Position numbers and translations under genes: made by a program. Positions 1-64,000 of a DNA stretch of 64,000 nucleotides are shown one piece after another (the stretch's first letter is position 1; each line of letters opens with the position of its first letter). The notes below the pieces were generated by a model. The model searched no databases, was not told where the DNA came from, and saw nothing but the letters and a program-made list of their open reading frames with translations. Source of the DNA: Isoetes taiwanensis (lineage: Eukaryota > Streptophyta > Lycopodiopsida > Isoetales > Isoetaceae); assembly GCA_021234155.1 (NCBI GenBank), contig JAJEKV010000034.1, positions 8,476,028 to 8,540,027 on the forward strand, in the 5' to 3' direction.

Positions 1-121
1 CTCCAGGCTTCGGCCGAAGGTGCTCAGGAACTTTCTTCACGTGCCGACCCGCTGCTACCTGCGCCATAGAGAGGGTGGGGCGCTCGCCAAACTTCCTAGC
101 TGTTTGTTTGGTGCGTGCCAT
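1..121 (-). CDS. 5' part of an ORF starting with a histone H3 tail-like sequence, probably gag of the LTR element
   Basis: The frame reads leftward from the ATG at 121-119 and leaves the window after 40 codons. It begins MARTKQTARK, identical to the first ten residues of histone H3, including the K4 and K9 positions with the ARTK and TARK contexts. Residue 11 is F, not S10. After a divergent stretch it reads VKKVPEHLRPKPG, which lines up loosely with H3 residues 35-44 (VKKPHRFRPG). The start is well supported: an in-frame stop lies at 214-212, there is no other in-frame ATG between it and 121, and the context has G at -3 and +4. Upstream on the same strand are a pyrimidine-rich leader, a primer binding site and an LTR, which is where gag of a retrotransposon should begin. 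Seen: the peptide and its position. Inferred: that it is gag. It could instead be a diverged or pseudogenised H3-like gene. The remainder lies outside the window. Confidence 0.6.
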   Translation of the reverse strand, partial: MARTKQTARKFGERPTLSMAQVAAGRHVKKVPEHLRPKPG

Positions 122-681
122 ATCTTGTGGTTCAGGAAATAGGTGACGTAAGGATGAGCAAGAGAGAGGTGAAGGTGAAGGGTTGGAGAGAGAGAATGAG
201 GTGTCAGATATTTAAAAAGGAGGGTCCCTGGGAATATTCTCCTACCATAATTACCCCTATTTATTAGCCCCCCTTATTAATTACAAGATATTTAGTAATT
301 ATTTAATTATTAATGTATATGTTAAATCTATATTAATTGATATTATACTTAAATTTTCGAATTTTTCTAATGGTTCGAAGTGCAATTTATGAATTTGCGC
401 CATTTTTCACCTGGGTCTCCGATTGGCATGATTCTTCGACCCATTTTAGGTGAAATTTGATGCAGATGCATAATTTTCACTCCAAATTTACTAGAAGATG
501 AGTTTGACTCACTCAACTTTCGTCTAACACTTAACCTAAGTCCTGACCCACTACCTAGGAGAAAAATTTTTCCCCCATTTTCGCGGTTCGATGGTGGAAA
601 TGTTTATTTCACACCCCTATAGGCCTGTTAGACTACTTTATGGTTATGGTTAGTGCTAGTTCTTGGTCAACCAAGAACATC
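122..681 (-). promoter_or_regulatory. Untranslated leader between primer site and ORF start
   Basis: No ORF of note. Next to the primer site is a perfect 9-bp inverted repeat, GTTCTTGGT / ACCAAGAAC, with a 2-nt loop (659-667 and 670-678). The middle (230-600) is AT-rich. Just before the ATG, 122-200 is pyrimidine-rich on the minus strand, as in many plant 5' UTRs. A TATA-like TTTAAATA lies at about 208-217. The hairpin may act in packaging or in starting reverse transcription; that is inference. Confidence 0.5.
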
Positions 682-693
682 GCTCTGATACCA
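682..693 (-). promoter_or_regulatory. Primer binding site, initiator-Met tRNA
   Basis: The minus strand reads TGGTATCAGAGC, the perfect complement of the 3' end of plant initiator methionine tRNA. It sits one base inside the LTR end (CACA at 698-695), the standard arrangement for a plant LTR retrotransposon. This fixes the element's direction as leftward. Confidence 0.93.
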
Positions 694-694
694 T

Positions 695-2349
695 TGTGGC
701 GGCTCCACGCTAAGCGTCGGCCCGCCGTACACTTTCGGCGAGAAATCCCCATCCGGCTCAACAACCGCATGGGCCCGCCGTCTACCCCGCACTCACGGGG
801 TGACTCTTAGTGCGGGAAGGGCTATGAAGGTGTCTTGCGGCGCCCTTCCCCTATGGGCTCCTATAACGGCCGAGGCGATAACGTCGAGAACTAGCATCAA
901 CATATACAAATACTACCTCGAAGGGTAGTGCATCACACATAAACCAAGGCAAAGATGATAATCACGAACCATAAAACATGAGAGCTCTACCCGGCTCGGA
1001 CTTCGTGGGAGGATGGTGACCCGGCTAGGCCTCAAGATAGAGCAGACCGAGTCATGGCAATGGGGGGCTGGCATCAAGGCTAATGGCTAGGGTTGACCAC
1101 TCCATCCGCCCCTCACATTGCATACTTTGCAAATGGGCTAGATCGGGGCTCGGCGGGGACTCTAGCCTTCGGATCACGCAATCCCATGGCATCACCCATT
1201 GGGACTACTCGGTTGCATCTCCCTGGTCGATGAGGCGAGGAAGGGTTGCATCTCCCCTTCCGGGATCTAGAGGTGCGTGGGTGGCTAGAGAATCGTGGCG
1301 ACACCACGATTCGTACCCGGTGAACCCCCAAAGCGAGAGCCAAGCCAACACTTGCGGCTCTCGAGGGAGGCAGGGCAACACCATTGCCCGGGAGGTGTCG
1401 GACCCATGCTCGGCCCACCGCGAAGTGACAGACCATAAGCCTAGCCCACTATGGGATCCCCGAAGCCCCCTTTCGGCGGGGATCCTCCCTCCCACTTTCC
1501 CTCTAGCCCGTTATATGGTCTTTGAGTCATATCATAGCCTCAATAGCACGGTGGGCTCCTATGCACTGGGCGCCAACTAATAGGAACTAAGGGATCTACT
1601 CTAGGAGCATACTACATATGGCTCTAGGTCTCTACCCCCTTCCCAATAAAGAGGAGCAAACATGATCAACCATCATCACATAATCATCACATCATGAGAA
1701 TAATCATAAGAAGAACATCTTAACCTAATCATACAACTAACTAATGGTTAGGGTTCCTTGATTAGGGTTCAAGATGTTGAATATGAGTTCTAGGATGGCT
1801 CTACTCTAGATACAAGATACTAGCACATCACGGAATGCTAATTCCGGATGAGCTATCACAACTACTATCCTACATACCACGCTCACGAAGCTCTCCCTCC
1901 AGATCAGGTGTGCCTCCATGGTCTCCGGAGCTCACGAGATGCGGCTCCTACTCCAGAAGCGAGGTCTACCCTTGGGGGCTCTTTGCACCGGTCTATGCCA
2001 CGACAAGCGATGTTGAAGCGGGGTTTCGAGCAGTAGGTAGGTGAATCTCACGGGTGCTAGGGCTGGAAAGAGGTCTAGGGTTAGGGTTTATGCCTATATA
2101 AGTTAGGTCCACCTAGGATGCCCGCATTGGCACCAATTGGGTGAGTCCTGTGTGGCGGTGCCCCAATAGGTTAAGGCCACGTGGATAATGGCTTAACCTA
2201 TGGTTGGCTAAGTTATGAGAATAACTTAGCCATGCCCCCTAGTGCCACAACCTATGGTATACAAGGCTATGAAGATAGACTTGTATGTGACGGATCCAGG
2301 AATATACGTATTTATGGCGTATATTCCTGGGTATCACAATAGCATCACA
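695..2349 (-). mobile_element. LTR (copy A), 5' LTR of a leftward LTR retrotransposon
   Basis: 1655 bp. On the minus strand it begins TGTGATGC at 2349 and ends GCCACA at 695, directly before the primer binding site. Termini were set by comparison with copy C, whose ends are proved by a target duplication: its LTR begins TGTGATG and ends CGTCACA. A second possible start lies at 2338. Similarity to copies B (58700-60298) and C (61729-63286) includes the block around the phrase 'ctaggagcatactac' and the GC-rich block at 695-900. Only the 5' end of this element is in the window, so its other LTR and target duplication cannot be checked. The 165-codon frame at 1083-1580 is a chance ORF inside the LTR. 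Confidence 0.85.
2076..2101 (-). promoter_or_regulatory. LTR promoter: TATA box followed by telo-box
   Basis: The minus strand has TTATATAG (2101-2094), then after a few bases TAAACCCTAACCCTA (2090-2076). The second motif matches the plant telo-box (AAACCCTAA). Copy B keeps the same order: TATA-like TTATATTA at 58903-58910 and AAACCCCAACCCTAAA at 58915-58930. Conservation between two LTRs supports a core promoter. In plants, telo-boxes occur in promoters of translation-related and cell-cycle genes; a similar role here is inference. Confidence 0.55.
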
Positions 2350-3187
2350 GAAATGCATGGAACTTGTAATTGTTCTTTGCAGGGACCAACCACGTGTCCA
2401 CTTAGGATTCACTTTTCGACATGAAGATTGTAAGAAAATGGCTTTTACTTACGGAAACAATGAACTCTTTATACAATTCAATAGGATAGGGTAGGTGCAA
2501 CATGAAGGGTGGCCCTTTTGGTGGCTTGGAAAGAATGGGGTTGCATTTGTGTTCTGTGAGGTGAATTTGAGAATGGCAATAATTGAAGAGTTCTTGTTGG
2601 ATTCCAATAAAATAATTCTTGTGTTGTATTATTTTAGTTGAGGCACGTGATTTTTCACCTACTCTCAGATGATTCAATATTCAAGAACCCTTTCTCTTTA
2701 ATTTCCTTTTTTCTTCATATTTGCGGTGTTTCTCTCTTTCAATTGAAGTGCAAATTCAACAAAACTTAAGAAAATATTTTGGAAAATAATGATTCAATTT
2801 CAGTGGCTAAAACATTAATCTTAACCTTCTAATAACATTGTTCACACCCACTATTGTGTTCAGTACATTAGTTTCTCATCATAAGCATGAAAAGTTAAGT
2901 CATATGCAAAATAGAACTGATTGATATTTCATTCTTGCCATTTAAAGCATCAAGAAGAGCAATAGGTGCTATAAGTGATCCTTTTGTTGCTACACTCTCA
3001 CTTTTCCAGCATCTACAATAATGGTTTATTTCTGTCAATGCATTTACTTCAAGATTTCTTGTCCTCAACATGTAACTTTTTGTTTCTTTTGTTATACTTT
3101 TCATTTTCCTATAGTTGCTGCAATTACAACTTGGCATTCTTTCTTTGCATCCTTCTCTCTTGTTGTAGTCTTACATTTCTTCTTTGA
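2350..3187. other. Intergenic, no gene seen
   Basis: AT-rich sequence with only short chance ORFs. The last 200 bases before the gypsy remnant are rich in C and T on the plus strand. No LTR or target duplication for the gypsy remnant was found here. Confidence 0.5.
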
Positions 3188-5040
3188 GAATTCGAGCGGG
3201 ATAATGTTGAGTTTTTTGGCTATCGCATTATACCTCAGGATGTTTCCATGGATCTAGAGAAGGTCAGCACAGTATTTGATTGGAAAACACCTTTCTCAGT
3301 TAAAGATGTACAGTGCTTCTTGGGGTTTGCCATTCTTGGGGTTTTTATCGCCACTTCATCAAGAACTATTCGGAGATTATCACGTCTCACCAGGAAGGAT
3401 GTTCCTTTTGAGTGGATAATTGAAGCAAAATCAGCATTCATCACTTTGGAGTATGCCTTTACAGCAGCACCTGTTCTTGCACACTCGGATCCTTTGCATG
3501 CCTATATTCTCGAAGCTGATGCATGAGATTTTGCTCTTGGCAGCATCTTATCGCAAGAGGGGATGATCATGAGCTGCACCCGATTGCCTATCATTCTCGA
3601 AAGTTCCAGGCTGCTGAGATCAACTATCCTATTTATGATAAGAAACTTTTGGCGATCTTTGACTCTTTTCAGGAGTGGCGACGATTTCTTGAAGGTTCTT
3701 CTCATAAGTTAACTATGTATATGGACCATCGCAACCTGTAATATTTTCAGTCTGCTCGAGTTCTTAATCGTCGTCAGGCTCGATGGCATACACAGATGCT
3801 ATCCCGTTTTGATTTCATCATCAAATTTTGGCCTGGCACACTTTAAGAAAATCCAGATTCTCTTTCTCGCAGATCCTATTTTGAACCTAAGACGGGGGAG
3901 CCAGCATTCACTCAACAATCACAGGTTATTCTAGGACTTGATCATTTCCTTCTTATGGCCATCACCTTGTTCAAGAGGCCTCATGATGCATCCTTGTTGG
4001 AGTCTATTCGAGCATCTCTTCTTTTTGACCCTTTGGCACAATATGTATTTTCACATCTTGGCTCGGCATCGTCTTCCCAGCAAATGCGGTTGGATTATGA
4101 TCATTTTGAGGCTCAAGATGGACTTCTGTTTCGTGATGGACTTTTATATATCCCGTATGGTGCTCCTCGACTTCAAGTCTTGTAGTCCTGTCGTGATTCT
4201 CCTCTCGTCAACCATTTTGGGATTGCCAAGACTCTGGAACTCGTTGCTCGAGATTATCGGTGGCCAGTTCTCCGCCGCACTATTGAGACTTTTATACGCT
4301 CCTGTGATATTTGCTATTGTGCAAAAGCTCCCAAACACCGTCCACATGGCCTGCTTCAGCCTTTACCGGTTCCAGCCGGTCCTTGGAAGAGCACTTCAGT
4401 GGATTTCAGTGTCGGGCTTCCATCCTCCCAGGGCCTTGACGCCATCCTTGTTCTCGTTGACTGCTTTTCCAAGATGGCGCATTTCATTCCTTGCAGCACT
4501 TCTACCTCCAGTGAAGCCACGACTGTTCTCTTGCTTCGAGAGGTGGTTCGACTCCATGGCTTGCCAGATACCATTGTCAGTGACCGCGACCCCCAGTTTA
4601 TTGCCAGATTTTAAAAGGGTCTTTTGCAACTCTTGTATGTGGAATGTTCACTCTCTTCCGGACATGACCCAGAGACCAACAGATAAGTGGAGCGCACTAA
4701 TCAAACACTTGAGCAGTATTTGCGATGCGTCATCAATTATCAGCAGGATGATTGGGTTGATTGGCTACCTTTGGCAGAATTTGCTTACAATAATTATGTC
4801 CATGCTTCCACGGGCCAGACATCATTCTTTATTAATTTCGGCATGCATCCCCGGTGGTCTTTCATTGCTCCTAGATGCGACTCAGCCCAGTTCCAAGGAC
4901 AGGCTCGAGAAGCTCCGCATACTCCAGGATGATCTTCAGCACCATCTCCTCCAGGCCCAAGCACGTTATCATTATCATGCAGATCAGCACCGCCAAGATG
5001 CTCCTCCTTTTGCCCCAACTAAACAGCTTCTATTCATTTA
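3188..5040 (+). pseudogene. Ty3/gypsy pol remnant (RT end, RNase H, integrase)
   Basis: Broken frames read in order: the end of the RT domain (ERDNVEFFGYRI at 3194, then VQCFLGF), the RT/RNase H connection (RLTRKDVPFEW, PVLAHSDP, ILEADA), RNase H (HPIAYHSRKFQAAEINYPIYDKK), and linker (DSLSRR). Integrase follows: a zinc-binding part (NHFGIAKT ... SCDICYCAKAPKHRP), then the catalytic core with D in VDCFSKMAHFIPC, D in VSDRDPQFIARF and E in [13 protein letters not shown]. The spacing and wording resemble chromovirus-type gypsy elements. Several in-frame stops (for example near 3524, 3740, 3845, 4184 and 4612) and frameshifts make it dead. Protease and most of RT are missing, so it is 5'-truncated. 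No LTRs were recognised. A 367-codon ORF at 3938-5041 overlaps it in the wrong frame. Confidence 0.9.
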
Positions 5041-5156
5041 ATACTTCATCTACTACATCTTCAAGCTGTAGGGTAGGGTGCAAAGACTTTTGCAAAGGAC
5101 CTTCTCCTCCTGGTGGACCTCTAGACTCCTATATTGGTGTGGACTAGAGCTCTTTG

Positions 5157-5283
5157 AATACCATATATCATGTAGTAGAAAACATGATGCCCAAGTGGTA
5201 GAGGCGTTCTCCGCCTACGGGTGGACTAGTGCCCGACTTTGGCAATTGGAATACCATATATCATGTAGATAGAAAACATGATG
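5157..5283 (+). repeat. 34-bp direct repeat flanking a short tRNA-like hairpin segment
   Basis: 'aataccatatatcatgtag' followed by 'agaaaacatgat' occurs at 5157-5189 and again at 5249-5282, with one 1-base indel. The 60 bases between contain CCCAAGTGGTAGAGGC and a hairpin (AGGCG / CGCCT). The first phrase recalls the D-arm/A-box of tRNA-derived SINEs, but no clear B box is present. A (TTAG)n run follows at about 5284-5303. Confidence 0.4.
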
Positions 5284-5454
5284 GTTAGTTAGTTAGTTAG
5301 TTGTTTTTCCCTTCTCTCTCCCTTCCTTTGTTCTTCACACTTCTCATGTTAGAATCTCCTAAGGGTTTGAAGTTTCTTAAGTCCAGGGTCTTATAGGATG
5401 TGTCCATAATTTGGGAGTTCCGTTGATTGGAGGCCCTTTATAAAGGAGAGCTTG

Positions 5455-6684
5455 AGAGGATGGAACAGGGGGTTGCAATTAACAGCATATATTGGATAGA
5501 TTTCCCTTTCTTTATGGTCGAGTGTGGAAACATTCAGACAGCTACTCTTCTTCTCAAACAGGGTACCATTTCGAAAGCCAACACTCAGTTCTTTTTTCAG
5601 AGATGGTACCCCTCCTTTGACCCTCAAAACTTCTCGGAACTATTCCACCCAGCATGGACTTCTCTGTAGGGACTAAATGCCATGTATTGGAATGAGCAAT
5701 CCCTGCTCACTCTCTTTCAGTAGACTGGAAACATTATAAGCTGGGAGGTCTCTCAGGACAAGGCTCCGAGAGTTTGGGCACAAATTGATCTGCTTAAGCC
5801 AATCCTGGATGCAATTAATTTTGTGGATTACTTTGGTAAGCCCAAAACCTTGAAGTTAGCTTGGCAGGGGCTTCCCCAGCCATGCCCGGCCTGTGGCATT
5901 AGGCTGCATGGAGGGAAAGTTTGTAATGGAGAGAGAGAAGTTAAGGAGATATCACAAGAACAAAATTTGGGGAAGCAGAAGGAGGGTATTGGATCACACC
6001 AAACAAGGGGAAGCAAGAAAGGCAAAGACAAAATAAAAATGGCGATTGAAAAAGAGGAAAAAAGAAGGCCGAGAATTAGGGAAGAAAAGGAGAAGGAAAA
6101 AACAAGGGTGGATTTAGGAAAGAGTATGGAAAAAAAACTGAGGAGTGAATGGAAAAGAAAAGTGCAATTTCTGGAGGATGTTTCTAAGGTTAAGATCCTA
6201 AACAATCCTGATTCCAAAGGGAAAGGAATTTTGGAGGAGAATGTGCCACAACCCAACATTTCTGAAGAGGTCAGATCCTTGTCTCTTACGATAAGAGAAC
6301 CCGAATTGCCCCAGGCAAATGATTACTCCTCTTCGGAGGACTCTTCTGGATATAAAGATAAAGGTGAACCTAGCTCACCCAAGGTTTCCCTTCTGGTACC
6401 TCCAATCGATAGCAATGCTGACTCTCCCATACCTATTCTGGAGCTCTTTCCTAAAGGCTCAGAAAAGATGTGTTCTAACAGACACCCTTCCTCAACTGGA
6501 ACCACAATGGAACACCATTATGGAGGGAGGAAAGGATCCCACACCAGCTGTTCCTGTTGAGGATCAGACCCAATTGGAGCCTCAACTGGATTCTGTAACA
6601 AATAGGGAGTTGGGTCCAACTGAAGGGCTGTCTGCTAGTCTTGTGGAAGGGAAAATTTTCAAGAAGAATTTTGCTTTCGGTTAA
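5455..6684 (+). pseudogene. LINE ORF1 remnant (gag-like, CCHC zinc knuckle)
   Basis: The first part (MEQGVAINSIYWIDFPFFMVE, then RWYPSFDPQNF) resembles the DUF4283 domain of plant LINE ORF1 proteins. It is followed, after a stop, by RVWAQIDLLKPILDAI and then GLPQPCPACGIRLHGGKVC. The last stretch has a CX2CX4HX4C knuckle encoded at 5883-5924, the typical sequel to DUF4283. A long lysine- and glutamate-rich tail runs to about 6560, and the reading continues in another frame to 6684. The protein would bind RNA as the LINE ribonucleoprotein. Frameshifts and the stop near 5667 show it is inactive. Confidence 0.75.
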
Positions 6685-6874
6685 AAGAGTTGAAGGATCT
6701 TTCATCTAGACTGTCTGGGAAGTTTTGGGATGAAGGAGGAAGTGATGCAGAAACAGGGAATTATTTGATTGAGAAACCCAATGAACAAACTTTTGTTACT
6801 CTTCCACAGATCAAAAACAGGCAAAAAAATGTCTATACTCCGAGTGAACATGGGCCTGTTACTCGAAGTTCCAA

Positions 6875-9800
6875 ATGCCAATGAAGATAGTATCTTGGAA
6901 TTTGAGAGGTATTAAGGGTCCCCTAAAGAGGAAAAGGGCTCTAATTGCTCTTAGGGAGATCAAAGCAGACATAATTTTGCTACAGGAGCACAGGCTTTTA
7001 GCCTTCGAGGCCTCAAACCTGGGAAATTGGATATTCCCTAATGGGGATTCCATATGGGCCCCAGCAGATGGCACTAGAGGTGGTATCTGTATTGCCTGGA
7101 ACGGGCTCAAAAAATTAGGTTCCTTCTCCTGCCCTTCGAGCAGATGGCAAGTTGTCTTTTTGGAGGTGGAGAATGAACAAGTAGGCATTATTAATGTCTA
7201 TGCTTCTACTTCCCCTAAAGAAAGAGAGGAGCAATGGAAAAGCATGTCAGACTGGCTGCATGGACAGAATATCAACAATTGGGTTTTAAGTGGTGACTTC
7301 AACAACACCCCCTCATGGGAGCAGAAGGCAGGCAAAAAGATCAATATGTCAAAAGGAGAAAGATCTCAGTGGGATAAACTTGTGCATAATTTTTTATATC
7401 ATGCCCCTTCCTCTTCTAATGCATATTCTTGGAGCAACAAGAGGAAAGGATCTGATAGAGTATATTGCCTCCTAAATAGATATTACACCAACATATCTAC
7501 TCTAGTAGGTTGGGATAATTTGACTATAAACAATGACTGTAGCAATTCTATATCAGATCATTATCCCCAGATTTTGAACATGGGTATTCTACCTCAGAAA
7601 AGGTTTGCTGATACTCCTTTTAAGTTCAATAACAGTTTGTTGAACAATAAAGCCTTTTGTGATGATTTCACAAGGTTCTATACTTCCTTGAAGGCTTTGA
7701 ATGTAAGTGGATCAATGAAGGAATTCATAAGCAGAAGCAAGCAGGTCAAAAACTGGATCAAACAATGGGGTAAGGAATGGAGCAAAAAAATGAGGCAGGA
7801 AACCATGAGGCAAAAAATGAGGCAAAAAATGAGCAGAAAAATGAGGTGTACCTGGAAATGAAAGATGTTAGGCAGAATCTTTTCCTGGATAAAGCTAATG
7901 TGCTATTGCAATAGAGAGAAGAAACTTTGGAAAGGAAGGTCAAGCTAATTGAAGAATATGAGGCAAAAAGTTTGGCAATCAAAAGCAGAAGTTTGTATAT
8001 CAATCTTATGGATGATTGCAGCTCCAAGTTCTTCTTCAAAATTGCCAAAAGCAGGTTAATGAATAATGTGATAGTATCAGTGCAGGGTGACAGTCAAACA
8101 GGAGTTGTCCAAGCAGGAAGACATCCAGAATTTGTTCTACAATAAGTACAAAGAGCTTTTTGCTGCTAGGCACATTGATAACTGTCAAGTGTTGGAATTC
8201 TTTGATTATCTTGGTCCCAAGGATGAGCCTATTGAGGATGGACAACTTTTGGCTGTACCAATGGAGGCTGAGATTTTGAGAACCATAAAGAGTATGGCCC
8301 ATGGGAAAAGTCACGGGGGCGATGGATTGCCTCTGAATTTCTGAACATTTTTTGGGATATAATGGGTAAAGATCTCACCACATTTATCCAGGGTGCATGG
8401 CAGGCAGAAAAGTTGCACCCAACTATTAATGCTGGCTTAATTGCCTTGGTTCCAAAAGTAGACAAGCCCTGCCATTTTTGGGACTGGAGATCAATTTCAT
8501 TGACCAATGTAACATATAAAATTTTGGCTAAAATCTTTGCTAATAGACTTAAGAAAATTCTTCAGGAAAAGATTTATTTGTTCAATCAGGGTTTCTTCCA
8601 AGGAGAAGTATCCTTCATAATTTCATTGGGGCATATGAAGGTTTGCACTAAAACAAGATGGCTAATCAAGGATGTGTGCTCCAAAATTAGATTTTAAAAG
8701 GGCCTATGATACCATCGATTGGAATTTTCTTTATAAAGCCATGTCTCAGTTGGTATTTTCAAAGCCAGTGCTAAATAAGGTGGCAGGATTCAATGTTGCA
8801 GGGTGTTCAGCAGTTTTGGTTAATGGTTCCCTTCTCCCTTTTTTGAATGTAAAAGAGGAGTTAGGCAGGGCTGTCCATTGGCCCCCTTCCTTTTCCTTAT
8901 AGTAGCCGAGATGGTAACCAGGGTCATCATGAAACTGCAACAAAATGATAAGATTAGCTGCCTCAAGCTTCGATGTATGAGTGAGTCCTTGTCAGTAATG
9001 CAATATGCAGATGATACATTTGTGTTTTTAAAAAAGCAAGGGGACTGCATTCAGAACTTTCTTGCTGCCATGGATATGTTTGGGAAAGTGTCAGGGGTTA
9101 TGTTGAACAGAGATAAATGTGCAATTATTTCTGATAGCTCAGAAGACTATATTGAAGGGATTAAAGTTTGTGGTCACCAATCTGCCACTAAACTGCTGGG
9201 TTTGCCCTTGGCCCTAAATATGAGTCTACATGGCTTATGGGAACCTATAGTTACCAAAATAAAGAAACAGATGTATCCCAAAACACTCTCTTTGGCTGGG
9301 AGGGTAGAGATAATCAATAGTGTTATTATTGCTAGTTCTCACGTTTTCTTTTCATCAGCAATAATTGCAGATAAGAAATCCTATCAGGAACTGGAAGTTA
9401 TTATGAAGGAACTCATTTGGCAGGGTTCACATATGGTAGGTTGGCAACACTTAACCCTCCAAGGAAAAGAGGAGGATTGGGGTGTAAAGATCTGTTTCTC
9501 CAGGCACAGGTCTTGGCAGCAAAATTGGTATGGAGATCTTTAGTCTCTCCATCAAAGTCTCCAGCCCTTCTCCTAACAAAGTTCTGGATTGGAAAAACTT
9601 CCTTAGTGGGTAGTCCATCTACTCCTCATCATCTACCAAACTCGGCATTCTACCAGCTCAACCCATGCCCAGGAACATCTACTATCATGAGAAGAATTAT
9701 ACAAGCATGGAACAGAGTGTCTGTTTGCTTCAAGGCTTATCCAATAGAAAATGTTTCAGATGACTTTAATTTCTTTTGGCATCAGGGGTTGACAGATGAA

Positions 9801-10310
9801 GATGATGGATGTTTGGCTCTGAAACATCCGAGGAGGTGTAAAGAATGGAAGTTTAAAGGGTTATGCACAGTAGGCAGCATGGTGAATGGTGAAGGTTGGA
9901 GGACATGGCAGGAAATTTCCAGTGTGGTGCAAGATTCCATATGTAACAGGAACATTTATAAAGCTTTAACTCAACATAACAAGGGAACAGGTGATGAGTT
10001 AAAAGATCACAATTAGGCCCTTGATGACAAAGGTTACAGTGTAGCCAGAATTTACTCCATCCTGCTGAAGGCCCAAAGGACAAAAATCTCCAATCAGTGG
10101 GGATGTTCTGAATATGAAGCCATCCGTGTCATCGGGAAAGGATGGAAGCTGCAGTGTGCAAAGAAAACCATTCTCTTTAGATGGCTTCTCCTGAACAAAA
10201 GCCTTAAATCCAATGCCTATTGAGCCAAGTACAATAACCAGATCTCGGATAGATGTCCATTTGGCTGTGGTCAGGCCGAGTCTTCAACTCATATCTTTAT
10301 TTGCCCTTGG
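6875..10310 (+). pseudogene. LINE ORF2 remnant (endonuclease, reverse transcriptase, zf-RVT)
   Basis: Starts at MPMKIVSWNLRGIKGPLKRK. The endonuclease domain shows SWNLRGI, LLQEHR, GGICIAWN, IINVYAS, SGDFNNTP and SDHYP. The motif usually written SDR/LDR is CLLNR here. The RT domain follows through PVLIPKV-like IALVPKVDKP, WRSISLTNVTYKILAK, DFKRAYDTIDW and the catalytic QYADDTFVF (YADD at 9004-9015). The usual GVRQGCPLAPFLF is frameshifted at about 8860-8890. A C-terminal zinc-binding segment reads CPFGCGQAESSTHIFICPW (about 10258-10312). Stops near 7859, 8145, 8340 and 8695, with several frame changes, kill it. Between endonuclease and RT lies an unusual run of MRQK-like repeats (7790-7846). 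Confidence 0.88.
7790..7846 (+). repeat. Short tandem repeat inside LINE ORF2 (ATGAGGCAAAAA units)
   Basis: About four imperfect 12-15 bp units of 'atgaggcaaaaa' encode MRQE/MRQK/MRQK/MSRK between the endonuclease and RT domains. It is probably replication slippage. Confidence 0.7.
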
Positions 10311-10663
10311 CTAACTCCTTTACGGAATTGGATAAGTACCTACATAGGCTTCGCGCCACTCTCTTGAGTCGATGTATTTGATTTTCTTGCATATGGTTCT
10401 TCCTTTACGGGGCTGTCGGGGACACTCGTTTGTGGGCAATTTAAAGCATAAAGAATGGTGTGGCCATCAATCATTCCCCTCGGACTTGAATTCCCTCAAA
10501 GCAACCCTTCAATTAGAGCTGGTTGATCTGACCATGGCTCCTGAGGTGATTAGGGGATCAATTATGATAAAAGCTGGGACTCATTGGGCTCCTTTGGGTT
10601 TTTTTTTTTTTTTTTCATTCTTTTCATCTTATCTTGCCAGTCTTTCGATGTTCTTGTGATTAG

Positions 10664-11010
10664 TTGATCAAGAAGCATCTTGAAGGTGGGCATGTAAGGG
10701 AAGTTTCGGAAGGTACGAAGCCTCTTTCTCATCAGGAGGTCCTCGAAGCCCTTCTTTGGGTAAAAACAGAAATTATTGGGGTCAGAACTCTGAGAAGAGT
10801 TTTGGAGGATGAAGACATTTGGCAGTTCAAGCATGAGCTCAAACAATATTTCGAGGAGAAGCTCGGCGTATGTGAGGCGGCACGGGTCTAATGGATTCTC
10901 CATATTTTGGATGCTTCTTCATACGGGCCGGCTGAACTAGATTACCTACTTTTCAATCATACAAAGCAAGCTTATGCTATTATAACTCTGGATGGAGTTA
11001 TAGATGAATG
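10664..11010 (+). pseudogene. Unidentified coding remnant
   Basis: One frame stays open for about 115 codons with a single stop at about 10889. It reads HLEGGHVREVSEGTKPLSHQ, then VKTEIIGVRTLRRVLEDEDI, then ASSYGPAELDYLLFNHTKQA and YAIITLDGVIDE. The composition is protein-like (charged, helix-prone, few repeats) and unlike LINE ORF2. A pyrimidine tract and a possible CAG acceptor lie just upstream (10598-10640). I do not recognise the family. It may be an exon fragment of a host gene next to the LINE, or simply chance. Confidence 0.3.
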
Positions 11011-11520
11011 AGACAGCAACAACAGAGTTTTCTAAAGGATACTATTACTCAATGAATTGCCTATAACTATATTTACAGTTTTATCCTCTTTAAGTATTTA
11101 AAAGTGCTTCAACTTAGTTAATATTTCCTCCTTGGGAGAGTTAGGCCAATTTTTTACTAAGTCATGGCCTGTACAATAGAGTCTCTCTCTGTTCTTTTGT
11201 ATTACTATGTATCGCATGTAATATAATACCACTGCCGTTTCTACAAAAAAAGAAAAAGAAAAACAATATCTGGTTGTTTGACAAAATTCACGTAGATTCA
11301 TAAACAGTTGCTATATGATATTTCATTTTTTAAGCTTGTCTTCTATTGAAGGTATTTTGCCCTTAGAGATCTGATGTACTTCGGAAAAGATCTATAAGCA
11401 CAAAATTCACTTCTTTGTTCATAAAGACAAGATTCATTGGAGGTTTGATGGAGTCTATTGCTTGGCGTTGTAAGCCTTTCCCAAATTTGAATTTTAGTTG
11501 GTACCCGAGCTTGCGGTATG
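11011..11520. other. Intergenic, no gene seen
   Basis: AT-rich flank of the copia element. The A-rich run at 11244-11267 could be a relic of a poly(A) tail, possibly of the LINE, but no matching target duplication was found. A short minus-strand ORF at 11363-11566 enters the LTR and is not convincing. Confidence 0.4.
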
Positions 11521-11525
11521 GGCAA

Positions 11526-12204
11526 TAAAGTATGTTGTCATGTAATAATTTCAAATAAGTTCTCAACTTAGAGGTTAGACCATGTTAATTATCTGATTGT
11601 ATGTTTACATGGTGAACTAGGTTTGCTAAGGTTATTGAGAAAGCACAAAATAAAAAGTTCAATGGTTTGGGGGGCGCGGAAAAACCACGAGCCTGTGGAA
11701 TATTAGCTCGTCGAGTTTTCTCGGTTTAGAAACTCAATCAATCCTGCTTGAAACCCGATGGATCGTGGCTTTAAAACAAAAACAAAGATGTAAATCATGA
11801 CACCAAGCAAGCGAGCTAAGGATCGACGAGTTTAGGGTCGAATCCGGTCGGGTCAACTATCACGGCGATGGCTTGGGTCAATCCGGATCTATAGTAAACA
11901 CCTTTCTGATAAATTCAACGGTTTTATTATGATTTACTAGCTTGTTATTCTATAAACAAAGACTTGAATAGCTTAACTTAGTTATTCAACTACTTGGTGT
12001 TGATTTGATTCTAGCCTTATGTTCCTAGTATGTTTATACAAGGCAATCATAGTTGAAGGTTCTTGGATTAGTGACAAATTGTGGCTCCATAAACCTAGGC
12101 GTGCATTGAGAAAATGAATACAAGTGTCAATTAAGGTTGTTAGCAAATTTGGTGGAACAATTTGTATTGAAAAGTTTTTGACAAATTGAAATATAAACAC
12201 AACA
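11526..12204 (+). repeat. Copia 5' LTR
   Basis: 679 bp, starting TAAAGTATGTTGTC and ending ACACAACA. The 3' LTR starts TGAAGTATGTTGTC, so the canonical TG has become TA here by one transition. The target duplication GGCAA lies immediately upstream. Compared with the 3' LTR it lacks about 40 bp near its start, among other small indels. Confidence 0.92.
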
Positions 12205-12205
12205 T

Positions 12206-12217
12206 TGGTATCAGAGC
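12206..12217 (+). promoter_or_regulatory. Copia primer binding site, initiator-Met tRNA
   Basis: TGGTATCAGAGC, one base after the LTR end ACAACA. It is a perfect complement to the 3' end of the plant initiator methionine tRNA. Confidence 0.95.
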
Positions 12218-12230
12218 CAAGTTGTTCAAG

Positions 12231-13185
12231 ATGTCAACCAGGTTTGGTGCCAATTTGCTAGCAACTATTGAAATGTTTAAAGGTGATACAGGTTTTCAAA
12301 TTTGGAAAGAAGGAATCAAGTCAGTTCTGGAGTTTGAGAATCTCTGGGGCCTGATTGATGGCAGTACCTTTGCCATGGCTACTTCTGCAATTCCTACAGG
12401 GTCTGGTACTGTAGGTACTAATCCAGGAGGTGGTCCAACTTTGAGTGCAAGTGCAAGCTCAGGTGTTGTGTCCACTGTAGCTGGTGGAAGCAGTCCTACA
12501 GTACAAACAGATGCCACACAAATAATGGAGGCTCAAGCCATTATCATGAGCAAGGTAGGAATTGTTTTGAAGTTAAAACTGAGAGGTAAGCAACCTAAAG
12601 AAATGTGGGAATATTTGATTAAGCATTTTGAAGTTAAAAGTTCATCTCAGAAAGATGTCTTGGAAAAGCAACTTAGAAGGCTTAAGTTGTTTGAGAAAGA
12701 TAATATAACTGAGTTCTTGGAGAAGTTTGATTCTATAGTTGCAGATTTGGAGGGTGCAGGTACTATTATAAATGATCAAAATCAAATTTTGTACTTGGCC
12801 AAGTCAGTATCCCATAATACTCATTTAGCTACATTATTTAGAAATGTGGCTACTAGCAAAGAACCATGCTGTGAGAATGATTCAAACAGAGTTTGAGCAA
12901 ACTCGAAGAGGGTTTGATGATGAAGAACAATCACCAGAAGTATTGTATAGTGGAAAAGTCAAAAGAGGTGGAAGTAGCTCAGGTATGAGTAAAGATAAAA
13001 TAGGGCCATGTTTTAAATGTAACCAGTATGGCCATTTGAAAGCAAATTGCACATTTGAAGGCAAAGTATTTAAGTGTTTTAACTGTGATGGCAAAGGACA
13101 TCTAGCTTCAAAGTGTCCAAGTCCCAAGTCTTCAACTGGAAGAGGCAGAGGTCGTGCTCGAAGTGGAGGCAGAGGAAGAGGATGA
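12231..13185 (+). pseudogene. Copia gag (capsid and nucleocapsid), frameshifted
   Basis: Starts at MSTRFGANLLATIEMFKGD 14 bases after the primer site. It contains the usual copia capsid phrases (GFQIWKEGIKSVL, LWGLIDG, KEMWEYLIKHFE, LRRLKLFEKDNITEFLEKFD). An unusual serine/glycine/threonine-rich insert lies at about residues 62-110. Around 12850 the frame changes, so the first frame stops at 12896 and the nucleocapsid continues in another frame to 13185. The nucleocapsid has two CX2CX4HX4C knuckles, CFKCNQYGHLKANC and CFNCDGKGHLASKC, then a glycine/arginine-rich end. It packages element RNA into the particle. Confidence 0.88.
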
Positions 13186-13197
13186 TTTCAATCAAGT

Positions 13198-16100
13198 GTG
13201 AATCTGGTCAAAGAAGAAAATATAATTGAAGGAAGCAGTGAAGATGAATTACTTGAGGTACAATGTAATCATGTCTCAAATAATATCCTTGCTTCAACAT
13301 CTATGCATGACAACTTTTGTGTGATAGATTCAGGAGCAGAAAAAAGTGTAGTTTTCAAGTCAAGTCTGCTAAAGGATTGTGTAAAGAGATATGGACATAT
13401 ATAGTTAGGAGATGGTGGAGTTCAGCAAATTAAAGATGCTGGTATTTTAGAAATCTTTGATTTGAATGGAAAACCTGTAAAACTCAGAGATGTGCTGTGT
13501 GTACCTAGTCTAGTAAGAAATTTGATTTCAGTATGCCAACTTGTTGATCTTGGATACAAGGTGGTGTTTGAGAAACTGGAATATAATATATTTCTTGATA
13601 ATGAAATCAAATTTGTTGGCGGGGCGTGTTGGAAATTTGTTTGGATTTCATTACAATCATATTCCTTGTCTTAATTACATTGAATGTACATCCAAACAAA
13701 TTTGGCATACCGGACTTGGTCATACAAACTTGAGAAATCTTGACATATTGGAAAAAGAGGCTTGATTTCTACAACTCAAGAGTATTTGTCTTTGGTTGTA
13801 TGCTTGGGAAGCAAGTCGGACAAACATTTAAGAAATCAACTCACATGTCAAAAGGGTCTTAGATTTAATCCATCTGAGACTTGTGTGGACCTATAAATGT
13901 GACTAGTATATATACGGATACAAGTATTTTATGACATTTATAGGCGATTTCAACAGAAGAACTATTTGTTATCTATTGAAGTCAAAAGATCAAGCATTAG
14001 ATGCACTTAAAATATTTGTTGCTGAAGTTGAGGTTAAGCGGAGTTAAGATCAAGCGTATTAGATCGGCGAGAGGTGGTGAATATCTATCGGATGAATTTA
14101 AAGTGGTATTGTGCATCTAAAAAGGGTATTAAAAGGCAACTTACATGTAGATATTCTCCACAACGAGAATGGAGTGGCTGAGAGGAAAAATAGGACATTA
14201 TTGAATGCAGTTAGGTCCATGTTAAAATACTCAGGGTTGCCTAATTTTTTGTGGGAGGAGGCAGTGAAAACAGCTGTGTTCATTCAGAACAGGTCACCTT
14301 ACGTAAGCATTAATGGAGCCATACCGAAATGCTATAGTGCGGTAAATCTCCATCATTTGACAAGTTTAAAACTTATGGTTGTTTAGCTTTTTGCTCGGGT
14401 TCGGAAGAATTAAGGAAGAAGCTTGATGATCAATCCTATATCTGCTATCTGGTAGGTTATGATGCAAACTCAAAAGGATATAGATTATATAATCTAGCAC
14501 AAAGGAAAGTTATTGTTAGTAGAGATGTGGTATTTTCTAAAAAATGGTTTTATAAAACTATTCCTAAAGTAAATACATCAGAAGACATAGAAGGTCTGCA
14601 TAATCAAGAAAGAGTTATTAGTCTACATGAGGAACTAGAGAAACAAGAGGAAAAAAATGTTGCAAATGGCTAGACTAATGTTGCAGATATTAGTGATGAT
14701 GAGAGTGAGGTAGACCTTAGCTTTGCACATCAAGAATTAAAGGAACCAGCAAATGTGACTGAGTTAGCACAAGAAAGGCCTATAGAAGAAGCTCAACATA
14801 CACAAGGGGAATTAGTGGAAAAACCAAAAAGGAAAAAAAGGAAAACAGAAGCTCAGATATTAAAAGATGAAAATAAGGATACTGCCTTACATGGAAGGGA
14901 TGTTCATGGCAAAAGTAAAAGGTTATTACCAGTTGAGGGGGAAATAAACACAGTGTTTGACATTCTGGTCTTAGAAAATGAAGAGGTTCCAAAAAGCTAC
15001 AATAAGGCTATAAATGGTAATAATAAAGGTGATTGGAGAAAGGCTATGGAAGATGAGATGAATTCATTTCATAGAAGCGGATACTTATACTTGGTTGATA
15101 GACCTGAGCACAAAAATGTTATAGGAATCAAATGGATATACAGAATTAAACCTGGAGCTGATGGAAAATAAAAAAAATACAAAGCCAGACTGGGTGCTTA
15201 AGGATTCACTCAAAAACAAGGTCAAGATTTTGATGGAACATTTTCTTCTTTGGTAAAAATTAATAGTCTTAGAATGTTGTTAGCTATTGCAAATTCTCAA
15301 GACTTAGAGATCCATCATATGGATGTAAGCACAACATTTTTGAATGCTAAATTGGAAGAAGAGATTTATTTAAAACAGGCTCCAGGATTTGAAAAAGATA
15401 CAAATAAAGTTTGGAAGTTGAATCGAGCTGTTTATGGGTTAAAACAAGCTCCTAGGGAATCATACAAATGCGTGGATGGATATTTGCTTGAACAAGGATT
15501 TGAGAAGCTTCTATCTGATGGTAATCTGTACAAATTTAGAAGTGGAGATGAATGGTGTATAATTGCTCTATATGTAGATGATAATATAATGGTGGCTAAA
15601 GGAAAAAATATCTTAATACATTGCAAAAATATTTTGAGCAAAAGGTTTCAAATGACTGACTTAGGTGGTGAAGAGATTTCTTGGAATTGAAGTCTACATG
15701 GACAGGACAAATAAGACTCTGCTCTTAAGTCAACAATCACATATTATTAATATGTTGAAAACTTTCCAAACGGAGGATTGCAATGTTGCAGACACTCCAT
15801 TGGTACCTGGACACAGAATCTCAGAAGACATGTGTCCTAAGTCTGCTCAAGAGGTAAAGCAAATGAAAAAAAACTCCATACAGGTCTTTAATTGGTTGTC
15901 ATATGTTGCAAATTGTACAAGACCAGACATATCATTTGATGTGAATTTATTGAGCAGGTATAATAACAATCCAGGTGTAGCTTATTGGATTGCTGCTAAA
16001 AGAGTATTAAGATATTTAAAAGGCTCTTTGGAAGTTGGTGTCATGTACAATCCAGCTAAACTTGAGTTAAAGGCATACTGTGACTCAGATTGGGGGGGAG

Positions 16101-16530
16101 ATTTAGATCAAAGAAAATCTACCTCGGGCTTATTTAATCATTCTAGGTGGAGCTCCAGTAGTTGGAAGTGCAAAAAATAGTCTAGCATAGCTCTGTCACG
16201 TGTAGAGGCTGAATATAATGCAGCATCCCTAGTGGCAAAAGAGTTGGTTTGAGAATGAAGGCTGCTAGCAGAATTGGGAACTAAGCAGGAAAATCCAACA
16301 ATTATCTATTGTGATAATACAAGTTGTATAGCCATGTCCAAAAATCCTGTTCTTCATGAAAGAACAAAGCACATTGAAATGGAGGTTCACTTTCTAAGAG
16401 ATATGGTGAAGAAAAACTTGTTTTCAATGATATATGTTAAAATCGATCATCAGTTAGCTGATATTCTCACTAAAGCACTTTCAGTTAGCGATTTCTCTGA
16501 CTTAGAAGTTTATCTGATTATAATGAGTGA
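13198..16530 (+). pseudogene. Copia pol (protease, integrase, RT, RNase H), broken
   Basis: Protease: NFCVIDSGAEKSVVFKSS (DSG active site, about 13312). Next comes the pre-integrase segment WHTGLGHTNLRNLDIL. The integrase end reads NENGVAERKNRTLLNAVRSM and FLWEEAVKTAVFIQNRSPY (about 14155-14300). RT: WRKAMEDEMNSF, NVIGIKWIYRIKP, IHHMDVSTTFLNAKLEEEIY, VYGLKQAPR and ALYVDD (YVDD at 15571-15582). RNase H: WLSYVANCTRPDISFDVNLL, LKAYCDSDWGGDLDQRKST, then VEAEYNAAS, IIYCDNTSCIAMSKNPVLHE and HFLRDMV...LADILTKAL. Stops occur for example near 13402, 15169, 15200, 15688, 16178 and 16250. The catalytic DD-E core of integrase is only partly recognisable. Confidence 0.9.
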
Positions 16531-16544
16531 TCTGGTTATTACAT

Positions 16545-16553
16545 GAAGGGGAA
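16545..16553 (+). promoter_or_regulatory. Copia polypurine tract
   Basis: GAAGGGGAA directly precedes the 3' LTR (TGAAGTATG). This is the plus-strand primer site for reverse transcription. Confidence 0.9.
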
Positions 16554-17199
16554 TGAAGTATGTTGTCATGTAATAATTTCAAATAAGTTCTCTGAGAGGT
16601 TGTTAGATCAACTTATGGTGCACAATAGCAGGGCCAAGAGCTAGACCATGTTAATTATCTGATTGTATGTTTACATGGTGAACTAGGTTTGCTAAGGTTA
16701 TTGAGAAAGCACAAAATAAAAAGTTCAATGGTTGGGGGGGGCACGGAAAAACCACGAGCCTATGGGATATTAGCTCGTCGAGTTTTTCGGTATAGAAACT
16801 CAATCCCCTTGCTGGAAAAAGGCCGGATCATGTCTTTAAAAGCAAAAACAAAGATGTAAATCATGACATCTAAGGATCGATGAGTTTAAAACAATCGGCC
16901 GGGTCAACTATGCTCACGATTTGGGGTCAATCCCGGATCTCGGATTCAATGGTTTTATTATGATTTTAAAACAAGAAAACAAGACTTAGTTATTCAACTA
17001 CTTGGTGTTGATTTGATTCTAGCCTTGTGTTCCTAGTATGTTTTACAAGGCAATCATAGTTGAAGGTTCTTGTATTAGTGACCAAATTGTGGCTCCATAA
17101 ACCTAGACTATGCATTGAGAAAATGAATACAAGTGTCAATTAAGGTTGTTAGCAATTTGTATTGAAAAGTTTTTGACAAATTGAAATATAAACACAACA
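16554..17199 (+). repeat. Copia 3' LTR
   Basis: 646 bp, TGAAGTATG to ACACAACA, followed by target duplication GGCAA (17200-17204). It differs from the 5' LTR by many substitutions and small indels, so the insertion is not recent. Confidence 0.92.
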
Positions 17200-17204
17200 G
17201 GCAA

Positions 17205-18130
17205 AAAGCCCCAAGAACCTTAACTAGAACCTCAAGTTCGAGCAGCAAAACCGATAAACATCATTATTACTTGTCATTTTACTCATTAACTTATTCTCCC
17301 CTCCTCCACCTTCCCACCTTGAAGCTTTTAAGCAGTATTTCGGGTGGGACACCACAAGAATGCCTCAGCGGAGGCCAAAGCTTTGAAGGGTATTATGAAT
17401 TTGGCATTGATATCAATCCTCCCCAAGCTCGGAGGAAAGGTTTATTTTCCCCGTATTTTGTGAAAATTGCATTAACTTTGGTCGTAGAACTTCGAAAAAG
17501 CGATCAACTTTTGTGAAATTTTCGATCTATGGTAGAATAACAGTTTTGTTAATTTACGGCAATGTGAATGAGTTAATTTCTTCTTGAATAACAAAAATGA
17601 AAGGTTAATTCTGAGTGGAGGCCCAAGAACTGCTTGCCCTAAAAAAATCAATATAACCGGAAGGAACAGGTTGATGAGAATGCTCTTCGACTTTTTAATG
17701 CAATGAATATTGATCTCTGGTGCGTGGAAATGTATCCTATTGATCCGATCACGGAAGACTTCCTCAATTTCATTACGCATCGGGACTTATTCACTTTAAT
17801 GCGTAAGGGTAATGAAGGTGCCTTGGATATTGTAATAATATTTCTAGTCATTCTGATGTCCATTTGAGAACAATGTACAATGAATTGTGTAGAGTGCATT
17901 GCAGTATGGTAGCACACTAAGCAGAAAGAGCCATTATTGCATGAGAGGAATTTATGTCCTCCAGTGGAGGGTGCCAACAAGTATAGCAGTCAAGAATGAA
18001 GTTTATTAGCTGCCTTGCAAGCTCAAGTGGTTGGATTGTGGCTGTGATGCTCCCAAAGTTGCTAATAACCATCCAAAGTGCACATATTTCTTACATTTGC
18101 ATGCTTGTAGGGAGTCCGAATCAACCCAAC
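17205..18130 (+). other. Possible degraded coding remnants, unrecognised
   Basis: One frame at about 17652-17860 reads YNRKEQVDENALRLFNAM, then NIDLWCVEMYPIDPITEDFL and NFITHRDLFTLMRKGNEGAL, about 70 codons without a stop and protein-like. Another frame at about 17335-17470 reads GGTPQECLSGGQSFEGYYEF and GIDINPPQARRKG. I cannot assign either. They may be pieces of the gene or element into which copia inserted. The rest has no sign of coding. Confidence 0.25.
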
Positions 18131-18164
18131 GAGGATGTTCTTGAATACTCAGCATTTGCAAAAG

Positions 18165-18295
18165 AAACTAGTTGACAAGGAGCATACAGACAAGGAGCAG
18201 ACAAGGGGGAGACAAGGAGGATGCAGACAAGGAGCAGACAAAGGACATGCAGACAAGGAGCAAGGCCGAGAAGAGAAAGAAAGGGAAAGAGACAA
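18165..18295 (+). repeat. Minisatellite of 'acaaggagca' type
   Basis: About seven imperfect units of 'gacaaggagcagacaagg' type lie in purine-rich sequence. The ORFs across it are low-complexity translations and not taken as genes. Confidence 0.75.
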
Positions 18296-18327
18296 AGACC
18301 ATGAAAGCGAAATGTCCATTTAAAGAG

Positions 18328-18475
18328 AAATTATGTATATACTATGTAAATACACTATACATATATTGTGTATATTATGTATGTGTAAAAAAACACTGTA
18401 TATATTATGTATATACCATGTCATTATGTATATGCTATGTGTATTTGTACATTTACTCGTATATATAACCAATAA
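18328..18475. repeat. AT-rich 'tatgtatatac' low-complexity tract
   Basis: Alternating TATGTATATAC/ATTATGTATATAC motifs, about 150 bp of variable microsatellite. Confidence 0.7.
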
Positions 18476-18479
18476 TGCT

Positions 18480-21436
18480 GCTACAATGCACATCAATAAT
18501 TTTGATGGGTAAAATAAATCTGACTTCATTTGATCTGAAGGCATCCATTGCTATGTCTCAAAATGTTCTCCTTTCGAGAGATCTACCTCATCTCCTTGTT
18601 ACGAACACATATACTCCATTACTTGCTCTATGGTATTTTGCGATCTTTATAGATGCAATCAAAGAGGTGTCCTCCTTGATTCGGCTGGAGACGGGATAGC
18701 TATAGCTTCGAATGGTGATGAGTTGCTTGATTTATGTATGTTATAACTCTTATATAGGTTATACATCATATTACTAGTATATTTTGACATCCACTAGTTA
18801 TAAAAATGTAATCACATTACAAGTGATATATAAGATATAATAATAGTGAGAATTCTACAAAGACGTAATCATATTACAAGTAATTCATCTCTCTACCATA
18901 TATTTTCAATTTGCATAGCTCTCAGCAACTTGCCATGCTTATAGATTCTGAATCAAAATAGAAAAACATTCTCCTCTCATATTCTAACCTAGTGGCGGTA
19001 TGCCCAAGGTCGAAATAAGGAACTCCCTATACATTGTATGAGAAACTTTGGCACAATAGCCCACGATTGCAAAATTGGCCACCCATAAATTATGGAACAT
19101 TTCTTTCACACGAGTAGCCCACGGTATGAAATAAGCCACCTCCTCTTAATTTAAGGAACACTCAATTTAGCATCATGGCCATGGTGTGGTTTATGAAGTA
19201 GGCCGATAGAAATCTGGAATACATACAACCAAATAATACGGACATATGAAAACTAGAACTTTTCCTTCAATAAAAAAGTAATCACTTTACATGCCTCGAA
19301 AAGTGCCGTCAAGGCAACATTTTTGCCTCATTATTATTACCCTCTTTCCATGCTCAACACATTACACCACAGAAACACGACTATGTGATTCTCGGCTACC
19401 TCGTACCCAAAGCATCAATGGCATTTTCAATGAATTGAGTCACCCCTCTAGCATTAGAAAAGCTCTACCAGAATTGTGGTACTTTCTCCTATCGAAATCT
19501 TCTTCCTAGCATACCTAGTATGAACCTCCTCTCGCAAATTTTTGCCATCATCGGTTCGGAAATACCTACTCTACATTGATTTCGGACGTCTTTGGAACTC
19601 CCGAATCCACCTCAACTTTGGCTTAAATGGCTGGCCCTTCTTCTTAAGCTTCGAAGTACCTTCTGAGAGAGAACTCATTTCTTCTATTTGATATCATTGA
19701 CGATTGATTTCCTCCTACATCTACTAGGTTGCGTAGTCTCAAAAGTCATCTCAATCTCAAGAGCCACCACTATTTCTTTCACGATTGTGATTACAACCTT
19801 TACCGAGGGCGGGCTGGTACTCCATCTATTCCAATGACATCACCTCCAATCCGAGCTGTCATAAGGATATCACGGGCGAGGATATCTTGAGGCGAACATC
19901 CAGTCGAAACATTATGAATATGAACATCCACGAACATGAACATCGGGGTCGGGGAACATCGATGTTCGTCCTAGTTTTGCTTAGGATCCTCAGTGTCTAT
20001 CTGAGTTCCAAGCATATCTGGCATGGATATTTCATCTAATAAACCAATCTTCGGCGCACTCTGAGGACGTTTGATTAGGTAGTCTATCTAGTTACCCTAA
20101 CACCATCAAAGCGCCTATTGTTGGCGTCAAAGGGATGCCATCGTGCCTTGCCCACATGATGAAGGATTGAATGCCTCATTTAAGTTGTTGGCTGACAAAT
20201 GTCGAAGGAACATGTGGCCCGAGTCCCGGGTTCAACTAGACACTCCATGACACAAACCTCCGGTACAAAACCGATTAAATGGCGGAAGGAAACAAATATA
20301 TCGCCTTACCTCGGATGTCTTGTCTTTGTATATATCTCCTGCCACATTGGCAACATTCTAAATTATAGTTGTTGAGACACGCTTCTTTGAATAATTTTGG
20401 CTCGGGAAGACTGCTACGCTCTTGTCTTTGGTTATCAGATGCAGCATAATTCTTGCGCCCTCGAGAATAGTGCCCATTTTGTGCCCGAGATAGTGCGCCG
20501 TTTTGTGATATTTGATTCTTGACATCGTTAAATCCGGCATTGCCACTATTTTGGGCCTCAATCTACGGCGAACTATAATCGATAAATGGTGGACAAAGTT
20601 GATAAATCTCCCTAATGTAATGTCTTTTAATACCATTATTCTTGTGTGAAAACACAGCGGATTAGCAAAAGTGACATGACTTCGCACCGTAGCCATGGTG
20701 CAAAATATATGTCAGTTACAAGCATTGATAACATGTATTTCGCGTCGTGGCGACGATGGGAGTAAAATACAACCGTCAAACCAAACAAAATGAACCTACA
20801 GTGTATGTTCGAAATAACACGATAGAGAAAAGACAAGTCTTAGCATTTAATTGAAATTGGTTACAACTTCATTTTAGAAACAAGAAAGTAAGTAAACTTC
20901 TTCTTTCCAATTAGGACTCACGGAGACGACATCCAACAAGTCTATAAGACGATGAATCTGCGGCTCCCTCTCTTCTCAAGTCAGTCGAATTATAGCCTTA
21001 TCCATCTCGGACAAGGCCAATGCAACTCGATTGGCAGCGAAAGAATACATATTAAAGCCATCAAAAACATGTACGGCAATATCTCTCCTGAAAGCCACTA
21101 CTCGATCAAATTGGCGGGTAATGGGGCCGTGACTAATCATCGAGAAGGCCTTCGTTTCACAAAAACCTCCTCGGTCGGATAGGTATTACCGGAATGGGGG
21201 CACAACGATTTCTCCCGTACGAAGGTAGCCTATATAGTGGGTGATACTTGCATCTCACCCAAGGATGACCCTATCATGTCTAGCACAAAAATTGTCCAAT
21301 AAAAATTTCATGCAATACATGCAATTGTTCATAGGTACTTTAACAAAATAAGCAAAGCCATGGCTAACTTATCTTCACTTCATAATTCAATAACATGTTT
21401 GGTACAATGTTGATCAAAGACACGGAGGAGCTTGAT
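18480..21436. other. Intergenic, possible ancient coding remnant on the minus strand
   Basis: No clear gene. Between about 19650 and 20700 minus-strand frames read protein-like pieces, for example DVHIHNVSTGCSPQDILARD followed by ILMTARIGGDVIGIDGVPA near 19800-19930, and KSVAVFPSQNYSKKRVST near 20370-20420, broken by stops. They do not match a family I can name. An old transposon or pseudogene is possible. Confidence 0.2.
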
Positions 21437-22040
21437 CATGGAATAAATTACTAATCGCGATATTTTTTATTAGCCATAATGGTTTAGCTAAACTTTGCCC
21501 ACGACAGGTTAATCTCCTCTCACGTGGTTAGCTAAACTCTAGTCATTTTCCCTCTCCTACTTTTAGCATTTAGCCAAAACTAACCCAAAATTCATCCCAA
21601 ATATTTTACGTGGTGTGGCCAACAAAAACATCAAGCTAAAATTGCTATACATTTTTTTTTCAATTGTTTCCATTTATTTTGGTCATTTTCTTTATGAAAA
21701 TATTCTAAAACAATGTGCGATTAGCTAAGTGTAGGCCTCAAATTATTCCATAGATGCTAAAGATAAATTACACAGATCATATATTTCTTATAAACTAGAA
21801 TGATATTAGCTAAACTAGTTTGAAATTCATTCTAATTTAGCTAAATAATACAAAAATTTCACTTCTCGCTCACTTTCTGGCATTTTGCTAAAAGAAATCG
21901 AAGGAGTTGATGCAGACGATGCAAAAAAGTTAAGCTAAAATTATTATTATTTTTCCAATTTTCAATTTACTTTAGCCAATATTTTTGAAAATATGCTAAA
22001 AGTACCAAATGCATAAGTTTAGCCCATCAATTATTCCATG
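21437..22040. mobile_element. MITE-like element, copy 1
   Basis: 604 bp with perfect 10-bp terminal inverted repeats CATGGAATAA / TTATTCCATG. The interior is AT-rich, has no ORF, and repeats the palindromic motif TTTAGCTAAA and near variants about ten times. A second copy lies inverted at 26965-27557 with the same internal order. No clean target duplication was found, so the superfamily is open. Confidence 0.7.
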
Positions 22041-25000
22041 AGTTTGAGTTCCCTTTTTATTGACCTTCTCCAATATCTTTGGCTTCCGGAAGAACTTCGC
22101 CTCGAACTTTAGACTTCCCTTCAAAGCCCATTTTCGCCATCTCTAACCCTATCAAAGAAATCTTTAGAACTCTGAGCTCCATCATAGGTTAACAGCCGTT
22201 CGGCTCCTTGGCAAAACCGCTCGGTCGATGGAAGTCATCTAGACCTACAACAAAAGCATAGATCGTCCAGGATCATCTTCCCTCAAACCAATAATGGAAG
22301 ATATATCGTGGACAAGCGGTGTCCTTCCTCCTATGTTGGTGGTAGAGCTTCGGTGATACCCCCATCTATCAAGTTTCTCTTCATGCTTCATCTTTTTCAT
22401 CCTTGTCCTGCCTGGCTTTTCTAAGGTTCGCTTTAACATTAAGATCAAAAATCTTTCTCTGCGGATGAATAAGGTTTTGAAATAGCCTTCACTTTGTGGT
22501 TCGCTTTTGACCGCGATAGATCATGTAAAGTAGCAAACATGATGTCCCAATTGGATATAAATTATCCTTTCCATCCTTCTCACATAATTCCGATGGTAGC
22601 CTCTTGAATGACCTTAAAACTTATCATGATCGACACGAAAACACTTGGAGAAAGGACTTCCAAACTCAATATAACCTTTCGTTGAGAAGTGACATACTTC
22701 CTTTACCTTACGGCTATGAACCTTTCAATATACTAACCATATTACATCAATGTGTTTGTTTACCTCGTAAAACCATGTCACCATCCCGAGGAAAATATTA
22801 TTATATTTATAGTACCATCTACGGGGTTTTCAAGTTGTAGCAAATTCTTCCGATTGTGATAGGCGATGCTCGCCTACCTTCCCCACCTGAGCCAAAAAAT
22901 GGCGAAAGTCTAGAATTGTCATATATGGCGCCATAACCATGGTGCAAAAAGACCCTATACGCCTACATAAACAAAGCATTGGCCGCAGTCAGATTTTGCA
23001 AAAATAAAAATGGTGTGAAATGTCAAAAACTATATCTATATATTTATATATTGTTAACCGAATTTTGCATATGGTGGTTTATTGCACCATGGCTGATCTT
23101 GAGAAACTACACACGACCAACAAACTAAGCATGTTTAGCCAGACGGTGTCCGCAGTTACTAACTGCATAGTTGATATGGACAAATTGGGATTTGAACCTA
23201 GTAACACCATTGTTATTTATTATTTTCACAAAGAAAGTACAACATGAGGTATTAGAAGTTTTGTCATATAAAACTCTTCTCTTACTCCTACTGACATAGA
23301 TCCACTAAAATTAAGAAGTTTAAGTCACATATCTGATTCCAAAATAGTTCTTACATCAAATAAAGACCATGCTTCTTGACTTTTTAAATTTTAAACAATT
23401 GACCACTTTTAAAGATGGAAATATCAATGGCAGCAGTAATAGCTACTATCAAAGATCGCCTTGTTTCACCATAACCCATATCCATCTACTCCCTTCTTTA
23501 CTTCCTTCCATCTATGTATTTGAAGGTAATGTACACTATTTGCTTTCCCTGGCCAATATGTAATTTGAATGCTTTCTTTCTTTATCACGCAATCACCTTC
23601 TCAACTCCTTCATTTAGCCAGGCGACCATTCACATAAAAGTTTATCCAAACAACTGATAATCATTCACAGTAATCATTTTGATGTCTTCTTGACATTCTC
23701 GACATCCTTTGGCAATGCAATAAACATTCGATGATACACATTTGCAGCCGGTATCCACATACTCTTGCCTTTCTTCAAAGCAAAGGAAAATTTCTGTGAC
23801 AATTTAATCTTGGCGGAAATATAGAAATAGAATCCATTGGGCAAAAACTAAGCTATGAGAGTGGGGACAATGGTAAGTCCATAATTTTGCTTTTTAGAGG
23901 ATACTACTTATATCTTAGAACCAAATCCCCTTTCCCCATTTTGCACTCTATTTGACCTTCAAACGGCGGGATCTAATATCGTAATAGAAAGCATGAAAGA
24001 TGCTCTTTGGAGCTCGTGGTTCATCCCCGCGACGCCTTAATCTGAATCCCCGAGATACCGTGTTCAATTAGTTGATTTCATGAATAAATAATGAAAGCCA
24101 GTTGAAACTCACAATTAACCACGCTTTCGGTACCACGCCGAGATCTTATTTTCTTTCATATACGGCCCATTGTGGATAGGTCTCGACACGGATGTATATT
24201 CCCTCTAACTTCAAATCAACAACAATAGCCTTTGATCACCCGGTGAACTCCCAGTGTGATCCCATTATGAAGAGATATCTTGAAGTGCTAAATCGTTCTC
24301 ATCCGACAAGCTAATCATACCATCTAAAAGCAGAAACGGCAAGCTAATTAGAATCGAAAATTAGATAAAAACAGAACTAGAATGGATTGGAGAGCATCGA
24401 ACCATCGTGACCCAAACCGGTACCAGGGGAGAGGGAGGGGGGAGGGGAAGGGGTACTATACACACCCAGGACATTTGGCGGTTATTTAAGGCCGAAATAA
24501 TTTGTAATTATTGCTTCCCACACCCCCCGGAACCTCAGGGTAGGTAGGTAAGGAAAATGCAGAACTTCTACCTTCCATCTAATGCCAGCTAAAGAGCATG
24601 CATAAAAAGGGTTGTATCGCTCATATTTTTATTGGCCGCTGATTTTTGCCATGGCATCGAGCTGGGGACAATAAAGTGAACCAAACCCTAATGCTTATAG
24701 AATTAGAGAAAATATAAATATGCAAAACTGGCTGCAAGCCCCAAATATTCATTTACTATTGTTAACAACCTCTAATGTTTTTAGAACACAAGAGAATAAG
24801 ACTGTTTCTACTTCCACGACCATTTTGTTTGCAAACTCCATACGGTCTTGGTGAAGTGACTTCTACTAATATGGCAAGGCATAATTACATCAACCCATGC
24901 AACATTTGATTATGCATACAATACAAAGTTCACATACCCTTTGCTTTTGGACATCGAGGATGATGTGCCAATCTAAAAGAAAGGACTCTATTAAGAAGGT

Positions 25001-26964
25001 GCTTTTTATAAAAACTATGATAGAGCATTCCAATTAAATTACCATTAATATTTCCTGAGAGGGAAGATTTTGAATCTAGGAATAAAACCAATAAGATAAT
25101 TTATGAATTCTTATAAATGAAGATTCCAGCAACAAAGTCTCCAACTTGCCCACACTTGCTCCACCATGTACATCATCCCTGCGCCTCACTTGGTTCTTCT
25201 TCTCTACAATTTGTAATATTTCTCTTAGCATAGTTTGCAACATATTGTAGAGTATACTTTTACTACGAGAAATGCAATGGTTCTATTCAACATGAATAGA
25301 ACCATCATTCTTGGAAAGGGACGCCTTATTTGGATCGTGTCTCTTTTTGGCTCCTTTCCCCATATATCTTTGATTTGATTTGATTTTGTATAGGACCTTT
25401 CCAAGAAAGGTCCCTGGGCTAATCCCTTAGAGCGATGAAGCGGAGTTCTTCCTTTACGGTATTTCCAGTTTAAAGTCATCTTTATGTCCCTTGTCCTTTT
25501 GGTTTCCAGACATCACTTTCAACTTATCATCGCGCAATTTTGTTGCGAGCATTGCCTCGTTTTACCCTAGTGTTCCGGGCCTTCATTATTTAGCCTGGCG
25601 TTCGCCACCTGGTTTTCCTTTTACCTACGTGGTTCTTTTCTCGCTTTTAGTTCCATTATTCGGTATTTTGCTGATTCTCATTAAGCTGATAACCCAACTA
25701 CCTGCCGCGCCGCCTCAGTCACAACGCTACCGTTAACTTATTTATAGTTGGTATCTATTTTGTTTGTTGTTTTATATTTCCTTGAAACGCCATATTGCCT
25801 CCCTGACTCCATCTCTTTGCTTTATTCTTATCCCCATCTTGATTCTTAGGGTGGTTATTCTTCAATTATACTTTTATGTCCCTCATACCTCTGGCTCTGT
25901 TGAGTTTGAGATTGTTCCTTTCTCGGTTTGATGTTGATGCTTGTATAAACCTTTCTTGATGGCTATCCCATTCAACATGCAGCGAAACCATCACTTTAAA
26001 AGAGTGCCTTTTCGGGCTCAGCCTCATTTTGATCCTTTCTTCCTATATATACCGTGGCTCTCTCTCTCAGCTTCATCGCATTCTCTCGGCCGGATCTCGA
26101 TCTCCGTCGCCGCATTTCCTCTCCCGCCTCATCCCTTGGAGGTCATTGAGTGGTTGTTTCAGTTAGGTCTCCAGTGGTGAAAGCGAGGATTTATGTTATA
26201 GAGCCAACCTTTGAGCCCCTGGCGGTTGTTGTCATGATAGGTTGGCTGTGGATTGTGGGTTGCTCATCATTCCTCATATTCTTTTCGCTGCATTGCAGAC
26301 TCTCTGAGGCACCTTTTTTACCTTTCTTTTTTCGTAAGGTTCTTCGGTCTACTGGCCCGCTTCTATTCTCTCTCCCGCCAAGCCATAGCACTGTCGCTTC
26401 CTCGGTAGGCTCCAAAGTTCATATTGCCGCTTTCGCTTTGCCCGTGTAAGTAGCGACAACAAAATTTGTCGCATTATCTCTTCAGCATTATTTCGTCCTT
26501 TTAAAAGTGGAATGGTAATGGGTGACACCCTTAAAGTGGTTTTTTACCTCATGTTTCATATGTCACCCAAAGAAGAAAATAGCTTTACACAGTGTGGAAA
26601 TTCTCCAACATGATTATCCTCTAATTTCAAAAAATATGTAGCAAATAGAAAGCTCAAATCGACGGAAATCACATGATTATTATATTGTTCTTTAGCGGTT
26701 CCTTCCTTTTAGCTATATGTGATTCTCTAGGAGAAGGAGAAAAGAATGTCAATAAAAAGACTTCGATACTTTGTTTGTTTAATTACCCAAAGAGTTCATT
26801 TAAATGAGATGAGTAACTTGAAAAGGGAAGGCTGTAATGTGTTATGCTTACTTGAGAAGCATTTTCCACATCCTTTTCACAATCATGACATATCTCATCA
26901 TACATCTAGCTATTTGTGGGCGTGTGACTGTAACGATGGATGCCATCCCATAAGAGATTCTTAA
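22041..26964. other. Intergenic between the two MITE copies
   Basis: No gene identified. The minus strand at about 22050-22450 gives protein-like but broken frames (for example GAQSSKDFFDRVRDGENGL near 22110-22180). An 81-codon hydrophobic plus-strand ORF at 25491-25736 and an overlapping-region 84-codon basic minus-strand ORF at 25225-25479 are unassigned. A promoter-like stretch at 26040-26130 is listed separately. Confidence 0.4.
26040..26130 (+). promoter_or_regulatory. Promoter-like TATA box with CT-rich leader
   Basis: CTATATATACC at about 26044-26054 is followed after some 15 bases by CTCTCTCTCTCAGC and a GC/pyrimidine-rich stretch, more CpG-rich than its surroundings. This resembles a plant core promoter with a 5' UTR. 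No convincing ORF follows: 26150-26449 is open for 99 codons but unrecognised, and a GTAAGT lies at about 26446. It could be a decayed or non-coding transcription unit. Confidence 0.3.
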
Positions 26965-27557
26965 CATGGAATAATTTAAGGGCCAAACTTTAGCTATTTA
27001 GCGTTTTAGCACATTTTCTAAACAAAACCATAAAAGTAATGAAAAAAATTGAGAAAAACATAATAATTTTAGCTTAGTTTTTAGGGTTGCATCAACTCTA
27101 GAGCTCTTTAATGCCAAACGCTAGAAAGTAAGAGAGTGAGAAAATTTGTATTGTTTAAGCTAAACCATAGAACTTTTAGAATGAATTGTGCTAGTTTAAG
27201 CTAACATCATCTAGGATTTATAAGAAATATATGATTAGTTAGTTTCTAGCATTATATTAATTTGAGTCACAGACTTTGCTAGTTAACATTATTTTTAGAA
27301 TGTTTTCATAAAAAAATGATTAAAAATAAGTGGAAACAATTGAAAACAAGTATAGTAATTCGCTAATATTTTTCATTGGCCACACCATAAAAATTTTTGA
27401 TGATGTTTGGGTTGTTTAGCTAAGAAGCTAGAATATATATAAGGGAAAAAAATGTGTAGAGTTATTTAAACCACGGAAAGTTTTGGGATAATATCCCGAG
27501 CAAGTTTAGCTAAAGTCATTCGGCTAATAAAATATGTGATTAGTAATTTATTCCACG
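26965..27557. mobile_element. MITE-like element, copy 2 (inverted)
   Basis: 593 bp, CATGGAATAA at the left and TTATTCCACG at the right (one mismatch). Its interior is the reverse complement of copy 1 in the same order, including the segment near 'ggccacacc' and the TTAGCTAA motifs. The copies differ by many substitutions, so they are old. Confidence 0.7.
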
Positions 27558-30136
27558 GTATTGCGGTTCCATGTGCGTTCTTAATTTGGTTGGCTTGTTT
27601 ATTATTTGGAGACCATGCTAGTGTTTTATCGAGAATCTAACGGTCAAGGGCACCATTGCTATTGATGGAAGAATAGCAACCAGTTTGATGGATGGTCTCC
27701 GTTGGCACCTCGCACGGCATCCCAATCAACCGCGCGATTCTCACCATCATAACGACCTTATCGTAGTATATAGATCAAAATCACGCCCAACGTCCGCGAG
27801 AATGCTCTTTGTTCCCGCCCGATTCGCGCACTCTCGACATTGAGAATTTATGGCATCATTCAATTATGCTTATGAGGTTTTTCTGGGTCGAGAGTTAAAG
27901 CATAAACCCAAGCGAGGTGGAGAGGTAATTTGTATCGCTACAAATTGAATCAAGAAAACCCAACCTAAAAGTATTAGAGAGAATTTTTACCTCAACCATA
28001 TCAACTGTTGAGGAAGTACGTAGCCTTTATTTTTGAAGGTGTCTTTCTGGCCAAGATAGCGACATTTGTTGTTGTTCACGGCTGAGGCAAAGGCATATGT
28101 TTCCCAAAGATTTAAGGTCATGCTGTTCATCCTACATTTTAAACAAACTGCCATCTTTAGCCTGGGTACCTGGAATCGCAAGTTAGGGACCAGCCTGATG
28201 CCCATTGCAGCGAAACAAGGGTATTTTTGGGACCGCTGGTTATGTTCACCGCATCATCGCAGCGGCCCACTTCATTCAAATGCTTCGACGTTTTCATCGT
28301 TGCGGTTCCGACTTTGAACGGATGTCCTCACCAATCATCCATACCTACCAATGCAAAAGCGATCAGGAGGAGCATACGCAACGCCCGGGAGCCTAATAGG
28401 GAGATGTGATGCGCGGAAGGCATGCGCAGTAGGCATTGCGTAAGAAAGCTTCTTTGGTTTTAGAATAGGCTGTTTAACAGGGCAAATGCCCCAGTCGGCC
28501 CAAGAAGATCCGGCCTCGCAGGAAGCGTTGCTTGCTTCGCTGGCTTCTGCTCGGTTTGTTGCGTAGGTCTGGACTTCAGGGCTGGAGGCGATGGAAATGG
28601 ACGCCCTTTTTGGCCAGCATGAGATGAGCGAGGCATGGATGCATGAAGAGGTAGGAGCAGCGATGCATGGAGGCAGGGAGCAGTACAAGGCAGCCATGGC
28701 TTAGCGAAGCCCACAGCCTGGCTGGAAGCCATCGGCTGCTGGCTTGCAGCTTCTGGCCCGCTGCTAGCTTGCTCGTAGTTTTGGTCGCTTCCCGCTGAGG
28801 CTGCTGAGCGAGCCGGCCGCCCTCGACGAAGCTGAGTCCGGGCGTGAGTTCGTGAGGTCGACATGGTTCTGAGAGCCAATCCTCCACCACAAACAGCCCA
28901 TGTTCGTATTGTATGAAGATGATTGATTCGAGGAGGTTCAAAAGAAGGCGGGGATTCATTCAAAGCAAAGAACGGGATTCATTGAAGCATTTCGAAATTT
29001 TGGATTGTTGGAAGCTTCTGGGTGTGAGTAGATTGCAGTTTCTTGAGGTGAGGCAAAAGCTTCTTGCAAAGCCGAGGTTGTTTAATGTGGCCCAAGAATC
29101 ACGGGTCTCCGTTGATGGATCCCATCCCGATTGCCCCTTGGGTGCCGAGTGGTAGCGTATCAGGGATTATTTTTTATGGAGACCTTTAGGAAATGGTAAA
29201 GCCAATTTTCTCCAAAATAACGCCTTCGTTGATCCGCATCGACCCGAGGATATGCTCGGATCACACTGAGATTTAACCTCACAAACCTAACCCATAATGC
29301 TTGGAAAAATCATAATGTCTTTAGTATAAGCAATATGTCGTTTATTCAATAAAGAATGACACCTACAAAGCAAAAAGATGTTAATAGACACCGCTTTGAT
29401 TTTTCTAACCAAATTTTTTCCATCGAAGCGAATTCCATTAGGGCCCCAGAGGAGGGAGGAGGACAAGCTTTCCCTTAAATAGTCCCAAAAAGGTTTTTGT
29501 AATTTTAAAGCAACTTGCTCCTCCCATGGTTGATTTTCTCTTTTATTGTTATGTTTGATCAACTGTCATAGCCCATCTCATTTTTTTCCGTCCCTTCATT
29601 TCATTTGGTATTGAACCTGTTGTTTCTCTATAAGTACATTATGAGAGCTTCATGATCTTCATTTGTATGGGTCTTGCGCCAGATGAGGATCGACCATAGC
29701 GGCTAGATAAAAAAATAAGCTATAATAATGTGGAATTTGGGGTAACTATAGACATCAAAATAATAATCTCTAGAAGACTAGAAGTGGTGCTATTATATTA
29801 AGGCAAATGTTTGCATTCTATATATGTTGGAAACCCAGAAATGAAAAGCCTAAGTATGTCCGCATTTCCACCGCGGGACATATCACTTAGAAGTTGCGTC
29901 AGATAGTGATGGCCGTGTGGGATGGAACTTGTAAATGATTAGCCAATGATTAGAACAAAACAAATTGTAAAGTCGCATAATAAAATTATAGATTGTAGAG
30001 CTATTACATGGTTTTCCATAATTCATTTTGTAAAGGATCCAATGGAATCGCATTATTGACTCGCTTTGCATTATAAGTTTACAACGGTCTTTTTACATCG
30101 GATGGGGAACTTTATGCAGTTTGGCTTCATCCTAAG
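27558..30136. other. Intergenic with a GC-rich island at 28450-28900
   Basis: Mostly AT-rich without genes. The island at 28450-28900 is CpG-rich and open on the minus strand for 167 codons (28963-28460). That frame has a serine/alanine/proline-rich translation (for example GRPARSAASAGS and QASSGPEAASQQPMASSQ) and no recognised domain. An overlapping minus frame (28959-28576) is also open, which argues for composition rather than coding. A minus ORF at 29287-29562 is unassigned. Confidence 0.3.
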
Positions 30137-30655
30137 TTGCTTTAGTGATGTAAATGTTAGGACCACCACCCACAACTACCATTACATTATTAACACAAAC
30201 CATTGCATTTAACACATTTAAATTAAATCCCCCTTAAACCCCTTTGGTTTGGGTGCATATTCACACCACGGGGGTTACTATCCAGGCAACGAGAGCTGAT
30301 TGGATTAGCATATTTGCCCTTTATTCCAAGATCTGACGGTAGTACATAGCGTATCCTCAAGCCAGGTATGCATGTACAAGTTTTTGTATATTGTATATTA
30401 AAGTTTGCAAAATACTATAAGGTTTGAGAGAATGTACTTAATGGTGTTAATTTTGTACATGTATTGTAAATATATTTTGGGGCTCTAAGCTTCCCCACGT
30501 AACCCGCGGTGAATATGCACCCAAACCAAAGGGGTTTAAGGGGGATTTTAATTTAAATGTGTTAAATGCAATGGTTTGTGTTAATAATGTCAATGGTAGT
30601 TGTGTGTTGATTGTTATATTAAAAATTTTGCCCCTTTCAGCCCTAACTAAAGCAA
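30137..30655. mobile_element. Foldback/MITE element with long inverted repeats
   Basis: Two inverted arms of about 110 bp (30168-30279 and 30499-30606) are nearly identical, with a loop of about 220 bp. The shared block includes 'cccctttggtttgggtgcat' and 'cattgcatttaacacattta'. Short outer inverted repeats TTGCTTTAGT (30137) and ACTAAAGCAA (30655) may be the true ends. No ORF. It could also be a pair of inverted copies of a smaller repeat. Confidence 0.75.
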
Positions 30656-31322
30656 AACATAGGTAAACTTTACGGGCCTAAATATTAATTACATTAAGAA
30701 GTACAATAATAATAAGATCTAACAAATTATTTCCATGGCAAATGGATTCAATTGATGATTGCATGTATGCATTCTTATGTATACATGGCATTCGTGATAT
30801 TCCCCATTCTTCTCAAAAAGTCAATAAGCAGCTTTAAGGCTCCCCGACGAGACACACCGGTGCGATCACAAATGATGCAACATTGTCTTCTTGCCCTTTG
30901 TAATTGCAACATTCGTGCGTTGATCACAAAGAAACCCCACCTATGGCAACATTCATTACACCAACGGTGCTAAGACATGTTCGCCGTGCAAGTGCTAACT
31001 TGAAAGAAAAACTTCACCTCACCGAAAATATTTGTCGCCACCAAGCAATCTCTGCCTAGACCTACCGCGACCACCGCTGGTGAGCGACCACCACATTCAA
31101 TGGATATTCTATCTTACCCGAGCTGAGCCTTCATACCTTATTGAATAGGCATTAGTTTATTGTATTGGATTAAAAAAATCTTTGAATATTAATGCTAAAT
31201 GAAAGCGACAAACACTATGTAATGCAAATCTCATCTACATTTGTTTATAATTGATGCCAACTTTTAATCCTTCCAGCATTTTATTAGCATGCGAATAGAT
31301 GCCAAGCCTTGATTGATTCTCA
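30656..31322. other. Intergenic, no gene seen
   Basis: AT-rich. The 73-codon frame at 30752-30973 is not convincing. Confidence 0.4.
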
Positions 31323-32733
31323 AATATGTAGCTTTAATACTGGGGTTCCGTGGGGATTTGGATGTAGATATAATTTTGGAAATCATAGACCATATCCCTA
31401 AAACAATTCAATGGGTTATTATAAAAAAAAAAAAAAAACATAGATTTAAGATAAAAAATAGTCACATTAGCTCACTAGTTGGGATTGGCAAAAGTCTTAT
31501 TAGGACATTGGAGTTATTTTAGTAGAGCCCTCATCCCCCATTTCATATTCTAGAGGGGGTTCCGTGGGGATTTGATGTAGATATAATTCTTGAAATCATA
31601 GACCATATCCCCAAAAAACAATTCAATGGGTTATTATAAAAACATAGATTTAAGAAAAAATACATTAGCTCATCAGTTAGATTGGTTAAAGTAGTCTTAT
31701 TAGGACATTGAGTTATTTTAGTAGAGGTTCAATCCCTAGATTTCATATTTGGTTACCATCAAACCTTAGGTCGGCATTCCACATCAAAAAATCATAGGCG
31801 CCCCCAATCATAATTGAGTACATTTTAGGTAGAGGTTAGGATTGACAGAGATCCATCCGACGACTATGGTAGTCCATGGTGCACCTCGCGCAGGAATATG
31901 TAGCAAAATAACAGGTTCCGTGGGGATTTGATGTAGATATAATTCTTGAAATCATAGACCATATCCTAAAAAACAATTCAATGGGTTATTATAAAAAAAC
32001 ATAGATTTAAGATAAAAAAAATAGTCACATTAGCTCACTAGTTGGGATTGGTAAAAGTAGTCTTATTAGACATTGAGTTATTTTTAGTAGAGGTTCAAAT
32101 CCCGTATTTCATATTCTAAGCATAGAGGCACGATATACCATCAAACCCAGGCAGGCTTCATGATTCGACATCTTAAAATCATAGGCCCCCAATCATAATT
32201 GAGCATAATCTAAACGAAGAGAGGGTGTCCGAGGTTCCAACATACGTGCAGGCGTGGGATTGACAGATCCGGCGACTATGGTAGTCGGGGGTGCACCTTT
32301 AGAATATGTAGCAAAACAACTGAGGGTTCCGTGGGGGATTTGATGTAGATATAATTCTTGAAATCATAGACCATATCCCTAAAACAATTAAATGTTGGCT
32401 AAAAAAAAAACATAGATAAAAAATAGTCACATTAGTTTCACTAGTTAGATTGGTTAAAAGTAGTCTTATTAGGACATTGAGTTATTTTAGTAGAGGTTCT
32501 AATCCTCCGTATTTCATATTCCCAAGTATGATTAAGCACCCATATACCATCAAAACCTTAGGGCAAAAGTATCGCCACAGATTCTAGACATCTTAAAAAT
32601 CACAGCCCCCAATCATAATTGAGCATAATCGAAAACGCAGAGGTGTCCGCAGGCTCCAACATACAGTCACCGTAGGATTGGATGCAGATCCTAATTTTAC
32701 TCATGGTAGTCCGTGGTGCAAGATATAGTAGAG
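31323..32733 (+). repeat. Tandem array of a ~360-410 bp unit (3-4 copies)
   Basis: The phrase 'ttccgtggggatttgatg' recurs at 31346, 31560, 31916 and 32327. Each is followed by 'gatataattcttgaaatcat', an A-run, 'catagattta', a tRNA-like segment and (units 2-4) a tail with 'aatcataattgag' and 'atggtagtcc'. The spacing is 214, 356 and 411 bp: unit 1 lacks the tail, and later units have longer tails. A-run lengths differ strongly between units. Confidence 0.85.
32024..32110 (+). other. tRNA-like segment (A box and B box) within the array unit
   Basis: In unit 3 TAGCTCACTAGTTGGGATTGG (32031-32051) resembles a pol III A box, and GGTTCAAATCCC (32092-32103) is a perfect B-box-type sequence about 60 bases later. 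The same pair recurs in unit 2 (31665-31736, TAGCTCATCAGTT and GGTTCAATCCC), and in weaker form in units 1 and 4. It is probably a tRNA-derived SINE head caught in a tandem array. No intact cloverleaf was folded. Confidence 0.5.
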
Positions 32734-35700
32734 GCTCTTCAATTTGACATTATTGGACGCAACATGGAAATCAAGCCGCGACCCAAGTAGGGTACCAAAT
32801 TATTCGGGCCAAGAAGATCTAATTTACCGGCTTGTCAGATAAGTTCACCATTAATATCGCCAAGTATCCAAGTAGATGATATGTTGGTATCCAAATCCTG
32901 TTTGTTTGCTATTCTGCCCGTGAGCATTTCTACATAAAATATCGTTTTTAAAGTCTTATAGACCAAAGCATATGGATAATAAGTTACATGTACCTCGGCT
33001 TTTAAGTTGTAACTTCATCGCCCAGAGATCACCCTTTGAGTTCGTTTAATAACTGATCTAGCTGCCATGGTCTCATTTTGTTGGCTACAGATTTTTTCTA
33101 TGCCCACTTCACCATGAGCATGGTTTGGGAGTCACCAACATACCTACCAAAGGAGAAACAAAAATCCCAACAATATTATTAAACAAAGTCCATACAACAC
33201 ATTGTGAAGTTTATCAGTTCCGCTTCAAAAACACACCCAACGCATGTTTGCTGTTTTGTTTGATTTCCGCATCTCTTCAATCAGCAGCTGGCTTTTCAGC
33301 CGAATGAAGTGCTTTTGTTGTGCCTATTCAAACTGGGCCAGTTCCCTCGTAAGTGCTGCTGAATTGCGGGACAATCACTCAGTAACGTAGTTCAAAATGT
33401 GCCTATGTTAAAAATGTACAGGACCAAATGGGATTGAAAATAAATATTCGCTGTTGATTGACGGTCGGTAAATGGATTTTTTGGTTGCAGAATTTACCTC
33501 AAGGTGACTGTTGCAGGATCTCCTTAAGTCCCCGCAGGGGGCCCACGATAGCCAAAACCTTCCTGCCACATTAAAGCGGCCAGATTTTCGAGCACACCTG
33601 CTTTTCTCTCTCGCCTTTCCGTCCTCCGACATCAGAATGCATGTGTCCCCGCCACAGCCCCACCCTACCTTGGCACTCAATCACACCACCCAGTAGCTGA
33701 ATCCCAGGTCACAAGTTCAATTCTGGAGCAGTTCCCAAACCCCATTTTGCATGAGTAATCCATCCCACCTCCACCACTTCCCTAACTGGTCCGGGCCATG
33801 CCCCCTCGGCGAAACCAGATAAGTGGAATCACTATCCCTCCTCATCAAATTCAAACTTCAATTTTTGTGGGGTTGACGGGTTGCCCGCTTCAATCCTAAG
33901 ACAAAGAATCCACCCCATGTGTTCCCAACAAAAGTGACGTAACGTGCTTCAAAGATAAGTGAAGCCCCGCCCCCGCCTATAGCTTCAAGCAGAAACCCAC
34001 AGAGCCACATCAATCAAGCTTCTCGCGGACCTGGAGCCCTAAAATGTTACCCGTCCCATGTTCCCAAAACCTCTAAAAATAATGGGAGGGACAAAAATAA
34101 AGCGTCCCGAATCACAATACGATTTTGCCCCAAATCCAATGACAAAAGGGTGTAATCTCTAGAAATAATTTACATGACACCTCCGGATGAATAATGTGCC
34201 ACCAAATCATATGAAAACCCAGAAATAAAGTACAAAACGTAAAAGAAAACCCCCTGCTATAATGTTACATATTTAGCGAACCAATATAATATATATGTAT
34301 TCTATTATCATATTCATATTCATGATACCCCACAAATCACAATAGGTAATATTCATATCATTTTTTAATTCTAGAGCTTTGTTTATGACGATGATGGTTT
34401 CAATAATTACCGGGATTACTATTTCAAACCATTTTGCAAATATTTATTTTAGACATTGTCCGGACACTGTAGACAACGTGATTGTAAAAATGAATTTCGC
34501 GGTTTGGTTGCAAAGCGTAACATCTAACCGACAATTAAGTCCATAAATCCCCAAGTAACTAATAATTTAAATTTTAATTGCGAGATTCACGACCTAGATT
34601 TCTTGATCTAAGTTCCCTCAGTAAGACGGATATTGTGAATCATGTTGGAGACTCTCAAGCTTCCAAATTTTATCCCTAATCTTATGGAGGCTCTTTATCA
34701 AAATGATAATGCTTTATGTTTCAAAAGATTGTACAATTCTATTACGACCAAGTTTCATATTTTCTTTCATTAATAATAACTTATTCAATGTTATTACTAA
34801 AATATTAACTTTATAATTTAATTGATTTCGCCTGTACTTTTAAAGGTGTTTTAAAAGTACGCTTCCGCAAAACTCTAAAACTTTTACAATAGTTTCAAGT
34901 CAACGCCATCGAACCATCATAGCTCTCATTTGGCCAGTTCATCGACGTCGCAAAATTTTAAATTTGTTAAATCAATCGAAATTGAAATTTTATATTCTTG
35001 AAATTTAATTTAAATAGATACAAGGAAAATTAGCCTGAAAAACAATTTTATGTTTTGATAACCATTAAGATCTTAACTTAAAGATAAACTTTAGATAAGT
35101 AAAACCCATAAAATAATTAGAAAGAATTGAATAATATATTATATTCTTATAATAGATTCCTATGTTATCTATTAAATCAATAAAGTCCTAAGTTTGTTGA
35201 ATATGCCATAATTTTTATGTACAAACTTTACATCTCCTCAAATCCTCATCCTAAACGTACCGGCTAGCTTCCCTTCTCTGTCAAATCTTGTCAAAATAAG
35301 CTTCATCTAATGGATTAACCGCCGCTTTTCGCTCGGAGCCCCTGCGTCATATCAATTCATCAAAGACTTTGCCAAATACACAGTCGAACTCACCGCCAGA
35401 CCGGTTTCAGCAACATATCAAAGCCACGTAGAGAAACAAGGCCAACATAGAACCACACAACTAATAACAAGAGAAATAAGCTAACATGCAAAAATAAACG
35501 TTCAATATAAGCAATATAAAATCCAGTAATATATACTCAGATCTCGCTTCATGTTAGAATTCGCCACTTTCGCTAATCTTTCATCATGCTCCATTCTGGC
35601 GCGCTTACTTGATAACATTATAGGCAATCCTGTGCTGGATTAATTTCTTCGAAAGAATCTGGATACTATTCTTTCTCAAAAACACCAGGCTACAAAGTTT

Positions 35701-38700
35701 TATTTTCTATGGTTCTCGTGATTTATAAAATTCCCTAGTACCCACAAAGGAGATCGAGGATGGAATCTTCGCATCATCTTTCCTCGAATGGTGGAAGTGA
35801 TAGTTGATTGGCGAATTTGTTTAACATTTCTCGACCCAAATGATACACAAAGTTAATAAAACCAAATTTTAGTAAAAGGAAAGCACCTACCAAACTTTGA
35901 AGGATTGTCAGACCTGATAAACCAAAAGTTGAGATATGTAAGTTCGATATCTTCCAAATTTACTTTAAGAGATGAGTATCAGATCCAGAAAGGTAAGAAG
36001 AATCTTCTCCCACAAAAGGCGGCCATATCCGAATGAGGGTGAGTGTTAGGATTCTTACATTGATAAAAGGAGAAACCATTCATAAAAAGAAGACCATTGG
36101 ATATGGCACCAACAATTCTTGCATCGACAACAAAAATATAATATTTCACCCACAAAGTTCCTACCATTATACATCTCAAACCGTGAAAACCACGGTTTCT
36201 ACCACCATATCTCAACCTAATAAGATGAAAACCTGAAAAACTGATAGATTCTCTCAGATCTTCAGAAACTAATTTAAATCTAAACTTTCTTTAAATATTT
36301 TATAAAATAACCTTGATTATACAGTTTATTTGGGATGAAAATATAATTTAAATAAATCAAAAGCGGAAAATAATTAAAGTAATTTTATGATACTTTAGCA
36401 ACCATCATACCTTTAATCTTAAAGATAAACTCCAATAAAATGATTAAAATCAATGGGTGCCAAAACACCTTAATCATACCCATGGTGACGCATCCCTAAA
36501 AGCCATTAAATGTCAAACTTTTGGCCAACATACCATAATCCCTTTATCGACATTGCCATCAATATCAAGGGTCATGTTTAACATTGATTAATTTCAGTCT
36601 GCTTTAAGAGTATGAGTAAGTGCCAAAGTCTGATTTGAGGTTCAGAAAGAGGACTGGTTATTGTATTCCATAAGTGCCAAACGTACATCGACTCGCCATT
36701 CACCTCTCATTCCCGGTTATATAACAGCTCCCATATGCACACGAAGCTTTCAAATTCATTTTCGACAGGATGAGGGCAAACCATCTATTACAAATTTGAG
36801 CAATTGAAAATCGGAAATACTAAGAAAGGCTTGGTGATATTACCTTTAATCGGGCTACTCCTCGGCTATCGAAGCCCCTTTGGCGCAGATCGAAAGTTTT
36901 GACAAGTCAGGATATCTTTATAGGGGAACTCTGCCCACAGAGCTCAAAACATCTCATACTAGCGGAGGATAGGAACCCGGCTTACTGACGAGCCATATAC
37001 AAAACGAGACAAGATAGGACCTTATCTCTAGCAGGACCCTTCGAATGCAAAGCATTTCCGCCATCATTAGAAGATGCTTGCCCATCATATAAAGCGAAGA
37101 GGGCCGACATGACATTCTGACAACATATCTCAAGTCGTGACACCATGGCTCTCAAGATTTTATCGCACCTTATTGGGAATGTTATCACCTGGCCATGATT
37201 GCTTGGTCAACATCCTCGATCACAATTCTTAAATTTGTTAAGAACTAGTTGAAAATTGCACCTATATTCTAATGTCTAATTTAAATAGATTCATGTACTA
37301 GTTTAGAGACGAGCGAGAGCGAGAATAATTATATTTTAATGAAGATAAACTATATAATTCAGAACCTCTGTAAAAATTCATAACGCCCTCTACAGTGTAC
37401 TAACATGACATGTAATTCAAAAATGATACCCCGGCCATATCCAATAAGTCCAAGTTTTGTATCATGTCATAGTTAATTGTTCAAGCCAAAATGTAACTCA
37501 GGATTTGCATATGGAAGTTAACATTGGGGTTGAGTCTTTAATCAGATTATATTCCATTTGGTTTGGTACGCTTGCGCTTGGTGCTACAACAAGTAGTTTT
37601 GTTTCAGGTCACATGGTATCTGGCTGCATGCAATCATGTAGTTATAGTTTCAGGTACAGCAAACAAATTTTATAGTAATGGGTACGCTCGCCATAGTTGT
37701 ACATGTATCTACTATAGTTCTACGTATTCAGGAGTTATATTTATGTTAGTGCCAAGGACATCTATTATTTGGTGTAGTTGCAATTTACAATTATAGTGGC
37801 AAATTCAACGCGATAGTTGCGCTATATAGATCTGTTACAGTTGTTATTGCAGCTACATTTGCTGGGGTGCCGTTCATCTATGTTCGTCAGAAGGCCGCGC
37901 GGGCAAGGCGCAATAGATGCTGGTTGCATTGCAAATTGGTTGTCAGGTGATTGTGCAGCCTAAGGGCTTTACTGGAGAGCCATATATTCCAATCATGAGA
38001 GGACGCAATTATATCACCAGTAACAGCTACCTCGTAGGCATAAACACATAGTTGTGCGTATCATCCATATGAGCACATGTCTACAAATTTTTCCATTTTT
38101 GTATCAAGCTCAATGTCTATTATGCCCGCCTCTATATGCACCTCGAGTTTGTATCCTTAGTTCTTCTCCAAGTCCGCAGATAGCTCCGCACCGGGGTTCC
38201 ATGACCGTATCACCACATCGCCAACCGCCCGCCGCGCCCCATTCCATTGCCCGCCGCAACAAACCAGTTTCATCATCGACAATTAAGGTTACGCTGAGTA
38301 ACCTCTTCTTCCGAATTTGAGACAAGATGTTCACTTATTTATCAAGAATCAAATTTAAGTTGAGCATTCGTTCTATTTAGTTTCGCTTAGTGCCAGCGCT
38401 ATAATCAGAGTTCGGTGGTAAATAAGACATATAAGCCATTATTTCGTCGCTTCTACCCACCTGGATGACGGACATGACCCGTCCTCACGCAATGTCCAGC
38501 TCCACCTGGGTATATATTTCACCGTTGAATTGATCCGCAATACGTCCCAACAGTATTTGTTCACGCTATCGCATGTACAAAGAACATTGAGTGAGATTTA
38601 GTAATGTTCGTGAATACCATTTCATGCTTATCGCGGTCCCGAGGTCCACGAAGAGCGAATAAGATTTCAATATTCTACATACTGTGGCTGGAAGAGTTAG

Positions 38701-41700
38701 AAGTTGATCTAGTAATATCCTAAACAGATTTATTTGTAATGCTCCACAAGGCAGGTTCCATGTGCCTCCACGCTTAATAGCACTATGAAGTTTCAAAGTA
38801 ACTGAAAGCACATCAATATATCTTATTTCCAGTGCTTATATACAGCATTCCCATCCTGGATAAGGGTTCAAAATTTCTTGTCAGTCATAAATTCAAAACC
38901 ATATATACTCCTTTATCTTGTTTGAAACGGAAAAAGAACTGAATATATAACGGCATACTACCATGGCCAAAAGGATGTGTTCTTTTGTTACGAGAGCGAC
39001 TCCTTTCTAAAGAATGCCTATTATTGAGGAATATAGGAGTTTTATAGGGCTTCTCCAATGCATATTCAATATGTATTAACTATGTCACTTTATAGCATGA
39101 AATAAAATGAAACCACGTAGGTTATCCACCATATAGGTCCTGTATTTATTGGCTACTATTCAAGGCTTGTGCACATTATATTTTTACATGAATGGCACAA
39201 CAACCCATTTCCAGCGCTGTCATGCCATGTCAAACACCGCCATCATCAATTACTTCCCGCATTTATCCATGCTTCATCCATTTGACTCCGCGATTTGCTC
39301 CCTCATTCTATACTGACCATACAATGGTGATTCATACCAACAACAATCGCTACAAATTTATGGATATTGTAGAGAAAATTTTGGGATCAATTTTTGAGGC
39401 TTTTAGTATGAAATTTTAGTTTTATGAATTTCACCAATCCAAATTAGGGCACAATTTTAAGAACTTAGTACACTTCGCACCTCCATCGAGGGAGTTTATT
39501 GCATGAGTTTTATATCGACGTCATCATCCCATCACCACCGCGTGGCCATTTGAGCTCTATGGAAGAGAAGGATGTGTGCCCATAACCAACAGAGAAATGG
39601 GGTAAGCATCCAGGAAAATAGGTAAAACAGGGATGGAATCTTATCGTCAAAGATGGTATGCACCTAGTTTTAATCATCAAACCATATTCCACTCTAAGTC
39701 GGTTCTGCTATCAGCATCTAAGAGGACTAGCTCAAGCTTCATGTTAATATCTACTCCTATCCTGGACGGCCGTGAATTACGGAAAACCCGCATGTATCCA
39801 GTTAACCAATCGCTGTTCAGCCACAAAACAAGGGTTTTATTTTTCACCCATCTTGCTTGATCAATGCCTGCAACCCCTGCCTCTTGAAATGAATGTGAGG
39901 TTTTCGCTACGCAAGGCATTCAACAGAAAATGAAACAAGATTAATCCATTTAAAGAGTAGATTACAAGCTCTCATTCCAAGACGGGCTGTATCGAATATA
40001 GTTTTCAGCTCACCATCGATAGCGGTCCTACCAAAAATGGTTAGTTTCTTGAGAAAAATAGGAGTTAGTTAATGATAGAGTTAACCCTGGGACATGTATC
40101 CGGTGCTTACCGCCATCTTTGAGTATTTAGTGGCGTTTCCTCCTATCTCAATTCATGACTATCGCCGGGGCCCAGAGCTCTATAATCAAGGGATGTTACG
40201 CTCTAGTGTATGCATAACCAAGTTGTCGACATGAAGGCGTTTGGCTTCATTGGCAAATACCCTCATCTTGAAAAGTAAAGGTATAGTGATCCATATTTAC
40301 CTGGTCAATGAGATGATAAGGTGGAAGTCGACAAACCCTCGATTGTGCGCAAGGACTATAGAATCCTTATGAGCATAGTCTCAGTCATGGTCTTGTAGAA
40401 GTCAGCTTCACCACCACAAAAAGGACTCTGGAAGGGCAAACAGCAGTAGTTCAAAATCCTTAACAAGACCAGATCATCAACCTGTCCCAATAACCTCTAA
40501 GAGGTGTCCTCCGTTCAACCCTACATTTAGAAGCAATTAACAAGGTGGCACTCCCGACCATCATGCCCTTCGATTACTGCAGACCTTCCATCCATCGCTG
40601 CCAATGACCGTGAATCTCCTTTCGCGGCAATGTAGCAGGAGCAAGGTCAGTTGCTTTTGAGGAATAGGAGCTGGCATCGGCGGATTTAGCTGCTCTACAT
40701 AAAAAGATACCAATCTTAAGTTTGTGAAGGATCTTGTTAGACATACACGCCTTGTGGTATAAGATTGTTTGTTCAAGCGCGCATTTCCTTTCGGAAACCG
40801 GCAGCGCCGCGCCACCTGCCCGCGTAAAGCAATCGCTCTTCCTTCCACCGCGCGGAAACGTTATCCTTTATGTTCCCACCAAACCTCCAGCCCCACTCAC
40901 CTCCCTTGACCCAGCAATGATTCTAAGAAAACTGATCACAGGCTCCCCCAGTACTGCTCAAGCCACACAAACTGGCACACTCACACCTAATGCTGGGGAC
41001 TATTTGCAGAAATAAATGTCATGCCCACCTTTGTGTGAACTGTTTGAGCTTTGTTTTATATTCTTAAAAATTTATTTTTTCTTAAGACATGATATAGCAC
41101 TTCAACACTGCAGTTTCTCTTTGTTACTCTTTTATCTTCATAAGCTCCCGTATGTTTGTTTGGTTTCCATTTGTTTGAAAGTACCCAGAGTCTCTGGAGC
41201 AATTACTTCCCTCTGGTTTAAGTGGATCGGCGAGGGGACAGGGTTAAACTGGCGTTTTGCTGCCTGCCGCCTTTCTGGAGTTTTGTTCCGAAGTGCCGCC
41301 TTTCGAATGCCAGTTTTAGGCTTTTGCGAGCTCATCCCGGCTGTAGACCAATCTCCCTATTAAAAAGGAGCGGCTGGTTTTGCCGCAAGTCGCGGCCCTT
41401 CCTGCCTTTTTCCCGCCGCCGGTGCGGCCGGACACTGCAGTGGTTTTGAGCCTACAGATTTTTAGCACAAATGCCGGGAGTCTCCAAATTTCTCGTTATG
41501 CCTGGTCATGAGATTAAATCTCGCATCGCATGCAAACTATGATAAATGGGAGTCTCCTGCCCAAGCACCCCATGCAGAATAGGCTCTGGAGCTGCTCCCA
41601 ACTCCCTACAATATTCCTCATGCTCCATGCTGCCTCTCTTGGCTAAAGTCTTCTCTCTCTGTCCTTAAAAAAAAAAAAGCATTTGATTTGACTTGAAGAA

Positions 41701-44700
41701 ACAAAACTTCTTCAAAAAATTTTGAATTGAACTCTATAAACCCACATTTGGAGCCTACAATTTTAAAGCATAATCAAAGAATCCAATTATATTCATTTGA
41801 TATAGATAATTTATCCCACTCTAATTGAATCTGTTGATACAGTGTCCAGAAATATTGGGTCATATGAATATGCAGTAGTTTCGAGTCCTCAAATCTTTTT
41901 CTACTGGATCCAAAGGGTTAATTAAGCAGCTTGCTTAGATAACAACCATAATAACTGCATTACAGGTCGCAGACATTATGGATAAACCTTTTCAGTGTTT
42001 TAAACGTATGACTTTCACTTCCGTTCTCTCTTGAGTTCCATCCAACAGATGCATCCAATAAATCCGAAACCTTTTAGAAAAAGCAAATTGCTTGTTTCTT
42101 TACACAAAACGCCTGTGGATCGCGGTACCACGGGCAACGCATTCCCTCTGAGATCCCACATCTCATCATGACAAACCTCCCTACTACATTGTCCTATCAG
42201 AGGGAAGCTCCCGCCGCTTGCCAACCTGATCTCGGTTCATGCCAGCCACGATTGCTACTGTCAAAACCGCAAACTTCAATGCAACCAGCCCACAACCCGA
42301 TACAGCAAGTCCAAGCAGACAAATAAATCTGTCCTATTAGCTCCGTTATAGATACACGGAGCTTTGCGTTTTAAATAACAACTGTCAATCTTATTGTGGT
42401 TTTTCCTTCAGTCTCGACCGGGGATTTCCGCATCGATATCTAAGTTCGCCATAGATATCTCCCACTTTACATCAAAGAGCGCGCTTCCAGAAATATGTTT
42501 CCGGAATTATATCGCTCCGCATGTGACATTAAACATACGATGTACGCGATAGCTTTTGGTTTTGAATGATTGTCAAAATACAAAAGAGTAACTGAAAAAC
42601 AGCAAAGCAAAAGAAAATAAGAAATGAGAATCATAAGTCGCGAAACGGATGTTGCTTTGACCTAGCAGTGTATTTTGAAACCCAAATATGCCGAAAGATA
42701 AATCTGTGTACCTTTTGCAAAAGAAGCTCGTATGTTCAAAATGCATCATTTACTGTAGGATGTCTTTGCCATCGAAATAAAGCTCTTCATCAGTAAGTTC
42801 TTCCATGTTAACTCCGCTATAGCTGAAATGAAAACCAAGATAAACCTTAGGCATTTCGACTTCAACCAACTAGTTTGAGTGCCCAGCTCTCTGAAATTCC
42901 GAGTAATCCCATAATAAATTAGCTCAGCTAAAATAATGATCTTTTAGAGCATCAAAATCCCAAGCAAAAATTGGGTAGAACTCAACCCCAACCGAGCTGA
43001 CCGACCAAGGCAGAAGATGAGGCGAAATGACAACCCCATGAGTACGCAATAAAGACGAATTCTAACAGCCGTCTTTACCAACCAAAGCTCTAAATAGCGC
43101 ACGCCTTCAGTGCACCTTATCGCGATCGGTCCGGACTGCGGCGTGCGGCAAACAAACTCATCACCGAGGCCGTCTCAGAAGTGGCGTGGAAGAATTCCGT
43201 GGGATGTACGAAACAAGATGTGGTGCAGAGCTGCGGGATTCAGGAGAAATGAAGCGGGAGGAGGGGGCCCAGATGAACGATCATTGAATCTGTGCCGCTG
43301 ATGGCACGTGGTTAAACAGCAGCTGCCAACTCTTTGTCTTATTTGCCTTTGTCAAAGCCTAGTTGGGGTTGTTTTATTATGGCATGGTCGCAAAATCAAC
43401 CAACGCAACCAAGCAACTACCCCTTAGTGCCTTAGTGAGCTACAATGCATCACTAAAATATGTCCATTTGACCCTCAACGAGTGAGTTAGGGAGTTAGGT
43501 ATCGCAACAGTATTACTGCTGAAAATGAAAAAACGTGCGTTTTAAATAGGAAGAATCCGCATTCAGTTCATCTGGCTCATCTATCTATTTATCTTTCTGC
43601 CCACGATTCATTTATATCTCCCCAATGGTTGCCCGGGATGACATGCAACATAACTTGCATCCCAACTCATGTGCGCAATCAACATGTTCTTTCCAAAAAT
43701 ATCACTATCATCATACACATATACTCTTGACTATTTTATGTTCTTTGATACTCTTCGGATCTAATACCTAAGAAATATAGAACACATCACCCTTTTTAAA
43801 AATCTAGGTAGGTAAGATACCAATATTGTTATTATTTTACATTCCAAAAGTATGCATGTCCCTTAACTGCTTAGTGGGAGCTCCAAAGCCTTACCCCTTG
43901 ACTATGCAACAAGTTAGCGATTGATTATATGCAAAGTCCATGACGTCTGCCCAATGTGAGTTGTCACCATATGCTTCGCCAACGCGTCCATCACGTCAAG
44001 TTGAGATCCCTCTCCCACTATCAACAAAGCAGTATGTTATCACTCTTGTAGTATTCTGTGCGGGAGGTCAGCATAACACCATACAGACCACATTATTGAG
44101 GCACCTTTAACTATTAACATGTATATGTTTTGAATTGCCGTGGTTATGGATTTTAAGGTATTGATCGAGCATATATATTTTAAAGTGCTTTTCCGGTAGA
44201 AAACTTTTACATAAACAATGGTTTTAGTTTTGATGTTAAAATATAAGAGCACCTGGAACCTTAAAATTTGACAATAATAAGTGACGGTTTATCCACTTTT
44301 GTAATAATGCTAAGAAAAACCAATGAATGTGCTCTGCTTGATTCGCTTTGAAAAGTCATCAAGGACTACCACAATAACAACAAAGCTAATTCGATGGTCT
44401 CGAAAGTCCCCGAAAAATCCCGCCAAAGACGTACCTACGTTATTTGTGCTGATTTGTATTACGACTAAAGAACACAATCATCGATGACCAACCGAAGCTT
44501 CCATCAAGAAGTGGTGGTATGCGTAAAGATGATGGAAAAATATTTATAAATTTACTTTTCTCGAAAATTTGAAAGCCTATTGTTATAGTTTCATGGTGCA
44601 TACTTAATGGTGCGCGATATGTGCAACACCTTAACATTTTTCTACAAAGTAAGCCTAAGTATGTAACGGTTGAAAATAATAACTAGGGTTATCTTTTGAG

Positions 44701-46260
44701 CATCTTGTGTTATAGAAACTATAGATTGTTATTAGGTGGGATTCATGAGCAGATCTTTAAAAGCAGTACTCGCCAAACATTGTGGTAGGAAGCGTTCTCA
44801 CACACCACCTTTTGGAAGTTCGATGAGTATATGGAGCTTTCCAAAGATTGCTAATAGGGATAGAGTGTTGCGGGGAGTGATGATTGCAAGATATCATCCA
44901 CATAGTGATTAGAATTTAATTTTAGACTCACATTTCCATAATTTGCACACAAAATATGTGTTAGATAATTAGCGGATCATATTTCTTTTAAGACTGGGAT
45001 CACCGTGAAACCATAGCATCCAAATCTTTGAGCCATCGGTGGATAAGCTCTTCTATACTGTAGATAGTTTATGCTCATGAAAACAAAACGCCATATACCT
45101 AGCAAAACTTATGCATATTTCACAATTGAAAGTTTGAGACCCAAGCTATCTTGCACGTAGTATATCCATGGTTGATTTAACAAATTAAACCGCAATAGAA
45201 AATGTACTATAAAGCATTAAGCTATTACTGTAGACATCTCGAGAGCCAGAGTATATGAGGAAGTAAACGACAAGCTTAGTCATTGTAATCAGATATGGAT
45301 GAGTTTCTAGTACTTAAATAATAAAGATAGTGTTTGCCGCTGGGTATAGCCAGCGCTATTGTCCTCGAGCTGCACCAAGACCAGCTTTATCTCAACCCAC
45401 ACATCATAATCCAGCAGTCTGCCAGCTTCGATAACGTCCGGCCAACGCCCCAGCCAATTTCTAAGTGCTCTATTTGAAAAAGGAAACGCATATCGGAGGC
45501 TTTTGTCTCGACATTCAAAGTTTAAACGAGCATTTGTTTTAGAATCATGCTTCTTCTAGCATGCTCCATCCTTCCATTGTCTTTGGTAATCCCATCCTTG
45601 TCGCAGCCCAATGTTTTTATTGTATGGTCTCAAGTATTTAATTTCTCAACCATGTTTGGCATATTCCTGAGTATATGAGCTAGGGACACACACTTTGACA
45701 ACTAATGCCGAACCAGGCAATCACTGGCCCATTGCCACTTTAATCGTGCCTTCTCTCATTGCTTCTATTCCTAAGTCTCGCTCGCTCCGCATTGTACTTA
45801 TTAACCCAGACAGTTACTAGCGCTATAATGTACATTGAAATGTCATCGCCTAAAGTCATGGATGAATAGCAGGACGCCATATATTAACTAGTCGGGATAT
45901 CTTATAGGATCAAGACCTAGTGGGACAGATTATCTTCTATTGTAGTTTCATAAAATTTGTCAAACGTAATTATAAGCAATTTTGACATATTTATGTCTCA
46001 AACCAATCCCTACATCACGGACGCCCTCTCCCGCTAACGCCATAGCCACCCTATCGTAGTATAGGTCAGGATGAAGTGCATTGATGAATCAAAGAGTGTC
46101 CATATAATCCGTATTCCAAACGTAACATGCAGCCAGTAATAAGGTAATCCAATTATTTAAATTTATCGCCTTTCGCTTCTTCTAATTTCTTTGTTATTGT
46201 TTTAAACTCTTTAGCATCTTTGCTGGAGTTTGTTGTCACGTCCATACTTAATTTGCGTGA
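32734..46260. other. Long intergenic stretch, no gene seen
   Basis: About 13.5 kb of mixed AT-rich sequence. All ORFs are short (under about 115 codons) and without recognisable domains. Items noted: a degraded SINE-like phrase at about 33690-33740 (CACAAGTTCAATTCTGG), a motif-rich patch at 37560-37860, and a moderately GC-rich patch at 41220-41440. I cannot support any gene here. Confidence 0.5.
37600..37860 (+). repeat. Degenerate 'tagtt(g/a)ta' motif cluster
   Basis: Variants such as GTAGTTATAGTTTC, CATAGTTGTACATG, TATAGTTCTAC, GTAGTTGCAA, GATAGTTGC and ACAGTTGTTATTGC recur every 20-40 bases. It may be an eroded minisatellite. Confidence 0.35.
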
Positions 46261-49200
46261 AAGGAACCAATACCATGGTACATCATTACCGTAACGTATC
46301 TCTGTGGGAAAGGTCCTTATGCACAAATATCAACATCCAAAGTGAAGTGAGTTCTATAGCTGGAATGAAAATAGTACAATGACCCATGGGAAACAACCGA
46401 TGAATCCCAAAATGAGTGAAAAGGGGAATGAATCGATGAACCCCAAATGGGTAAAAATCAACAACACAACTCCTGGGGACCACCCGGATAAGATAATTGT
46501 AAGGCTACAATCGCGACGCCAGCCCCCACGTGAACATTTCCAGCCGCCATACCCGCAATGTCCCAAATCCAACAAATGCAAAAATCGTCGCCACCAACCA
46601 TCCGCTGACTCAAACTCACCAAGATACCCATGAATCCAACCGGCCACTCTTCTGTATAAAAACATTCCACATCGCAGAGTCTAAACCGCGAAGACTCAAA
46701 CCACATGATTGTCAACTGTTAGGAGCTATCTACCGCCGAGGCAGCAAGCTGCCAGTGGTGGGGACCAGGAAATACAAGAGCAATAATATCAAATAGAAAA
46801 GATGATCCATGAGGATCCCTGAAACTATGAGGGTTATCGCTGGTCGAAAATTTAGTTCTAATCTAAGCATAAAGTAACTACATGCATGAACTAGCTCCAA
46901 ACCGAAGATCAACCATATAAGCACTATCAAATGTGTTAGAAGCATCCACGGCCAGAGAGTCAAGAACTACAAGCTCTGGAAGAAATACAGAGTATAATAT
47001 CAAAATTGAAGATACAGGATCCATAATGATCCTTCTGAAGCCACTCTACAGCCGATAGTAAAAAATATAGGTTCGACCCGGGGCTTCCTTGGTGCCTCCC
47101 GGAGCGCTACGCCGCGACAACAGAAGTCTCAACGTCAATCGAAAGCAAAACCCGGCTGCCATGGTTAAGCGATATGCGACAAAGAAACCCCACAAACGTT
47201 GATCCTGTTCCATGTTCCACGGCTAAAACGCAGCCATCACGTTTGGCGTGGAGAAAAGGCCAAAGAAAGCGCGCCATAGCAGGTTTGTTGGCCATAGCAG
47301 GTTTGTGCCAAAAGAGTTTGATCCAGTGCGCAGTCGGGCGCTAACCGGAGTTCCTATTCACTGTTCTTCTATAAGGCGAGAATCACATCTTTGAAAGGTC
47401 CTTATGCACAAATATCAACATCCGACAATAAAGAGAACCTCGCCAAACCCCGAATCACACTGGTTAATCACCCAGAGACTGTACACACCGCGAAAAGTGT
47501 AACCATCATGAGATGAGGTGGGGATGCCATCAGAATAGAGGGGAAGAAAAGAAACCCTAAGACAACCGGACCGAGATAAGGCAAAGAAGGTACGAAAATC
47601 ACCAAACAAAGAATCAATGCCACCCCTAATATGAAATCAAATTGCAGAACCAACGCACCAACCGAATTGGCCGAGAATATCTAATCCACAAAGACGCTAT
47701 GGAAGTAAGAAACACGCCCCAACCTATATCTACGTAACGTAAAACCTGCTATATCAAATGCAAAACCCATAATAAGAAAGATAAAACTATGTGCACCATG
47801 GAATGCATAAAAGAGAAGACATCAAGAACGGACATAGTCAACAAGTTAACAAAGAGCCCCGAACCAAAAATTAAGACCAACGTGATTATCAAGAACTACA
47901 AGTATCACTATACGATAAAATACTCAACAACAGTGACTAAAACCTAAACAGAAAGCACTACATGTGATAACTAGTTCAAACAATAAATCCAAATAGAAAC
48001 AACATAACCGACGGGAACAAGACAATGAGACCCCAAGACACACCAACGAAAAAGGTTCATAAGGCGACGCAACGCAAATGGAGAACGACCTGCAGGACCC
48101 ATGCCACAGACAAAATGGAGGATGGGACCGGCCGCTGTTTAACGTGATGAAGAAAACTCGAAAAGTAACCTGAAACAAGAACAAATACCATTTAAGAATG
48201 CAAGACAACTGACCACACAACCATTATAACATGCATGAATTTAGAAGATGCAACTCCATTTGAAATTTAAAATGCAGCCAAAATCGGGAGAATGCGTCGC
48301 TGGAAAAGGGAATACCAAACAACCCCTTTAGTTTTGTAAACAAACACAAAGGCATGACGATCGGGATCCTGAAAGAACCACCTATAAACTGGGCAATGGA
48401 CAAAGGAGGAATCAAGACAACAGCGTAAGGATGTAACTCAAGGATAAATGGAAACAAGAGGGAAAGGAACAAACATAGGGTGAAAAGACAAACAGGAGAA
48501 TTTAATGAAATGGAGGAAAAGGGATCGGTAGAACGTAGAAACAAAGCAACGGGTATAAATGGTTTAGGGCACAAAAAGGGAATAACTAAAGGTCTGCAGT
48601 AATTCACATTGACTAAGAATCCATGACAAGCAGTATAGGGCCCCTCATAAGGGCATTCATGAGAACCACCGAGAACAAGGGAGAATATTGGAGTAAAAGA
48701 ACAAACAGACAAACAACAAGAAATACAAGGACAAAATTAATAACTAAAAGGCCCCAGCACTAATGAGACACCAAGAATCTAAGTGACAAAGAGTTTAGTA
48801 GCAGGCCTCATAAGGCATCCATGAGAACCATTGAGAACATATATGAGAATATTAGGAAAAAGAACAAATAGAGCAACAACAATAATAATAGCAAGGATCA
48901 AAAACCACGAAACGCACTACCACCCATCTAAGCGATTTCTTTTCAATGTAGAACAACGAGCAGGGACCTGAGGACTTGGCACACGGTGGATCCGAACTGC
49001 CGTCCCATTACGGGTGAGAGAAAGATGGAGAAAGATGTAGGGTGCTATATGACATCGGCCTGAAGAAGCTGCAGTTAAGAGAACAACTCGCACAACTTGC
49101 AAATTGGTTGATCTAGGGTAAATCTATTAATCAAACCAACAAGAATAAAAAGGCAAGGTGGATGAAACAACTGGGCTATCAACAACATAGTAAAACAACA

Positions 49201-50205
49201 TAATGAATGGACAACTACTCAGGGTAAAGCGACCATGATGAGTCAAGAAGGGCAAAGGAGGGAGTCAAGACAATGGCATGTTGACGCCTACATCGCAAAC
49301 GTAAAACAAAGAGGAAAGGACAAAAACGCAAAAACGGTTAAAGCAACGCGATTATAATGAAATGGATGGAATAAGGGATTAGAATGTAAGGAAACCAGAA
49401 AGCAAATTGGGAACAGCGACAAGGTCAAAATGCAAAAATAAAGTTCCTCAAAGGCATTCAGAAACTAAGAATCAATGATAAAAGAGAAGCAGTATGGGAT
49501 CTCATCGGTATCCAAAAGAACAATTGAGCAGCCACGCGAGAAACAAGCATACCTATCTACCCATACACACACCTGCTAAGTCCGCAAAACCCAACTTTAC
49601 AAAAGCGGTTGCACGTAAACGAAATGGACGGAGATAGCAGTGGCAATCTGAAACCGCTTCTAAAAATGGAAAGACGAGGGAAATAAATTGGGCTGGCAAT
49701 CGAACAAACTACAACCCAGGCATCTGGAGTAATGAGGGACAATTATGTATGTGGGTGGAATAAATTAATAAGTGAGAATTATGATAAGAATGTTAAGAGC
49801 AATTGTGACAGATGGGAAAACTCGTAATCTTATCAAAGCGAGCAGCCGCAATCCACGGCGGAAGCTACCAAGCATCAACCCGACCGCAAAGAGCTAGGAC
49901 CCGGCAACCATAAGAGCTCAACGGTAATAATTAAACAAAGCTCCACAAAAGGAATAAATGGACATCAGTAAAGGGAACGCAGTAAAAGGGCAAAGGAAAA
50001 GAAGCCAATGAACTAAAGAATTAGCAGCACATGGTTGTAATATCAAGGTACATGGAACTAGCTACCTGAATATAAAAGAAGATTTGCAACCAAATGTTAC
50101 AGCACTAATGCAGCAAGAACGCAATATTCAACTCATACAAAATGTAAACTCATGAAAACGCACCGCAAAAGCCATGTATACCAGTCGTTGTTAAGTACCA
50201 AAACC
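46261..50205 (+). other. Purine-rich, T-poor repeat-bearing region of unknown nature
   Basis: For about 3.9 kb the plus strand is strongly A- and G-rich and T-poor, unlike the flanks. A 31-bp perfect direct repeat occurs at 46308-46338 and 47393-47423. Diverged repeats occur elsewhere (46745-46830 against about 46960-47050; units around 48600-49540). A plus frame of 84 codons (46379-46633) and minus frames up to 162 codons (48712-48224) have no recognised domains. The skew itself lengthens minus-strand ORFs, because plus-strand TTA, CTA and TCA, which create minus-strand stops, are rare. It could be a decayed A-rich retroelement or pararetrovirus-like relic; no protein motif supports either. 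Confidence 0.4.
48600..49540 (+). repeat. Diverged direct repeats inside the purine-rich region
   Basis: A block with 'cctcataaggcatccatgag' and 'aaccattgagaaca' at 48808-48900 resembles 48645-48745. A weaker third version lies at about 49460-49540 ('aagcagtatgggatctcatc'). The first two are spaced about 160 bp. Confidence 0.5.
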
Positions 50206-50360
50206 CAGACGCTTAAAAAAATGTTTTAAGATTTAAAGATTTTAAAAATTTCAGAAAAATTCTTTTAAAAACCATTTTACATAAAATATTTAAATTTTAA
50301 AATCCTTAAAAATCCTGGCATAAATCTTTAAAATCTTTTAAAATCCTTAAAATCTTTCGA
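50206..50360. repeat. Low-complexity 'tttaaaatc' tract
   Basis: Recurring TTTTAAAATC/CCTTAAAAATCC motifs over about 150 bp mark the right edge of the purine-rich region. Confidence 0.6.
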
Positions 50361-53300
50361 TCCTGTGGATTTTATCCAAATATATATTATTCTGAACTTA
50401 TTTATCTTTGTATATAGAATTTTAGTGTTCTTTAACCTCTAAAATACCGTTTTTCCAATCCTTCTTAAGAGGCTGTGCATGGCAAAAATAGCCTATGATA
50501 TCTTGTACTTGAACTTAATAGTTTCTGTAATAAAGATAAGCTTCCATTTACCTCTTTGGTATGCTACACGCCTTTGATAGTAAATATGTCCACAAAGCAA
50601 GGCAAAGAATGTGTAATTTATTTTTTACATACCTAAATCATATAAAAATCCTTTTAAAACGGAGCGATAGGCCTTTGAAATAGTGTAACGGCGAATAATA
50701 TTAGGAGTAATAATAAGCCAAATGGATTTTAGCAACACCACCAATTGTAAAATTCCCGTCCAATCAACAAAATGTAAGCTAATTCACCTCACAACGGTTC
50801 AACAGAATCAACCACGCAGAGAAACCCGGAGATCCTCACGCCAGTGCGCGACCACATCTAAGTATGGAAGCAAAGCGCATTAAAGGACCAATTACGGTAG
50901 CAATGAGACGCAGGACCACAACCATGTCTAATGATTTGAAAGTGCGTCGACTCAACTAAAAGCGAGCATGAACTCAACATGAACCACCCGCCAACCTGCG
51001 ACCTAATGCAGCTAAGGAAAGTCCATGAGCAGAAAAACGCCGCACATCCGCATGGAAAAAGGGTTATGAAAACAAGATACTCAGAAATAACCGACCGCAA
51101 AATTATCCTCATGAAACCTTAGGTCAAGCCAAAACGTCGTAACGTAGTGGGACAACCGGTATTGCGTTGATTAAATACCGGATATAGTGAGGAATTGTCT
51201 AAAATGTACATCTTAACCAATGCAAAACTAAAAGCAACATACATCCCTTGTTGAACTATGTGGACAAAGAGTTGATTAACGACTTATCAATGTCGACTCA
51301 GAGATGGCACCACCCCTCATAGCAATGACAAGATCTAGGAAAATACCAAGAAGCCAAACATTGATCCCCCCAGCCCGCCAAGTCAAAAATGATTTTAATA
51401 GCATCTACCGATGCCCTTTCACCAAAGGGTGCCTTCTCTCGTGAATAATTAAAAAATATTTGGAAGTGGTAGTTTTGGGGTATTTTATCGATTTTTTGTC
51501 TTAAGCCGAAAACTTTCCAAAACATTTTTAGATGGCTCCGGATATTTTTACAAGAATGGATGAGTTTTCTCGTGAGAACTTCCTTATTCCATGGTGCTAA
51601 CAAACTGCCTATGATCAATGCAAAAGGCACATAAGCCCGTCCTAATGACTGAGCAGAACTGCTTCAAAGTACTAAAAGAGGCCTAAGATCACAAAGATAA
51701 ATTAGAGAGGCATCTAGAGATCTCAGCCACCATCAAAGATTAGCATGGTGAACCCAATAAAGCAACAAATGCATCCCTGTAGACCAAGAAAACCTTGTTG
51801 CATGGGCCATGGGCAAGGCTCTACCGGTTACAAGGACTCTTCATGATGTCAAAGGGAATGGAATGGAATTGAATTGAATTGAATTTAATTTCTAATTTAG
51901 AGAACAGTACAATGGTGAGCTAGAAGTTTCTTATGCTCCTAGGACATTTCCCTTAAAGGTCTTTCTGAATATCATCTTTATAATTCATCTTTTGCACTTA
52001 TTTTTCTCATCTTCCTTTGGTACCACAAAAACAAACACAGGGCCCTCGCGATCTAAAGAAGGGAATTGCATATGATTGTCGGTTTTTGCCTTCAAAATTT
52101 GATTTATTGGCTGCCCTAGCAAACCCTGGTATCGGGTTTTTGGCATATTCCGCATATTCTAGAATACGCCCGCCTAAACCTCAACCGTTGTTGCCAAGAA
52201 CCGGCTGGCCACCCTCGCTTTCCGCCGATGTTGTTCGGAATCAGCCTAACCGACCATAGTTCCCCGAGGTTATGGAAGTGATACCGCAGGTAATGAGCGG
52301 CAAATTTCGAACATGGGGTTGTGATGCCAGATTTTGAAAAGTGGATTTTAGGAAGACAGCAAATCGCTGCAATTTTTCGTAATGTCCCCTTTTGTGCTAA
52401 TAAGGGGAATCTTAAACTTGATTTCGCGACCGGCCGCGGACCATGAGAGGATACTAGGAGAGGATGCAGACCTAGGAAGAATTGTGGTAGGTCCGCTAAG
52501 CGTTTGGAATTAGTCGATGATTCTAAATATGGCAACCACGCGATATCGCCACGTATAAGCATCCAAGATGTCTTAAGAAGATTTCCAAAGATGTCTCTCG
52601 CACATTAGCAATTGCTACCGAAACCATGTGAGATGGGGAAATTAGGAGATCGTTTTCTTTGCTTTTCCACATTTGACGAGCGCCCACCGACATGCTATGC
52701 TTGTTTAGAGCTATTACTGGCCATGGCTAATAGTGAATCTTGGTATATTGATTCATCCACATTTACATTGCAAGAGATGAATAACAAAAACTGGAAATTT
52801 GCGTAATCAATTGCAAGTATTGGTTAAGATCATTCCATGAAATAATGAAATCATAGGTTACATTCTTAGTTTAAAGCAAATTTTCTCTCCGCTTTCATGT
52901 TAAGTAGTCTAACGTGAAATCTTGATAGAAAATGGACAGGCCAAGCTTTGTGCACCTTATGATGCATGGTATAAACATGGTGAGGACACTCTTTAACATT
53001 GAGCGTGAATTGATGGCTAAAGTAATTCTAAAGCTTCTTATGTTCGTGACCAACGATATGTTTTTTCTTCATATTGACGTTTTAGTATCACCACGCCCGA
53101 TGATCTGTACACGATATCTCATATGTTCAATTCCAATTTTACATTATCTTTCATTTAAAAATCAAGTTTAGCCGCGGAGAATTGTTTGAGACGAGAATCA
53201 TCTCTGAAAAATGATATAGATGGGTTATCGCAGTGTTAAGCAATGGAGCCGCTTTCAAAAGTCTTAACTCTCATAGATTGTTTTGCAAGCCGCAACGATA

Positions 53301-56300
53301 TTCGCTACGCAGGTTGGTTTGTGCTTGGTTTCACTTGCTTTTCTATATGTGCGAGATTTTTATAACACTTGTAACCAACTCGACTGAAGATATTGGTTGT
53401 AGACCAGCGCAATGTTGGTTGAAGGTTAAATATCGAGGTGCTATCAATATCACCTCCTCGCAGACAAAAGAGCATGCACTATCCCTCGGATATTAGCAAA
53501 TGAGCCATCCATTATTTCCAAATCATCTCTACCACTTTGGTATCCCGAAAACTGAAATTTGCACTAATTCCAATATTAGCAAATGGGCCATTCCCAAGAT
53601 TCCTTAATCATTTTTGGCTTTGGTATCCAAAAAAAACTATGATGCGATTTCTAGTACTCGGTCATACTGGGTCGATGATTATGGTATGAGGATTGGAATT
53701 GTACTGCAGGTGCTAACTGCTTTTATTTTGATTGAAAGCCGATTAGTAGTACTTTTTTTAGAGTCCAAAGACTTTTAAGATAGAGGTCAGGTTCAAAAAG
53801 CCAGAGCATCACAGACGCAACTAATAGTAGAATATTTTTCAATTTCTTTTGCCCAGTTCTTCATTTTTCTTTCTATTTTTTTTGTGTAGGTGTAAGACCA
53901 TATTTCTGTGTCAGATAGCTAAATTTTGGTGTGTGGAAACCACTTAAAGAAGAAGCAACGTAACGATAAGAAGTGAGTTGGAGCTATAAGGTGTCATTTC
54001 AAAAAAGTTGTTTTAAAGGTTAATTTTTTGCTCTTATTCAATTTTAGGCATGTGCTCGAATTTATTTCTGAACTGGATTGCCTTTTTATTCTAATTTTCA
54101 TATTCTTATATCCAAGATAGAAAATAGCTCTCATATGGATGTTGTCTATTTATGGTTACTCTTCTTATCTATGAAGCATTCCATGACTATTTGATGCATT
54201 TCTAAATACAATGCATGAGAGATTGTCAAACATGATGTTGTGCACCCTCGACAATTCTTTTAGCGAAGTGCAAGTGGCAAACAAATGGAAGGTAATCGCA
54301 TGAAGATTGTATGAAGGAGAAAATCCGGCAGATATGAGCATTAATATTTCTTTTGTTCTCTTTAGCTTCGCACTACTCTTGATTTTCTTGCCGCAGTTGT
54401 TTTCCACCGGCTTGTTAATGGTTTCTTTAATGTGACGCGATTAATATATTGAGGCCGCTATGCAATACATTGTATTTTGTTGCCTCGCGATATACCAGAA
54501 AAGATTTTAAACCGGTTATTGAAGTGTATGACTTCACCATAATAGATCAAGGGTATCGCCTAATCTACACCGCTTTTGATTGCTTCTGCTCATATACGCT
54601 TTAGGATTGGCGCCTCCTACCGCCAACGCTAATTGTTTCTAATTGACAAGCAGGCCTTGTTTGAGCAAAGTCGTAAAAATCCATACCGTTTCACGCCGGC
54701 CATGGGCTATCACTTGTAGGGATTTTCACTGCATTGTTATATATGGAAAGAGTTTGCATGCGACATGGGCTTATGGTGCTTAATGGTAATAATAGTGATG
54801 GGCATGTCCCGAAAGCATCCACCATGATGTTAGAGATTCTTTCCTACACCCTTTGGGAGTTTAAGGTGCTACTCTTGACTCTATGCTCACGCTTCGATCG
54901 GCTTAGATGGCACGCCACTCGAGGTACCCAAAATGTACCTACATTCTACCACCATAATTAAGCTGTTTCTAGATATTTATAGTCCGAAACTGTTAAAGAT
55001 TCATTTTTAAGTGTTGATATGTAGTCTTTAATCATCAAACTTGTTATGGTCAATACAAGAGCTAATTTTATTTAAACACCTTTTATTATAATAGAAATAA
55101 ATACCTGCAAAGGAAGCAAAAATGAAATTAATATTGGAGACCTCTAATGCTTGAACAGAATTTGCGTGTATTTTGCCCTAGGCAAGGGAACGGAGAGGAA
55201 CTTTCTACCCAGATGTTTGGCAGGAGGAGGAAGAGGATGATGAGCCAAATGCAAGAGGGCATGGAATGAAGGAATGACCCCTTCGTGAGCAGAAGCTATC
55301 ATGTGAAGCATTAAGCTGACTGGCCCGCTTCTTGGTGAGGAGACAAGATGCTCTCTTTCTACCTAATGAAAGAAGACGACTTCATTGAGAGACTACATTC
55401 AGGTATGCATGTTCAAATGACAATGATTTTATGGTTTGCTATATAGTTCCAAGATAAGCACATGTCCAAACATACGGGAAACAAAACCTTGTGTATGTCG
55501 CAGCATGCCGGTGCTATAGGGAAGGCCGCCCACATGGCCAAATGGCATGACCATGGAAACACCCAATCTTCAAGCACTGGATTAATTATACTACTAACTA
55601 AGTGGGCCATGTAGGTTTTTACTATTACATATTTTTGTTACCCAAAACCATCTTTAAAAAATGAGTTTATTTCATTGTCCATGCAATGTCCTAGATTCGA
55701 TGCGCAGATTCCCCGGCAGGATTGTCGTGAGAAATTTTCTTCGTGAATTTAAGGAGATGAGCAGCTAAAACGCACTGCATTGCAGAGTCGGTGATGTATG
55801 CCTTGGTTTTGTGTCATGATACCGCTTTCCAATAATACAAGGTGTAATGAAGCTTTTTATTAGCCGATATTGCTAATGCTCCATCACTACATGGAATCAC
55901 GTAGTTCACATGAGGTTCATTTATTAATGACCAAGAAGTAAAGCCGATTTAACGCCGCCGGGTTGGAAGTCCTATGGCCGAAGCTTAGAGTTAACAAGTT
56001 TTCTTGCAACACCTAGGTGTTTGATAATCGCTAAGTTCAAGCCAACCATGCAGAATCATTTGCCGGTGAAATTGGAACCATATATCAACATTTTGAGTTG
56101 GGCTTAAGCATATTGTGTGCTATTATGTACATGTACAAATGGATGGAAGTGATGTGTGTTCATGTAGTTGCCCATGATATCCCTCTCTTGGATTTAAGAC
56201 CGAGAACAGCTTAGTGTTAGAGTTCGGGATGCAACACTTTCTACTTCTCGAAATTCAATTTGAATGCTTTCACTGCTAAACATGTGATGGAGAGACATTA

Positions 56301-58689
56301 TATTTGCAAGCCAACCAAAGTTGCAGCCACGAGATACACCTTTGTATGCATCTTTATAGGTACCCTTATAAAAACTTTTATTGTGTGAGAAGCTTTAAAT
56401 ATTTATGAGATATGCAATTCTATAATTAATCTAGAAGGGTGTTCAAAAAGATTGCTGGCCTACTATGGATAATAGAAGGAAGGAAGGAAGGAAGCTTTTA
56501 AAGGTATTTTGCAAGATATGCAATTTATGGCTCAATCTAGAAGGGTGTTGAAAAGTATCATAAGGGTCAATATGGATAATAGAAGGGAAAACTCCCAATA
56601 TTATTAATTCCATGTAAGACTATTTTGCATCTTTAGAAGGAAAAAACTCCTTAACCTCTTTATAAGAGTAGATATTTTACCTCACACATGGGCCAAGCTT
56701 TCCTGCTAGAGAGAGAAACACCTTTAGTTGTTTAGCATGCAAAAACTTAGATGCTCACTTCTGGCATGCATAGACTCTTGATTAATGGTGGTAAAATTAA
56801 AAACTTTATAAGGCGCAATTTTTCTTGTTCTAATATTGTTACTAAGGACCTTTTGATGCTAAGATTGCATAAATACTTAATTTATATAAACTTACTCATT
56901 ATACAATTTCATGAACTATGTTTACTTACTAAAGTTTAAAAGTTGTTTTTTTTACACTGCATAATCTCCATTTTTTTAATTGCTCCATAAGGGGATTTGT
57001 CACACAAATTACATTTCTACATGTGATTAAACTAATGCTTAATTGTCAAATATTGGTTAGGAGCTTCATTACAATGACCACATTCCTTCAATTGTTTCAA
57101 TCTGCGCTTTCTTAACTTCTCACATTAATTTGTAGCCTCTCACACCTCTACCATACACACCACTAAAGGATGCTAATATAAGTGGGTAAAATATCGTTAT
57201 CACTCATTTGCATTTTCTAGACATATGAGCAAAAAATGCCAAGAAATTTATGGGGAATTTCAATCAATCCTTTATGCCAATGGATTCGATTTCTGTTTTA
57301 CAAGGCACAAACTAATAATGTGATTAAGATATGTTGACATTTGATGGTTGGCTTGAATCCCTCAATTTGACCAATTATTTAATATCACAAAGCAGTTTAA
57401 CTACTCCAAGAAAATAATAACATAACTCCTCCATCAAATGTCCAATGTACACATTGTAACAAGCCAAATTTAGCTTTGAAATGCACGCGTATAACAATAA
57501 CAATTTTATATATATATATATTTTTTATATTTTATATATTTGCCAGTTTGATTTCCAATTCCCGAGCATATTGTGGCTGTACATATATTTTCTGTCAATA
57601 ACATAGTATCCTACCCAGCATCGTTGGAAATGATGGCCTTGTAAAATTTTTATAACTATTAAACTTCCTTATGTCGAGATAAAAGCCCAAAGAATGTCAA
57701 GCACTTCTTTTCTAGTATAATACTAAAGCCGCTTTAGGATAAGTCTCAGGAGTAACCATCTTGTCCCTTCATTTTTGTAAATTATTTTCATCCCTTGATT
57801 TAGTTTTTCATGCCTCAAGCTGCATCGGGCTAAGCGCCAAGGCATTAGCTGCCTTCTTGGTACCTCCGTGAGTTAGATGATCCCTCCGGAGAACTTTCAC
57901 TACAATAACAAAAAGGGTATTAGCAGACGGAGAAGCAATACCCGTAATTCATGAGTTTGATGGGCACTTAATTTGCCGAGATTAGCTTAGTATGCTTCTT
58001 AGTTAGCCTAGTGGTCGGCATATGTATTCTAGCTAGTAGAGCATGTGCCGTAATCTTGGAACGTAGGTGATGATGGGATACGTACTTAAGGCATTCTCTA
58101 GGTCAACGCCAAGACCAGAGGGCAGATGCCAAAGACCGTCGCGCAGAGAGGAAGTGAGGCATGGTGGGCGGCGATGGGGACATCCTGTCGATGTTTCATG
58201 CGCCACCACGCGGGCACGCCGCGACCACCATAGGGGGTCATGGTGAGGTTTAAGCGATCGCGCCGATGATGGGGATCGGTGGAGACGCCCCAGCTTGAAA
58301 CCCGCATGATGCACTGGGGGTACGACAGACTTGATCATGGGCAATGATAGAGCATCTTAAATGTTCCTTAAGCTCAAATCCTTATGGGGGCCATGATGGG
58401 GCAAGGCAGGGTAACCTTGTGCTACCGTGCGTATGCAGCATAGGGGAGCACCGACGGGAGTTTATTACGGAAGCCGTTTTGGTTTAGGCTTAAATTATGA
58501 ACTCTAATAATTAGTGATAATGTTTTGACTTACTATAAAGCATTTTTATTGTTAAGGCTATATAATTTTGCATAGGTATAAACATAGCCCATACTATATG
58601 TTAAGTGAATAACAGAAGCCGTATGTATTTTGTTCCCGCAGAACGCAGGGGTAGTTATTTTAGCCGCATGCCGGTGGACAGATTATCCC
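50361..58689. other. Long intergenic stretch, no supported gene
   Basis: AT-rich with short ORFs only. The longest, 148 codons on the minus strand (52562-52116), has no recognised domain and overlaps a plus ORF. Simple repeats: (GAATT)n at 51855-51890, (GGAA)n at 56475-56492 and (TA)n at about 57510-57540. The part just before LTR copy B (about 58000-58689) should be the 3' interior of that element if it is intact, but no pol motif was recognised. Confidence 0.45.
56395..56595 (+). repeat. Local tandem duplication, period ~110 bp
   Basis: 'gatatgcaatt ... aatctagaagggtgtt ... tatggataatagaagg' occurs twice, at about 56399-56473 and 56515-56587, with a GGAA microsatellite between. Confidence 0.6.
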
Positions 58690-58699
58690 AAGGGGAGAA
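58690..58699 (+). promoter_or_regulatory. Polypurine tract before LTR copy B
   Basis: AAGGGGAGAA immediately precedes TGTGAAG, the LTR start. This identifies copy B as a 3' LTR in plus orientation. Confidence 0.75.
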
Positions 58700-60298
58700 T
58701 GTGAAGTTCCGGGAGAATATACGCCTACAACACGATATTTTGGACCTATCACTATACAAGTCTACCCTTGTAGCCTTGTATATCTTAGAAAGTGGCAGGT
58801 GCACATCTAAGTTAAATGCTTGACTTAGATAACCCTTTGATAAGGCCCATTTCACATAGCCTTATCCTATTGGGCAAACCGCATCCCACATGGGATCCTA
58901 ACTTATATTAGCTTAAACCCCAACCCTAAACCTCTTTTTCCCCACCCTAGCACCCCTCGGCATCTACGCACTCAAACCCGCTCAGCACCGCTGTCAGGGC
59001 ATAGTCCAGTGCAAGCAGCCCCTCCTGAGTGATTCGATCTGGAGCAAGTGCCTTTTGACCAACCAAGACCATGGAGACGCCAGATTGGGAGGGAGTGCTT
59101 CCGGAGCAGGTATGTAGAGTAGTGTTTTGGTAGATCATCTGAAGTTAGCACCCGCATGGGTTAGTATTGCATTCAGAGTAGCCATCCTAGAACTCCTTTA
59201 TTCAACATCTTGAACCCTAATCAAGGAACCCTAACTCCAGAATTAGATAGGTATGATTAGGTTAAGATGTTTTATGATGACATCATGATATGATGTTATG
59301 TGATGTTGGTTGATCATGTTTGCTCCCCTTGTATTGGGAAGGGGGTAGAGAACTAGTAGCCAATACGTAGTATGCTCCTAGTTAGATCCCTTAGTTCCTA
59401 TTAATTACGGGCTCAGCATAAGAGCCCACCGGCTAGGAGGCTATGATGTGACTCAGCATTACACAACGGGCTAGAGGCACACGGATGGGGGATCCTTGGC
59501 TGAGCGTGGCTACCGGGGATCCCAAAGCCGGCTAGGCCTATGGTCGGGTCACTTTGTGTGGGCCGTGGCATGGGTCCGACACCTCCCGGGCAATGGTGTC
59601 CGCCTCCTCGTGAGTTGCAAGTGCCTGCTTGGCCCCGCTTTGGGGGTTGTCGGGTACGAATCGCGGTGTCACAATGTATTCTAGCCTGAACCTCTAGACC
59701 CCGGGAGGGAGGGAGGGAGGGGTGGGAGGGAGGGAGGGAAGGGAAGGAAGGAACCCCAATGAACCTGGGAGATAACCCTGAGTAGTCTTGATGGTGATGC
59801 CAGAGATCATGTGATCCTAAGACTAGAATCATGCCGCAGCCCGGATCTAGCTCATTCTCCAAAGTATGCACAGAGGGGCGATGAGTGGTCAACCCTAGCT
59901 TATTGTCTATAGCCAGCCCCGCCATTGTTATGACTCTGGCCCCGCTTATCTTGAGGCTCAGCTGCCCACTATCCTCCTTATTGAGCTTTAGCCATGGGTA
60001 GGAGCTCTCATGTTTTATGGCATATGCTTACCTTCTTTGTAGTTATAGATATGTGGATGAGCTACCCTTCGAGGTAATATGATGTGTTGTATTGTTAGTT
60101 CGACGTTGTTTATGCTCCGTTGTGATAGGAGCCCATAGGGGAAGGGGCGCTAAAAGACACCTTTCCCCAGAACCCGCACCCCGCACAAGGTCATTCCAAA
60201 GTGCGGATAGACTGAGGGCCTGCATGGCCGGCGGACCAGATGGGGATTTCCTACGGAGTGTACGGCGGGCTACCAGATATTTAGTAGGGAGCGCCACA
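58700..60298 (+). mobile_element. LTR copy B, 3' LTR of the H3-tail element family
   Basis: 1599 bp, TGTGAAGTTCC to GCGCCACA, homologous along its length to the reverse complement of copy A. A polypurine tract lies upstream. No primer binding site follows, and the bases flanking it (GAGAA and TCTAT) do not match, as expected of a 3' LTR. It contains a (GGGA)n expansion at 59703-59752 that is absent from copy A, and a TATA/telo-box block at 58903-58930. Its 5' partner is not in the window. Confidence 0.82.
59703..59752 (+). repeat. (GGGA)n microsatellite in LTR B
   Basis: About 50 bp of GGGA/GGAA repeats, private to this LTR copy. Confidence 0.8.
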
Positions 60299-60534
60299 TC
60301 TATCTTTTCGTAGTCCGGTCAGTGATACATAAATGCTTTTTTGCAATTTGTTCTGCTTTTATTCCTTTGGCATTGATGAGTTTTAAACACCGTGGTTTTT
60401 TAGGTCATATAAGGTTTTCTTATCTGTTTGGGGGGTTTGGTGCAAACATATATAGTTTCAGTAAAACGCTTGTATAGATTTTAGTTAATTTGAGAAGTCT
60501 ACCTTCTTTTTTAGTAAAGTGGAGGAATACGCGT

Positions 60535-61600
60535 GACATTACCTACTAGAGTTGAATCAATTACACTTGCAAACCCAAAATGCTCAACCCATCAGCTTTG
60601 TCCAAGAATAGAAGTCTCATACCATGGCTTTACGCCATTCGGGTCGTAGTAAGATTATTTTCTCTTCTCAAATTTTCAGCTACCTTGTTTCCTTTCTCTT
60701 TTTCCCTTTTGCTATTTTATTTGAGAGAATTACTATTCTTGCGGTCTTACCATGCTTTTCTTTTAAGGATATAGTTGGATAGCTTAAGAATAAAACATGT
60801 TATACCAATATCCGTAGATCTTGCTTATAAGTTGGTTCATCAATGCAAGAATTGATAGACTCCGTACATGCAAGGCATGTGTGTCTCGATAATTCAAAGT
60901 GGGCTCCATTCTATTCCCTCGCTTTTGCTAACCATCTTGTTTGTCTCGTTGTTTTCCGAAAGTTTGTTAGAGGTAGATAATTTTTTATTGAAACCCTAAA
61001 GCGAGATCAGCATACATGGAATGCAATCATTGATGCCACTACCAAGCCCGGAGAAGGTAAGATCATACTTCCAATTTGTTTTTTCTGAATGAACTTTAAG
61101 GCATGAACGCAGACTAAGTTTACATTTTCAAACATCCCAAAGGCAAGATGAATATAGAAGACATGAATAATTGGCAAAATATCCTGAGGTTGTTGTTAGA
61201 ATACACCTTACTAGATATGGGCATTTGGAGGAGGCAATGAGTGTCGATCAATTGCAAGAGAAGCAAGATGTAGTGTCATGGTGTACGATGATTTCTCGGA
61301 TATGCACACCATGGTAAAAACCGCCTTTGCCTTAAAAATATTTTGAAAAATGCAAGGTAATGGTGTGGTTCTAGACAGCCTTGTCTTTCAAAGCATCATA
61401 AAAAAGCATTCTCGCATACAAGAATCGCCATAAAATAAGGGAAGTGCATTCACTGCTTGCTTTTTTGAAAACAAATTCACCAAACACCTGGCCATAAGGA
61501 GTGCCCTCCTAGATATGTCCGAAAGTGCCCCGCTTGACATGTCTTGATATGTATAAGAAGTGTAGAAAATCAAGCTTTAGGCACATAGAATCTTTGATAC
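60535..61600 (+). pseudogene. PPR gene fragment, copy 1 (broken)
   Basis: Broken frames give PLS-class PPR phrases: FANHLVCLV, FIETLKRDQHTWNAIIDATT, then (after frame changes) AFALKIF, KMQGNGVVLDSLVFQSIIKK, LAIRSALLDMSESAPLDMS. The pattern of a repeat ending in 'RD..TWNAII.A' is typical of plant organelle RNA-binding PPR proteins. Stops and frameshifts throughout show it is non-functional. The first ~700 bp is duplicated at 63293-64000 (offset about 2758 bp). Sequence before about 60830 is non-coding, with pyrimidine-rich tracts. Confidence 0.75.
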
Positions 61601-61728
61601 ATTGTTGGATCTGAGTGTACTATCATGGATTTCAATTCATTCCGTGGTTTATCGACATGACCGTAACTCCTTTGCTATAGAATAATCCTTTAGCCTCAAG
61701 AAACACTAGAATATCTTTGTGTTTAGTA

Positions 61729-63286
61729 TGTGACGCCCCTAATATATACGGCCCCCCGCATATACATACAGGGACTTCCCTTCCATGGCAATCAGCTCAT
61801 GAGCAGGCCCTCCGCCTAACTCTGGACCATCCGTGAGAGAGATGCCCGGGTGAAGGACACCCGAGGTGTCATTCGCCCACGCCTTCAATGGGACTCCTAA
61901 GTTGCTAAGCGTTGAATACATGTTAGCACACAAAGATAAATCATATATAAATAACCACCATGAAGGGTGGCCCATCCATCCAAGTACTAACGGCAAAGAA
62001 TATGCATCTAATCCTAAGGAAAACACCCCAAACCCCCATTCTCTACCCCCGCCTCACTCCCCGTGAGGATGGACTCGACGCTCTGGCCTCAAGAGATCAA
62101 CAGACGTAGGTATAACCCGGGCGCTATCGGCATAGAACAAAGGCTAGGGTTGTCCACCCATCCACCCTCCTGTGCACACTTTGCAGATGAGTCTAATCAT
62201 GCTATGGCATCACTATAGCCTTCCTGAGACGCAGACCAAGGTATCACCCTTCGAGCTACTCCAGGTTCATGAAGCCCTGGTCCGATGAGGCGTGTCAGGA
62301 AGTGTCCCCTCCGTGATCGCAAGCCGCTCCATGGGTGGGTTAGAGAATACGTGCGATCAGCTTACCCCGCATCCGCACCCACTTACTCACCCTAAATCAC
62401 TAAAGCAACGTGATGCCCCATACGGTCACACCTCTGCACCCGTGGAGTGTCGGCCCATACCCGCCCCTCTACGGATCGGCTATCGTGCCTAGCTATCAGG
62501 AGTCCTGTGAGCCTTGTATGTTCGTGGCAAGACCCCACCCCACTTCACCATCAAGCCCTTCTCCTCGTGTGCTGGGCAATCCCATAGCATCCATGACTCG
62601 GTGGTCTCTTGTGTGCAATGTGTCAAAACTAATGGGAATAATACGTGGCTCTATCTAGGAGCATACTACAATACATGGGCTCAGAGGTCTCTACCCCCTC
62701 GAATCCCCCATCTCCCAGTGCTAACTAAGCAAAGAACTACTAAAACCATCAACCAAAGCACATACGAGAGACTAGAGATAAGAATACTCACCATATCAAT
62801 CAAGGGTTAGCCTAACAGTAAACCACAGAGAAAAATGTAGAAAGAACACATCACGTAGAGGTGCTATGCTATAAATCATCAAGGTAACCCCATCGACTAA
62901 CCACAAATCGGTCTTGGGCTGCTCCAGCTCGACTAATCTTAAGTACCGGGGTACGCTTCTCCTCCTCCATCTCCAATTGTTTTAATTCGAATTGGGGCAC
63001 AAAAAGCCCTAATTTGGGTGTCCAAAATGGAAACCCCGCGCTTTGCCCAATCGATTTGGGCTGTGTGGCATGTCATTAATTAACTAATTTGGTATTTTAG
63101 CCCTTTTTAATATTAGGATAAGACCTAAATTCGAATTAGGGTTTTGGGTTAGGTTTCCCACCTTTATAATTTAATTATTAACATAGCTAATTTTAGCTTA
63201 TATGAATAATTAATGTGCCATTAATTATTCATAGTGACGGTCATGTATTTATACTTAAATATGCGATAAATATGTGGAACATCACA
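61729..63286 (-). mobile_element. Solo LTR (copy C) with 5-bp target duplication
   Basis: 1558 bp. On the minus strand it begins TGTGATGTTCC at 63286 and ends CGTCACA at 61729. TAGTA flanks both ends exactly (61724-61728 and 63287-63291), proving the boundaries and the 5-bp duplication typical of LTR elements. There is no internal region, primer site or polypurine tract, so it is a solo LTR left by recombination between two LTRs. It matches copies A and B. Confidence 0.92.
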
Positions 63287-63292
63287 TAGTAG

Positions 63293-64000
63293 GACATTAC
63301 CTACTAGAGTTGAATCAATTACACCGCAAACTCAAAATGCTCATTGTCTAAGAATAGAAGTCTCGCATCTATGGCTTTACGCCAAACCGGGTCGTAGTAA
63401 GATTATTTTTCTTTACTCAAATTTTCAGCTACCTTGTTTCCTTTCTTTTTTCCTTCTTAGTATTTTATTTGAGAGAACTACCATTCTTGCAGGTCTTACA
63501 TGCTTTTCTTAAGGGATATAAGTAGCTTAAGGATAAATGTATTATACCAATATCTAGAGATCTTGCTTATAAGTTGGTTCATCAATGTGCAAATCTGATA
63601 GACCTAAGGCATGTGCAGGTTCTGATAATTCAAAGTGGGCTCCATTCTATTCCTGTTTTTGCTAACCATCTTGTTTGTCTGTTTGCTTCTTCTGAAAATT
63701 TGTTAGAGGCAGACAATCTCTTTATTGAAACCCTAAAGCGAGATCAGCATACATGGAATGCAATCATTGATGCCACTACCAAGCCTGGAGAAGGTAAGAT
63801 CGTTTGTCCACTTGTTTTTCAGAATGAACTTTAAGGGCATGAACGCAGACTAAGTTTACATTTTCAAACATCCCAAAGGCAGTATATCATTGAACAGGGT
63901 AGAAGACTCCATGAATATATCATAGAGAATTGGCAAATATCTGAGGTTGTTGTTAGAATACAATTTTACTAGATATGGGCATTTGGAGGAGGCACAGAGT
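63293..64000 (+). pseudogene. PPR gene fragment, copy 2 (continues beyond the window)
   Basis: Highly similar to 60535 onward. One frame is open from 63530 (after a stop) to 63834: RDLAYKLVHQCANLIDLRH, VQVLIIQSGLHSIPVFANHL, VCLFASSENLLEADNLFIET, LKRDQHTWNAIIDATTKPG. This covers about two PPR motifs. There is no ATG at its start. After KPGEG the expected continuation (MNFKGMNAD, then IEQGRRLHEYIIENWQISEV) is shifted into other frames with a stop at about 63870. Either it is a pseudogene or a 29-bp GT..CAG segment is removed, which would be too short for a plant intron. Confidence 0.75.

What the first reader, a model, noticed from the sequence alone, without database searches (positions are those of the whole stretch)
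1..121. Histone H3 tail at the start of a retrotransposon ORF
The ORF begins MARTKQTARK, identical to the histone H3 N-terminus, and about 20 residues later reads VKKVPEHLRPKPG, close to H3 residues 35-44. The middle is unlike H3. It lies just where gag should start: downstream of an LTR, a perfect primer site and a leader, with the first in-frame ATG used. A Gag with an H3 tail could bind readers or modifiers of K4/K9/K36, tethering particles or the preintegration complex to chromatin, or act as a decoy for silencing enzymes. I do not know whether such elements have been described.
Basis: partly seen in the sequence, partly recalled or inferred. Interest (0 to 1): 0.93.

Follow-up and report, generated by a model that had tools for sequence, protein, structure and literature searches.

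The report
Retrotransposon carrying its own histone H3
A family of jumping genes in a plant genome that matches a quillwort carries its own version of histone H3, one of the proteins that package DNA, kept intact by selection; I found no earlier report of a retrotransposon that does this.

Summary
The tail is real: minus strand 121-2 reads MARTKQTARK..., behind a 1.64-kb LTR, a primer site and a leader. But the ORF is not gag. In the window's genome (1.658 Gb; size and piece count fit Isoetes taiwanensis) intact copies run 361-385 residues: H3-like start, a charged insert of about 225 residues with an NLS-like PKKKGKEKV, then a complete H3 histone fold (Pfam 3.6e-28, PDB H3 2.5e-31). An unknown ORF, then gag, protease, RT, RNase H, integrase and a chromodomain follow in 4 of 4 loci read: a chromovirus with an extra histone ORF. 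Selection kept it: dN/dS 0.04-0.06 (fold) and 0.11 (tail) among 23 intact copies; shared versus private changes in 40 copies agree. Sister families carry folds 85-88% identical to host H3 behind another N-terminal domain. So the tail is right, the Gag reading wrong. Inferred mechanism: ORF1p enters the nucleus, pairs with host H4, is built into chromatin, and its tail and insert tether or shield the element. My literature searches found no retroelement-encoded histone.

The parts
1..121 (-). First 40 codons of ORF1: the H3-like tail of a retrotransposon-encoded H3-like protein. ORF continues off the window; in this copy the frame stays open for 205 codons and the H3 fold follows in other frames, so this copy as assembled does not encode the whole protein
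   Evidence: L001: 205 residues then stop; P0002 residues 9-332 and 211-357 match L031, revcomp 4-948 and 581-1024
122..681 (-). Leader between primer site and ORF1, 560 nt, 7 upstream ATGs; TATA-like TTTAAATA at 216-209, about 90 nt before the ATG, followed by a CT-rich stretch (read from the sequence, possible internal promoter, untested)
   Evidence: leader and ORF start 92-100% identical in the 40 scored copies
682..693 (-). Primer-binding site TGGTATCAGAGC (initiator-Met-tRNA type; type recalled)
695..2338 (-). 5' LTR, 1644 nt, TGTGATACCC...GCCGCCACA
   Evidence: matching LTR starts right after a polypurine tract AAGGGGGGGAGAA at L031 (revcomp ~9247) and in L032
58700..60297 (+). Diverged LTR of the same group (71% identical to the LTR above), preceded by AAGGGGAGAA like a 3' LTR; not part of the element above
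61729..62698 (-). LTR piece 76.6% identical to the LTR of the second H3-carrying family (C1018 element)

Best explanation
Shown by sequence: the finding is the start of ORF1 of a Ty3/gypsy chromodomain retrotransposon (chromovirus), and ORF1 encodes a long histone H3-like protein: H3-like first residues, a charged insert of about 225 residues, and a complete C-terminal H3 fold. ORF1 was under purifying selection while the family spread. Inferred: ORF1p is a nuclear H3 variant. It is imported (NLS-like PKKKGKEKV in the insert), pairs with host H4 through the kept histone fold, and is built into nucleosomes or H3-H4 tetramers on the element's own copies or at target chromatin. There the tail (K4 and K9 kept, K27 absent) and the bulky insert change which readers and silencers bind, or give the element's integrase, which ends in a chromodomain, or its particle a foothold. 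Targeting or tethering and protection from silencing are the two purposes I rank highest; the data do not separate them.
For: Histone fold: PF00125 E 3.6e-28 at residues 251-361; PDB histone H3 E 2.5e-31 at 254-364. Copies: 66 of 113 listed matches span residues 1-365 with no stop, 78-100% identical (my count of its rows); first-look candidates 21,557, 112 scored. Selection: dN/dS fold 0.04-0.06, tail 0.11, insert 0.08-0.13 among 23 intact copies with mean dS 0.5-2.0; changes shared by at least 3 copies versus private ones, synonymous:nonsynonymous (stops counted with the latter), fold 39:12 vs 28:61 (Fisher 2.7e-7), tail 33:7 vs 14:20 (2.9e-4), insert 80:60 vs 82:137 (3.2e-4) in 40 copies. 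Residues recalled as the H3-H3 interface (C110, H113, R116, D123, L126, I130) are all kept in the 4 element proteins compared, and of the 11 positions recalled as DNA contacts all but K53 (H in the two family-1 proteins) and R52 (K in one) are kept. PKKKGKEKV in 21 of 23 intact copies. Element context. Sister families with an H3 fold in the same place.
Against: No expression, protein, localisation or binding data. K56 (M, Q or H) and K79 (R or V in the two copies compared) are changed and the region between tail and fold is not H3-like. Most of the 40 copies picked by leader similarity are broken in ORF1 as assembled (4 of 40 seen intact: L021, L035, L037, L038), though nanopore assembly error may add to that. 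Nothing shows that ORF1p is needed for transposition, as opposed to being useful cargo. The chromodomain lacks the first and third cage aromatics (my reading against the rule quoted in PMC3350952), so direct reading of ORF1p K9me by the integrase is not favoured.
Confidence: 0.5

Rival explanations
1. Soluble decoy: ORF1p is not built into nucleosomes but its tail occupies K4/K9 readers, methyltransferases or histone chaperones and so weakens silencing of the element.
For: ARTKQT and K10 (K9 of H3) are the most constant part of the tail, tail dN/dS 0.11; family 1 lacks most other tail lysines.
Against: The fold, not the tail, is under the strongest constraint (0.04-0.06 vs 0.11). The sister families keep the fold (85-88% identical to host H3) but start MAITKSAPDP or METVKQVYKR, without the tail. 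Position 8 is A in 20 and Y in 17 of 40 copies.
Confidence: 0.17
2. Particle protein: the basic fold and charged insert bind element RNA or cDNA inside the virus-like particle, and the histone fold is used only as a nucleic-acid chaperone.
For: ORF1 lies first in the element, ahead of gag, and the protein alternates strongly basic and acidic stretches (+9, -11, +7, -15, +16, +7 in L021).
Against: Gag with capsid is already present; the six H3-H3 interface residues checked are kept in 4 of 4 proteins, which nucleic-acid binding alone would not demand; an NLS-like motif is kept in 21 of 23.
Confidence: 0.15
3. Passive capture: a host H3 gene was picked up once and multiplies with the element without serving it.
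For: Capture of host genes by plant LTR retrotransposons is known (passages of PMC7264820); many copies are broken.
Against: dN/dS far below 1 across the ORF and an excess of synonymous changes among shared changes; a second group of families shows the same (fold 0.03, N-terminal domain 0.13).
Confidence: 0.04
4. Two captures: the family in the window and the sister families took up H3 separately, rather than inheriting one capture and replacing the N-terminal part.
For: Fold tree leaves host H3, family 1 and families 2/3 unresolved; the N-terminal parts of family 1 and family 2 show no homology (hhalign E 0.48).
Against: Same place in the element, related second ORF (P0003 to L077, tblastn E 7e-8, 22% identity), partly related LTRs (72.5% over 437 nt) and pol 41-89% identical by piece.
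Confidence: 0.4

Closest known systems
Plant chromoviruses (Ty3/gypsy with integrase chromodomain)
   Same: Gag, protease, RT, RNase H, integrase, C-terminal chromodomain, LTRs, primer site, polypurine tract
   Different: An H3-like ORF1 and an unknown ORF2 precede gag; 1.6-kb LTRs. In passages of PMC3350952 on lycophyte and other plant chromoviruses I saw no such ORF
Plant LTR retrotransposons with additional ORFs, e.g. the Phalaenopsis Gypsy elements with an AlkB m6A demethylase (PMC9289625: abstract and section 'Screen for Non-canonical Domains' read)
   Same: A host-derived domain fixed in a Gypsy lineage, with a plausible use against host surveillance
   Different: The cargo is a core histone. 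No histone is among the domains named in that section's text (its figure of 15 domains was not visible to me); a lycophyte was not in that angiosperm screen
Viral histones: bracovirus H4 with extended tail, H3-like and fused histones of giant viruses (review PMC9145170, passages; bracovirus H4 abstract)
   Same: Parasitic element encodes a core histone, some with N-terminal extensions; bracovirus H4 joins host nucleosomes and acts through its tail
   Different: Those are DNA viruses; the review text holds 'retrotransposon' and 'retrovir' 0 times. Here a retroelement encodes H3 with the added sequence between tail and fold
Host histone H3 and CENH3
   Same: C-terminal fold: family 1 63-65%, families 2/3 85-88% identical to host H3; start ARTKQTARK

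Membership tests
Ty3/gypsy chromovirus | LTRs, primer site, polypurine tract | tested here: met
   LTR pairs in 4 of 4 loci compared, primer site, polypurine tract before the 3' LTR in 2 of 2 loci looked at
Ty3/gypsy chromovirus | Gag capsid and protease | tested here: met
   PF03732 1.6e-16, RVP_2 1.3e-9. The CCHC motif CFRCFQPGHRTHDC is seen but its Pfam match is below cut-off (14.4 of 20.8 bits)
Ty3/gypsy chromovirus | Order RT, RNase H, integrase, then chromodomain | tested here: met
   Order in 4 of 4 loci by tblastn; RVT_1 1.6e-12, RT_RNaseH 2.7e-29, rve 1.3e-10, Chromo 1.7e-11 (from different copies)
Ty3/gypsy chromovirus | Place in a reverse transcriptase tree among named clades | not tested
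   No named reference set was at hand
Histone H3 | H3 histone fold | tested here: met
   three alpha helices not modelled: structure prediction does not accept loci from the genome search, so I did not send them
Histone H3 | H3 N-terminal tail as a whole (K14, K18, K23, K27) | tested here: not met
   Only the first ten residues match; the rest aligns no better than 141-420 of 5000 shuffles
Histone H3 | Assembles with H4 into nucleosomes | not testable with these tools
   Interface residues checked are kept; no biochemistry
CENH3 | Closer to CENH3 than to H3; longer loop 1 | tested here: not met
   48-57% to a recalled Arabidopsis CENH3, 63-88% to host H3. Host CENH3 was not found, so the test is partial
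   ORF1 has Histone only above cut-off; capsid is in a separate ORF

The most novel reading that the evidence does not exclude
The retrotransposon carries its own chromatin: its H3 variant replaces host H3 at the element's new or old copies, so that the element decides which tail marks its DNA can bear (K4 and K9 kept, K27 gone, K56 changed to M, Q or H), and integrase or particle recognises these self-made nucleosomes. Host and element would then be in a direct arms race over nucleosome composition.
Probability: 0.3. Interest if true: 0.98.

Novelty: new variant of a known kind. Interest (0 to 1): 0.93.

Why it matters
Silencing of transposons works largely through marks on histone H3. A retrotransposon lineage that encodes a selected H3-like protein, alongside an integrase with a chromodomain, suggests that elements can fight or steer this system by supplying the marked substrate itself. 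It makes a question testable that is usually argued indirectly: can a mobile element change the nucleosomes on its own copies? It also extends virus-encoded histones from DNA viruses to retroelements, and H3-fold counts in such genomes will be badly inflated by transposon copies.

Tried and rejected
Chance match: rejected (the exact 20-nt start occurs 58 times in the genome, 0 in the reversed control). Gag with a tail: rejected. Host H3 gene lying beside an LTR: rejected, because the same ORF follows the same leader in 40 of 40 scored copies and gag-pol follows in 4 of 4 loci read. Leader taken from a host H3 promoter (suggested to me by the TATA-like box and an ACGTCA word): the leader matches the 0.8 kb before 4 host H3 genes only by words of 11-12 nt, so unsupported. 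CENH3 origin: not supported. Short-protein and PDB searches with the 40 residues alone: nothing in Pfam, one weak PDB row, a Cse4 chimera with an H3 tail, E 0.46; protein database with residues 1-40: no hit at E 10 among 6 candidates. Viral contigs: 0 matches for two back-translated patterns and no confirmed relative of P0002 (37 stretches matched a pattern, none confirmed).

Caveats on counts. The 40 copies were picked by similarity to window 700-1, which includes the tail's 120 nt, so tail constancy is partly selected for; the fold lies outside that query. The 23 intact copies were picked for protein similarity and intactness (20, plus L021, L035, L037), which lowers dN; dS of 0.5-2 with a dN of 0.02-0.13 in the fold is far beyond that bias. 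L038 was dropped from the 23 because my script caught a wrong ATG, though one search lists it intact. Pairs with saturated dS were dropped (for example 40 of 126 between-group pairs kept for the fold). Mean dS near 2 is unreliable. Of 135 non-host H3 matches I read 8, and the element context of 2; that the rest are element copies is inferred. The window's LTR pair (13 substitutions in about 732 aligned bases) may not be one insertion's pair, since the far LTR is followed directly by another copy's primer site (L020). Copy numbers: only the best candidates are scored, so all are lower bounds.

Full report
Observation. On the minus strand the window begins with the first 40 codons of an ORF, MARTKQTARKFGERPTLSMAQVAAGRHVKKVPEHLRPKPG, open to the edge. 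Upstream on that strand are a 560-nt leader, the primer site 693-682 and an LTR 2338-695. The ten-residue match to H3 is not chance (about 4e-9 per window). The later resemblance to H3 35-44 is not significant by itself.

Other copies. The window lies in G000 (contig C1039), 1,658,258,908 bases in 1110 contigs. The published Isoetes taiwanensis assembly has 1658.30 Mb in 204 scaffolds and 909 contigs (passages of PMC8566536); I take the genome to be that lycophyte, by these numbers only. The LTR end, leader and ORF start recur: 2060 first-look candidates, 40 scored, 92-100% identical. In 30 of these the ORF was read as it stands: 29 begin MARTKQT and one MARNKQT, with three exceptions none differing in the first seven residues beyond that; most then break, but L021 is open for 365 residues.

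What the ORF is. L021's product (P0002, unchanged translation) ends in ...[87 protein letters not shown], a complete H3 fold: Pfam Histone E 3.6e-28, PDB histone H3 E 2.5e-31 (176 distinct sequences at E 0.001 or better). A tblastn of P0002 in the genome gave 113 rows from 112 scored of 21,557 candidates; by my count 82 rows show no stop and 66 of these span residues 1-365. Twenty-three intact copies (361-385 residues; one fetched from residue 5) align throughout. Starts: MARTKQTARK 10, MARTKQTYRK 9, one each MAQTKQTARK, MARSKQTARK, MARTKQTGRK, one cut. The insert holds a Ser-rich acidic part, PKKKGKEKV (21 of 23), an Arg/Glu-rich helix-like part, a second acidic part and a WTRYN/WTKYN motif (23 of 23) before HGPNS (21 of 23) and the fold.

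The element. Downstream pieces of four loci (L031-L034) show the same order: ORF1, a spacer with a GC-rich 78-nt repeat in two copies (seen in L032), ORF2 (P0003, no Pfam or PDB relative), gag and protease (P0004), RT and RNase H (P0007), integrase (P0005, P0006) with a chromodomain, polypurine tract, LTR. So it is a chromovirus of about 13 kb. Its chromodomain is closest in the PDB to CHD1 (4.6e-7) and by my reading lacks the aromatics at HP1 Y24 and Y48, as PMC3350952 says of plant group II (passages). LTR pairs differ by 36 substitutions in about 1274 aligned bases (L021), 44 in about 1113 (L005), 2 in 184 (L004) and 13 in about 732 (window; pair uncertain), so insertions are not old.

Selection. 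In 40 copies mapped on L021, changes shared by three or more copies (made before or during spread) were compared with private ones (mostly after insertion). Synonymous to nonsynonymous including stops: fold 39:12 against 28:61 (p 2.7e-7), tail 33:7 against 14:20 (p 2.9e-4), insert 80:60 against 82:137 (p 3.2e-4), whole 155:81 against 125:219 (p 3e-12) (a first run with 30 copies gave the same direction). Among 23 intact copies in two subgroups (9 and 14), dN/dS is 0.04-0.06 in the fold, 0.11 in the tail and 0.08-0.13 in the insert. All 40 copies keep at least 196 of 291 fold bases. Biases of these samples are told under Tried and rejected.

Sister families. A search with canonical H3 gave 150 scored rows of 9022 candidates: 15 host H3 genes (96-98%, 136 residues) and 135 further H3-like stretches (71-86%). 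Eight of these were read: seven share an N-terminal domain starting MA(I/N)TKSAPDP or the like, one (L070) a related domain (hhalign E 2e-23) starting METVKQVYKR; all end in an H3 fold. Two were followed outward: the C1018 element has LTRs 94.9% alike, primer site, H3-fusion ORF1, an ORF2 related to P0003 (E 7e-8, 22%), gag, integrase and chromodomain matches (RT not matched in that copy); the C1007 element has ORF2, gag, RT, integrase and chromodomain matches. Fold identity to host H3: family 1 63-65%, families 2/3 85-88%. Their fold dN/dS is 0.03 and N-terminal domain 0.13 over 21 pairs of 7 copies. The fold tree does not say whether there was one capture or two.

How it may work. Kept: six H3-H3 interface residues, the DNA-contact arginines checked apart from R52K in one protein, K64, K115, T118, K122 (positions recalled). 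Changed in family 1: K53 to H, K56 to M (subgroup A) or Q, once H (subgroup B), K79 to R or V in the two copies compared. Lost: tail lysines 14-27. This is what one expects of a protein that still pairs with H4 and wraps DNA but offers a different set of marks; K56Q resembles acetylated K56 (recalled). I therefore rank a nucleosomal H3 variant first, used for tethering or for escaping silencing, ahead of a soluble decoy and of a particle protein. Every step after 'selected H3-fold protein with an NLS-like motif' is inference.

Literature. Answered searches: (open-licence PMC papers only). No listing named a retroelement-encoded histone. In the papers opened, passages only except one section of PMC9289625: 'histone' occurs 0 times in PMC7264820, PMC8566536 and PMC10541799; 8 times in PMC12786077, none of the shown passages about an element-encoded histone; the viral-histone review has 'retrotransposon' and 'retrovir' 0 times. 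Absence from print is claimed only within these searches.

Verdict. Observation confirmed, Gag reading rejected, and a more surprising thing found: a chromovirus lineage with a selected histone H3 ORF. As a kind it is a retrotransposon with a captured host gene, hence 'new variant of a known kind', though no retroelement-encoded histone is known to me.

Noticed in passing
L032:1117-2538 (+); L079 revcomp 2-1363; L077:296-1471: ORF2 between the histone ORF and gag: an unknown protein of about 460 residues, no Pfam match and no PDB match better than E 0.33, present in 4 of 4 family-1 loci and related in the sister families.
   Followed up: partly
window 1 and beyond: G000:C1039:8463063-8478365: The LTR at the far end of the window's element is followed directly by primer site, leader and ORF1 of another copy (L020): two elements seem to share an LTR, as in a tandem array.
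   Followed up: partly
G000, 15 places (e.g. L073-L076): Host H3 genes are ordinary (136 residues); one read (L076) has H3.3-like residues T31 and H87 (labels recalled). In this genome H3-like element copies outnumber host H3 genes 135 to 15 among the 150 rows shown.
   Followed up: no
window 60535-61242 and 63293-64000: A 0.7-kb direct repeat, 82.7% identical, with LTR pieces of the H3-carrying families between and beside the copies.
   Followed up: no
window 3188-4797 (+): Remnant of another gypsy pol, 27-34% identical to the element's pol.
   Followed up: no
window 6875-9543 (+): Non-LTR retrotransposon: endonuclease (4.2e-7) and reverse transcriptase (7.6e-7) ORFs.
   Followed up: no
window 12186-12896 (+): Copia-type gag (Retrotran_gag_2, 2.3e-12), with a second TGGTATCAGAGC at 12206.
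   Followed up: no
L032:570-647 and 773-850: Two copies (81%) of a GC-rich 78-nt unit in the spacer after the histone ORF; function unknown.
   Followed up: no
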